Origin: Candidatus Magasanikbacteria bacterium GW2011_GWC2_37_14 | GTDB lineage: Bacteria; Patescibacteriota; Patescibacteriia; Magasanikbacterales; UBA922 | Reading direction: 5' to 3' | Assembly: GCA_000990355.1 (NCBI GenBank) | Contig: LBSX01000009.1 | Coordinates: forward strand, 1-51,698 | Length of the DNA stretch: 51,698 nucleotides | Part shown: positions 1-51,698 of the stretch, one piece after another | Position numbering within the stretch: the stretch's first letter is position 1 | Layout: the number at the start of each line of letters is the position of its first letter | Made by a program: the position numbers and the translations under genes | Notes under the pieces: model-generated | Database searches by the model: none | What the model was told of the DNA's origin: nothing | Seen by the model: the letters and a program-made list of their open reading frames with translations, nothing else

Positions 1-95
1 ATGAACACTGATTCACCTAGCTGTTCATCTGGTTGTTCACCTAGTAGAAGTCAGTAATTGTCCTTAAAAAACGTCCGAACTTTTTCGTAAATACA

Positions 96-187
96 GCTCG
101 TAACAAGAAATCCCGAATTTTCGGCGACGATTTTGTACGGATTTTCCCACAACCAAAACACTTTTTGCCCTGCGAGGCGGAAGTCCG
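96..187. repeat. Left arm of ~92-bp inverted repeat flanking the serine recombinase gene
   Basis: Reverse complement of 1678..1769 with one mismatch by eye (cggacttccgcctcgc[a/t]gggcaaaaagtg...ttgttacgagc). Confidence 0.95.
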
Positions 188-320
188 GCACACCAAAGCG
201 TGCAGTGCCAAATAGGCACAAGCCAATTTTTTGCTCCGTCGATTGACGGTTGCCAAATTTTCACCCCAAAGAAAACGACAACGATCCAAAAACAATAACC
301 AAATAAATAATTTTAATAAT

Positions 321-1775
321 ATGAAATATTTTCTCTACGCGCGAAAATCTACTGATGAGGATGATCGTCAAGTTTTATCCATTGAATCCCAAATCACGGA
401 ATTGCGGGAATTTGGTGAAAAAGAAAAACTGGAAATAGTGGATGAATATATTGAAAGCAAGACCGCTAAAATTCCTGGGCGTCCAATATTTAATAAAATG
501 ATGGAAAGAATAGAAAATAATGATGGGTATGGAATTTTAGCTTGGCACCCAGACCGATTGGCCCGCAATTCTGTTGACGGCGGAAAAATTATTTATCTGG
601 TTGATTCAGGGAAAATTTTAGGACTCAAATTCCCAACTTTCTGGTTTGATTGCACACCCCAGGGAAAATTTATGTTGAATATCGCTTTTGGACAATCTAA
701 ATATTACATAGATAACCTGTCGGAGAATGTTAAACGCGGGTTAAGGCAAAAATTGCGTCGTGGCGAAAGGCCTGGACTCGCACCCGTGGGCTATTTAAAC
801 GAATTAAGGCAGCATACAGTAGTTAAAGACCCTGAAAGGTGGCAAATTATTAAGAAGATGTTTGAGGCCTATGCCACGGGCAATTTTACGCTTGAAGCAC
901 TACAAAAAATGTCGTTTTCTTTGGGCTTGGTTAGCCGGCGAAAAAGTATCCCTCTAACACTGGGAGTAATACAAGAAATGCTAAAAAATTCCACTTATTA
1001 CGGAGTATTTGTGGTTAAGGGCGAAATGTATCAAGGCACGCACGAGCCAATTATTTCCAAGCAACTTTTTGACAAGGTTCAGGAAGTAATGAAACAAAAA
1101 GGCAAACCCGTGAAGCCAGAGAAGATTAAATATTTTCCTTTTCTCAAGTTACTTAAATGCGGAGAATGTGGGCGAAGTATCACGGCAGAAAAGAAAATTA
1201 AGCCCTCGGGCAAAGAATATGTTTACTACCGCTGTACTAAAAAACAAAGGGTTTGCCACCAGAAATATTTAGAGCAACGGGAAATATTAAAACAATTTAA
1301 TGAGATTATTCAAAAAGTTGCTTTGGACGATGACACAACAAATGATTTTTTACGGCGGTGGGAAAAAGATAATAACGAGTTTTCAACTAAAAATAGCACT
1401 GATAAAACAATGTTAAAAATGGAATTGAAAACTCTGGAAGAAAAACAAATGAATTTATTAGATACTTATCTTGAGAAGACAATAACTAATGAAGAATACA
1501 CCGCCGTAAAACAAAAAATCATTAACCGCAAAGTTGAGATTAAGGAGAGTTTACAAGACAAGGGAAATAATTGGCTCGAACTTTTTCGCCAGTGGATTTT
1601 AGAGGCTAACCAAGCCAAAAATATCGCCGAAAGTGAAAATTTGGAAGAGAAGCGAAGCTTCTTGCAAAAAATCGGCTCGGACTTCCGCCTCGCTGGGCAA
1701 AAAGTGTTTTGGTTGTGGGAAAATCCGTACAAAATCGTCGCCGAAAATTCGGGATTTCTTGTTACGAGCGGGTGA
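321..1775 (+). CDS. Large serine recombinase (resolvase, recombinase and zinc-ribbon domains)
   Basis: MKYFLYARKSTDEDDRQVLSIESQ N-terminus, GYGILAWHPDRLARN, CGECGRSITAEKK zinc ribbon; ATG at 321 preferred over the longer ORF. Confidence 0.92.
   Translation: MKYFLYARKSTDEDDRQVLSIESQITELREFGEKEKLEIVDEYIESKTAKIPGRPIFNKMMERIENNDGYGILAWHPDRLARNSVDGGKIIYLVDSGKILGLKFPTFWFDCTPQGKFMLNIAFGQSKYYIDNLSENVKRGLRQKLRRGERPGLAPVGYLNELRQHTVVKDPERWQIIKKMFEAYATGNFTLEALQKMSFSLGLVSRRKSIPLTLGVIQEMLKNSTYYGVFVVKGEMYQGTHEPIISKQLFDKVQEVMKQKGKPVKPEKIKYFPFLKLLKCGECGRSITAEKKIKPSGKEYVYYRCTKKQRVCHQKYLEQREILKQFNEIIQKVALDDDTTNDFLRRWEKDNNEFSTKNSTDKTMLKMELKTLEEKQMNLLDTYLEKTITNEEYTAVKQKIINRKVEIKESLQDKGNNWLELFRQWILEANQAKNIAESENLEEKRSFLQKIGSDFRLAGQKVFWLWENPYKIVAENSGFLVTSG
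1678..1769. repeat. Right arm of ~92-bp inverted repeat; codes for the recombinase C-terminus and abuts tRNA-Gly
   Basis: Inverted copy of 96..187. Confidence 0.95.
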
Positions 1776-1837
1776 CGAGAATCGGACTCGCGTCTCATGC
1801 TTGGGAAGCACGCATACTACCATTGTACTACACCCGC
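1767..1837 (-). tRNA. tRNA-Gly (CCC)
   Basis: Reverse complement gcgggtgtagtacaatggtagtatgcgtgcttcccaagcatgagacgcgagtccgattctcgtcacccgct; 7-bp acceptor, loop ttcccaa. Confidence 0.93.
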
Positions 1838-1840
1838 ATA

Positions 1841-1872
1841 AAACAGTCCCGACATAATCGGGACTGTTTTAA
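1841..1872. terminator. Bidirectional intrinsic terminator
   Basis: aaacagtcccgacataatcgggactgtttt hairpin. Confidence 0.8.
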
Positions 1873-1881
1873 AATATTTTT

Positions 1882-2964
1882 TTATTGACTAACAGCACCG
1901 CCAGCCTCTAGATTTTGTGGCTGTGTCTGCGTTTCTGTAACTAAATCCTTAAAAGGATTATGAATAGCTAACAAAACTTCTATTTTGGCTTGCTTAAATT
2001 TGTTATCCATAAAAGTAATAAAATCATTTACCACTCTTTTGCCTTCTAATTTTACAATATGGTAACCATAAGAAGTTTTTACCAAATTTGGGCTAAACTT
2101 GCCTACTTCCAAAGCAAAAACTGCATTTTCAAATTCTGGAACCATAGCACCTTTACCAAACCAACCCAAATCTCCACCATTATTACGACTACCATCTTCA
2201 CTAAATTGTGCTGCCAATGTCGCAAAATCTTCACCGTTCTTTACTCTGTCTAGCACACCTTGGACTTTGGCTTTGATGCCAGCATCATCTTTAGTATCAT
2301 TTACCAAAAATAAAATATGACGAGCATTTACTTCTTCTTTTTTGTATTGCATGTGTGCAGGATCTATACTAGAAACAAAAGCTTCTTGCAATTTTTTCTC
2401 CAAAATTAAGGGTTTGGCTACGGAAAGCAAATATTCATCCATAGTTAAACCATAGGTTTTTTGCAATTCGGTTTTGATTTCCTCTTCGGTACCACCAAAA
2501 TTAGTAAGCAATTCTTGTTTAAAGCTATCATAATCTGCCTGCTCAACTTTTATTTTAAATTCATTGGCCAAACTACCAATTAAACGATTGGCTACCAAAC
2601 GACTAAGCACCAAATCCGACATTTGTTCGGCTGTAGGAATAGGAGAATTCATGCCAACAGGTGGATTGGCATAAAAATTTTCCATGGTTTTTAAATCTTT
2701 TACATAATCTACATAGGTAACTGGCAAACTGTTTATTTTGGCCACTGGTACTTGAAATACTTTGGCTACTCCTAAAACCCATTTGTTATCTGATAATTTT
2801 TTAATTTGAGTATAAGCTAGAAGTACACCCAATAAAAGAACTATTACTAATATTCCCAAAAAACCAAATAAGAAAAACTTTCCTATTCCTGATTTTTTTA
2901 CTTTTACTTCGGCCGTTGGTTCTACAGCCGGAATTTGATTTAATTCTTGATTTTCTGTGTCCAT
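1882..2964 (-). CDS. PpiC/SurA-like peptidyl-prolyl isomerase, membrane anchored
   Basis: ARHILFLV...FATLAAQFSEDGSRNNGGDLGWFGKGAMVPEFENAVFAL parvulin motif; N-terminal TM. Confidence 0.9.
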   Translation of the reverse strand: MDTENQELNQIPAVEPTAEVKVKKSGIGKFFLFGFLGILVIVLLLGVLLAYTQIKKLSDNKWVLGVAKVFQVPVAKINSLPVTYVDYVKDLKTMENFYANPPVGMNSPIPTAEQMSDLVLSRLVANRLIGSLANEFKIKVEQADYDSFKQELLTNFGGTEEEIKTELQKTYGLTMDEYLLSVAKPLILEKKLQEAFVSSIDPAHMQYKKEEVNARHILFLVNDTKDDAGIKAKVQGVLDRVKNGEDFATLAAQFSEDGSRNNGGDLGWFGKGAMVPEFENAVFALEVGKFSPNLVKTSYGYHIVKLEGKRVVNDFITFMDNKFKQAKIEVLLAIHNPFKDLVTETQTQPQNLEAGGAVSQ

Positions 2965-2972
2965 AGAATTAA

Positions 2973-3380
2973 TTAATTATTAATTGATTTATGAGTAAAA
3001 TAATACCACCATTTTATAGGATTGTTCAAGAGGATAACTTTTTCCTCTGTCGTTGAACTAGTTATTGTTTTTTGTGGCGCAGTATCGGTAACAATTAAAA
3101 CATTTTCACCAGGTTTTTTCATATTAAGCTCGGTACGGGCAGTTTCTTCTACAAATGATGGGGAAGAAACATACTTTAAAAATTCTACAGACTCAAAACG
3201 TTTTTTTTCTAATTGTTTGGCTTGTTCTTGTAAACTTTTTATTTCATTACGTAGCCGATAATCTTGATAATAAGCCCGAGCAAACCCAAAAGCAATTAAA
3301 CTAAGTAATAATAAACCTGCTACCAAAAAAAGCCTGGAAGCAAAAAAGCGTCTGATAAATGATTGTCCAGTACGTTTCAT
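2973..3380 (-). CDS. FtsB/DivIC-like septum formation protein
   Basis: Single TM followed by short coiled coil (YYQDYRLRNEIKSLQEQAKQLEKK). Confidence 0.7.
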   Translation of the reverse strand: MKRTGQSFIRRFFASRLFLVAGLLLLSLIAFGFARAYYQDYRLRNEIKSLQEQAKQLEKKRFESVEFLKYVSSPSFVEETARTELNMKKPGENVLIVTDTAPQKTITSSTTEEKVILLNNPIKWWYYFTHKSINN

Positions 3381-3404
3381 AAAACTATTATAGCACAACC
3401 AGGC

Positions 3405-4025
3405 TTAATTACTCAATTTTTTTATCCTCTTTTCAATTACTATTTTAATTTTTTCCAAATCCTCTATTTCCAATTCGTACAGTTTGTCAATTACCGCGTC
3501 GGCCAAATTACCAGAAAAATGATGTCTTAGATGTGTTAAATAATATTCTCTTAACCTATTAATTTGCTGGCCCAAAAAAACCGGATTTTTTACTCTATCT
3601 ACTGTTACCAGTACTTGCCCTTCTCCAGTTTGTATATTTACATTTCCATATTTAAAAATTGTTTGCGCTATTCCTTTCACTTTTCCATGGACATCTTCTA
3701 TTTGGTCATAAGGGATATCGGAAATAATTTGCTCAAAAAAACCACGCCTATCAAAATCAACTAAACGATGCGTAGTTAAAATTAAAACATTTTTTTTCCA
3801 TAAAAATATAATCTTGATTAAAATTATTAAACCCAACAAAAGCGAGGCTGAAAAGATGCCAATCCCCCACCAAGAATGGCGAAATAACCAAAACATAAAA
3901 AAGAATGGAACTACAAACAAAAACAACACTACAATAAATTCCCAAAAAAACGTTAGGCCATAACGGCGAACAACATTAACAATTTTCTCGTCTTTTTTTA
4001 AATTTATTTTCTTTTCGATAGACAT
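3405..4025 (-). CDS. PH-domain (bPH2-like) membrane protein
   Basis: Two TM, LTTHRLVDFDRRGFFEQIISDIPYDQIEDV. Confidence 0.65.
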   Translation of the reverse strand: MSIEKKINLKKDEKIVNVVRRYGLTFFWEFIVVLFLFVVPFFFMFWLFRHSWWGIGIFSASLLLGLIILIKIIFLWKKNVLILTTHRLVDFDRRGFFEQIISDIPYDQIEDVHGKVKGIAQTIFKYGNVNIQTGEGQVLVTVDRVKNPVFLGQQINRLREYYLTHLRHHFSGNLADAVIDKLYELEIEDLEKIKIVIEKRIKKLSN

Positions 4026-5338
4026 ATAAACTTTTTAACTATTTCCCTATCATCCCAATCAATCATATTACCACCTGCAACACACATTTTTTGTTCACTA
4101 CCCTTGCCAGTAATTAAAACCAAATCCCCAGGTCGTGCTAATTCAATCGCCTTTTTAATCGCTTCTTCTCTTTTTAAAATCATAAACAAATCTTGTCCTT
4201 CTATTTTTCCAGATTTTAATGCCCCAACTTTAACAGCCTCCATTATTTCTTGTGGATCTTCATTGTAAGGATCTTCGTCTGTAATAATAAAAATATTTGA
4301 TTTTTCTCCAACCAATTTGCCAATTGGCTCACGGCGAGCTTTATCACGCCCGCCACCAGTTGAACCACAGACGTGAATAATCTTTCCATTCGGCTTAATT
4401 ACATCGACAACATCATAAAGTTTTTGCAAAGCCACTGGTTCAAAAGCATAATCCACAATCACTTGAAAGCCTTGTTCCTCTGCTTCATTAATAAATTCGA
4501 TTCTTCCAGGTGGAGATTTTATTTGACTAATTGCTTGTTTTATTTTTTCTTCATTAATATTTAAACTTTTGACAACGGCAATTACGCCAGCCAAATTTTC
4601 GGCATTATGTGCACCATAAATTGGCGCAAAATATTGTTCATCTTCAACCACAAAATTTAAACCGATTTTTGTAGCTTCAACATTTTTGGCTATAAACTTA
4701 ATTTTATTTTCAAAATTAAAATTTAAAAATTCATTTGCATATCCACTACTCCCATTTACAATCGCTGTTTTAGCAATGTCATCCTGAACTTGTTTCAGGA
4801 TCCCTGGGGATGCTGAAATAAATTCAGCATGACAATTTTTCTTTCGACATTTGCTTACATACTCAAAAATCCCCAATTTCGCCTTTTTATAATTTTCAAA
4901 TCCACCATGTGCTTCAATATGTTCGGGATATAAATTAGTTAAAACAATAGTATCGTAATTTATAAATTTATGACGATGTTGCAAAAACCCTTCCGACGTA
5001 GTTTCCACAATCGCCACATTACAACCAACTTTTACCATTTCTCGCAATTTTTCTTGAATAAAATATTTACCAACCATGGTCATTTTTTTGTCATTTAATT
5101 TTAATTGACCATTGATATAAAAATCAACTGTGGAAAGTGAGCCAACTTTAAAACCAACAAATTCTAAAACTTGCCGTAAAAAATGAATTACACTGGATTT
5201 TCCAGCGGTACCAGTAATGCCAATTACCAATAATTCTTCTGATGAATGATTATATTTTACACTGCCCCACAAGGCAAAAAACAAGTGAAGGAGATTCAGA
5301 ATATTTTTGGGGAAAATTTTTTTGATAATTTTTTTCAT
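4004..5338 (-). CDS. Mur ligase family protein (MurE-like) carrying an in-frame palindromic repeat
   Basis: GITGTAGKSSVIHFL P-loop, HVCGSTGGGRDKARREPIG, ITDEDPYNEDP; insert CHAEFISASPGILKQVQDD. Confidence 0.88.
   Translation of the reverse strand: MKKIIKKIFPKNILNLLHLFFALWGSVKYNHSSEELLVIGITGTAGKSSVIHFLRQVLEFVGFKVGSLSTVDFYINGQLKLNDKKMTMVGKYFIQEKLREMVKVGCNVAIVETTSEGFLQHRHKFINYDTIVLTNLYPEHIEAHGGFENYKKAKLGIFEYVSKCRKKNCHAEFISASPGILKQVQDDIAKTAIVNGSSGYANEFLNFNFENKIKFIAKNVEATKIGLNFVVEDEQYFAPIYGAHNAENLAGVIAVVKSLNINEEKIKQAISQIKSPPGRIEFINEAEEQGFQVIVDYAFEPVALQKLYDVVDVIKPNGKIIHVCGSTGGGRDKARREPIGKLVGEKSNIFIITDEDPYNEDPQEIMEAVKVGALKSGKIEGQDLFMILKREEAIKKAIELARPGDLVLITGKGSEQKMCVAGGNMIDWDDREIVKKFICLSKRK
4777..4834. 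repeat. 58-nt palindromic repeat (TGTCATCCTGAA family) inside the Mur ligase gene
   Basis: tgtcatcctgaacttgtttcaggatccctggggatgctgaaataaattcagcatgaca. Confidence 0.95.
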
Positions 5339-5361
5339 TTTAAAATTAAATTGTTAAAAAA

Positions 5362-7284
5362 TTAATTTTTTCTTTTTTTAATTAAAAAAATTACTAAGAC
5401 CAATATTATAACAAATTCGCTAATAACTAACCACTTGTAGTTGGTTAAAAATTCAAAAAAAATTGTCGAAGCAGTAAGGTTAACAATAGGATAAACTTCA
5501 AAGGAACTTTTCTGATCATTTAAAACATTATAAATAAAAGTTAAATCCTTAATAAATGGTGTCTCACAAAATGATGTGCATTTTTTATTGCTTAATAATT
5601 TAATGTCATAATCAAGATATTTGCCTACTTTATCCAGAGTGTTAGTAGTATTAAGTACAGTATATTCGTGAGCAAGCTTGTCGGCTGTGGCCTCGGCCGC
5701 GGTATCGCCAGTGCCAACCCTAAACTGGATTTCGGTATTTGTTGGTTTATTTAAATTAGCTATCAATTGATTTATTTGAACTGTAGCAATAAATCGTCCA
5801 CCACCTTTTTCAATATTAGCCAAAGGATTTGCCAAACTAGCTACACCAGAAATTGGATATCTTCTAGAAAAATTCATTAAATATTCATCTGATCTGGCTA
5901 TTTTAGAAACGGTTGTATTACTCAAATAACCGCTCCATTTGTCATTAGAAAAAAAATTAGACCAATGCTTAATTAATAATGGTTGAGTTAAAATGTCTGG
6001 CGCTTGAACTTCGTTAAAAGTTTTAATTTTTGAACCATCTATAAAAAAATCCAACGTTCCTTTATTAAAACGAATAGTATAATAATGCCAACCTAAATTT
6101 CCCGGAATAACTTCAAACGGAGTATCTAAAGAATAAGCCCAGGTTGTTAGAGTAAATTGATCCCTAACTAAATTATAGGGTAAAATACGAGAGAAACTTA
6201 AGCCTGCCTCTTTGCCATAATTAAAATACAAAGAATTGTTCCCAAACCAAACAACTGGATTATCTTCTTTTATAATCCACATTAAATTATCGGACAAAGT
6301 TCCTAAATATTTATTAACTGATAAATCACTGACATGTGTATTTTCACCTTCATTAAAATTATAATTTAATACTACATTATCATCAACTGGGGGTAAGGAA
6401 TTAGAAGAAGAATATTTAGCAATATAACCAGCCGACCTTTCAATGTTGGATAGTGAAAATTCATCAATTGAACCTCGCATGTAAAATTGAGATTCAAAAA
6501 ATTGTTGATTACCAATTATAAATTTTTGCTGGAGATTTTTATTAACTATTAAGCCATCAGAAAGATTATCTGATTCAACCTTCATTTTTTCTAATGAACC
6601 ATCCAAATATATTTTTACACCGGCGGCTGTTATTGAGCCATCGTAACTAGCGGCCACAAAATGCCACTTACCATCTGTTACATCGGTAGTCCCTTCCACT
6701 CCAATAAACTGATTATAAATATCATTTATTAAACGAACGTGCAAATGACCAAAGTTATCTACCCAAAATTCATAACCTGGATACTTAGGCCCTCTTCCAA
6801 CATTGGTAAAAATTATTGCCGCGTCAATTGGTTTAGTGTTAATTTTAATTGCTGCTGTTACCGTCCATGGCTGTTTTTTTGTAAAAGCCAAAACATCACC
6901 AACAATAATAGTTTTTCCTGGACCAAATTTAACTGCACTTTTACCAGCATAGGGTAAATTATTTTGTGCAGTTGTCCAATAAGAATCAGGATTATTTAAT
7001 GTGATATTATTTTGTTGAGAAGAAGAATCAAAAACTAAGTTTCCTTTAATTTCTCTAAATTGCCAATAACCCAAATGGTTAGAATCAACTACCGGCCGAT
7101 TCCAATTTAATAATAATTTTCCAGAAGAAGTAGACAAATTTGAATAACCTAATATTTCAGCATTGTAATCCAAGGCGAAATTTACCGGCGTATATGTTAT
7201 TGAAGCAGCCAAAACAGAAGAATTTCCAACTATAAAAAAAAATAGAAGATAAACAAAAAAATAGATAAATCTAAAATTAGACAT
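5362..7284 (-). CDS. Secreted, membrane-anchored LamG/concanavalin-like domain protein
   Basis: Signal peptide, repeated LamG-like segments (WTVTAAIKINTKP..., DGKWHFVAASYDGSITAAGVKIYLDG), C-terminal TM and KKRKN. Confidence 0.8.
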   Translation of the reverse strand: MSNFRFIYFFVYLLFFFIVGNSSVLAASITYTPVNFALDYNAEILGYSNLSTSSGKLLLNWNRPVVDSNHLGYWQFREIKGNLVFDSSSQQNNITLNNPDSYWTTAQNNLPYAGKSAVKFGPGKTIIVGDVLAFTKKQPWTVTAAIKINTKPIDAAIIFTNVGRGPKYPGYEFWVDNFGHLHVRLINDIYNQFIGVEGTTDVTDGKWHFVAASYDGSITAAGVKIYLDGSLEKMKVESDNLSDGLIVNKNLQQKFIIGNQQFFESQFYMRGSIDEFSLSNIERSAGYIAKYSSSNSLPPVDDNVVLNYNFNEGENTHVSDLSVNKYLGTLSDNLMWIIKEDNPVVWFGNNSLYFNYGKEAGLSFSRILPYNLVRDQFTLTTWAYSLDTPFEVIPGNLGWHYYTIRFNKGTLDFFIDGSKIKTFNEVQAPDILTQPLLIKHWSNFFSNDKWSGYLSNTTVSKIARSDEYLMNFSRRYPISGVASLANPLANIEKGGGRFIATVQINQLIANLNKPTNTEIQFRVGTGDTAAEATADKLAHEYTVLNTTNTLDKVGKYLDYDIKLLSNKKCTSFCETPFIKDLTFIYNVLNDQKSSFEVYPIVNLTASTIFFEFLTNYKWLVISEFVIILVLVIFLIKKRKN

Positions 7285-7304
7285 ATCACTATACTATAAA
7301 AAAA

Positions 7305-7883
7305 TTATCGACGTAAAGACAATTCATAAACCACAATCTCTAACTTATGTATTGCTTGCTTGGCTTGATCAAATTTATTGCGCAAATAGCTAGTTAAATT
7401 AAACTCAATCAATGCCCCTAAAATTTCTTGTGCCATTTCATTGCATTCTTTGGTCTTTTTTAAATCGTGATTTGTAGCGCATTTTATGGCATAGCGATAA
7501 AGCTCACCTGGTACATCGCAAAGTCCAGCCAAAAATACTTCGCCATTCACTTCTACCTGAGTAATCTTGCCAATTTTCCCGGTTTTAAGAAAATTATAAA
7601 AAAGTCTGGCTTCTACATATTCTTCGGTTGCCGCTTTAAACGCGCCCTCATCAAAAACATGCAAGTCGGTTTTATACTTCTTGCGCATTTCGCCAAGCAT
7701 TTTTTCTACTAAGACTAATTTCTCTTCGGCTTCTTTAAATTCATCGCGATGCAAAGCAAAAATTATGCGTTTGGCGTGATGCAAGGCATTGTTGGAAGCT
7801 TGAATAATTTCTATACGTTTTTCCTGAAAACTATGTAAATTTTGCTTTAGTTGATTAAAGTATTTTTGGTCGATTTTGGACAT
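7305..7883 (-). CDS. Translin-family-like protein
   Basis: HAKRIIFALHRDEFKEAEEKL and FLAGLCDVPGELYRYAIKCA resemble translin motifs; start at MSKIDQKYF. Confidence 0.6.
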   Translation of the reverse strand: MSKIDQKYFNQLKQNLHSFQEKRIEIIQASNNALHHAKRIIFALHRDEFKEAEEKLVLVEKMLGEMRKKYKTDLHVFDEGAFKAATEEYVEARLFYNFLKTGKIGKITQVEVNGEVFLAGLCDVPGELYRYAIKCATNHDLKKTKECNEMAQEILGALIEFNLTSYLRNKFDQAKQAIHKLEIVVYELSLRR

Positions 7884-7955
7884 AAATAAAATTAATGAAT
7901 AATAAGTGTATTTTAGCAAAAAAACTAAATTTAGTCCACAGTCTAAATTTTGCTC

Positions 7956-7984
7956 TTGACTTGCAAAAAATATTTATGTATACT
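7956..7984 (+). promoter_or_regulatory. Sigma70-type promoter, probably the original tRNA-Lys promoter
   Basis: TTGACT-17 nt-TATACT. Confidence 0.75.
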
Positions 7985-8022
7985 GTGGCCATTGTTTAGA
8001 CAAGACTTTACCTGGCCCGGTA

Positions 8023-8068
8023 CCATGTACCAAGAAGGTACATGGCCATGAACCCTTGTGGTTCATGG
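8023..8068. repeat. Two adjacent hairpins upstream of the GIY-YIG gene
   Basis: ccatgtacc-aagaa-ggtacatgg and catgaacc-cttgt-ggttcatg. Confidence 0.85.
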
Positions 8069-8086
8069 GCGAAGTATAATCAATGT

Positions 8087-8350
8087 ATGTTTTATACTTA
8101 CAATTTACTAATGAGTAACAAACAAATTTATACAGGCTATACCGCAGATTTAAAAAGGAGAATACATGAACACAATTGTGGAAGCAATAACACCACAAAA
8201 AAATATTTACCAATACTGCTAATACACTACGAAGCTTTTATAGATGAAAAAGATGCCAAAAGACGTGAAGAATATTTCAAAACAACTAAAGGTAAAACAA
8301 CATTAAAATTAATGTTGAAAGAATATTTAAGTCAGACCATGGCCCGGTAG
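8087..8350 (+). CDS. GIY-YIG endonuclease-domain protein
   Basis: MFYTYNLLMSNKQIYTGYTADLKRRIHEHN...DEKDAKRREEYFKTTKGKTTLK; stop TAG lies in the tRNA-Lys 5' end. Confidence 0.88.
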   Translation: MFYTYNLLMSNKQIYTGYTADLKRRIHEHNCGSNNTTKKYLPILLIHYEAFIDEKDAKRREEYFKTTKGKTTLKLMLKEYLSQTMAR

Positions 8351-8413
8351 CTCAGCTGGTAGAGCAACAGCCTTTTAAGCTGATGGTCCTGGGTCCGAAT
8401 CCCAGCCGGGTCA
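8341..8413 (+). tRNA. tRNA-Lys (UUU)
   Basis: ggcccggtagctcagctggtagagcaacagccttttaagctgatggtcctgggtccgaatcccagccgggtca; acceptor GGCCCGG/CCGGGTC. Confidence 0.93.
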
Positions 8414-8424
8414 CAAAACGAAAA

Positions 8425-8450
8425 CACCACCCTTAGGTGGTTTTTTGTTT
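8425..8450 (+). terminator. Intrinsic terminator after tRNA-Lys
   Basis: ccacccttaggtggttttttgttt. Confidence 0.8.
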
Positions 8451-8588
8451 TGTTGACACGGGAGCGACCAAACTGCTTTGGTCGCGTTGGGATGAGGACG
8501 CCGGAGCGCTGTCGGGCGACGCAGGCCGGCGAGCCCGACCGCGAGGCGGTGGCTAGACAAAATTTTTGGAAAAAAATTTTAGTCGAAG

Positions 8589-8612
8589 CCGAATCCCCCA
8601 GCCGGGTCACAA
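8589..8612 (+). repeat. Second copy of the tRNA-Lys 3' end
   Basis: ccgaatcccccagccgggtcacaa versus ccgaatcccagccgggtcacaa at 8395..8416. Confidence 0.9.
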
Positions 8613-8828
8613 GATGGAATCTCGAATCACGTTCGAGATTCTTTTGTTTTCTGCTGATATTAGAGGCAAATTTAGTTTTCCAATTCCAAGCGGTGTGGGT
8701 GGTTTTTGGTTGAGAGGGGTTGGGGTTCGAACTTTGGTGTAGATTTTAATAATATGATATATTGATTTTTTAGTATTTATGATATACTCAAAAAGTAATC
8801 ACTGGCCTAAGGCGGCTAAGGAGAAAAA

Positions 8829-9023
8829 ATGGAGAAGCGGGGCTTGGTTAGAGTCCTGTTGGTAGGGACACCAACTGTGACGACTACTGGGGGCATCTCC
8901 TACCTTTGTTTGACCGGGATGAATCAGGCGTGGGCAATGCTGGCTCATGTGGCCGCGCTCCTCGTCCTCTGGGGTGTTGCCATACGTCTATCATACATCC
9001 AGAGGAACGCTAAGTCAGGCTGA
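8829..9023 (+). CDS. Small GC-rich orphan membrane protein (mini-gene cassette 1)
   Basis: aaggagaaaaaATGG SD-like context; TM-like MNQAWAMLAHVAALLVLWGVAIRL; followed by a long-stem terminator. Confidence 0.6.
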   Translation: MEKRGLVRVLLVGTPTVTTTGGISYLCLTGMNQAWAMLAHVAALLVLWGVAIRLSYIQRNAKSG

Positions 9024-9048
9024 CCCCCAGGCCAAGTTGTGTACGAGA

Positions 9049-9125
9049 CGAAACAGACTCGCCACAACGTTTTTTCTTAACTTAAGTTGAGAACAGATGT
9101 TGGGGGTTTGCGAGTCTGTTTTTGT
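9049..9125 (+). terminator. Long-stem terminator-like structure, copy 1
   Basis: aaacagactcgccacaac...gttgggggtttgcgagtctgtttttgttt; related copy at 10322..10400. Confidence 0.75.
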
Positions 9126-9283
9126 TTACATCAATAATTCATTTTCATTCGCATCTAATTCAACAAGTAAATTAACAACAAAAGTTTGCCACCCCAGCAC
9201 TAGACCCTGTTAGGGTCAGTGCGGGGTAAATCTGTCCTCCGTCTTCGCTCCGCTACGCCGGATAAACTATAAGGTTCACAACG

Positions 9284-9321
9284 AAAAAAGACTCCCAAAG
9301 AAAGTGGGAGTCTTTTTTATT
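9284..9321. terminator. Intrinsic terminator
   Basis: aaaaaagactcccaaagaaagtgggagtctttttta. Confidence 0.85.
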
Positions 9322-9330
9322 AAAAAATAT

Positions 9331-9567
9331 TTAAACCAATTGTAATTTGCGTTCTACAATAATCAACCTTTCTTCCAATCGACCATATTTGCTTCTTAAA
9401 GAAGATAATTCTTGATCAAGAGTTTCGTGAAGTTTAACAAATCTATCAATGTTATTCAAAACTAAATTAAACTTTTCATTCATTTCATCCTTGGTGACAA
9501 ATGTGTCTAGTTTTTCTTCTATATTTATAACCTTAGTTAAAATTTTGTCTAAAATTTTTTCATCCAT
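9331..9567 (-). CDS. Small coiled-coil protein
   Basis: MDEKILDKILTKVINIEEKLDTFVTKDEMNEKF...SLRSKYGRLEERLIIVERKLQLV; consensus promoter upstream. Confidence 0.75.
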   Translation of the reverse strand: MDEKILDKILTKVINIEEKLDTFVTKDEMNEKFNLVLNNIDRFVKLHETLDQELSSLRSKYGRLEERLIIVERKLQLV

Positions 9568-9590
9568 ATTTAATACATATTTATGAATAT

Positions 9591-9619
9591 ATTATAATTC
9601 ACTACCAGCACTTTGTCAA
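9591..9619 (-). promoter_or_regulatory. Consensus sigma70 promoter for the coiled-coil gene
   Basis: Minus strand TTGACA-17 nt-TATAAT. Confidence 0.8.
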
Positions 9620-9654
9620 ATTCCAAGCGGTGTGGGTGGTTTTTGAGTGAGGGC

Positions 9655-9771
9655 GCCTGCCCGCAACGCCTTGCAGGCTTGCATGGCGGGCGGGCCTGCC
9701 CGCAACGCCTTGCAGACTAGCATGGCAGGTGGGCCTGCCCGCAACGCCTTGCAGGCTTGCATGGCGGGCGG
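9655..9771. repeat. Three tandem 39-bp CCTGCC...GGCGGG palindromic units
   Basis: gcctgcccgcaacgccttgcaggcttgcatggcgggcgg, units at 9655, 9694 and 9733. Confidence 0.95.
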
Positions 9772-9882
9772 GGTTGGGATTCGAACTCTATTTACAAAAC
9801 AATAATAAAGTAATATTATGTGCACAGCGACGTTCGTCGGTTGATGAGTACTCAAACCACAACAAATCACTAGGGGTTCAAA

Positions 9883-10236
9883 ATGTCCGTGTACCACTTG
9901 ATGGTCATGTTCATTTTCGCTATTCTCTGCGGATTCACCGTCCGCACCTTGCTAGTCTTTCTAGACTGGCACGAATGGCTGATCAATGACCTCGGCATCG
10001 CCAGCCCCATTCTCAGGTGGCTTCTACCAATCGGAGTCACTTTGTGGCTGTTGCCGAAAGCCATTGATCTCCTGTTCGGGAAAACAGAACCAGACTGGAT
10101 CATGTTTTGTGTTCTGATCCTAGGCTTTTGCCTGGGTACCTGGCCGGGACGGAAATTGGCTTCGTGGTGCTTTGATTGGTACTGGAAGCGACGGCGTGTA
10201 CACGATTGTCGAAAGCGCCATAGTTCCGCCACATAG
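9883..10236 (+). CDS. Small GC-rich orphan membrane protein (mini-gene cassette 2)
   Basis: Start context aggggttcaaaATG; multiple TM-like segments. Confidence 0.6.
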   Translation: MSVYHLMVMFIFAILCGFTVRTLLVFLDWHEWLINDLGIASPILRWLLPIGVTLWLLPKAIDLLFGKTEPDWIMFCVLILGFCLGTWPGRKLASWCFDWYWKRRRVHDCRKRHSSAT

Positions 10237-10267
10237 ACCCGCTATGCGGTCGAACAGGAGGTGAACG

Positions 10268-10324
10268 ATGACGCAACTATCAACCGGACCTCCGCCAAAT
10301 CGACGGCCGAGTGGTAAGAGATGA
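10268..10324 (+). CDS. Possible 18-aa microprotein MTQLSTGPPPNRRPSGKR
   Basis: Strong SD aggaggtgaacgATG; stop immediately before the conserved terminator. Confidence 0.35.
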   Translation: MTQLSTGPPPNRRPSGKR

Positions 10325-10400
10325 AACAGACTCGTCACCACATTTTTCTCTAAAATTATTGGGGAAAGATGTGGAGGATTTGCGAGTCTGTTTTTGTTTG
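10322..10400 (+). terminator. Long-stem terminator-like structure, copy 2
   Basis: gaaacagactcgtcaccacat...atgtggaggatttgcgagtctgtttttgttt. Confidence 0.75.
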
Positions 10401-10466
10401 TAAAAACTTTACTAGCCAATCCCCTATTTTCCTGCTAAAATACTTACATTAACTTTTTTAAATAAT

Positions 10467-12965
10467 ATGTCCGAACAAATTATTTCCAATAAACAATACA
10501 AAGGACTAAGTACAACCGAAGCTGAAAATCTATTAAAGCAATATGGATTAAATGCTCGAAAGCCGGGAAAACAAAAAACTTGGATAAAAAGAATAATTGG
10601 TATTGCTGGCGAACCCATGATGTTATTATTAATTGCCACCGCAATTGTTTATTATTTTTTGGGAGATAAATTAGAAACAGTTATTCTTTTGCTTTCTATT
10701 ATTCCAATCATGTTAATAGAATATTTTCAGGAAAGTAAAACTGATGAAGCTATAAAAGTATTAGACAAAATGCTTACCACTTACGCAACGGTAATGCGTG
10801 ATGGCCAAGTAACAAAATTAGAAACTAAATTTTTAGTACCAAATGATTTGGTATATGTAATTGCTGGCGACAAAATTTCGGCCGATGGATATTTATTAAG
10901 TTCTTATGGCCTACAAATAGATGAATCAATTCTGACTGGAGAATCAGTAGCAGTAACCAAAGCAGAAATAAATAATAGCGAAATAAATGAAGAAAACCAA
11001 GTTTACCAAAGTACTTTAGTTATTCAAGGCGAAGGTTATTTTGTAGTTAGTCAAACTGGTGACCAAACTAAATATGGTCAACTAGGAAATTTATTAGAAA
11101 AAATTCAAGCTCTTAAAACTCCTTTGCAACAAAAAATCTACAAATTAGTAAGAATGATTGCCATTGTAGCAATTTTTGTAGCGATTGCTGTAGGTCTAAT
11201 GATGACCTTAAAAAATGGTTGGATATCGGGTTTACTTTCTGGGTTAACCATGGCCATGTCACTAATCCCCGAAGAATTCCCCGTGGTTTTTTCTGTATTT
11301 TTAATAATGGGTGTCTGGCGCATGACCAAAAAAAAGGCCCTGGTTCGCGAAATGACCATGGTGGAATTACTCGGTTCGGCAAGTGTAATTTGTACAGACA
11401 AAACTGGCACTTTAACCGAAGGCCAAATGACTTTAAAAAAAATATATTTTGACAATGAACTATTAACACCAGAACAAGCAGTGCACCACGAAAAAGATTT
11501 TAAAGAGCTAATTCAAACTGCTTTATTATCTTTGGAACAAATTGCGGTAGACCCCATAGAAATCGAAGCTCAACGTTTTGCCAGAGATTTAGGAATTGAT
11601 GTACAAAAATTTTATAGCGAACATATTTTGATGCAAGATGCCCCTTTTGAAGCCAAAAATAAATTGGTTAGTCATATTTGGAAAGATAAAAATGATGGTT
11701 ATCATCAATTCACTGCCGGAGCTCCAGAATCAATTATTAAATTTAGTAAATTAACTGCGACAAAAAAAATCGAAATAGAAAAAGTTTTAGAAGATAATTT
11801 TAGTGAAGGTTACCGTATTATTGGCATTGCCAAAAGAGCTGTAGAAAAAGACAGTAAAATAATTTTGTCTGATTTAGATTTTGTAGGATTGTTAATTATG
11901 AGCGATCCGCCTCGTGCTGGAGTAAAAGAAGCCATTGATACTTGCCAAAAAGCCGGTATTCGCATAATTATGATTACTGGCGACAACAAATTAACCGCAC
12001 ATAACATTGCCGAACAAATTGGCATGAAACATAATGAAGAAATTTTTGATGGCACGATGCTAGAAAAATTGGATGCTGATGCTCTGCTTTACGAAGTATC
12101 CCACCACGATATTTTTGCCCGTGTACAACCAGAACAAAAATATTTAATTGTAGAGGCTTTACAAAAAAATGGTGAGATAGTGGCCATGACTGGCGATGGT
12201 GTAAACGATGCTCCCGCCCTTAAAAAAGCCAATATCGGTATTAGCATGGGATTACGTGGCACCGAAGTAGCCCGTTCGGCCTCGGGCATGGTCTTAATGG
12301 ATGATAACTTTGCCACAATTGTAAACGCTATAAAAGAAGGACGACGAATTTATGACAATTTACGACAATCTTTTGCTTTTTTATTTTCTTTTCACATACC
12401 GATTGTTGGTATGGCAGTTTTACCACTACTCTTAAAACAAGATTTAATTTTTTTACCAATTCACATAATTTTCTTAGAATTAATTTGCGATCCAGCTTCG
12501 GTCTTGGGTTTTGAAAAAGAACCAGCCAGACGCAATTTAATGCAAGAACTACCACGACCCACGAATGAGCCATTAATAAAAACACATCTTTGGCTAAAAA
12601 TTTTGATTCAAGGTTTTAGTATTACTGCTGTTTGTTTTTTCTTTTATTACCATTTTGCCATTACCCATCAAAATCCAGAATTAGGGCGCACAGCAGCTTT
12701 TGTTTCTCTGGTTCTTTGCCAAGTGCTTTTGATTATGTTCGGTCGCGAATGGGAACAAATAAAATCTAATGGTTTACTCCTTGGAATATCAGGAATAATT
12801 TTATTAGCATTGACTGCAATAATTTTTGTTCCAGTAATTCATTCTGCTTTTAAAATGACTAGTTTGACTAGTAAAGAATTGTTATATATTATTTTGGGTC
12901 CAATAGTAGTGGCTGTTCTTGACCGCTTAATATTAAAAATTTTACCAAAACAACAAAAGACCTAA
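10467..12965 (+). CDS. Cation-transporting P-type ATPase
   Basis: DESILTGES, CTDKTGTLTEGQM, MITGDNKLTAHNIA, AMTGDGVNDAPALKKANIGI. Confidence 0.95.
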   Translation: MSEQIISNKQYKGLSTTEAENLLKQYGLNARKPGKQKTWIKRIIGIAGEPMMLLLIATAIVYYFLGDKLETVILLLSIIPIMLIEYFQESKTDEAIKVLDKMLTTYATVMRDGQVTKLETKFLVPNDLVYVIAGDKISADGYLLSSYGLQIDESILTGESVAVTKAEINNSEINEENQVYQSTLVIQGEGYFVVSQTGDQTKYGQLGNLLEKIQALKTPLQQKIYKLVRMIAIVAIFVAIAVGLMMTLKNGWISGLLSGLTMAMSLIPEEFPVVFSVFLIMGVWRMTKKKALVREMTMVELLGSASVICTDKTGTLTEGQMTLKKIYFDNELLTPEQAVHHEKDFKELIQTALLSLEQIAVDPIEIEAQRFARDLGIDVQKFYSEHILMQDAPFEAKNKLVSHIWKDKNDGYHQFTAGAPESIIKFSKLTATKKIEIEKVLEDNFSEGYRIIGIAKRAVEKDSKIILSDLDFVGLLIMSDPPRAGVKEAIDTCQKAGIRIIMITGDNKLTAHNIAEQIGMKHNEEIFDGTMLEKLDADALLYEVSHHDIFARVQPEQKYLIVEALQKNGEIVAMTGDGVNDAPALKKANIGISMGLRGTEVARSASGMVLMDDNFATIVNAIKEGRRIYDNLRQSFAFLFSFHIPIVGMAVLPLLLKQDLIFLPIHIIFLELICDPASVLGFEKEPARRNLMQELPRPTNEPLIKTHLWLKILIQGFSITAVCFFFYYHFAITHQNPELGRTAAFVSLVLCQVLLIMFGREWEQIKSNGLLLGISGIILLALTAIIFVPVIHSAFKMTSLTSKELLYIILGPIVVAVLDRLILKILPKQQKT

Positions 12966-13082
12966 AAATAAAATATCCCCCAGTCTCCGTTTTACTGCGC
13001 CTGGCAAGCTAGATTATCTTTTTTAATAAAGTTTACTAGCCTGCCCGGCGCAACGTAGTGGAGCTGGGGGATATTTTATTTT
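12965..13082. terminator. Very long imperfect hairpin between convergent genes
   Basis: aaataaaatatcccccag...ctgggggatattttattttg outer stem plus an inner imperfect ~28-bp stem. Confidence 0.8.
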
Positions 13083-13088
13083 GTACAA

Positions 13089-13403
13089 TTAACCTCTTTT
13101 TGCTTGTAAACAAGCGCGGCAGTAAACCGGCTTATCACCCGATGGCTGGAAAGGCAATTCAGTAATCTTGGTTCCGCAATCTGCGCAAGAAAGATTTACT
13201 GCAAACATCTGACGAGGAGCTTGTGAACCGCGGTTAAAACCACGATCATTTCCCCGACTTTCACTGCGGAAAGCACGATTGCATTCTGAGCAGTATACTG
13301 GTCTGTCGCCGGATGGTTGGAAAGGCAACTGAGAGATGTGGGTCCCGCACTTAGCGCAGGATAAATCTACATCAAACATTTGTCTATCATTTGTAAATGC
13401 CAT
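13089..13403 (-). CDS. Zinc-ribbon protein with repeated CxxC motifs
   Basis: MFDVDLSCAKCGTHISQLPFQPSGDRPVYCSEC repeated as MFAVNLSCADCGTKITELPFQPSGDKPVYCRAC. Confidence 0.85.
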   Translation of the reverse strand: MAFTNDRQMFDVDLSCAKCGTHISQLPFQPSGDRPVYCSECNRAFRSESRGNDRGFNRGSQAPRQMFAVNLSCADCGTKITELPFQPSGDKPVYCRACLQAKRG

Positions 13404-13578
13404 AACATTATTTTTATCGTTCCCAAAGTGTTTTGAGATTTTTTTAATAAATTTCGACCTAGGGGAACGACAAACGAATCTGTTGTCTTTTACCCAACTT
13501 ACACACAGTATAGCACATTTTTGCCTTTTTGTCAATAGTAAGGTAAAATTAAGTTAATTCTAAACCTTATATTATCTT

Positions 13579-14220
13579 ATGAATAATCTACTTAAACTTC
13601 TCTCAATTTTGCAACTTACCAAAGAACAGCCAGTTTCGGGATATTTGGTCGCCGGCGTAAAACACGCGGAATTGCCAAATTTGGCAGACCACCACTATAA
13701 TTGTATTTTAATTTCCTATTTTTTGGCCCAAAAAATAAAAGACCGTGGCATTACAATTGACGAACGAAAATTAATGTTGCTTTTAATGTTTCACGATTTG
13801 AGTGAATTGTTTGGCGGTGATGTGGCCGCTCCTCTAAACCGTAAATACCCTGATTTAAAAATTCACAAAGACAAAATTGGCGACCGAGCCATGGAAATGC
13901 TTGCCGAACTGGCCGACGGCTCAGCCGGAACAGAAATGAAACAAAAATATTGGGAATTTGAAAACGAAGATAGCGATGAACGTTGGCTTGCCAAAATCAT
14001 TGATCAAATGGATCATATGCTCTTTTTTGAACATTATAATAATTCACAAAAATTTCCCAAAAGTGTGCTTTATCGCGATGAATTTTTGGCCAAACACATT
14101 ATTGATTTGCAAAAAAATATTAAAAATGAAGAATTAAAAAAAGTTGTTGATGAATTTCTACAAGAGTTCAAAAACAACTTTTATAATCAAGGTTATCAAC
14201 CAATTGCTTTTTTAATGTAA
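13579..14220 (+). CDS. HD-domain hydrolase (YfbR/5'-nucleotidase-like)
   Basis: LADHHYNCILISYFLA, MFHDLSELFGGDVAAPLNRK. Confidence 0.8.
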   Translation: MNNLLKLLSILQLTKEQPVSGYLVAGVKHAELPNLADHHYNCILISYFLAQKIKDRGITIDERKLMLLLMFHDLSELFGGDVAAPLNRKYPDLKIHKDKIGDRAMEMLAELADGSAGTEMKQKYWEFENEDSDERWLAKIIDQMDHMLFFEHYNNSQKFPKSVLYRDEFLAKHIIDLQKNIKNEELKKVVDEFLQEFKNNFYNQGYQPIAFLM

Positions 14221-14226
14221 AATTAT

Positions 14227-15309
14227 TTAAAGCATTGCTTTGATAATTGCCAAAATTTTCTCCTCACTAGCCCTGGGGAGCATTTTTTGTATTTGGGTAC
14301 TCATTTGCCTTTGTAAAATCTGATCGACTAATAATTCACGAATTGTTTTGGCCAATAAATTTCCGTCGGCAGTACGTTCATCTAGTAAAATCACAGCACC
14401 AGCTTGATTTAAAAAGCGCACATTTTCTATTTGATGACCAGGCTTTGGAATAATAATTGCCGGCTTACCCAATGCTGCAATTTCGCTTAAACTACCAAAT
14501 CCCCCTCGAGAAATTACTATACTAGAAGCGCTGTAAGCATCTTTCATTTCTGCACTAAAAAATTTATGTACTTGATAATAATCAGCAAATAATTCTTGGG
14601 CCCTGCTTACTAATTCTTGCGGACGCTCCAAACCAGACAAATGAATTACCTGACAAAAACCTTTTAAATGTGGAATAGATTGGATAATTAATTGATTGAG
14701 TCTCATGGAGCCAGTGCCACCACCCATTGCAAAAACCACTGGTAAATTTTTCTTTAAATTAAATATTTTTTCGGCATTGACCAAATTACCACCAAAAATT
14801 TCCGCTCGCACTGGATTACCCAGCCAAATAGTTTTTTTTATTCTAAGCTTGCCGAAGGATTGTACATTATCTTTTAAAGCTGTAGAAATAACTCTGGCTA
14901 CTGGTGCCATTAATTTGTTGGCCAAACCCACTATTACATCTTGTTGGTGTATCCAAGTTGGCACTCCAAACAACCAAGCAGCAAAATGTACTGGTACCGA
15001 AACAAAACCACCAGCAGAAATACAAATTACTGGCTCTTCTTGCCACATTATTTTTAAGGCTTTAAAAAAGCCAGCAATAATTTTGGCAATATCTATTAAA
15101 TTCCACGGGGATAGATAACGACGAAATTTGCCAGCTGGCAAAGTAATAAATTTTATTCCCTGCTCATTAATTAATTTTTTTTCTGGACCTTTTTTTGTGC
15201 CAATCCACAAAAATTCTACATTTGGATAATGTTTTTTTATAACTTCACTTACTGCTAGTAATGGTGTTACTGGCCCTAAAGTGTAACCTCCGGAAAATAT
15301 TATTTTCAT
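14227..15309 (-). CDS. murG: UDP-GlcNAc transferase MurG
   Basis: FSGGYTLGPVTPLLA, SAGGFVSVP, GGGTGSMRLNQ, SRGGFGSLSEIAALGKPAIIIPKPG. Confidence 0.9.
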   Translation of the reverse strand: MKIIFSGGYTLGPVTPLLAVSEVIKKHYPNVEFLWIGTKKGPEKKLINEQGIKFITLPAGKFRRYLSPWNLIDIAKIIAGFFKALKIMWQEEPVICISAGGFVSVPVHFAAWLFGVPTWIHQQDVIVGLANKLMAPVARVISTALKDNVQSFGKLRIKKTIWLGNPVRAEIFGGNLVNAEKIFNLKKNLPVVFAMGGGTGSMRLNQLIIQSIPHLKGFCQVIHLSGLERPQELVSRAQELFADYYQVHKFFSAEMKDAYSASSIVISRGGFGSLSEIAALGKPAIIIPKPGHQIENVRFLNQAGAVILLDERTADGNLLAKTIRELLVDQILQRQMSTQIQKMLPRASEEKILAIIKAML

Positions 15310-15346
15310 AATAATTACTTAGGTACAGACGCAAAATTTTGCGTCT

Positions 15347-16450
15347 CTACGATTCTACTTGTTTACTCACATTTATTAAAATACCTACTGCCCCCATAGA
15401 AATAGCCAAAGCCGAACCGCCATGAGAAATAAAGGGCAGTGGCACTCCAGTAATTGGCAAAATTCCTACCATAGCACCAATGTTTAAAAATGATTGAGCG
15501 GTAAACCAAATTATGATACCAGAAACTAATAATTTTCCAAAATGATCAGGGGATTTTTTGGCCAAATTAAATCCTCTTACAGCTATTAGATACAACAAAA
15601 CGACCAGACAAAGAGCAAAAACAAAACCCATTTCTTCGGCAATCACCGCATAAATACTATCGGCCGCCACTTCTGGTAAATATTGAAACTTTTGTACAGA
15701 ATTTCCATAACCACGTCCAAAAACACCACCAGAGCCAATTGCCAAGAAAGCCTGATTAATATGATAGCCAATTCCCTGGGGATCTAATTCGGGATGTAAA
15801 AAAGTAGTTAAACGAGCCAGACGATAAGGCGCAATCGCAATTAATAAAATAAAAGCCAAAACACCAACACTAGCCAAACTAATAATATGCGACCATTTGG
15901 CCCCAGCAATAAAAAGTAAAGAAAAAATAATTACAAATAAAATTGCCAAAGTGCCAATGTCTGGTTGTAGGGCTACCAAAATCAAAGGGATCCCCCCAAT
16001 TCCCAAAACAGTTAAAAACCCTTTTTTAAAATCCAATAATTCTTTGCCTTTGGCAACCAAGAGCGCTGCTAAATAAATAATCAAAGCCAATTTGGTAAAT
16101 TCGGCTGGTTGAAAAGAAAAACCAAAAATTGACAACCAACTGCGATTTACTGTGCCATACGAGGAACCAATGCCAGGAATAAAAATTAGAATTAATAGTA
16201 TGATAGAAAAAACAAAAAAAGCCAAACTAAATTTACGTAATTTTTGATAAGGAAATTTAGAAAAAAAGAAAAATAAAAAAATTCCTGGTAAAACACCCAA
16301 GAGTAACTGGCGCTTAATAAAAAAATATACATCGGTAAATCTTTCATGCCCAACAGCGGCACTAGCCGATGTAAGCATTACCAAACCAAACACGAGTAAA
16401 ATTGAAAAATAGGTTAGAAGAGTATAATCGGCTCGCGGAGTTTCTTTCAT
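15347..16450 (-). CDS. FtsW/RodA/SpoVE family glycosyltransferase
   Basis: GRGYGNSVQKFQYLPEVAADSIYAVIAEEMGF, GVPLPFISHGGSALAISM. Confidence 0.93.
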   Translation of the reverse strand: MKETPRADYTLLTYFSILLVFGLVMLTSASAAVGHERFTDVYFFIKRQLLLGVLPGIFLFFFFSKFPYQKLRKFSLAFFVFSIILLILIFIPGIGSSYGTVNRSWLSIFGFSFQPAEFTKLALIIYLAALLVAKGKELLDFKKGFLTVLGIGGIPLILVALQPDIGTLAILFVIIFSLLFIAGAKWSHIISLASVGVLAFILLIAIAPYRLARLTTFLHPELDPQGIGYHINQAFLAIGSGGVFGRGYGNSVQKFQYLPEVAADSIYAVIAEEMGFVFALCLVVLLYLIAVRGFNLAKKSPDHFGKLLVSGIIIWFTAQSFLNIGAMVGILPITGVPLPFISHGGSALAISMGAVGILINVSKQVES

Positions 16451-16453
16451 AAT

Positions 16454-16810
16454 TTAAACATTTAAAAACACGAGCAAAATACAGGCAATTATTAAAAATA
16501 ACTGACAAAGCAAGGTAACTGAATGCAAAATAATACTCATTAACCGGTCTTTGTGCCAAAGCCACCAAGCCAAAAAAGTATTAAGTAAAATTATAAAAAA
16601 CCCTGCCAAAGGCAAATAATAGACTTTCCACCAACTATCGATATAATCTACACCAAACAAAATATTATAATGCAAAAACAATGTTTCTGTTTGTGGATTT
16701 ATTTGCAACGCTAACCACAACCAACAAAAAATATTGGCCAACAGAGCAATTGCCAAGACCAAAATATTAAAAATATTTCTAAAATACAATCTTAATGAAT
16801 TTAATAGCAT
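16454..16810 (-). CDS. Small membrane protein of unknown function
   Basis: Multiple TM segments; adjacent to ftsW/rodA. Confidence 0.6.
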   Translation of the reverse strand: MLLNSLRLYFRNIFNILVLAIALLANIFCWLWLALQINPQTETLFLHYNILFGVDYIDSWWKVYYLPLAGFFIILLNTFLAWWLWHKDRLMSIILHSVTLLCQLFLIIACILLVFLNV

Positions 16811-16818
16811 ATTTTTAC

Positions 16819-16880
16819 TGTCATCCTGAATTTATTTCAGGATCTCATGAAAGAGATGCTGAAACCAGTTCAGCATGACA
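16819..16880. repeat. TGTCATCCTGAA palindromic repeat, intergenic
   Basis: tgtcatcctgaatttatttcaggatctcatgaaagagatgctgaaaccagttcagcatgaca. Confidence 0.95.
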
Positions 16881-16907
16881 CTACCATTATACCCCCAAAA
16901 AACCCTC

Positions 16908-16936
16908 TTGACAAGCTAATAAATATAGCTTATAAT
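16908..16936 (+). promoter_or_regulatory. Perfect-consensus promoter upstream of rpmA
   Basis: TTGACA-17 nt-TATAAT. Confidence 0.85.
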
Positions 16937-17039
16937 AAGCGCACTTAATTTATCTTAAAGACATGGTTAACGGCCCTGAGCTAGTCGAAGGGAGCAGTTC
17001 CCAATATACCACTATGTTGGGGGAAAAGATTAAAAATAT

Positions 17040-17321
17040 ATGTCACACAAAAAAGCCGGCGGTTCTACCCGACTAGGCCGTGACTCACAGCCACAGCGCC
17101 TAGGCGCCAAAGTTGGCGATGGTGAAAGAATTAATGCCGGACAAGTAATTGTTCGTCAGCGCGGTACCAGAATTCATCCTGGTAAGAACGTAAAAAAAGG
17201 TAAAGATGACACTTTGTTCTCCGTAATTCCTGGAGTAGTAAAGTTCACCCAAACCAAAAGATTACGTTTTGATGGTACACTTAAGCCAGCCAAATACGTA
17301 AGTGTTATTCCTACAAAATAA
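17040..17321 (+). CDS. rpmA: 50S ribosomal protein L27
   Basis: [60 protein letters not shown]. Confidence 0.97.
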
Positions 17322-17328
17322 AACACAA

Positions 17329-17357
17329 AATCTCCCGACTAAGTCGGGAGATTTTTG
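17329..17357 (+). terminator. Intrinsic terminator after rpmA
   Basis: aatctcccgactaagtcgggagattttt. Confidence 0.9.
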
Positions 17358-17365
17358 CTTTAGTC

Positions 17366-17507
17366 TGTCATGCTGAATCCTGAAAGTGTCATTCTGAATT
17401 TAGTTCAGAATCTTCAGGACAAGTTTTATTTCAGCATCTTTCCCAAATATAAAAGATCCTGAAACCCTTCGGCGTGAGCTCAGGTCGAATGCAAGTTCAG
17501 GATGACA
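17366..17507. repeat. Composite/nested TGTCATnCTGAA repeat
   Basis: tgtcatgctgaatcctgaaagtgtcattctgaatttagttcagaatcttcaggacaag...gttcaggatgaca; inverted partner at 39292..39366. Confidence 0.85.
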
Positions 17508-17518
17508 ATTGTCATCGT

Positions 17519-18286
17519 ATGTTTAAAAAAACACTAAAATTTAATGATCAACTTTTAAATATTTCCTACCAAAGCAAGGCTGATTTAAGTGTGATTGAAG
17601 AATTTTTTATTGATAAAATGTATCGTTCGTTAGATAAAATTATCCCCTCTCTCACCTACCCCATTTTGGACATTGGCGCTCATATAGGTTGCTTTTCGCT
17701 TTTTGCTAATGCTTTAAATTCCAAAATAAAAATAATTGCTTTAGAACCAGAACCAAATAATTTTAAATTATTAAAAGAAAATTTAAAAGTAAATCATTGT
17801 AAAAATGTGACAGCTGCGCAGCAAGCTGTCATCCCCAATTGTCATCCTGAATTTATTTCAGGATCCCCTGGGATGCTGAAACCAGTTCAGCATGACAACA
17901 AGACAACCATCCTTTACCTAAACACCGACTCACACAATCACTCTACTTTTTATGAAACGGAAAATACTCTAGAAGTACCAGCAACTACCCTAGAAAATTT
18001 AATTAGTAAAAGCAAATTGGAAAAAATTTCATTATTAAAAATGGATATTGAGGGTGCGGAATTTGAGATTTTCAAAAATACCTGTGTAGAAACTTGGAGC
18101 AAAATTCAATATATTGTTGTAGAATATCACGAACTCTGTACCACAAGGGTACAGAGTAAATTTAATGGCAACAAAAAAAATGATTTGGAAAATGTTATTC
18201 GCTCTCACGGTTTTTCGGTAGAACACTTTCCCAATCATTACGACAAAAGATTTGGCTTGTTTATTTGTAGGAATAAAAGAATATAA
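17519..18286 (+). CDS. FkbM-family methyltransferase with in-frame palindromic repeats
   Basis: ILDIGAHIGCFSLFANALNSKIKIIALEPEPNNFKLLKENLKVNHCKNVT; SLLKMDIEGAEFEIF; insert CHPEFISGSPGMLKPVQHD. Confidence 0.88.
   Translation: MFKKTLKFNDQLLNISYQSKADLSVIEEFFIDKMYRSLDKIIPSLTYPILDIGAHIGCFSLFANALNSKIKIIALEPEPNNFKLLKENLKVNHCKNVTAAQQAVIPNCHPEFISGSPGMLKPVQHDNKTTILYLNTDSHNHSTFYETENTLEVPATTLENLISKSKLEKISLLKMDIEGAEFEIFKNTCVETWSKIQYIVVEYHELCTTRVQSKFNGNKKNDLENVIRSHGFSVEHFPNHYDKRFGLFICRNKRI
17840..17897. repeat. 58-nt palindromic repeat inside the FkbM gene
   Basis: tgtcatcctgaatttatttcaggatcccctgggatgctgaaaccagttcagcatgaca. Confidence 0.95.
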
Positions 18287-18410
18287 AAAAACAGCCTAGA
18301 AATTAAGCTGTTTTTTGTTTCCCTCCTTTTTTCAATTTTCCACCGCGGTCAGTATGCACAGTACTTGTGTACTGGCCGACCGCGGTGTCCTCCTCAAAAG
18401 AACAGACTGT

Positions 18411-18923
18411 CTACTCCGGACGTTTCCAATGTGGACAGAAAAAACCTAAATCCTGACCATTCAAGACGTATTCGGGAACATGGCCATCCCCGAGTCCGAA
18501 GATTAGGCAGGCTTCACTATTTCGACAACATCTTGTTCTTTTGTCGAAATTGCCACAATCTTCACATAAACGTAGCCTGCCATTGTGTCCTTGAGCTCTT
18601 ACGTACTTCTGCCCGCAGTACTCCAGTTCCGTGACTTGGGGCATTTGTCCAGCGACAAACTCTGCATAGGTGACGCTAGTACTGCCATGACCAGCCCAAC
18701 TACCCTGACCACACTGATCACCGACAGAATTATTACACAGTCGTACTTTCTCTACACCGAGTGCAATCTTACAATAAGTAAAAACTTCAAATTCAATAAT
18801 TCTGTAGCCTTTCCCTCCACAAGCGCGACAAACAACCGCCTCTCCTTTTTGGCAGCTTCTGTCATGCAAATACAGACCAGTTGCTCCACAGTCCGAACAA
18901 TCCACTTTGAACTGTTGCTTCAT
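18411..18923 (-). CDS. GC-rich Cys-rich zinc-ribbon orphan protein (mini-gene cassette 3)
   Basis: MKQQFKVDCSDCGATGLYLHDRSCQKGEAVVCRACGGKGYR; SD gggagggtgcgATG. Confidence 0.65.
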   Translation of the reverse strand: MKQQFKVDCSDCGATGLYLHDRSCQKGEAVVCRACGGKGYRIIEFEVFTYCKIALGVEKVRLCNNSVGDQCGQGSWAGHGSTSVTYAEFVAGQMPQVTELEYCGQKYVRAQGHNGRLRLCEDCGNFDKRTRCCRNSEACLIFGLGDGHVPEYVLNGQDLGFFCPHWKRPE

Positions 18924-18975
18924 CGCACCCTCCCAAGTTAGTTCGCGAAATGACACTCATTAACCCAGCAAAAAG

Positions 18976-19001
18976 AAAAACACTCCTGGAAGGGTGTTTT
19001 T
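18976..19001 (-). terminator. Intrinsic terminator in the leader of cassette 3
   Basis: Minus strand aaaaacacccttccaggagtgtttttcttttt. Confidence 0.75.
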
Positions 19002-19104
19002 GAAATAATTAGTGAGTTGTGATAAAAAACTTATAATTTTGCTAATTAAAGCAGAAAATCCCCTTTGTTGGATTAATGAAAATTACAAGTTTTAAAGATA
19101 GGTT

Positions 19105-19133
19105 ATTATAGCACAAAAAAAGACCCTTGTCAA
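19105..19133 (-). promoter_or_regulatory. Perfect-consensus promoter upstream of the leader RNA and cassette 3
   Basis: Minus strand TTGACA-17 nt-TATAAT. Confidence 0.8.
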
Positions 19134-19169
19134 GGCCTTTATCCACCAATAAAATTACAATTGCTAAGA

Positions 19170-19820
19170 TTAGCCAAGATTTTTCAAAAAGCTTTCTATC
19201 TCAGCACTATATTTATTTAAGAAAAATTTTAGATCTTCGGTAAATTGATTTGGCGCATTTTGTATTTCATTCTGTAAATCTTGGTAATCAAAATACATAA
19301 GTCCTGATACTTCTTTGTCGGCAGGCTTTATGGAGCCATTATAAACACCCAAATAAAAATGATACTTATTGGCAATGGGAACTAATTCTCCCTTAAAAAT
19401 CTTTTTAAAATTATTAACGTGTGTTGCTACAAATTTAATTACTGCTAGATTTTCTAAATAATTATTTAATATTTTAAAGGTCTTGGAAAAATCTTCGGTT
19501 GTACCCACCACAATTGAAGGCACACACAATTCTTGCAAGCACTCAACCATTACAGTGTAAGTAGTGGAATCGCCAAATTGCAGATGGCCACCCATGCTCT
19601 TGTCCAACAAAGAAGGATTGTGATTTTTTGTTTTGGATCTTTTTTGTAAAATAATTTCTTTGTCTTTGGTAAACAATAAAACTTGAACTAATTCGGCTGC
19701 CATAGTAGGTTTACCAGTCTTTTTAAATTCTTTTATTTGACTATCGTAAAACTCTTCCCGATCCATGGGGACGGGTTGTTCTAAATCTGTTAATTTGTAG
19801 GTAGTAATTATTTCGGACAT
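19170..19820 (-). CDS. NUDIX hydrolase
   Basis: EIILQKRSKTKNHNPSLLDKSMGGHLQFGDSTTYTVMVECLQEL. Confidence 0.75.
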   Translation of the reverse strand: MSEIITTYKLTDLEQPVPMDREEFYDSQIKEFKKTGKPTMAAELVQVLLFTKDKEIILQKRSKTKNHNPSLLDKSMGGHLQFGDSTTYTVMVECLQELCVPSIVVGTTEDFSKTFKILNNYLENLAVIKFVATHVNNFKKIFKGELVPIANKYHFYLGVYNGSIKPADKEVSGLMYFDYQDLQNEIQNAPNQFTEDLKFFLNKYSAEIESFLKNLG

Positions 19821-19899
19821 ATAAAATATTTTACCCTAAAACTAATAATAAATCAAGAAAAAAATATTCCCGACATAACATCGAGAATATTTATTTGAG

Positions 19900-20000
19900 A
19901 CTGAATTGCCAATTTTCGTTTGGCTTCCATTACCCCTCTTGTGTTCTCCCCTTATAAAGGGGAGAAAAAATGGAAGATAAACGAGTCGTGGCAATCCAGT
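19900..20000. other. ~100-nt long imperfect hairpin (structured RNA or palindromic element)
   Basis: actgaattgcca/tggcaatccagt, cgtttggcttccatt/aatggaagataaacg, ttctcccctt/aaggggagaa nested stems. Confidence 0.75.
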
Positions 20001-20119
20001 TGTAAGAAAGAACACTGTCAGCGACGACTCAAGTTCACCAGGAACGGTAAATGCCACTGAAACGTGGACTTGAGTGTCGAAAAGGTCTGAGAAGACCTGG
20101 GTGAAGTGGGCGCGCCGAG

Positions 20120-20473
20120 CTAGATAGCCGGCGAGTTGAAGTAGGCTTCGAACGTCCAGCCGTTGCAGTCGATGCGACCGCGATTACCCGTGGTCATCGG
20201 CGGTTGTTCATCACCTACTTTGACGGAAACGAGCTCGCTGAAGGCGATGATGGCGTGGCTCGCGCCAGGCAGGCTGAAGCCCTTGGGTTCCTCCGTGAGA
20301 TGGAGGTTGATGTGGTGCGGAGGCACCTGCACCTTCTTGCCTGCGATCTCCTTGGGAGGAACACCGGGTTCGATCGCCCCCCGGAACTCCAGAGCCACCT
20401 TGTGGGTGGAACTCGCCTCCTCAATTGCGGCACGTATCATCTCGACGGTCACGCAGCAAGGCACATTTGACAT
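20120..20473 (-). CDS. GC-rich orphan protein (mini-gene cassette 4)
   Basis: Clean ORF MSNVPCCVTVEMIRAAIEEASSTHKVALEF... with consensus promoter at 20522..20550. Confidence 0.6.
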   Translation of the reverse strand: MSNVPCCVTVEMIRAAIEEASSTHKVALEFRGAIEPGVPPKEIAGKKVQVPPHHINLHLTEEPKGFSLPGASHAIIAFSELVSVKVGDEQPPMTTGNRGRIDCNGWTFEAYFNSPAI

Positions 20474-20521
20474 GGAACTACCTCGTTTTGCCCTTATTGG
20501 GCGGTTGTATGGCCTAAAAAA

Positions 20522-20550
20522 AGTATAGCGGGTTTTTGTTATTTTGTCAA
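20522..20550 (-). promoter_or_regulatory. Near-perfect promoter for cassette 4
   Basis: Minus strand TTGACA-17 nt-TATACT. Confidence 0.8.
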
Positions 20551-20579
20551 GGTGGTGTGGATAATGGTATACTGTTTGT

Positions 20580-20637
20580 TGTCATGCTGAATTTATTTCA
20601 ACATCCCAGGAGATCCTGAAATAAATTCTGGATGACA
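20580..20637. repeat. 58-nt TGTCATnCTGAA palindromic repeat, intergenic
   Basis: tgtcatgctgaatttatttcaacatcccaggagatcctgaaataaattctggatgaca. Confidence 0.95.
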
Positions 20638-20645
20638 GTTAAAAT

Positions 20646-21440
20646 ATGGTATTCTTTATTACTCTCTTCAAAGCCCTACTCACCCAAATAATTGGTCTAT
20701 TTGGTATTTTTTTTGTTTTTGGTTTTGTATTATATAAATTACAAGAATGGACACAAAAAAATTATGTGCGTTCTATTGGCTGGCGCGGACTATATTGGAC
20801 AGCTTGGTTTGGCACACCCATTCACGAATGGGGCCATGTATTTTTTGCCAAATTATTTCGCCACCAGGTACAGGCAGTGGCGCTTTTTAAACCCAACCAA
20901 CAAACTGGTGGTTTGGGTTATACCGAACATTCTTACAACAGCAAAAGTTTTTATCAAAGTGCAGGTAATTTTTTTGTGGGTGCTGCTCCCTTAATTTGGG
21001 GTTCATTAATTTTGTTTTTAATGCTTTATTTTTTGGTGCCCAATGGCAAGGAAATTTTTACTAATTTAAAAAACACTCCCGATTCTTTAGTGAGTGTTTG
21101 GCAAATGCTAAAATTATTTTTTATTAATCTTTTTACCCCAGAAAATTTACACGCTTGGAATTTTTGGTTATTTTTATATTTATCTTTTTGTATTGCCTCG
21201 CATGTAGCTCCAAGCAAACCTGATCAAAAACAAATGTGGCGCGGATTTTTGATGATTGTTTTAGTATTAACAGTAATAAATATTCTTACCTTGCTAATGA
21301 AAATAAATATTACTGATTATATTTTAAAACTTAATAATTACCTTACCACGTTGGTAACAATTTTTATTTACACCACACTTATTTCTTTTTTACATTTTCT
21401 GCTTTCAACAATTATTTTAAGACCTTTTGGCAGAAAATGA
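20646..21440 (+). CDS. M50-like membrane metallopeptidase homolog
   Basis: GTPIHEWGHVFFAKLF (HExxH) with several TM. Confidence 0.75.
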   Translation: MVFFITLFKALLTQIIGLFGIFFVFGFVLYKLQEWTQKNYVRSIGWRGLYWTAWFGTPIHEWGHVFFAKLFRHQVQAVALFKPNQQTGGLGYTEHSYNSKSFYQSAGNFFVGAAPLIWGSLILFLMLYFLVPNGKEIFTNLKNTPDSLVSVWQMLKLFFINLFTPENLHAWNFWLFLYLSFCIASHVAPSKPDQKQMWRGFLMIVLVLTVINILTLLMKINITDYILKLNNYLTTLVTIFIYTTLISFLHFLLSTIILRPFGRK

Positions 21441-21472
21441 AATCACCAGAACAAATGTTCCGGTGGCCAGAG

Positions 21473-21558
21473 CGGAGAGTGAGGGATTCGAACCCTCGAT
21501 ACCTTTCGGTATACATGCTTTCCAAGCATGCGCACTAGACCAACTATGCGAACTCTCC
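21473..21558 (-). tRNA. tRNA-Ser (GGA)
   Basis: Reverse complement ggagagttcgcatagttggtctagtgcgcatgcttggaaagcatgtataccgaaaggtatcgagggttcgaatccctcactctccg with long variable arm. Confidence 0.95.
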
Positions 21559-21605
21559 AAATTAACGTGATAACTATACCAAATTTAATAATTTTCGTCA
21601 ATACA

Positions 21606-21636
21606 AAACCCCGGGATAAACCCGGGGTATTTTTTA
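21606..21636. terminator. Intrinsic terminator
   Basis: aaaaccccgggataaacccggggtatttttt. Confidence 0.85.
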
Positions 21637-23040
21637 ATCTTCATGTCCACTATTTGTAAGCTGTAGTGCCTGTAATCGTCCTTTACGTTTAGCACTAAAT
21701 TCTTTAATAATATCCATTAAATGTGCTTCGTCATCTACCACTTGAAACAATTCATCATCGCTATCCCCTACTGTTTGAAATTTATGCACCATGGTTTGTT
21801 TTATAAAAGCCAATAATGGCTCCCAATACTTATGATTATAAAGTAAAATTGGCATTGGTTCCATTTTTTTAGTTTCAATTAAGGTTAGCACTTCAAATAA
21901 TTGATGCAAAGTACCAAAACCACCAGGTAAAAACACAAAAGCCGTAGAAGGAGAGGTAATAATTAGTTTGCGAATGTAGGGAAATTGGAAACCAATCGCT
22001 TTAGTTAAATATGAATTTTTTCTTTCTTTGTAACCATACTTCATATTTATGCCAATAGCTTGCCCGCCAACTTCAAAGGCCCCTCGAGACACTGCTTCCA
22101 TGGTGCCCGGACCGCCACCAGAAACAACGGTAAAATTTTCCGCTGCCAAACATTTACCCAAATTGTAAGCAGTTTTATAATATTCACTCTCGGGGGCAAC
22201 ACTCTTGGTACCCAAAACATTTACCGCATTTTTAATGCCAGTCAAAAATTCAAAACCCTCGACCATTTCGGCCATAATGCGAAAAATTTTCCAATCTAAT
22301 TTTTGATTACAACGAAAATTTAAGGGAGATAATTCACATTCCACATCAGTATCTTTGGTATTTTTTATAAATTCATAAGCTTCTGCAGCAGTTTCTACAA
22401 TATGCCAACTATTTATAATTTCGTCGCTTACTGATTCAATTGGCACAGCTTTGTTTCTTAAAAAATCAATTAAAGGTTGCCAAAATTCACGACCCACCAA
22501 AATAATTGGCAATTTTTGCATTTTACGCAAATCCATTAAATCTACAATTTCAAAAAATTCGTCCATAGTGCCATATCCTCCTGGGAAAAAAACAAAAGCG
22601 TTAGCCGGACTAGTAAGCATTACTTTACGCGTAAAAAAATAATAAAAACCAGCCGACTTGGTAACATATTCATTAACCCGCTGTTCAAAAGGCAATTGAA
22701 TATTTATGCCAATTGATTCACCGCCAGCATCGTGAGCACCGTGATTACCTGCTTCCATAATACCCGGGCCCCCACCAGTTATTACCGTAAAACCATTTTC
22801 TGCCAAAATTTTTCCCAAATCTCTGGCAATTAGACAATATTTGTTGTCGTGGTGCAGTCGTGCCGAGCCAAGAATAGTTACTTCGTTTTTGAATTGTGAT
22901 AAAAATTGGTAGCCTTCTACAAATTCGGCCATAATCCGAAAAATCCGCCAAGTATCGCGATAATCACCTTCGGAATTTATACTAAAACTAAAATCCTTGT
23001 TTTTCAACAATTCCATTTTTTTTATTTCTTCTTCGCGCAT
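21634..23040 (-). CDS. Tandem LOG-family (TIGR00730-like) Rossmann-fold protein
   Basis: Two PGG(Y/F)GT motifs: FFPGGYGTMDEFFEIVDL and FLPGGFGTLHQLFEVLTL; each half has VxxGGGPGxMEA. Confidence 0.88.
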   Translation of the reverse strand: MREEEIKKMELLKNKDFSFSINSEGDYRDTWRIFRIMAEFVEGYQFLSQFKNEVTILGSARLHHDNKYCLIARDLGKILAENGFTVITGGGPGIMEAGNHGAHDAGGESIGINIQLPFEQRVNEYVTKSAGFYYFFTRKVMLTSPANAFVFFPGGYGTMDEFFEIVDLMDLRKMQKLPIILVGREFWQPLIDFLRNKAVPIESVSDEIINSWHIVETAAEAYEFIKNTKDTDVECELSPLNFRCNQKLDWKIFRIMAEMVEGFEFLTGIKNAVNVLGTKSVAPESEYYKTAYNLGKCLAAENFTVVSGGGPGTMEAVSRGAFEVGGQAIGINMKYGYKERKNSYLTKAIGFQFPYIRKLIITSPSTAFVFLPGGFGTLHQLFEVLTLIETKKMEPMPILLYNHKYWEPLLAFIKQTMVHKFQTVGDSDDELFQVVDDEAHLMDIIKEFSAKRKGRLQALQLTNSGHED

Positions 23041-23046
23041 AAACGT

Positions 23047-23424
23047 TCACAATCCCGAGGAGGAACGACGAGGGATCCCTTTTCTATGAATTAAAGGTTG
23101 TGTTACCAATAAATCAATGTACCAATCCCAGGCCAGATCTTCCCATTTAGGGTTTAATTTATTAATTAATTCCTCTTTCTTTTTACGATTATATTTTTTA
23201 ATTTGTAATTCTCTAATTAAAGATTCTTGTTTAGTTTTTAATATTTCATAATATAGCAATCTAACGCAACCATACTTTTTTGTAAAACCTTCTACTAATT
23301 TTTGTTTATGCTCGTAAACTCTACTGATTATATTACTTGTAGAACCGACATACAAGGTACCAGATTTACTAGCCATGATATAAATGTAATGTTCATTAAA
23401 TAACATTGGTATATCATGAAACAT
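23047..23424 (-). CDS. GIY-YIG endonuclease-domain protein between inverted repeats
   Basis: HYIYIMASKSGTLYVGSTSNIISRVYEHKQKLVEGFTKKYGCVRLLYYE. Confidence 0.9.
   Translation of the reverse strand: MFHDIPMLFNEHYIYIMASKSGTLYVGSTSNIISRVYEHKQKLVEGFTKKYGCVRLLYYEILKTKQESLIRELQIKKYNRKKKEELINKLNPKWEDLAWDWYIDLLVTQPLIHRKGIPRRSSSGL
23051..23083. repeat. Left inverted-repeat arm of the GIY-YIG element
   Basis: aatcccga...gagggatccctttt pairs with 23435..23472. Confidence 0.85.
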
Positions 23425-23432
23425 ATAATATT

Positions 23433-24893
23433 CTAAAAGGGATCCCTCCCCGCCCCGGGCGCGGTCGGGATTACCAATTGAGCCAGTTGAAATACTTTTT
23501 CTTCACCAAGTCGTGGACCAATGATATGTAAACCAACCGGTAAGCCAGCTTTAGTCTTACCAGCTGGAACTGAAATGGCTGGGAGCCCGGCAACATTAGC
23601 TGGACAGACAAAAACATCAGCCAAATACATTGCCAAAACATCATCTTTTTTCTCGCCAATTTTAAAAGCTGAAAATGGCGATGTGGGAGTAACAATTAAA
23701 TCTACTTCTGCAAAAACCTTATCAAAATCTTGAATAATTAAAGTACGCACTTTTTGCGCCTTACGATAATAAGCATCATAATACCCAGCCGACAAAGCAT
23801 AGGTGCCAATCATAATTCGACGTTTAACTTCTTCCGGAAAGCCTTGCGCCCGAGTTTTAGCATAAGTATCGTACAAATTCCCCGCCTCTTTTCTTACGCC
23901 ATAACGAATACCATCTATTCTACCTAAATTTGAACTATCTTCACTTGGTACAACTATATAATAAACTGGAATTGCATATTTGGTCATTGGTAAACTTATT
24001 TCCACAATTTCAATATTTTTATTTTTCTTTAATTCGGCAATTTTGCTTTCAATAATATTTTTTGTTTCTTCTTCTGTACCTTCTAGTTCAAAATATTCTT
24101 TTGGCACGCCAATTCGTAATTTTTTACTTAGTTTACTTAGTGACTTAGAAAACTTAGCTACTTTTTCATTTACTGTTGTTGCATCCAACACATCATGACC
24201 AGCAATAATTTCTTCAACAATTGCCGCATCTTCTACAGTTTTAGTCAAAGGACCTACAGTATCCATAGAAGAAGCCATGGGCATCGAACCATAACGCGAA
24301 TTACGTCCATAACTAGGACGAAGTCCTACAATTCCACACAAACTAGCGGGCTGGCGAATAGAACCGCCAGTATCTTCACCAATTCCAAAAATACACATAT
24401 GATCGGCCACTGCGGCAGCTGTGCCACCAGATGATCCACCAGCAACACAAGTTAAATCGTGAGGATTTTTTACTGGCCCATACATGCTATTTTCATTACT
24501 CGCCCCATGACCAAAAGCATCACAATTATTTTTGCCTATTAAAACTGCGCCTTGTTCGCGAATTTTAGCAATCACAGTGGCATCAAAACTAGGTATATAA
24601 TTATCCAAAATTTTTGCTGCAGCAGTTGATAATCTATCTTTGGTACAAATTGCATCTTTTACACAAAATGGAATACCGGTTAGCATTTCTTGCTTACCAG
24701 CTTTTATTTTTTTATCTGCTTCTTTGGCTTCTTCAAGAGCTTCTTCTTCAAAAACCGAAATAAACGCATTCAAATCCTGGTTACGTTTTTTAATTTGCTT
24801 TAAACAAGCCTTTGTCAACTCAACAGAAGAAAATTCTTTCTTCTTCAAGCCTTCATACGCCTGTACAATTGTTAATTTATTTAAATCAGACAT
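23433..24893 (-). CDS. gatA: Aspartyl/glutamyl-tRNA amidotransferase subunit A
   Basis: GIPFCVKDAICTKD, AGGSSGGTAAAVAD, GEDTGGSIRQPASLCGIVGLRPSYGR. Confidence 0.97.
   Translation of the reverse strand: MSDLNKLTIVQAYEGLKKKEFSSVELTKACLKQIKKRNQDLNAFISVFEEEALEEAKEADKKIKAGKQEMLTGIPFCVKDAICTKDRLSTAAAKILDNYIPSFDATVIAKIREQGAVLIGKNNCDAFGHGASNENSMYGPVKNPHDLTCVAGGSSGGTAAAVADHMCIFGIGEDTGGSIRQPASLCGIVGLRPSYGRNSRYGSMPMASSMDTVGPLTKTVEDAAIVEEIIAGHDVLDATTVNEKVAKFSKSLSKLSKKLRIGVPKEYFELEGTEEETKNIIESKIAELKKNKNIEIVEISLPMTKYAIPVYYIVVPSEDSSNLGRIDGIRYGVRKEAGNLYDTYAKTRAQGFPEEVKRRIMIGTYALSAGYYDAYYRKAQKVRTLIIQDFDKVFAEVDLIVTPTSPFSAFKIGEKKDDVLAMYLADVFVCPANVAGLPAISVPAGKTKAGLPVGLHIIGPRLGEEKVFQLAQLVIPTAPGAGRDPF
23435..23472. 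repeat. Right inverted-repeat arm of the GIY-YIG element; supplies the gatA C-terminus
   Basis: aaaagggatccctc...tcgggatt. Confidence 0.85.
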
Positions 24894-24947
24894 AAGACAT
24901 AAGACGTAAGAAATATTCTTAAGTCCTATGTCCTAAATCCTATGTCT
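24891..24947. repeat. GACATAAGACATAAGAC-type inverted microrepeat between gatC and gatA
   Basis: gacataagacataagacgtaag...cttaagtcctatgtcctaaatcctatgtc. Confidence 0.75.
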
Positions 24948-25242
24948 GGTCATCAAACACTGCTTTTACTTTTAACAATTTTCCCATTTTTTCTGGAAAA
25001 CTAGCAATTAATTTATTTTTTATTTCTTCACTTGCTTCTTGTGCTTTATCTTCACGCACCACATCTTCCAGTCCAGTCACCTGGCAAGTTTCAATTACTC
25101 CACTAGTATCAACATCATTTAACATTTCTATATAATCCAAAACAACTGACAATTGGTCAGCATACATTTGTTTTTCTGGTTCAGATAATTCCAATCTAGC
25201 CAAAGTGGCAATTTTTTCTATTTCTTTTACAGATAGTTTCAT
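24940..25242 (-). CDS. gatC: Aspartyl/glutamyl-tRNA amidotransferase subunit C
   Basis: MKLSVKEIEKIATLARLELSEPEKQMYADQLSVVLDYIEMLNDVDTSGV. Confidence 0.95.
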   Translation of the reverse strand: MKLSVKEIEKIATLARLELSEPEKQMYADQLSVVLDYIEMLNDVDTSGVIETCQVTGLEDVVREDKAQEASEEIKNKLIASFPEKMGKLLKVKAVFDDQT

Positions 25243-25255
25243 AAGATACATTCTT

Positions 25256-25347
25256 TGTCATCCTGAATACTGAAACGAGTTCAGTACAAGTTTTATTTCA
25301 GGATCTTTCTTATTTGAGAGAGATGCTGAAACCAGTTCAGCATGACA
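25256..25347. repeat. TGTCATCCTGAA palindromic repeat, long variant
   Basis: tgtcatcctgaatactgaaacgagttcagtacaag...gatgctgaaaccagttcagcatgaca. Confidence 0.9.
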
Positions 25348-25378
25348 ACTGTTTTATTTTACCAAATTTCAGATCTTT

Positions 25379-27019
25379 TTACCAGCTTCCCCCACCACCG
25401 CCACCACCGCCACCGCCAACTCCTCCACCACCAAAACCACTACCTCCATTAGATGCTTGGGTCATCATTCCAGTAGTTGCACTACTAAAATCTGACATTG
25501 AACTTACCAAGAGCATTGAACTAAATACTTGGTTGCCGCCATCATACCACGACGGATTATTAGTATAAATATCGGCAAATTGCTTGGCCCAAACTTTTTC
25601 TACACCAAGAGCAATGGCAAAGGGCAAAAACTTTTCAAAAGTTTCGGCATTTTTTTCTGGTGCATTATGAAATTCCAAACGGTCTTTTTCGGCCACAGTT
25701 AAATAGTTTTTAAAACCCAAAAGATAATCCTTAACTTCTGTGCCTTTTACAGTTCTAGCTGGCATAAGCAGACCAAAACCACCCACGCATAGCCCAGACA
25801 ACAAAAATGCCAAAAACACAAACCAAGAATGTTCCATAAACAATATTCCCAAAGCACTCAAAATAAAGCCTGCTACCAAATAAGAAATAATAATTGTCGG
25901 CGGACTACTTTTATAATATTCTTTTTTAATCAACGAATGATAAACAGACTTTTTTATCAACTGGTAATCTTTATAAAATTTATCTTTAAGCGCAGAAATT
26001 TTTATCTCTTCATTATCTGCATACATCAGCAAACCATGAAGCAGGGCTTGATCAAATTCATTGGGTAAATCATCACTTTTTTTTAATCTTTTTAAAATAA
26101 AATCATTTTTTCCAAATAAGCCCTTTTTTTCTAGGTGAGTAATTTTTAAATAGCCTTTAACTGCTAAATATACAATCTCGGCTGTAAGATCTTTTGCTTG
26201 CATTGTGTGATCAACTAAAGTACCAACTTGCACTGGTGTAAGGTTATCGGGAACGTCAAATTGAGTAATAATTGTACCCTGACCTTTGGGATCGCGCCCA
26301 CGGGTATACCACAAATAAAACATTACTACAAAAGAAATTATGGGCAATAAAAAAACTAAAATTTCTAGCCAATGTTTCTGCCAAAAACTTGGTTCTGCAA
26401 AATATCCTTTAGGGAAACCAAGCACAATTGTTTGGCCTTGACTAGGAGTTAAATTATTACTAGTAAAAACAATACTGTTACCAAGAATTACTTTATTATC
26501 ACAATTTGCATTTGCACCATAATCACCTTGATAACAAGTGTAATTTATTTTTGCAAGATCAACACCAGTAGGAATTTTTATTTCAGTAATTGCAGAATTA
26601 ATTGGTATATTCCAACCTGTGCCCACTGCATTCCAATATAATTCATCATGGTCGGCAAAAAAATTTAAAGCATTTTTTACCTGGTAAGAAATAAAATATG
26701 TATGTTTGCCAGTAATTAATTTATCGGCATCACCAATTTTAATTTGTAAATTTTTACCAGTATGAGAAGTTTCAAAATTGTAATTCTGATTATTTTCATC
26801 AACTACTTTTATATTACTAATATTAATTTTGTTGGCAACAATATCACGATAAATTCCATGTTTTTGTAATTTACCAAAATCATAATCAATTTTTTCTTCT
26901 ACTTTTAAAGTGCTATCCTGATTAAGTTCAATATTTACTTTAATACTATCTATTGCTTCGGCCAAAACAATACTTGGCAAAAACAGTGATAAAAATAATA
27001 AAAGAATAATTTTTTTCAT
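25379..27019 (-). CDS. DUF2207-family membrane protein with Gly-rich C-terminus
   Basis: Signal peptide, KVEEKIDYDFGKLQKHGIYRDI, GGSGFGGGGVGGGGGGGGGGSW tail. Confidence 0.85.
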   Translation of the reverse strand: MKKIILLLFLSLFLPSIVLAEAIDSIKVNIELNQDSTLKVEEKIDYDFGKLQKHGIYRDIVANKINISNIKVVDENNQNYNFETSHTGKNLQIKIGDADKLITGKHTYFISYQVKNALNFFADHDELYWNAVGTGWNIPINSAITEIKIPTGVDLAKINYTCYQGDYGANANCDNKVILGNSIVFTSNNLTPSQGQTIVLGFPKGYFAEPSFWQKHWLEILVFLLPIISFVVMFYLWYTRGRDPKGQGTIITQFDVPDNLTPVQVGTLVDHTMQAKDLTAEIVYLAVKGYLKITHLEKKGLFGKNDFILKRLKKSDDLPNEFDQALLHGLLMYADNEEIKISALKDKFYKDYQLIKKSVYHSLIKKEYYKSSPPTIIISYLVAGFILSALGILFMEHSWFVFLAFLLSGLCVGGFGLLMPARTVKGTEVKDYLLGFKNYLTVAEKDRLEFHNAPEKNAETFEKFLPFAIALGVEKVWAKQFADIYTNNPSWYDGGNQVFSSMLLVSSMSDFSSATTGMMTQASNGGSGFGGGGVGGGGGGGGGGSW

Positions 27020-27582
27020 AATTTATTCAGCTTATTTTTTAAATATTTTTTAGGATTATAAATTACTAAGCAAACAGCGCCATAACCAAACAAAACTAAA
27101 ATTATTCCATTTAGACTATTTACTGCATTAAAATTAAATTTTAAAGAAAAAAATAAAACGGCCAACAAAATAACTGGTGATAAATATAGAGATATCCATA
27201 AACTATAAACTACTACTTTCCTAACTTTTTCATTTCTATACATGTACTTTTCAATAAAATTTTCTATCAATGAAACTAGTAAATAAACGAGAGATATTGA
27301 ATAGCCTTTTTCTAAATCCAAATTAAAATATAATAAACCGTTTACAATTACCAATACACCAAAAAATAACATGAATTCCTTTTCAATTTTTTTATGTAAT
27401 ATGTATATTTTTTCTTTATCGACAATTTTACGAACAATTTTACTAAAATAATATATTAAACCAAAAAACAAAAAAGTCCACAAAATAATATCCATCATTT
27501 TCTGAACCTGAAAAACATAATACAAAACCAAATTAAAACTAGTAACCAAAATCGAAATCCAATTTATTTTTTTATAATCCAT
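27016..27582 (-). CDS. Membrane protein of unknown function
   Basis: Several hydrophobic segments; overlaps the DUF2207 gene start. Confidence 0.65.
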   Translation of the reverse strand: MDYKKINWISILVTSFNLVLYYVFQVQKMMDIILWTFLFFGLIYYFSKIVRKIVDKEKIYILHKKIEKEFMLFFGVLVIVNGLLYFNLDLEKGYSISLVYLLVSLIENFIEKYMYRNEKVRKVVVYSLWISLYLSPVILLAVLFFSLKFNFNAVNSLNGIILVLFGYGAVCLVIYNPKKYLKNKLNKL

Positions 27583-27586
27583 ACGA

Positions 27587-30239
<2,653 letters not shown>

Positions 30240-30248
30240 AGTATTCGT

Positions 30249-30298
30249 TAAATCCCCTCTAGAGAGGGGTGGCAGCCGTCGCAGGCTGACGGGGTGTG
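30249..30298. repeat. Left inverted-repeat arm flanking the DUF559 gene
   Basis: taaatcccctctagagaggggtg (perfect 23-bp IR with 30708..30730), then ...cggggtgtg. Confidence 0.95.
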
Positions 30299-30661
30299 TT
30301 ATCGTTGGTGAGTGAGATAATTTTCTATGGTATAGAGTACAGCTTCAATGTTCTTTCTTACTTCAATTTCGGTAAATCTTAAGAATTTAATGTTTTTACT
30401 TTCTAGTATTTCTTGTCTTTGTTTATCATAGTCTGGTTTGTTGTCATGGCTAGCAAAGCCGTCTATTTCTATGGCTAATTGTAATTTTGGGCAGTAGAAA
30501 TCGACAATGTAATTGTGTATTGGTTTTTGACGATGAAAGTCATAACCTAACATTTGTTTATTTTTTAAATACTGCCACAGTATTACTTCTCCGAGTGTGG
30601 AGTGCTTACGTAACTCTTGTGCTTTTTGTTTTAGAGTTTGTTTATAGTTAATCACTGGCAT
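30299..30661 (-). CDS. DUF559/Vsr-like endonuclease-domain protein
   Basis: KAQELRKHSTLGEVILWQYLKNKQMLGYDFHRQKPIHNYIVDFYCPKLQLAIEIDGFASHD. Confidence 0.9.
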   Translation of the reverse strand: MPVINYKQTLKQKAQELRKHSTLGEVILWQYLKNKQMLGYDFHRQKPIHNYIVDFYCPKLQLAIEIDGFASHDNKPDYDKQRQEILESKNIKFLRFTEIEVRKNIEAVLYTIENYLTHQR

Positions 30662-30680
30662 ATTTAACAAACCATGGTTA

Positions 30681-30730
30681 CACACCCCGCCCCACTGCGA
30701 CGCGGGGCACCCCTCTCTAGAGGGGATTTA
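30681..30730. repeat. Right inverted-repeat arm flanking the DUF559 gene
   Basis: cacaccccg...cacccctctctagaggggattta. Confidence 0.95.
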
Positions 30731-30746
30731 CGACGACCTCCAAATT

Positions 30747-31505
30747 TTACCGAATCAACCCCAAATACCACTCCACAATTCTATTCCCCCACCACATCGC
30801 CACAAGGGTTCCAATAACCAAAAATGTTCCAAAAGGAATTTCACTGTTTGCTTGCTTTTTCTTTAATAATAACAGAATTACCCCAACAATACCACCCAAA
30901 ATATAGGCAATAAACAAAGCCAACAAAATATTGGGCCAACCGAGAATAACACCCATTAACACTCCAAGTATTATGTCTCCCCCACCAATCCAACGCCCAC
31001 GCGAAATTAAATACTGCAAAAGAAAGAATCCCCCACCAATTGCAACCGCAATTAGCATGTTTACAATACTAAATACCTCAAAAAAATAATTAAAATCAAA
31101 TAAAAAAATCACCAAAGGCCAAATGCTTAAATCCAAAATTTCTTGATACTTGTAATCATAAAGAAAAATAAAAGCCAAATCAAAAATAATTAACCACTGC
31201 ACCAACAAACTAATTAATATTTTTAAATCCGGATAACTGATAAATAAAGTTGGCACTAAAAATAGAATTCCCAAAGCCAATTCTACCAGTGGATATTGCC
31301 AAGAAATTTTATTGTGACAATTTCGACACTTGCCTTTTAAAAATAAAAAACTAAAAACTGGAATATTATCATACCAAATAATTTCTTTTTGACAATTTGG
31401 GCAAGCCGACCGGGTCCACAGTGATTTCTTTTCGTGGATACGATAAACAAGAGCATTCAAAAAACTACCAAAACACAGACCGATAATAAAAATATAGATT
31501 AACAT
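30747..31505 (-). CDS. pilD: Prepilin peptidase (A24)
   Basis: GSFLNALVYRI, CPNCQKEIIWYDNIPVFSFLFLKGKCRNCHNKISWQYPLVE, GGGDIILGVLMG. Confidence 0.95.
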   Translation of the reverse strand: MLIYIFIIGLCFGSFLNALVYRIHEKKSLWTRSACPNCQKEIIWYDNIPVFSFLFLKGKCRNCHNKISWQYPLVELALGILFLVPTLFISYPDLKILISLLVQWLIIFDLAFIFLYDYKYQEILDLSIWPLVIFLFDFNYFFEVFSIVNMLIAVAIGGGFFLLQYLISRGRWIGGGDIILGVLMGVILGWPNILLALFIAYILGGIVGVILLLLKKKQANSEIPFGTFLVIGTLVAMWWGNRIVEWYLGLIR

Positions 31506-31656
31506 AATAATTATGTACGAAATACGAAATGTACGAAAGTTCGAAAGACAAAAATTTTAGTATTTTCGCAATTTTCGAATTTCGTACATTTCTATTATAT
31601 CAAAAACACCTCCTGTTTGAAAGAGGTGTTTCATCGTAAATTCACGATTGTATTGA

Positions 31657-32085
31657 TTAGTCGGCAATACCTGAAGGAGTGACAGTGATACCTTCTGTTA
31701 AGCCATTAACTGTACCTTCTAAAGTAGCAGTAATAGAATAAGTAGTACCGTCGGCAGATGTATAAGCATAACTAGTAGTACCTGGGTCTGCAGGAACCAT
31801 TCCCATATAAGGAGTGGCACAACCAGTGGCAGCAAAACCGTCAGCATTTAAACAAGCATGATCAGTGTCTCCCAAAGTAACTGCTCCTGTAGGAGCTGGA
31901 TAAGCATTTTTATCGGTGTAATACAATTCCAAGGCAGTTTGAACCTGTTTAAGGTCGGACAAACGTTTAGAATCACGAGCTTTTAAACGAGCAGAGCCCA
32001 AAGCTACTACAGCCAAGGTGGATAACAAACCAATGATAGCAATAACTACCAATAATTCGATTAAAGTGAAACCTCTTTTTTTCAT
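31657..32085 (-). CDS. Type IV pilin-like / GspG-like prepilin
   Basis: MKKRGFTLIELLVVIAIIGLLSTLAVVALGSARLKARDSKRLSDLKQVQTALELYYTD. Confidence 0.95.
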   Translation of the reverse strand: MKKRGFTLIELLVVIAIIGLLSTLAVVALGSARLKARDSKRLSDLKQVQTALELYYTDKNAYPAPTGAVTLGDTDHACLNADGFAATGCATPYMGMVPADPGTTSYAYTSADGTTYSITATLEGTVNGLTEGITVTPSGIAD

Positions 32086-32126
32086 GTTTTCACCCCCTTT
32101 CTTTTTTTAAAATTTTTTTTAAAAAA

Positions 32127-32510
32127 TTAATTACCCAAAACTTTTCGTACTTTTTCTACAACTTCTGATGGTTTAAAATGAGCCTTAATTAAATAATCCA
32201 CAGCTCCCATTTGTAAACCTTTTTCTACATCGTCTTTTTGACCTAAATTGGTAAGTAAAATCACGGGAATATCTTTGGTACTTGGTTCTTTTTTTAAAGC
32301 TTCCAAAACCATAAAGCCATCCATTTTGGGTAAAAGAATATCTAACAGAATCACATCGGGAAGTTTTTTCTTAGCTTCATCTACTCCGGCTTCACCATTA
32401 TCGGCGGTAAATACTTTAAAACCTTCCATTTCAAATTTGGTTTTATAAATATTGGCTAAAAAATTATCATCTTCAACCAACAGTACATTATTCTTTTTTA
32501 TTTCAGTCAT
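32127..32510 (-). CDS. Single-domain response regulator
   Basis: VLLVEDDNFLANIYKTKFEMEGF, DVILLDILLPKMDGF, PVILLTNL. Confidence 0.93.
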   Translation of the reverse strand: MTEIKKNNVLLVEDDNFLANIYKTKFEMEGFKVFTADNGEAGVDEAKKKLPDVILLDILLPKMDGFMVLEALKKEPSTKDIPVILLTNLGQKDDVEKGLQMGAVDYLIKAHFKPSEVVEKVRKVLGN

Positions 32511-32551
32511 ATTGTTTTAATTATTATAACAAACTTTAAAATAAGCTTCAA

Positions 32552-33682
32552 CTAGTATATCATTCTCATACCCAATCCCAAAGCCACAGCCATCCGTGGA
32601 CCAATACTATCCAGAACTTTTTTTAATTCTTCCTGATACACCACTCTGGCCCAAGGATCACCAATAAAAACACGCATAGGAAATTTACTTTGAATTTCTT
32701 GCTGCAAAAAAGGTAAAACTGCCGACCCACCAGTAAGAATAATTTTTTCCGGGCGTTTGTTTTCATTACCGGTTTGATGTAAATACAAATCAAAGCTATA
32801 TTCGATTTCTTTTATAATAGGATTTAAAAATGCTGAAAAATCTTCGCTGTTAAACTTATTAGCGATATTTCTGGATAAATCAACTTTAATTTGTTGTACT
32901 GCTACTTTGTCTAAACCCAAAATACGCTGTAAAATTGCGTCTACAGTATTACCACCAACGGTAATGCTTCTGTGAGTAATGGGTAAGCTTTGTTCCGTAA
33001 TAAAAAAACTAGTACGTTCGGCACCAACGTCTACAATCATAGAAGTTGAGGTATCTCTACCCACCAAGGAACGCACCAAAGCAAAAGGTTCGGTTTCTAA
33101 TTCTTTTAATTGCAGACCGGCTTTTTGAAAAATTGCTGAATAAAAAGCCACTAACTCGCGTGGAGCAGCTGTAACCAAGACTCTTAAAAATTTTTCTTTC
33201 CCCTTCTCGGTCTCAAGACTGGGAATTAACTGGAATACTACCTGCATTTCTTCGATTGGCCGAGGAAGCATTTTTTTGATTTCGGCCATAACAATATGCT
33301 CTAATTCATTTTTTTCTACAACTGGTAAATTTACCACGGCATGAAAAACATATGATACTGGTAAACTAGCAACCGTGTTGGTAGTAGTAACTTTGGCTTT
33401 TTTAAGCAAAACCTTTAGAAGTTCGGCATACTGTGTTACCCGAGGGTCATCTAAGGTAGGAATGTTCTGTTCTTTTTTCTTTTCCGAAAAATTTTTATTT
33501 AAAAGCAAATCCTCGGCAGACTTTTCTTTGAATTCTGGAAGATGTATATCTAAACTTTGTTCGGCAATACCATAGGTCCACAATTCTGGCCTATTTTTTA
33601 CTTTATGAAGTTCAACTAATTTTATTCCGCCACTGCCAATATCTACACCTAAATATGATTCTGATTTAGAAAACAAAGACAT
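32552..33682 (-). CDS. pilM: Type IV pilus assembly protein PilM
   Basis: YLGVDIGSGGIKLVEL, MIVDVGAERTSFFI, KIILTGGSAVLPFLQQEI. Confidence 0.92.
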   Translation of the reverse strand: MSLFSKSESYLGVDIGSGGIKLVELHKVKNRPELWTYGIAEQSLDIHLPEFKEKSAEDLLLNKNFSEKKKEQNIPTLDDPRVTQYAELLKVLLKKAKVTTTNTVASLPVSYVFHAVVNLPVVEKNELEHIVMAEIKKMLPRPIEEMQVVFQLIPSLETEKGKEKFLRVLVTAAPRELVAFYSAIFQKAGLQLKELETEPFALVRSLVGRDTSTSMIVDVGAERTSFFITEQSLPITHRSITVGGNTVDAILQRILGLDKVAVQQIKVDLSRNIANKFNSEDFSAFLNPIIKEIEYSFDLYLHQTGNENKRPEKIILTGGSAVLPFLQQEIQSKFPMRVFIGDPWARVVYQEELKKVLDSIGPRMAVALGLGMRMIY

Positions 33683-33754
33683 AGTAAAAATATTATACCA
33701 CATTTTTAAATACACTACTAATATATCCACAAGGGAACAAGATATTCTTTGTTT

Positions 33755-33813
33755 TGTCATCCTGAATTTATTTCAGGATCCCAATGAGATGCTGAAATAA
33801 ATTCAGGATGACA
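33755..33813. repeat. 59-nt TGTCATCCTGAA palindromic repeat between pilM and cysS
   Basis: tgtcatcctgaatttatttcaggatcccaatgagatgctgaaataaattcaggatgaca. Confidence 0.95.
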
Positions 33814-33858
33814 ACAACGCTTTACTACTCTTTTAGAATCCGTTATAATATTAACACT

Positions 33859-35337
33859 ATGTTAAAAATTTATAACACACTTAATAAACAAATTGAGGAA
33901 TTCAAACCCGTCTACACTAGAGCTACGCCGGGCAAGCTCTTACAAAAAAAGATTGGACTATATACGTGCGGGCCAACTGTTTACAACTACGCTCATATTG
34001 GTAATTTGCGTACTTATGTTTTTGAAGACATTTTAAAAAGAGCATTAAAATATAATGGCTACAAAATTAACCATGTAATGAACATTACTGATGTGGGCCA
34101 CTTAACTTCGGATGCCGACGAGGGTGAAGATAAATTGGAAAAAGGTGCTAAACGCGAAAATAAAACAGTCTGGGAAATTGCCGAATTTTATACTAAAAAA
34201 TTTCAAGAAAATTTACTAGATTTAAACATACTAGAACCCGATGTTTGGTGCAAAGCTACCGACCATATTAAGGAACAAATTAAACTAGTACAAACTTTGA
34301 TAAACAAAGGCTATACTTATGAAACCAACGATGGCATATATTTTGATACTACCAAAGTGGCTGATTATGGCAAACTAGCTAATTTACAAAACCAAGAATT
34401 AAAAGCTGGCGCCCGTATTGAAATGGGTGAAAAGAAAAATCCCCATGATTTTGCTCTGTGGAAGTGGAGCGAGCGTCACAGCGAGCGACATCCTGAGCGA
34501 CCCGAGGGAGTCGAAGGATCCCCCACCAAGAAACGCCAAATGGAATGGCACGCTCCCTTCGGCACGGCTCAGGGCAAGTCTGGTCGTATGGGTTTTCCTG
34601 GCTGGCACATAGAATGTAGCGCCATGAGTATAAAATATTTGGGCGAACAATTCGATCTTCATTGTGGTGGCATTGACCATGTTTCTATTCACCATACCAA
34701 TGAAATTGCTCAATCTGAGGCTGTAACTGACAAAAAACCCTGGGTTAAGTACTGGCTACATGGAGAATTTTTGAATATGGGCTCAGATAAGATGTCTAAA
34801 GCTGGAGATAACTTTGTTACTTTGGATACTTTAAAAGAAAAAGGGATTTCTCCACTCGCCTATCGCTACTTATTATTACAAACACATTACCGCAAACAAT
34901 TAACTTTTTCTTGGGAAGCACTCGAAGCCGCACAAGCAGGTTTAGATCATCTATATGAAGAAGTTCTTAAAGTCCATAAAGTCCCAAAGTCCATAAAGTC
35001 CGAAGCAATAAGCGAAAAATTCCAAGAAGCAATTAACAACGACCTAGACACCCCCAAAGCTTTGGCAATTGTATGGGAAGCAATAAAAAATAAAGAAATT
35101 GATTACAAAACATTGTTAAAATTTGATAAAATATTGGGGCTCAATTTTAGCAATGTAACAATACAACAATCTAGCAATGAAATAATTCCAGATGAAATTA
35201 ATAAACTTTTAGATCTTCGCCAACAAGCCCGCGCCGAAAAAAACTGGGCAGAATCTGACAGATTGCGTGAAGAAATTACAAAACTTGGGTATGAAGTAGA
35301 AGATACTAATGAGGGACAAAAAATTACTAAAATTTAA
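33859..35337 (+). CDS. cysS: Cysteinyl-tRNA synthetase with in-frame repeat insertions
   Basis: [45 protein letters not shown]. Confidence 0.96.
34471..34585. repeat. Repeat-derived insertions in cysS
   Basis: gcgacatcctgagcgacccgagggagtcgaaggatccccc and cccttcggcacggctcagggcaag immediately before [10 protein letters not shown]. Confidence 0.75.
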
Positions 35338-35363
35338 TTTTTAAATCATTTTATATAAAAGAT

Positions 35364-36005
35364 ATGACCAACAAAGCCAAAGGGATACTTTTTTTGGTAG
35401 GACCAATAGTTTTATTAGCGGTAATATTAATGGGATATGCCATAAGCAGTTTTGTAATGGCACAAAGTTATCGCCAAGAAATTTTACAAACAACCAATTC
35501 CACAACTACTTTTGGCTTAAACAATCCCAACGAATTAGGTTTGGCTAAACATGACTTAAGAACTACTACAGCTAGTATTATAAGAGTTTCACTTGGTTTC
35601 TTGGGAATTATTGCTGTCCTCTTGATTTTTGTCGGAATTCCTTTGGGAATTTACTTCTTATCCAAAAAAGACTTAACTGAGAACAACCTTTCTGCTTTAC
35701 AAAACGATGATAAATATAAAAACTTAACTCCAGAACAAATTACTTATATCCACAAATTTTCCTGGGGAGCTTTTATTGCATCGGGAATTTGGCCTTGGGG
35801 TAACAAACTTTATCTTTGGGGAATTTTGGCTTTTATTCCTTTAATTGGTATTTATGTTTGGATTAGATTGGCAATAGAAGGTAGAAAACTTGCTTGGGAA
35901 CAAGGTGGTTGGACAAATTTTGAACAATTTAAAAATCGCCAAAAAATCATGGCTTGGATAATTCTAGCAATCATAATTTTAGCTTTTTTAGGAAATTTAA
36001 GTTAA
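35364..36005 (+). CDS. Membrane protein of unknown function
   Basis: Clean ORF with hydrophobic segments (ILFLVGPIVLLAVILMGYAI...). Confidence 0.65.
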   Translation: MTNKAKGILFLVGPIVLLAVILMGYAISSFVMAQSYRQEILQTTNSTTTFGLNNPNELGLAKHDLRTTTASIIRVSLGFLGIIAVLLIFVGIPLGIYFLSKKDLTENNLSALQNDDKYKNLTPEQITYIHKFSWGAFIASGIWPWGNKLYLWGILAFIPLIGIYVWIRLAIEGRKLAWEQGGWTNFEQFKNRQKIMAWIILAIIILAFLGNLS

Positions 36006-36106
36006 TATATGTTATCAACAAGGGCTAGAAATAGCCCTTTTTTATTTTTTCTGGTATAATATGTTTGTATAAAAAACAACGGAAAAAATTTTCCGCATTT
36101 TCTGCT

Positions 36107-36640
36107 ATGACCAACAATTTTCCTCCCTTGCCAACCGAAATTCCTGGCTTTAACCCGACAGAAAACAAAACAAATAATTTGCCACAAACTCCAGAAACAA
36201 CTAGTGTTGAATCTTTGGCACCCGAAAAACAACCAGAAAATCCAGAACAAAAACCAATTATTCAAGAACAAGAAAACAATTTTTTGGAAGAAGCAATTGG
36301 CGGTCTTAAACAACGTTTAAAAACTAGCAAAAAAACCAAACAAATTCCCCAAGTAAAAGATCCCATTACCATTGATATCGAAAAAATAATGGAACAAGAG
36401 CTAACTGATGCTTACAAAGAACTTACCCCAGCTCAACAACAAGCTTTTAAAATAAAAGGTGAAGAAACTGCCTGGGAAATTAGAGCCTTACTCAAACAAA
36501 CTCATGTACAAATCAAAAAAGTATTTCGTTTGCTTTTGGAATGGTTAAAAATGTTGCCTGGAATAAACCGTTTCTTTTTGGAACAAGAAGCCAAAATAAA
36601 AACCGACAAAATTATTTCTCTTAAAGAAAAACACAAATAA
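36107..36640 (+). CDS. Hypothetical protein upstream of the VirB4/TraC-like ATPase
   Basis: Clean ORF, Pro/Gln-rich N-terminus. Confidence 0.65.
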   Translation: MTNNFPPLPTEIPGFNPTENKTNNLPQTPETTSVESLAPEKQPENPEQKPIIQEQENNFLEEAIGGLKQRLKTSKKTKQIPQVKDPITIDIEKIMEQELTDAYKELTPAQQQAFKIKGEETAWEIRALLKQTHVQIKKVFRLLLEWLKMLPGINRFFLEQEAKIKTDKIISLKEKHK

Positions 36641-36644
36641 AATT

Positions 36645-39224
36645 ATGACCATTTTGCAACTTGGTCCTGCTTATTTTCCAGCATACTCACCTGCTTCCCC
36701 ATCACTATTCCAAAGTGACATGTTTTTAAACTTTATTTTGGTAGTAATTGGCTTAGCTATTATTACGGCTATTTTATTTTTATTAAAAGCAATCTTACGT
36801 TCTAATTTAAAAGAAACAGAAGCTTTTCACCGCATAGTTTTACAAATTATTGTACCCCGCGAAAGAAAATCCGAAGGACAAGGCAACCAAAACAACCAAG
36901 AAGAAAGATTGGAACAAGTAAAAGAAGAAATTGGCATTACCGAAACCTTTTTTTCGGCAATTGCTGGCTTACACGCTCAAAAAGGCCTGTTGCATTGGTT
37001 ACGCGGACGCAATGATCATTTTGCTTGTGAAATTGTTTCACATAAAAATTTAATTACTTTTTATGTGGCGGTACCAAAAAAATTACAACCTTTTATCGAA
37101 CAACAGATTCATGCCCAATACCCTTATGCCCAAATAGAACAGATGACTGATTATAATATTTTTACCGAAAAAAGCACTATTGTCGGCGCTTATTTAAAAG
37201 ACAAACAAAAACACATTTTTCCCTTTAAAACGTACAAAAAAATGGATTCTGACCCGCTCATGCCCTTGCTTAACGTTTTATCAAAAACTCAAGAAAACAA
37301 CAGTTCCTTAGCTATTCAATACGTCCTTCGTCCGGCACATCATCGTTGGCGCCGCAAAGGAGCACGAATTGTGCGCGAAGTAAAAAAAGGCGAAAAATTT
37401 GAACACATTGCCCATCATAGCATTTTTACTTTAGAACTTTTAAAATCTTTAAAAACTTTAGGGAGCATGTTTAGTGACAACAAAAATAAAAAAGAAGATC
37501 ATCACTATCAACTAACTTCCATGGAAGAAGAGATGCTTAAAGGTATTGAAGAAAAACTATCCAAAGGTGGACTGGATGTAAATATTCGACTTTTGAGTGC
37601 TTCGGATGATGGTGAAATTGCCAAAATGAATTTGGATAATTTGGTAAATTCTTATTCTCAATACAATTTGTATCGTTATGGCAATGAATTTTTTGCGGCC
37701 GTACCAAAAAATCAAAGTAAACTGATTCGTGATTTTATTTACCGTTCTTATGTAGACAACAAACGTTTAATATTTAATACCGAGGAAATGGCCAGTTTTT
37801 GGCATTTACCATTACACTCTACCGAAGCCCCAAATATTAAATGGCTAATGGGCCGTAATGCTCCTCCCCCACCAAATTTGCCAAGCACTGGCTTGCTCTT
37901 GGGCTATGTAGATTATCGCGGACACAAAGTGAATGTACACATGAACCCCGAAGATCGCCGTCGACATCTTTATACTATTGGTAAATCTGGTGGCGGTAAA
38001 TCGGTATTTATTTCTGGTTTGGCTATCCAAGATATTGTGGCTGGTCATGGTGTGTGTGTAGTAGACCCGCATGGTGATTTGGTGGAATATATTTTACAAC
38101 ACATTCCCAAAGAACGTGCCGATGATGTAATTATTTTTGATCCTTCGGATACTGCACGACCAGTTGGTTTAAACATGCTCGAAGCCAAAAGTGAAGATCA
38201 AAAAGATTTTGCCGTACAAGAAATGATTTCTATTTTTTATAAATTATTTCCTCCAGAAATGATTGGGCCAATGTTTGAACACCAAATGCGCAATGTAATG
38301 CTTACTTTAATGGCTGACATTCAAAACCCAGGCACAATTATTGATATTCCTCGCATGTTTACCGATGATGATTATGTGAAAATTTATTTAAAAAAATTAA
38401 AAGATCCAGTAGTGCGCGCTTTTTGGGAAAAAGAAATGGCCAAAACTTCTGATTTTCACAAATCAGAAATGTTGGGTTACTTAATTTCCAAAGTTGGACG
38501 TTTTGTGGAAAATGATATGATGCGTAATATTATGGGCCAACAACAGTCTGGTTTTAATTTCCGCGATATAATGGACAACCAAAAAATATTACTCGTTAAT
38601 TTGGCCAAAGGTAAGACTGGTGAAGTAAATGCCAAACTTTTGGGTTTAATTGTGGTAGCCAAATTACAAATGGCTGCCATGGGTCGCGCTGATTTACCCG
38701 AAGACCAACGTAAAGATTTTTTCCTCTATATCGACGAGTTCCAAAACTTTGTGACTGATTCTATTGCTACAATTTTGTCCGAAGCGCGTAAATACCGTTT
38801 AGATCTTATTATTGCTCACCAATATATGGCTCAACTTATGGACGACAAAGGCAAATCCCCTATTCGCGACGCTGTGCTTGGTAATGCTGGTACCATTCTT
38901 TCGGCCCGTATTGGCCCCGATGATGCCGAGGTCTTGGCCAAAGAATTTGCTCCCACTTTTGGCTCATACGATTTGTTAAATGCGCCAGAATTTTCTTGGT
39001 ATACCAAACTTTTAATCAACAATACTGCTTCCAAACCATTTTTAATGAAATCTTTTCCACCCAAAGTTGGCAACAAAGAATTGGCAGCCGCAATCAAAGA
39101 ATTATCAAGACTTAAATATGGTCGTGATAAAACAATTGTCGAAGCCGAAATTATGGAACGCACGAAACTTGGAGTAAGTGTAAGTGAAGGCAACAAAGCC
39201 GAGATGATAGAGGCGTCGTTGTAA
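36645..39224 (+). CDS. VirB4/TraC/DUF87-like secretion or conjugation ATPase
   Basis: LYTIGKSGGGKSVFISGLAIQDI Walker A, VCVVDPHGDLVEYIL, DFFLYIDEFQNFVTDSIATILSEARKYRLDLIIAHQYMAQL. Confidence 0.9.
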   Translation: MTILQLGPAYFPAYSPASPSLFQSDMFLNFILVVIGLAIITAILFLLKAILRSNLKETEAFHRIVLQIIVPRERKSEGQGNQNNQEERLEQVKEEIGITETFFSAIAGLHAQKGLLHWLRGRNDHFACEIVSHKNLITFYVAVPKKLQPFIEQQIHAQYPYAQIEQMTDYNIFTEKSTIVGAYLKDKQKHIFPFKTYKKMDSDPLMPLLNVLSKTQENNSSLAIQYVLRPAHHRWRRKGARIVREVKKGEKFEHIAHHSIFTLELLKSLKTLGSMFSDNKNKKEDHHYQLTSMEEEMLKGIEEKLSKGGLDVNIRLLSASDDGEIAKMNLDNLVNSYSQYNLYRYGNEFFAAVPKNQSKLIRDFIYRSYVDNKRLIFNTEEMASFWHLPLHSTEAPNIKWLMGRNAPPPPNLPSTGLLLGYVDYRGHKVNVHMNPEDRRRHLYTIGKSGGGKSVFISGLAIQDIVAGHGVCVVDPHGDLVEYILQHIPKERADDVIIFDPSDTARPVGLNMLEAKSEDQKDFAVQEMISIFYKLFPPEMIGPMFEHQMRNVMLTLMADIQNPGTIIDIPRMFTDDDYVKIYLKKLKDPVVRAFWEKEMAKTSDFHKSEMLGYLISKVGRFVENDMMRNIMGQQQSGFNFRDIMDNQKILLVNLAKGKTGEVNAKLLGLIVVAKLQMAAMGRADLPEDQRKDFFLYIDEFQNFVTDSIATILSEARKYRLDLIIAHQYMAQLMDDKGKSPIRDAVLGNAGTILSARIGPDDAEVLAKEFAPTFGSYDLLNAPEFSWYTKLLINNTASKPFLMKSFPPKVGNKELAAAIKELSRLKYGRDKTIVEAEIMERTKLGVSVSEGNKAEMIEASL

Positions 39225-39226
39225 TC

Positions 39227-39366
39227 TGTCACCCTGAACTAGTTTCAGGGTCTTTTCCAAAACACATTTTACTTAAAATTAATCTATATGAAAGATGCTG
39301 AAATAAAACTTGTCCTGAAGATCCTGAAATAAATTCAGGATGACACTTTCAGGATTCAGCATGACA
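39227..39366. repeat. Composite TGTCAnCCTGAA repeat
   Basis: tgtcaccctgaactagtttcagggtc...gatgctgaaataaaacttgtcctgaagatcctgaaataaattcaggatgacactttcaggattcagcatgaca. Confidence 0.9.
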
Positions 39367-39379
39367 ATAACAAAAAAAT

Positions 39380-40300
39380 ATGCTCAAAAAAAATCTACTT
39401 CGAACATTAATTATCATTTGTTTGTTTTTTTTAATAACCATTCCAGTTTTTGCCAGCAAATATGGTTTGGATGAAGCCGCGGCCGAAACCACACTTTCCA
39501 AAACACCACTTATTACTACCATTGGTAATGGTATTGCCACTGTTTTATCATTTTTAGGTATAGTATTTTTTGGCTTACTAATTTATGCTGGTTTTAATTG
39601 GATGACTGCCCGCGGTAATACCGAAAAATCTTCTTCGGCCTTAAACACTATAATTGATGCCTTAATTGGTATTATTATAATTCTTTCGGCTTATGTAGCC
39701 ACTAATTTTGTCTTTGACAGTCTTAAACCAGCTAATATCAGTATTCCAACCACAAGTTCTTGTACCGACAAAGGTCCAGGCTGGGCCTGTAGAAGTATCT
39801 TTAGTTGTGGTTTAGAGACAGCTACCACTGATGTTAATGAAGCTAGAAAAGTTTGCGAAACCAATAGTGATAAATGTGCTTTAAATCTTTGTGCTGGTGG
39901 CTTGGATAATGTGTGCTGTAATAGCGGTGCAGTTGTTCCAGTGCCAGATACTGAAACAAAATGTTATACAGATTGTGGTGCCAATTTTAATTCTTGTCTT
40001 GCTATCACTACCACCACTGATGGCCATATAACAGAACCAATGGATAAAGGATGTATGGGCGCAACTTTTACAGATGGTGATTGTCCAACTCCTTGTGGCG
40101 GATCTCAAAATTTAAAAGGGATTGGTGAACCATGTGAAGAAGAAACAGACTGTTATGATGAATTAAGTTGCCAAGCAAAATCACTTAACGGACCTAAGAC
40201 ATGTTTACAAATCTGCACTACGCCAACTGATTGTGTAAATGTAAGTTTAGGAACTTGTTCACTTAAAACTGAAAATGGTAATTTTTACTGTACAGAATAA
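39380..40300 (+). CDS. VirB2/TrbC-like pilin with Cys-rich C-terminal domain
   Basis: Two-TM VirB2-like region then a long Cys-rich extension. Confidence 0.75.
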   Translation: MLKKNLLRTLIIICLFFLITIPVFASKYGLDEAAAETTLSKTPLITTIGNGIATVLSFLGIVFFGLLIYAGFNWMTARGNTEKSSSALNTIIDALIGIIIILSAYVATNFVFDSLKPANISIPTTSSCTDKGPGWACRSIFSCGLETATTDVNEARKVCETNSDKCALNLCAGGLDNVCCNSGAVVPVPDTETKCYTDCGANFNSCLAITTTTDGHITEPMDKGCMGATFTDGDCPTPCGGSQNLKGIGEPCEEETDCYDELSCQAKSLNGPKTCLQICTTPTDCVNVSLGTCSLKTENGNFYCTE

Positions 40301-40324
40301 ATAATAAAAACCAAAACAAAAAAT

Positions 40325-40966
40325 ATGAATTCAATAAATGATCTTTTAAACCAAAAAGCCGATGACCTATTCATGAACACAGATGACATTGTAACAGATA
40401 ACATGAACACAGTTAATGATGATAACACTACCGATGTTAAAGAAGAACCTAAAACCGAAGAACCAGTAGATTGGCAGGCTTTAAAAACTACTATTTACCA
40501 AATAAAAGACCAGTTAGATAGTGTCTTGCGTTTGATAAACAAAAATTTGCCAACCAGTAATAAAAATACTGGTGACAAAATTGTTTTGGACAGTGGTGAA
40601 GCAATTATTGAAGGTGTATTTAATGGCGAAAAAATGGTTGGCCCTGATGGCAAAGAATACAGCATTCCACCAAACTATGCTAGTAAATCAAAACTAGTAG
40701 AGGGCGATATTATGAAATTAACAATTACTAAAAATGGTTCTTTTATCTTTAAACAAATTGGTCCCATTGCTCGTAAACAAATAGTTGGCGAATTAGTGGC
40801 CAATGCCGACGAAACGTGGGCCGTATTGGCTAATGGTAAAACCTACAAAGTCCTTACTGCTTCAATTACTTTTTACAAAGGTCAATCTGGCAATGAAGTA
40901 GCCATACTCTTGCCCGAAGAGGGCGAAAGTGACTGGGCAGCAGTGGATAATGTAATTAAGAAATAA
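40325..40966 (+). CDS. Hypothetical protein
   Basis: Clean ORF with GDKIVLDSGEAIIEGVFNGEKMVGPDGKEYSIPPNYASKSKLVEGDIMKL. Confidence 0.7.
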   Translation: MNSINDLLNQKADDLFMNTDDIVTDNMNTVNDDNTTDVKEEPKTEEPVDWQALKTTIYQIKDQLDSVLRLINKNLPTSNKNTGDKIVLDSGEAIIEGVFNGEKMVGPDGKEYSIPPNYASKSKLVEGDIMKLTITKNGSFIFKQIGPIARKQIVGELVANADETWAVLANGKTYKVLTASITFYKGQSGNEVAILLPEEGESDWAAVDNVIKK

Positions 40967-40996
40967 AAAACCCCGGGTTTATCCCGGGGTTTTAAT
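40967..40996. terminator. Bidirectional intrinsic terminator
   Basis: aaaaccccgggtttatcccggggtttt. Confidence 0.85.
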
Positions 40997-41003
40997 TCTG
41001 TAA

Positions 41004-41261
41004 TTAACTTAAGTGTTTGGAAACCAATTTGGTCATTTCAAACATGTTTACTTCTTTTTTGCCACCAAATACTGGTAATAATTTTTCATCGGCAAAAATG
41101 TTTCTCTTGTTGGCTGGGTTTTGTAAATTAAGTTTTTTGATGTATTCCCAAAGTTTCTTTACTACTTGTGAACGTGGCATTGGGCCTTTGCCCACAACGG
41201 CTTCTAACTCTGCTGTAAGCTTGTACGGCTTCATTAAAGCCGGATTGGCTTTTCTAACCAT
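41004..41261 (-). CDS. SWIB/MDM2-domain protein
   Basis: MPRSQVVKKLWEYIKKLNLQNPANKRNIFADEKLLPVFGGKKEVNMFEMTKLVSKHL. Confidence 0.92.
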   Translation of the reverse strand: MVRKANPALMKPYKLTAELEAVVGKGPMPRSQVVKKLWEYIKKLNLQNPANKRNIFADEKLLPVFGGKKEVNMFEMTKLVSKHLS

Positions 41262-41526
41262 AAGATTTAGGTTAAGGTTAATAAAACGTTATTTAAAGCT
41301 TTTCCTAACGTGGTTAAGATAAGCTAAATGATAACAACAATAGTATAGCACAGTTCCTCCCCAAGGGCAACAGGATAACTGTGGGGTGTGCATATCCTTA
41401 ATTAACTGATACTTATCATTGTTTACTTCACTAGATATATAAGATATAATATTCTTGTTTTTCAATACCCATGAACTCAAATAGCTAGACAAATGTTTGA
41501 GTCATGTTATCTGTTTTAATGTCTTC

Positions 41527-43107
41527 ATGAATATTATGGCTCTCTATCATTTATACCGTCCGCAAAAATTTTCCGATGTTGTAGCTCAGGAACATATTAT
41601 CAAAACCATTACCAATCAAATTGCTACCGAAAAAGTTGCTCATGCCTATTTGTTTTCTGGTTCGCGTGGCACTGGCAAAACTACCACTGCCCGGCTCTTG
41701 GCCAAAGCCCTAAATTGCCAAAATCGTAAGGGCAAAGACTTTGAACCGTGTAACACCTGTTCTTCTTGCGAAGAAATTAGCTCTGCCCGTTCTATTGATG
41801 TAATAGAAATTGACGCCGCCAGCCACACTGGAGTAGATAATGTACGAGAAAACATTATCGACAGTGCCCAATTTCGCCCCAGCAATAGCAAATATAAAAT
41901 CTTTATTATCGACGAAGCCCACATGCTTTCTACTGCGGCTTTTAATGCCCTGTTAAAAACCTTAGAAGAACCCCCAGAATATGTAATCTTTATTTTGGCT
42001 ACCACCGAAATGCACAAACTTCCAGAAACCATTATTTCTCGCTGTCAACGTTTTGATTTTCATAAACTAGATTTTGCTCAAAGTAAAAAATTCTTGGAAA
42101 AAATAGCCAAAGAAGAAGGAATAAAAATAGATAGAGAAGTAATAGAAAGAATAATTATTAAAAGTGAAGGCGCCGCCCGTGATGCAATTTCCTTATTGGA
42201 TCAACTTATTTCTACTGGTGAAAAAAATATTGATAGCAAAATTGCTTCTTTGGTATTGCCCATAACCAGCACGGAAAAAAGTTTGGAAATGTTGGAATAT
42301 TTAGTAAATAAAGACGTAAAAAACAGCATTACTTTATTAAATAATTTGGTAGAGAGCGGAATAAATTTATTGCAATACAGCCACGAAATTATTGAACTCT
42401 TACACCTTTGTTTAATTTACAAAGCCAACAAACAAATCACGGCCAGTAATTTAAACTTAGACGAAAAAACAATCAAAGAAATTCGCAAAATTGCCGAGCA
42501 AATCAATGACTTGGAAATTATTAATTTGCTAGATATTTTGATTTCTCGTCGCCAACAAATAAAAAATGCTCCTCTTCCCCAATTGCCTTTGGAAATGGGT
42601 ATTTTTGCTTGGTGCCAGAACAACATGACACATGAAACAAATAGCATGAACCCAGGAACAGATAACAAAAAACAAATAACAGATAACATAAAAAAAGACA
42701 CTTTTGATACTGAGCCCATAAAAAAAACTATTAGCGAACGGGTGACTGAAAAAGTAAAAGAATTGGTTAATAAAACTGTTTTGAGCAAAGAAGACGCTTT
42801 GGAACATTGGCCAAAATTTTTACAAGCCGTAGAAAAACAATTTCCTTCTTTATCTTTTATTTTAAAAATGGCTGAATTTAAAGAAACAAAAAACAACAAC
42901 TTTATTATTGCTGTTGGCTATTCTTTTCACCGCGAAAAAATTATGGAAAAAAACTGCCAACATAATTTGGAAGAAATTTTGGAAAATATTTACCAAACAA
43001 AAATACATTTAGAACCAATTGTGGTGGAAAATAATAATCTAAACGCCACTGCCGACAATGAATTAATAGATTTGGCATCTTCTATAGGTGGCGAGATTGT
43101 AAACTAG
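41527..43107 (+). CDS. dnaX: DNA polymerase III subunit gamma/tau
   Basis: MALYHLYRPQKFSDVVAQEHI, YLFSGSRGTGKTTTARLLAKALNC, IIDEAHMLSTAAFNALLKTLEEPP. Confidence 0.96.
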   Translation: MNIMALYHLYRPQKFSDVVAQEHIIKTITNQIATEKVAHAYLFSGSRGTGKTTTARLLAKALNCQNRKGKDFEPCNTCSSCEEISSARSIDVIEIDAASHTGVDNVRENIIDSAQFRPSNSKYKIFIIDEAHMLSTAAFNALLKTLEEPPEYVIFILATTEMHKLPETIISRCQRFDFHKLDFAQSKKFLEKIAKEEGIKIDREVIERIIIKSEGAARDAISLLDQLISTGEKNIDSKIASLVLPITSTEKSLEMLEYLVNKDVKNSITLLNNLVESGINLLQYSHEIIELLHLCLIYKANKQITASNLNLDEKTIKEIRKIAEQINDLEIINLLDILISRRQQIKNAPLPQLPLEMGIFAWCQNNMTHETNSMNPGTDNKKQITDNIKKDTFDTEPIKKTISERVTEKVKELVNKTVLSKEDALEHWPKFLQAVEKQFPSLSFILKMAEFKETKNNNFIIAVGYSFHREKIMEKNCQHNLEEILENIYQTKIHLEPIVVENNNLNATADNELIDLASSIGGEIVN

Positions 43108-43112
43108 TAAAC

Positions 43113-43907
43113 ATGCGTTTTACTCTTATTTGTTTATTCTTATTTTTAATACCAAATATAGTTTTTGGTGTTAATTTAAACGTACCTTTTACTTCCCAAG
43201 CTCCCGAAGGCAATTGGCGACAACCTTGGCAAGACACTTGTGAAGAAGCTAGTATTGTTATGGTAGATAATTTTTATCAAAAGAACATCAATAAAAAAAT
43301 AGAAGTTAACCAAGCCAAAAAAGAAATTCTACAAATTCTTAAAATTAAAGAAATTAAATGGGGAAAAAGCTTGGATGAAAATGCTGAACAAGTTGTAAAA
43401 TTAATAAATAATTACTTACCTTGGGAAGCCAAGTTAATAGAAAATCCTAGTTTAGATCAAATAAAAAACGAAATAGACAATAATCAGCCAGTAATTATTC
43501 CTGTTTACGGCAAAACTTTAAAAAACAAAAATTTCAAAAATGGCGGACCAATTTATCACATGTTAGTAATTTCCGGGTTTGACAACGAAACCCAAGAATT
43601 TATAACCGAAGAGCCTGGCACCCGTAATGGCCTTGACTTTCGCTATTCTTTTGCTACAATAATGTCTGCTTTACATGACTATTTGCCCTATGGCAAAACA
43701 GCTTTTGGACCCAAAATAGCAATTTTTACCAGTAAAGAAATTAATGGATCTGGTAAATTGGATGCCGACAATGATGGCTTAACCAAAGAGCAAGAATTTA
43801 ACTACGGCAGTATTACTTGGTTAAATGATAGCGATGGAGATGGTTATGCCGATGGTTTTGAAGTATTAAACGGCTACTCACCAACCAAAAAACTGGAAAA
43901 ATTATAA
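43113..43907 (+). CDS. Secreted C39-like cysteine peptidase
   Basis: NVPFTSQAPEGNWRQPWQDTCEEASIVMVDNFY, HMLVISGFDNETQEFITEEPGTRNGLDFRY. Confidence 0.8.
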   Translation: MRFTLICLFLFLIPNIVFGVNLNVPFTSQAPEGNWRQPWQDTCEEASIVMVDNFYQKNINKKIEVNQAKKEILQILKIKEIKWGKSLDENAEQVVKLINNYLPWEAKLIENPSLDQIKNEIDNNQPVIIPVYGKTLKNKNFKNGGPIYHMLVISGFDNETQEFITEEPGTRNGLDFRYSFATIMSALHDYLPYGKTAFGPKIAIFTSKEINGSGKLDADNDGLTKEQEFNYGSITWLNDSDGDGYADGFEVLNGYSPTKKLEKL

Positions 43908-43913
43908 AACACT

Positions 43914-43977
43914 CCGAGATCCCCTGCCTGCCCTGTCTGCCGACAGGCAGGCGGCAGGCAGGTCTAATGGTAGGACA
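43914..43977 (+). pseudogene. Partial tRNA-Gln 5' copy interrupted by a 40-nt palindrome
   Basis: tccgagatc[ccctgcctgccctgtctgccgacaggcaggcggcaggcag]gtctaatggtaggac versus intact tccgagatcgtctaatggtaggac at 43984. Confidence 0.9.
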
Positions 43978-43983
43978 ACATAC

Positions 43984-44054
43984 TCCGAGATCGTCTAATG
44001 GTAGGACTCGAGACTCTGAATCTCGATATCTTGGTTCGAATCCAAGTCTCGGAA
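43984..44054 (+). tRNA. tRNA-Gln (CUG)
   Basis: tccgagatcgtctaatggtaggactcgagactctgaatctcgatatcttggttcgaatccaagtctcggaa. Confidence 0.93.
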
Positions 44055-44072
44055 CAAAATAGTAAATAATTT

Positions 44073-45758
44073 ATGACTAATGAATATTTAATGTCTGGCT
44101 TAACAACAGAAGAAGCTAAAAGTAGTGATGAAGAAAGCACTGAAAAAATTATTGATCAATTCACACAAATTCTAAGTAGTGCTAGTAATGGTTTTGATAT
44201 AATTAGCAATTTATTTAAAAACTTGCCCGAGGAACAAAAACACTTACAAGATCCCAGAATCGAAACATTAGTTAAAAAAGCTATTATTATTTATCTTTCC
44301 GAATTTACACCAAAATCAGGACGATATTATATGATGTATAATAATATTCGTCATTTTTACAAAGAATTATTTCATTATTCTTCTGCAATAATTGACCACG
44401 AGGTAATCGAGGCAGCCAAGACTGGAATGAACAACTCCATTCAAAAATTAGTTGACACTAATGATGCTATAAATTTTACCAGCCTTGTTTTTTGGATTTC
44501 ACAATATCAAGAGGAATTTAATGTTGAACCACGCGAATTGGCCACAGAGGAACAACAAAAAATAGTTCCACTATTAAAAGAAGTGGCAGAATCTGGTAAT
44601 TATGCAATCATTGAAAAATTTTTTGATTTATTCCAAATTTATGACGCTGATATTGATGATGAAGTGATACCAAGCCCCAAACCAGAAAAAGAAAATGCTA
44701 AAGAAAAATTAGAAGAGACTTTATTTAAAAATCGCGAAAAAATGTGCCGTGCGGCCGCCCAGCTTGATTCTCTAGCTAGTGAACAAACGCCTGAAGAATT
44801 TGCGAATAGTTTAAAAATAATGGAAGTTTCTACATTATACAGTGCACCAGAAGAAACCAAAAAAACAATACTTGAATTTGGAAAAAAATATCTACAAACA
44901 AGAGAAAGAGCCAAGAAATTATATGATGGATTATTAGAAAAATTTGGTCTTACAATTGCCGATAGCGAAGATTTAGGCAAAATATATTTTCGTGAAATAA
45001 CGATAATTAATTCTCAAGGAAAAATAAAAATGTACCAACAAGAAACGATGCTAGTAATGGAATTCTCCGATGAAGATGATTATAATTGTTTTATTGATTG
45101 TAAATTTAGAACAAAATCTATTGCCGTACCAAGCAATGGTAGACAATGTGATGCAAGATCATTTACCTATGATGATAAAGACACAGAAGTTTCGGTTGTA
45201 CTTATTAATCCAAAACTGCCAGAAAATAAAAAAGTAATTTTTGAACATGAAAGGCACCATGCTTTAGATGAAATGTTTGATGTACAAAAATTAGAAAGAA
45301 AAAATGAATCCAGTAAAAAAAGACATTTGTTAGATCAACAACAATTTGAAGAGTATGGGGCCCAAGCCACATTAATAAGAGCCACCAATGAACTTAACCA
45401 ATCAAACGTAGCACGTGAGATGGATTTAGTCGGAATTAAGAAGGAAATAATGGCATATTTAGTAGATGGTAGAGCCCCAGATATAATTCCAGCTATTTTA
45501 TCAAGTCCAACTTATAAGCATCTCTTTAAGTATTTAAAATCCCATCAGGAAGAATATGGAGACTTTATGAAGCATTTAGAAAAAATTTGTAAATTGCTTT
45601 CGGAATTAATATTCGATGATGAAGACGAACCAAATGCTGAAAAAATACTAGCTTACTATATAAAAGATGTACCTTTTTATAGATTACTCCCATATTTAGA
45701 AAGATTAAAAAAATATAGAAAAAAACTTAATGCGGATAAATTTTATTTTGAAAATTAG
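44073..45758 (+). CDS. Uncharacterised protein with HExxH motif (putative metallopeptidase)
   Basis: KKVIFEHERHHALDEMFDV ... LVGIKKEIMAYLVDG. Confidence 0.6.
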   Translation: MTNEYLMSGLTTEEAKSSDEESTEKIIDQFTQILSSASNGFDIISNLFKNLPEEQKHLQDPRIETLVKKAIIIYLSEFTPKSGRYYMMYNNIRHFYKELFHYSSAIIDHEVIEAAKTGMNNSIQKLVDTNDAINFTSLVFWISQYQEEFNVEPRELATEEQQKIVPLLKEVAESGNYAIIEKFFDLFQIYDADIDDEVIPSPKPEKENAKEKLEETLFKNREKMCRAAAQLDSLASEQTPEEFANSLKIMEVSTLYSAPEETKKTILEFGKKYLQTRERAKKLYDGLLEKFGLTIADSEDLGKIYFREITIINSQGKIKMYQQETMLVMEFSDEDDYNCFIDCKFRTKSIAVPSNGRQCDARSFTYDDKDTEVSVVLINPKLPENKKVIFEHERHHALDEMFDVQKLERKNESSKKRHLLDQQQFEEYGAQATLIRATNELNQSNVAREMDLVGIKKEIMAYLVDGRAPDIIPAILSSPTYKHLFKYLKSHQEEYGDFMKHLEKICKLLSELIFDDEDEPNAEKILAYYIKDVPFYRLLPYLERLKKYRKKLNADKFYFEN

Positions 45759-45768
45759 ATAAATAAAT

Positions 45769-46614
45769 ATGGAAGAAATTATCGACGGCAAAGCAATTGC
45801 CCAGAAAATTGAAACGCGCTTAAAAAAGCAAATAAAAAAGCTTAAACTCCACCCCAAATTGGTAGTAGTTTTTGTTGGAGGTGACTCCCCTTCGGCCACT
45901 TATATAAAAAGAAAGTGTGAAGCTGCCGAACGCGTGGGTATAAAATTTATTTTAAAAAAATTCCCTGCTAATATTTCCAAAACTAATTTAATAAACAAAA
46001 TAAAACAAATTCAAAAAACCGAAAAACCCAATGGCTTAATTGTGCAACTTCCCTTACCCGAACCACTCTATACTCCCGAAGTTTTAAATGCCGTTGACCC
46101 AAAAATTGATGTGGATTGTTTAACTGATTTTAATCAAGGAAAACTTTTAATGAACAAAGCTTTTGTGGAACCGCCTACACCAGGTGCAGTAATGGCAATT
46201 TTAAAAGAATTAAAAATTAGTCCCAAAGGCAAAACTATTACGGTGCTTGGCACTGGGCAATTGGTTGGCAAACCTTTGGTTACAATGCTAAATAACGCCG
46301 GTGCTACGGTAATTGCTTGCAACAAAGAAACCAAAAATATTAAACAAAAATGTTTGGCAGCCGAAATTATTGTTACTGCTGTTGGTAAAAAAAACTTATT
46401 AAAAGCAGAAATGATCAAAAAAGGCACAGTAATAATTGATACTGGTATTGTTTTTGTAAAACATCAGATGTTTGGTGATGTGGATTTTGTAAATGTAAAA
46501 AAGAAAGCTAGTTGGATTACTCCCGTACCAGGTGGTGTTGGCCCAATTACTGTGGCACTACTATTAGCAAACACTGTTAAGTGTGCCAAACTTCAAAATT
46601 CCGAACCACAGTGA
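45769..46614 (+). CDS. folD: Methylenetetrahydrofolate dehydrogenase/cyclohydrolase
   Basis: VGGDSPSATYIKRKCEAAERVGI, GLIVQLPLPEPL, PGAVMAILKE, WITPVPGGVGPITVALLLANTV. Confidence 0.96.
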   Translation: MEEIIDGKAIAQKIETRLKKQIKKLKLHPKLVVVFVGGDSPSATYIKRKCEAAERVGIKFILKKFPANISKTNLINKIKQIQKTEKPNGLIVQLPLPEPLYTPEVLNAVDPKIDVDCLTDFNQGKLLMNKAFVEPPTPGAVMAILKELKISPKGKTITVLGTGQLVGKPLVTMLNNAGATVIACNKETKNIKQKCLAAEIIVTAVGKKNLLKAEMIKKGTVIIDTGIVFVKHQMFGDVDFVNVKKKASWITPVPGGVGPITVALLLANTVKCAKLQNSEPQ

Positions 46615-46705
46615 GGAATCCCTTTTCAATTTATTAAAAACTGCTTTTAATTAAAGCGAAGTTAAATCCACAAAAAAGGGATCTCTCGCTTTGACTCGAG
46701 ATTAA
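46611..46705. repeat. Element with inverted GGGATC/AATCCC ends at the folD 3' end, resembling the GIY-YIG element arms
   Basis: gtgaggaatcccttttc...aaaaaagggatctctcgc. Confidence 0.65.
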
Positions 46706-46706
46706 C

Positions 46707-47405
46707 ATGCACACAATTGTCATAATTCCTACTTACAACGAAGCAGAAAATATTGCTAAATTAGTTAAACAAATTTTTGCTCTAAACATTCCGGAATTAG
46801 AAATTTTAGTGGTGGATGATAATTCTCCCGATAATACAGCAGACATAATTAAAAACCTACAACCTACAACTTACAACTTAAAACTTATTCTACGGACTGG
46901 CAAACTTGGTCTTGGTTCGGCCTACATTACTGGATTTAAAAAAGCCCTAGAACTTGGGGCTGATTTTATTTTTGAAATGGATGCTGATTTTTCTCATGAT
47001 CCCAACGATATACCGCGAATGCTGGAAGCAATTCAAAACTCAGATTTAGTAATTGGCTCACGCCGCATTGCTGGTGGGAAAATTGTTGGCTGGAATTGGT
47101 GGCGCCAGTTTATGAGTAGCGGTGCCATGTGGCTGTCGCGATTATTACTTGGTCTTAAACCCTTAGACGTCACAGCCGGTTTTCGCTGTTTTCGCCGACA
47201 AGTATTGGAAAAAATTAATTTAACAAAAATAACCAGTAATGGTTATGCTTTTCAAGAAGAGTTATTATATAGAACACAATTGGCTGGTTTTAAAATTACA
47301 GAAATTCCAGTAACTTTTGTAGATCGCCAGCTAGGAAAATCAAAATTAAATAAAAAAGATATTTGGGAATTTTTTGTAACTCTTGTTAAATTAAAATTTT
47401 TCTAA
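46707..47405 (+). CDS. Polyprenol-phosphate mannosyltransferase-like GT2
   Basis: VIIPTYNEAENIAKLVKQI, LVVDDNSPDNTADII, GKLGLGSAYITGFKKALELGADFIFEMDADFSHDP. Confidence 0.93.
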   Translation: MHTIVIIPTYNEAENIAKLVKQIFALNIPELEILVVDDNSPDNTADIIKNLQPTTYNLKLILRTGKLGLGSAYITGFKKALELGADFIFEMDADFSHDPNDIPRMLEAIQNSDLVIGSRRIAGGKIVGWNWWRQFMSSGAMWLSRLLLGLKPLDVTAGFRCFRRQVLEKINLTKITSNGYAFQEELLYRTQLAGFKITEIPVTFVDRQLGKSKLNKKDIWEFFVTLVKLKFF

Positions 47406-48509
47406 CACCTTTTTTAATTCATCCAACGTCTCAATCTTCACCAACTCTTTTCTAATTTCCTTTACCCCAGAAATACTTTTAAAATAACAAAGTAAATGTT
47501 TGCGAAAAGTTTTCAAACCATTTTCTTCACCATATCGTGCTAAATGCAATTCAGCATGTCGCAAAACTACTTTATTTATGTCATTGCGAGCCCCACTCGA
47601 GTGGGGCGTGGCAATCCCCCACTTAGCTAGGATTGCTTCGTCGCTATCGCTCCTCGCAATGACAGACGAAAAAATCCACGGATTACCCAACGCACCTCGC
47701 CCTATCATCACTCCATCAGCACCAGTAACTTCCAAACACTTTTCAATATCTTCGGCTGAATTAATGTCGCCGTTCGCAATCACCGGAATTTTTAGCAACT
47801 TCTTAACCTTACCAATCATCTCCCAATTGGCCTGTCCCGTATAGCCTTGCTTTTTGGTGCGTCCATGTATGGAAAGTGCATCTACACCAGCTTCTTCCAA
47901 AAGCTTCGCAAACGTCAAAATTTCGTCTTCTACAGCCCATCCAAGCCTAGTCTTTACGCTTATTGGCACCCCCAAATTTGCTTGTTTTAGGGCCTTTACT
48001 ATTGCAGTGGCCCGTTCTGGGTCTTTCATAAGTGAAGCCCCGGCTTGACCCTTACCAGCGATTTTGGGCACTGGGCATCCCATATTAATATCAATTCCAT
48101 CAGGTATTCGTAATACCCCCCTTTGTAAAGGGGGGCCAGGGGGGATTTCTTGGCCAACCAAAATCTTTGCCGCTTCCACAATCACTTCCGGCTTTCCACC
48201 AAACAACTGAATTACAATCGGCCGTTCAATTTCCTCAAACTCACACATTTTTAAGGTTTTTTTATTTCCCCGCACAATTGCCTCGGCACTTACCATTTCT
48301 CGAAAAATTACAAACGGCTGGCTGTCCCCCTCTTTCCAAGAGGGGGTAGGCCTGCCCGACATGCCGTCAAGGCAGGCGGGGGGAGTTGCCGAAACTTCCC
48401 TACAAACACAACAAAATGGCCCATCGGTCATGTCGGCCATGGGTGCGAGCGCAATAATTGATTCTTGCCCTGTACCCTTGTGGTTCAGGATTTTGTCTAA
48501 CCAGGTCAT
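47391..48509 (-). CDS. tRNA-dihydrouridine synthase with several in-frame repeat insertions
   Basis: IALAPMADMTDGPF, DINMGCPVPKIAGKGQAGASLMKDPE, VKTRLGW, DALSIHGRTKKQGYTGQANW, DGVMIGRGALGNPWIF. Confidence 0.95.
   Translation of the reverse strand: MTWLDKILNHKGTGQESIIALAPMADMTDGPFCCVCREVSATPPACLDGMSGRPTPSWKEGDSQPFVIFREMVSAEAIVRGNKKTLKMCEFEEIERPIVIQLFGGKPEVIVEAAKILVGQEIPPGPPLQRGVLRIPDGIDINMGCPVPKIAGKGQAGASLMKDPERATAIVKALKQANLGVPISVKTRLGWAVEDEILTFAKLLEEAGVDALSIHGRTKKQGYTGQANWEMIGKVKKLLKIPVIANGDINSAEDIEKCLEVTGADGVMIGRGALGNPWIFSSVIARSDSDEAILAKWGIATPHSSGARNDINKVVLRHAELHLARYGEENGLKTFRKHLLCYFKSISGVKEIRKELVKIETLDELKKVLEKF
47579..47664. repeat. Palindromic repeat in dus (VIARSDSDEAILAKWGIATPHSSGARND)
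   Basis: tgtcattgcgag...cgtggcaatccccc...ggattgcttcgtcgc...ctcgcaatgaca. Confidence 0.93.
48114..48149. repeat. Palindromic repeat in dus (EIPPGPPLQRGVL)
   Basis: acccccctttgtaaaggggggccaggggggatt. Confidence 0.9.
48324..48386. repeat. Nested palindromic repeat in dus (ATPPACLDGMSGRPTPSWKEGD)
   Basis: tccccctctttccaagagggggtagg[cctgcccgacatgccgtcaaggcaggc]ggggggagt. Confidence 0.9.
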
Positions 48510-48534
48510 AATTTATTTGTCATTCCGTTTCACT

Positions 48535-48624
48535 TGTCATCCTGAATTTACCTGCCTATCGGCAGACAGGTTTCAGGATCTTTTATTATTATAAGAGAGA
48601 TGCTGAAACTAGTTCAGCATGACA
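48535..48624. repeat. TGTCATCCTGAA repeat with a nested 20-nt palindrome; supplies the integrase stop codon
   Basis: tgtcatcctgaattta[cctgcctatcggcagacagg]tttcaggatc...ctgaaactagttcagcatgaca. Confidence 0.93.
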
Positions 48625-49454
48625 ATTTGATCCAACGGACTTTTAATACTCTGTAAATTAGAATTTGCCACATGTGTATAAATTTGGGTTGTCTGTAACT
48701 TGGCATGCCCCAACAGTTCTTGAATATACCTTATATCTGTACCATTTTCAAGTAGATGTGTAGCAAACGAATGACGCAAGGTATGTGGTGAAACATTTTT
48801 CTTTATTCCTGCTCGCTCTGCTGCCTTTGCTACAATTTTTTGAATCGTAGCTTCTGTCAGTCGGCTACCCCCACTTCCCCGGCCATTAGTAAAAAGAAAA
48901 TTATCTGCTTTTTTTAATTTTGCCTGAATTTGTAAAATATTTTTTAATTTTCCTGGCAACATTACCATTCTGTCCTTTTTACCCTTACCTTGAAATACTC
49001 TCAACATCATTCTATCTAGATCAATATCCCTCATTTTAATATGTGTTAATTCACTCACCCGCAAACCTGTACCATAGAGCAAACTAATAATACAATTATG
49101 TTTTGGATTCACAGTCAAACTTATCATCCGGTTTATTTCTTCTTTTGAAAGCACTACTGGTAAATATTTATTCTTCTTTGGTTGGTGGATATTTAAGAAA
49201 AAACTCCGTTTCCAAATTTCACCATAATAAAAATGAATGGCATTGTAAGCTACTGAAACTGTACTAGCCGAACTTTTTTGTGTTAAATAATCTAAATAAT
49301 TTTTTATATCCTCGGTCGTAACTTCACGCGGATCTTTTTGGCAAAAATTCAACAATTCTGCGTTATAATGAACGTATAATTCAATTGTTCTCCCACTATA
49401 ATTTCTAATTCGTAATTCCCGTGTTAAATTGGCAAAAGTATTGTCCTCCGACAT
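48609..49454 (-). CDS. Tyrosine recombinase/integrase (XerA/XerD-like)
   Basis: LLYGTGLRVSELTHIKMRDIDLDRMMLRVFQGKGKKDRMV, SPHTLRHSFATHLLENGTDIRYIQELLGHAKLQTTQIYTHV. Confidence 0.95.
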   Translation of the reverse strand: MSEDNTFANLTRELRIRNYSGRTIELYVHYNAELLNFCQKDPREVTTEDIKNYLDYLTQKSSASTVSVAYNAIHFYYGEIWKRSFFLNIHQPKKNKYLPVVLSKEEINRMISLTVNPKHNCIISLLYGTGLRVSELTHIKMRDIDLDRMMLRVFQGKGKKDRMVMLPGKLKNILQIQAKLKKADNFLFTNGRGSGGSRLTEATIQKIVAKAAERAGIKKNVSPHTLRHSFATHLLENGTDIRYIQELLGHAKLQTTQIYTHVANSNLQSIKSPLDQIVMLN

Positions 49455-49562
49455 ATTTGGTGCTAAAATATCTATAACTTATACCCCACTGGGCTATAAG
49501 CCCAAATTAATCAAAATTATAGCAAATTTTAGCCCTTTATACCACAAGTTGGCATAAAGGTA

Positions 49563-49732
49563 GTTGTGACGGAATCACTCGCGCGAGCTCGTGTATTTCC
49601 GTCACAATGGGGCGCGCTTCCAGCGTTGTTGCGCTCCATCACTCGCTCCGCTCGTGACTCCCCGCCATCCCATAAGCCTGTGGGCTTCTGGTCTGACGGG
49701 ACGTCGCATAAGCGCGCCCCATTATGTGAAAT
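49563..49732 (+). repeat. ~170-bp structured direct repeat, copy 1
   Basis: Near-identical to 51159..51330; internal IRs ttgtgacggaa/ttccgtcacaa and aatggggcgcgctt/aagcgcgccccatt. Confidence 0.95.
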
Positions 49733-49760
49733 GCATATTTTCCTTTTGGGCTATCGCCCA

Positions 49761-49791
49761 GCTCTAAAAAATAATCCGATTTTGTTTTTTT
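49761..49791. repeat. 31-bp perfect inverted repeat, left arm
   Basis: gctctaaaaaataatccgattttgttttttt; exact reverse complement at 50992..51022. Confidence 0.97.
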
Positions 49792-49874
49792 ATTAATTTA
49801 TAGAGGGGAATAAGGTGTTTTCTCCGCTCCGCTGCGAAAATAATTTATTAAAATAATTTTTAACCAAAAACATT

Positions 49875-50198
49875 ATGAAAATAGGAATAATTATTACTCA
49901 AACAAACCCCGAAACCGTATGGAATACTTTTCGTTTGGCGAATTTCGCCCTTGCGCAAGGCGATGAGGTTAAAATTTTTCTTGTTGGCGAAGGGGTGGAA
50001 TATGAGTCTGGCAGTTCGGAGAAATTCAATATTCAAGAGCAGGCGACAGAATTTTTAAAATCGGACAAAGCTAACATTATGGCATGTGGAACATGTTTAA
50101 AATTGCGCAAGCAAGAAGAGACAAACACATGTCCAATGAGTACGATGAAAGATTTATATGCCTTAGTCAATGAATGTGATAAAATTTTAACTTTTTAA
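49875..50198 (+). CDS. DsrE/DsrF-like protein
   Basis: MKIGIIITQTNPETVWNTFRLANFALAQGDEVKIFLVGEGVEYES...MACGTCLKLR...CPMSTMKDLYALVNECDKILTF. Confidence 0.85.
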   Translation: MKIGIIITQTNPETVWNTFRLANFALAQGDEVKIFLVGEGVEYESGSSEKFNIQEQATEFLKSDKANIMACGTCLKLRKQEETNTCPMSTMKDLYALVNECDKILTF

Positions 50199-50208
50199 TC
50201 AAAAAATT

Positions 50209-50919
50209 ATGAAAAAGATAATTTTTCTTACAATTTCTATTTTCGCTCTCAGTCTTATTTCGCCAACATCCTCTTCCGCTCAAGGAATGATGGGACTTTC
50301 AAATCTATCCACTGATAGTGCTGCCATACAAAGCCAGCAACAAGAAGAACAAGAAGGCAAAGAATTTTTGGATGATTTGAATAATAAAAAAGTTGCTTGT
50401 TCACAGCTTAATGATTCTGACTTTGAAAAAATCGGTGAATATTTTATGGGGCAATCCATTGGTGATACAGCTCGACATATTGCCATGAACGAGATGATGA
50501 AAAGAATGATGGGAGAGAAAGGCGAAGAACAAGCGCACGTGGCAATGGGCAAGCGGTTAAGCGACTGCGATGCTTCCGCCGCATTTCCAGCACAAAATGA
50601 TGGTTTTTGGCCAATGCTAAATATGATGGGAGGGTGGTCGTCTCCCTCAAAAGTTAATCAAACTAACAACAATCCTATGATGTGGAATTTTGGTAACAAT
50701 CCAATGGGGTGGGGCTTTGGATTCTTTGGCTGGATTTTTATGATCCTAGTGTGGGCTGTGATTATCGCGGGCATTTTTGCCCTTATCAAATGGTTTGTAG
50801 GACAATCTCGCAACTCTCATGGTCATGAGAAATCTCCGCTTGAAATTCTAAAAGAACGCTATGCCAAGGGAGAGATAGACAAAAAAGAATTTGAGGAAAG
50901 AAAAAAAGATTTGAGTTAA
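50209..50919 (+). CDS. Secreted/membrane SHOCT-domain protein
   Basis: Signal peptide, C-terminal TM, PLEILKERYAKGEIDKKEFEERKKDL. Confidence 0.85.
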   Translation: MKKIIFLTISIFALSLISPTSSSAQGMMGLSNLSTDSAAIQSQQQEEQEGKEFLDDLNNKKVACSQLNDSDFEKIGEYFMGQSIGDTARHIAMNEMMKRMMGEKGEEQAHVAMGKRLSDCDASAAFPAQNDGFWPMLNMMGGWSSPSKVNQTNNNPMMWNFGNNPMGWGFGFFGWIFMILVWAVIIAGIFALIKWFVGQSRNSHGHEKSPLEILKERYAKGEIDKKEFEERKKDLS

Positions 50920-50991
50920 TTCTTGTTTTTCCATAAGGAGTTTTTGATTTTGGGCATTCACCCCTGACCCCTCTGCCCAAAATCAAAAACG

Positions 50992-51022
50992 AAAAAAACA
51001 AAATCGGATTATTTTTTAGAGC
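50992..51022. repeat. 31-bp perfect inverted repeat, right arm
   Basis: aaaaaaacaaaatcggattattttttagagc. Confidence 0.97.
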
Positions 51023-51158
51023 AATCCCGATTGCTATCGTGATTAAAGGAAAACATGCACATCACATAACAACGAGTATCCGGTTGCGGTTTTCTCCGAA
51101 AGCCTCCACCCAAATTTTTCTTACGCTCCGCTTCAGAAAAACTTCGGATACTCGTAAC

Positions 51159-51330
51159 GTTGTGACGGAATCACTCGCGCGAGCTCGTGTATTTCCGTCA
51201 CAATGGGGCGCGCTTCCAGCGTTGTTGCGCTCCATCACTCGCTCCGCTCGTGACACATCCCGCCATCCCATAAGCCTGTGGGCTTCTGGTCTGACGGGAC
51301 GTCGCATAAGCGCGCCCCATTAAGTGAAAT
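51159..51330 (+). repeat. ~170-bp structured direct repeat, copy 2
   Basis: Same as 49563..49732 apart from a small indel (gactccccgcc/gacacatcccgcc) and one substitution. Confidence 0.95.
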
Positions 51331-51384
51331 ATTGCTCGGGCTACGTTAGGGCATTTGAAAACGAAACATTTTTTTATTAAATCT

Positions 51385-51698
51385 ATGGAAACACGTATTA
51401 GCATATTTGGAGACAGTATAACTTGGGGTGCCTGGGATCCTGAAAACGGGGGTTGGGTGGCACAACTACGACGTTATTTTGAAACTAACGAAAATTATGA
51501 AGTTGATGTCTATAATCTTGGGGTATCCGGAGACACTACCAATGACTTGTTGATTAGATTTAACACGGAATGCCTCGCCAGAAATCGACATCCTCAAATA
51601 ATAATTTTCGCTATCGGCATCAACGATTCGCAATATATCAACGCAACCGATAATCCACGTACTCCGATTGAAAAGTTTCAAAATAACTTAGTGGAATT
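51385..51698 (+). CDS. SGNH/GDSL hydrolase, truncated by window end
   Basis: METRISIFGDSITWGAWDPENGGWVAQLRRYF...VYNLGVSGDTTNDLLIRF...IIFAIGINDSQ; no stop before window end. Confidence 0.9.
   Translation, partial: METRISIFGDSITWGAWDPENGGWVAQLRRYFETNENYEVDVYNLGVSGDTTNDLLIRFNTECLARNRHPQIIIFAIGINDSQYINATDNPRTPIEKFQNNLVE

Follow-up and report, generated by a model that had tools for sequence, protein, structure and literature searches.

Free-standing GIY-YIG homing endonuclease genes, of the T4 and fungal mitochondrial types, place a small GIY-YIG gene at a conserved gene. Gene-restoring mitochondrial insertions bring in an ORF together with a gene end that replaces the displaced one; atp6 of Allomyces is an example. 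Rickettsia palindromic elements are palindromes of about 100–150 nt that insert even in genes, and tRNA genes are classic integration sites. The REP sequences found with RAYT transposases are palindromes of 20–40 nt, present in many copies and paired with one nuclease family (PMC3733652). Non-intron insertions coding for GIY-YIG proteins are known from CPR bacteria, where they lie in rRNA genes and have been described as sparse; for most rRNA insertions of all kinds in this lineage, the reported position was the top or the base of a stem-loop (PMC11270868).

The locus described here lies in the window, the whole 51,698-nt stretch of contig LBSX01000009.1 from Candidatus Magasanikbacteria bacterium GW2011_GWC2_37_14, where an intact tRNA-Gln gene is preceded by a palindrome-split copy of its own 5' end. 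The locus is probably the ORF-less form, non-autonomous or decayed, of a family of tRNA-targeting, gene-restoring elements that combine a GIY-YIG gene with a palindrome. This kind of element is widespread and apparently undescribed; searches of the open-access literature yielded no report of such a tRNA/GIY-YIG/palindrome element.

The tRNA-Gln Locus and Its Orthologs

The intact tRNA-Gln(CTG) gene occupies 43984–44055 on the forward strand (ARAGORN; Rfam RF00005, 65 bits). Upstream of it, nt 1–9 of a displaced partial copy, TCCGAGATC (43913–43921, +, identical to 43984–43992), are separated by a 40-nt insert (43922–43961) from nt 10–24 of the same copy, GTCTAATGGTAGGAC (43962–43976, +, identical to 43993–44007), and the 7-nt spacer AACATAC (43977–43983) leads on to the intact gene. 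When the 40 nt are removed, the 24-nt partial copy matches the intact gene at 24 of 24 positions, which places the insert between nt 9 and 10. The sequence-only reading had described a clean palindrome insertion into a partial copy of tRNA-Gln, for which the intact gene supplies the empty site, and had seen neither obvious target loss nor a long target duplication. This description was borne out; the junction is ambiguous by one base, the last G of the palindrome doubling as G10 of the tRNA, with an extra C on the left.

The insert is composite. What had been read as one 40-nt palindrome is a real palindromic insert, but it actually consists of two nested 20-mers of the same family, CCTGTCTGCCGACAGGCAGG (43932–43951) splitting the centre of CCTGCCTGCCGGCAGGCAGG, and with its one-base overlap onto G10 it reads CCTGCCTGC + CCTGTCTGCCGACAGGCAGG + CGGCAGGCAGG. 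The genome has a single copy of the 40-mer. Chance is ruled out, since dinucleotide shuffles gave 0 matches to the 40-mer, and the inner 20-mer belongs to a genome-wide palindrome family with about 20 copies in its own genome against 0 for a reversed-pattern control.

The partial copy had also been placed directly upstream of the intact gene; the 24-nt copy stands, but together with AACATAC it comes nearer to a 31-nt tandem repeat that includes a few nucleotides of 5' flank (AAACAC / AACATAC). No ORF is left between the two tRNA copies in the window, and Rfam reported only the tRNA at this locus, with no other known RNA family. The absent ORF and the flank that the duplicated unit seems to include would suit two unrelated events, namely a 31-nt tandem duplication of the tRNA-Gln 5' end followed by a chance palindrome insertion in the neutral copy, the GIY-YIG neighbours described below being a separate matter. 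We regard this account as unlikely, partly because of the orthologous locus in a relative.

The conserved upstream neighbour is a C39-like peptidase gene with a C-terminal TSP3-like repeat (43113–43907, +; Pfam PF13529, E 1.8e-13). In G007, G008, G018, G019, G028, and G029, an ortholog of it (47–61% identity) immediately precedes tRNA-Gln; orthology via the downstream 561-aa protein gave no useful relatives. The locus of G008 (L352) is empty, with nothing between the peptidase gene and the tRNA. That of G029 (L110) carries TCCGAGATC, a hairpin, GTCTAAT, a GIY-YIG ORF, and then the intact tRNA-Gln; the same nucleotide as in the window was hit (after nt 9), with a different hairpin and with the ORF present, which argues against two unrelated events. 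The emptiness of G008 and the split of G029 after the same nt 9 show that the upstream segment is a tRNA copy, as the earlier reading had supposed. Thus, occupied and empty alleles both exist at this tRNA-Gln, G029 being occupied with an ORF, G008 empty, and the window ORF-less; in the occupied allele the displaced copy is split, yet the restored tRNA retains its whole sequence. Other hairpin-split tRNA-Gln fragments, interrupted at other nucleotides, were found in G058 (L328) and G052 (L337).

The 20-mer Palindrome Family

The family is patchily distributed: CCTGYCTRYCGRYAGRCAGG occurs in 26 of the 59 relatives at 1–21 copies each. In the genome of the window, several 20-mers sit cleanly within other repeats of which empty copies exist (L015 and L021 filled versus L008 empty; L016 and L018 versus L003). 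One copy in the window lies inside a TGTCATCCTGAATTTA/TTTCAGGATC repeat (48551–48570, −), and an empty copy of this repeat (33754–33780, +) matches the joined flanks at 100%. Hairpin repeats of the type TGTCATCCTGAATTTATTTCAGGATC are abundant (window 16819, 17839, 33753, 39345, and others), and in at least seven of the copies in the genome the 20-mer occupies the same place, which suggests that the composite has itself spread. One 20-mer lies in frame within the CTP synthase gene pyrG of this genome (L013, 1271–2917, −), where it forms a 7-residue insert (DLPAGRQ) relative to PDB 3nva, beside the conserved SERHRHRYEFN motif. The 20-mer also occurs far from any GIY-YIG ORF. This readiness to insert at many other sites is a further point for two unrelated events at the tRNA-Gln locus.

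The flank profile of 153 distinct 20-mer sites showed no tetranucleotide and only a depletion of T at position −1. Although many examples look by eye as if inserted in stem-loops, stem-loop junctions were not enriched among the 153 sites relative to shifted positions, which leaves insertion into hairpin loops unsupported.

Short palindromes in many copies, clean insertion without target duplication, and two Y1_Tnp genes in the genome of the window are what would be expected if a Y1/RAYT (IS200-type) transposase mobilized the 20-mer as a REP sequence. However, Y1_Tnp was not found in G006 (21 copies), G018 (18), G052 (14), G025, G026, G045, G016, or G058, the GIY-YIG domain (PF01541) is present in 59 of 59 relatives, and neither the 20-mer nor its flank profile shows an evident GTAG or CGTC tag. 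With at least eight palindrome-bearing relatives in which no Y1_Tnp was found, RAYT mobilization as the general cause is largely refuted, and we consider it highly improbable for the present 20-mer.

Recurrence of Palindrome-Split tRNA Fragments

The layout recurs in many genomes, usually with a nuclease gene, a pattern beyond the view of the sequence-only reading. We collected 62 distinct clean 20-mer insertions in 5' tRNA fragments, each with an intact same-strand tRNA less than 420 nt downstream; 40 of them are exact over 9+5 nt, and 15 tRNA types are represented. They came from a phylum sample (382 genomes), from a scan of GTDB genomes with TGGT plus the 20-mer, and from the relatives; the genomes are mostly metagenome bins, and the sequence was read in stretches of up to 8 kb rather than as whole genomes. 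The TGGT pattern was adopted because alignment A1 lacked conserved stretches, and the excess of D-loop insertions is uninformative because this pattern demanded TGGT before the 20-mer.

The distances from fragment to tRNA fall into two groups, 11–131 nt (n = 29) and 205–334 nt (n = 33). The long-distance group largely carries an ORF for a GIY-YIG protein of about 80 aa between fragment and tRNA, and such an ORF is present in about half of the 62 overall. The full form of the element consists of a palindrome-split 5' tRNA part, an ~80-aa GIY-YIG ORF on the tRNA strand, and an intact copy of that tRNA. Judging from the titles of the sequence records, the hosts are Patescibacteria groups (WWE3, Gracilibacteria, Parcubacteria, and Microgenomates), Flavobacteriia, Chlorobiota, and Nitrospirota, and they include the named Flavobacteriia Muriicola marianensis (L268) and Flagellimonas allohymeniacidonis (L267). 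Mirror cases, in which the intact tRNA is followed by the ORF and then by a 3' fragment, are also present. Loci L357, L358, and L360 appear to be tandem arrays of units made of a tRNA fragment, a hairpin, and a GIY-YIG gene, with three 20-mers in L357.

As the fragment repeats part of the tRNA gene in direct orientation, it could be taken for the attachment-site scar of an integrase-borne island, or the interruption for a tRNA intron. Neither is at all probable: the ORF between the copies encodes a GIY-YIG protein, it is usually the 5' side that is repeated, the mirrored 3' cases notwithstanding, and Rfam at the gathering score reported only tRNA at 14 such loci, with no group I or II intron. 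ARAGORN found no tRNA in the joined flanks, since the fragments lack 3' halves.

In a palindrome-enriched sample, 76 of 231 tRNAs are preceded by a copy of their 5' part, and almost every such copy contains a hairpin; the hairpin nearly always lies in the non-functional copy. The latter regularity would also be expected if the hairpin acted in RNA, by keeping the intact tRNA and the fragment from mispairing or by tuning the expression or processing of the nuclease transcript, and in the predicted fold of the window RNA the fragment pairs with the 3' strand of the intact tRNA. We consider this explanation very unlikely. Equilibrium folding of 15 ORF-less cases gave a mean probability for the native acceptor stem of 0.32 with the hairpin and 0.33 without it, compared with 0.955 for the tRNA alone, which leaves the role of tRNA-fold insulator unsupported, and the position of the hairpin in the fragment varies from nt 9 to 45.

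GIY-YIG Genes beside tRNA Genes

The association was also viewed from the nuclease side, using 119 GIY-YIG ORFs that had enough flank and were chosen without regard to the palindrome. A same-strand tRNA lies within 200 nt downstream of 39 of the 119, and an opposite-strand tRNA downstream of 0; on the upstream side, 15 same-strand tRNAs and one opposite-strand tRNA were counted. Many GIY-YIG ORFs do not adjoin tRNAs. Ahead of 29 ORFs stands a 5' copy of the downstream tRNA, with longest exact 5' matches of 9–37 nt; matches to the 3' half are mostly 5–9 nt, near the shuffle value of 6. A strong stem was present in 26 of these 29 tRNA fragments compared with 36% of same-locus controls (p ~1e-9). 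The hairpins are G+C-rich, belong to several families (CCTGCC, CCGCC, TCCCGA, and others), and are placed from nt 9 onward. This joint occurrence of duplication and hairpin, both here and in the palindrome-enriched sample, argues against two unrelated events.

The nuclease is a single domain of about 80 aa (PF01541, E 3e-14 to 1e-18), in which the catalytic-type residues Y5, Y16, R26, and E62 are invariant (alignment A1). A phage origin was considered and rejected, as only distant GIY-YIG proteins (31–32%) were found in Rhizobium phages.

A second element in the window has the nuclease gene in place. Here nt 1–9 of a partial tRNA-Lys (8014–8022, +) are followed by two adjacent 23-nt palindromes, CCATGTACCAAGAAGGTACATGG and CCATGAACCCTTGTGGTTCATGG (8023–8068), which split the partial copy, by a GIY-YIG ORF (8087–8350, +; PF01541, E 3.2e-14), and by the intact tRNA-Lys(TTT) (8341–8414, +; ARAGORN), inside which the ORF ends.

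Other GIY-YIG ORFs have repeats for neighbors. The window holds one at 23176–23391 (−; longer ORF 23050–23406) that is not tRNA-adjacent and has inverted GAGGGATCCCTTTT / AAAAGGGATCCCTC repeats on both sides. The non-tRNA ORFs of L202, L107, L164, L193, and L082 stand beside or between copies of GTCATTGCGAG/TGTCATTC, which suggests a second repeat family tied to GIY-YIG, and that of L361 (G058:C2:17176) separates the arms of a CCCCGTTAGAGATA hairpin. In L363 (G033:C11), the ORF stands behind a protein gene, after its 3' end, and an apparent hairpin-split copy of this gene end lies downstream; this looks like the logic of the tRNA element in a protein gene.

Pairing of Nuclease Clade and Hairpin Family

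The nuclease clade tracks the hairpin family. On a tree of 57 tRNA-associated nucleases, which rests on 79 columns, hairpin class required 13 changes, compared with at least 20 in 200 shuffles (mean 26.5), and class A versus the rest required 5 (shuffles: minimum 14, mean 19). Taken alone, this result is weaker than it looks, because the class A loci were drawn from several phyla and those of classes B–D mostly come from one family; the comparison of hairpins A, B, and C is likewise partly confounded by locus sampling. The isotype of the tRNA required 31 changes (shuffles: minimum 38, mean 42), and it switches inside well-supported nuclease clades (Asp/Thr/Ser at 100/100), which implies that the 5' copy arises at the new target site.

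A blind test is free of this sampling weakness. A search profile built from 22 palindrome-associated (class A) nucleases, all taken from genomes other than the 59 relatives, ranked ORFs of G016, G019, and G012 as the top three (117, 114, and 107 bits; next 95), and each has the 20-mer 21–26 nt ahead of it. Among the other 105 ORFs listed in the search, only G058:C2:49596 has a 20-mer ahead. In some copy-rich genomes, such as G018 (18 copies), all relatives of the class A nuclease score low.

A Possible Mechanism

The anatomy could be accounted for by a self-restoring homing event. In such an event, the nuclease would cut an uninterrupted tRNA gene, and repair would copy the element into the cut gene, the left side of the break pairing with the 5' fragment that the palindrome splits, and the right side with the intact copy. 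With the ends arranged in this way, the essential tRNA would be restored and the displaced 5' part would keep the palindrome. ORF-less forms, the tRNA-Gln locus included, may have decayed or may be moved in trans. Several points count against the element reading: the intact tRNA still has the presumed target, many GIY-YIG ORFs do not adjoin tRNAs, the 20-mer also occurs far from such ORFs and in genomes with only distant class A relatives, and the tRNA-Gln locus itself has no ORF.

Palindromes of the same families are also found at unrelated sites, and each family goes with one clade of the nuclease, in a manner reminiscent of REP and RAYT. We tentatively put forward, with somewhat less confidence than would favor it outright, the wider proposal that single-domain GIY-YIG nucleases of Patescibacteria and Bacteroidota mobilize families of short palindromes, as a second REP-type system with no Y1, part of which lives in tRNA genes, breaking one copy with a palindrome and regenerating another.

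Many short palindromes and small GIY-YIG genes have had no assigned role that we found, and the link offers them a joint, testable one, that of a mobile element invading essential tRNA genes without destroying them. The layout also occurs in named Flavobacteriia strains, so tests of the proposed cutting and copying need not be confined to uncultured lineages. Annotators of these genomes should note that a tRNA fragment next to a tRNA gene may be the scar of such an element.

Comparison with Known Systems

The CPR rRNA insertions (PMC11270868) share with the present elements the lineage, the non-intron nature, and the encoded GIY-YIG protein; they differ in residing in rRNA, and the main text of that report contains neither "tRNA" nor "palindrom". 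REP/RAYT systems share short palindromes, many copies, and an apparent pairing with one nuclease family (PMC3733652), whereas here the partner is GIY-YIG rather than Y1, the characteristic tag is not evident, and the palindromes are present where Y1_Tnp was not found. The single in-frame case, in pyrG, recalls the Rickettsia palindromic elements, which insert even in genes; unlike these, the palindromes here are 20 nt long, are spread widely over phyla, and are linked to GIY-YIG and tRNA genes.

As with GIY-YIG homing genes, a small nuclease gene sits at a conserved gene, and both tRNA halves could act as homology arms for copying. In contrast to those genes, the nuclease consists of one catalytic domain of ~80 aa and has no obvious DNA-binding part, it resides in tRNA genes, and a palindrome-split fragment is left behind together with a restored gene. 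In the gene-restoring mitochondrial insertions, too, the inserted ORF supplies the gene part that was displaced; the present elements differ in being bacterial, in occupying tRNA genes of many isotypes, in usually restoring the 5' side, and in carrying a palindrome in the displaced part.
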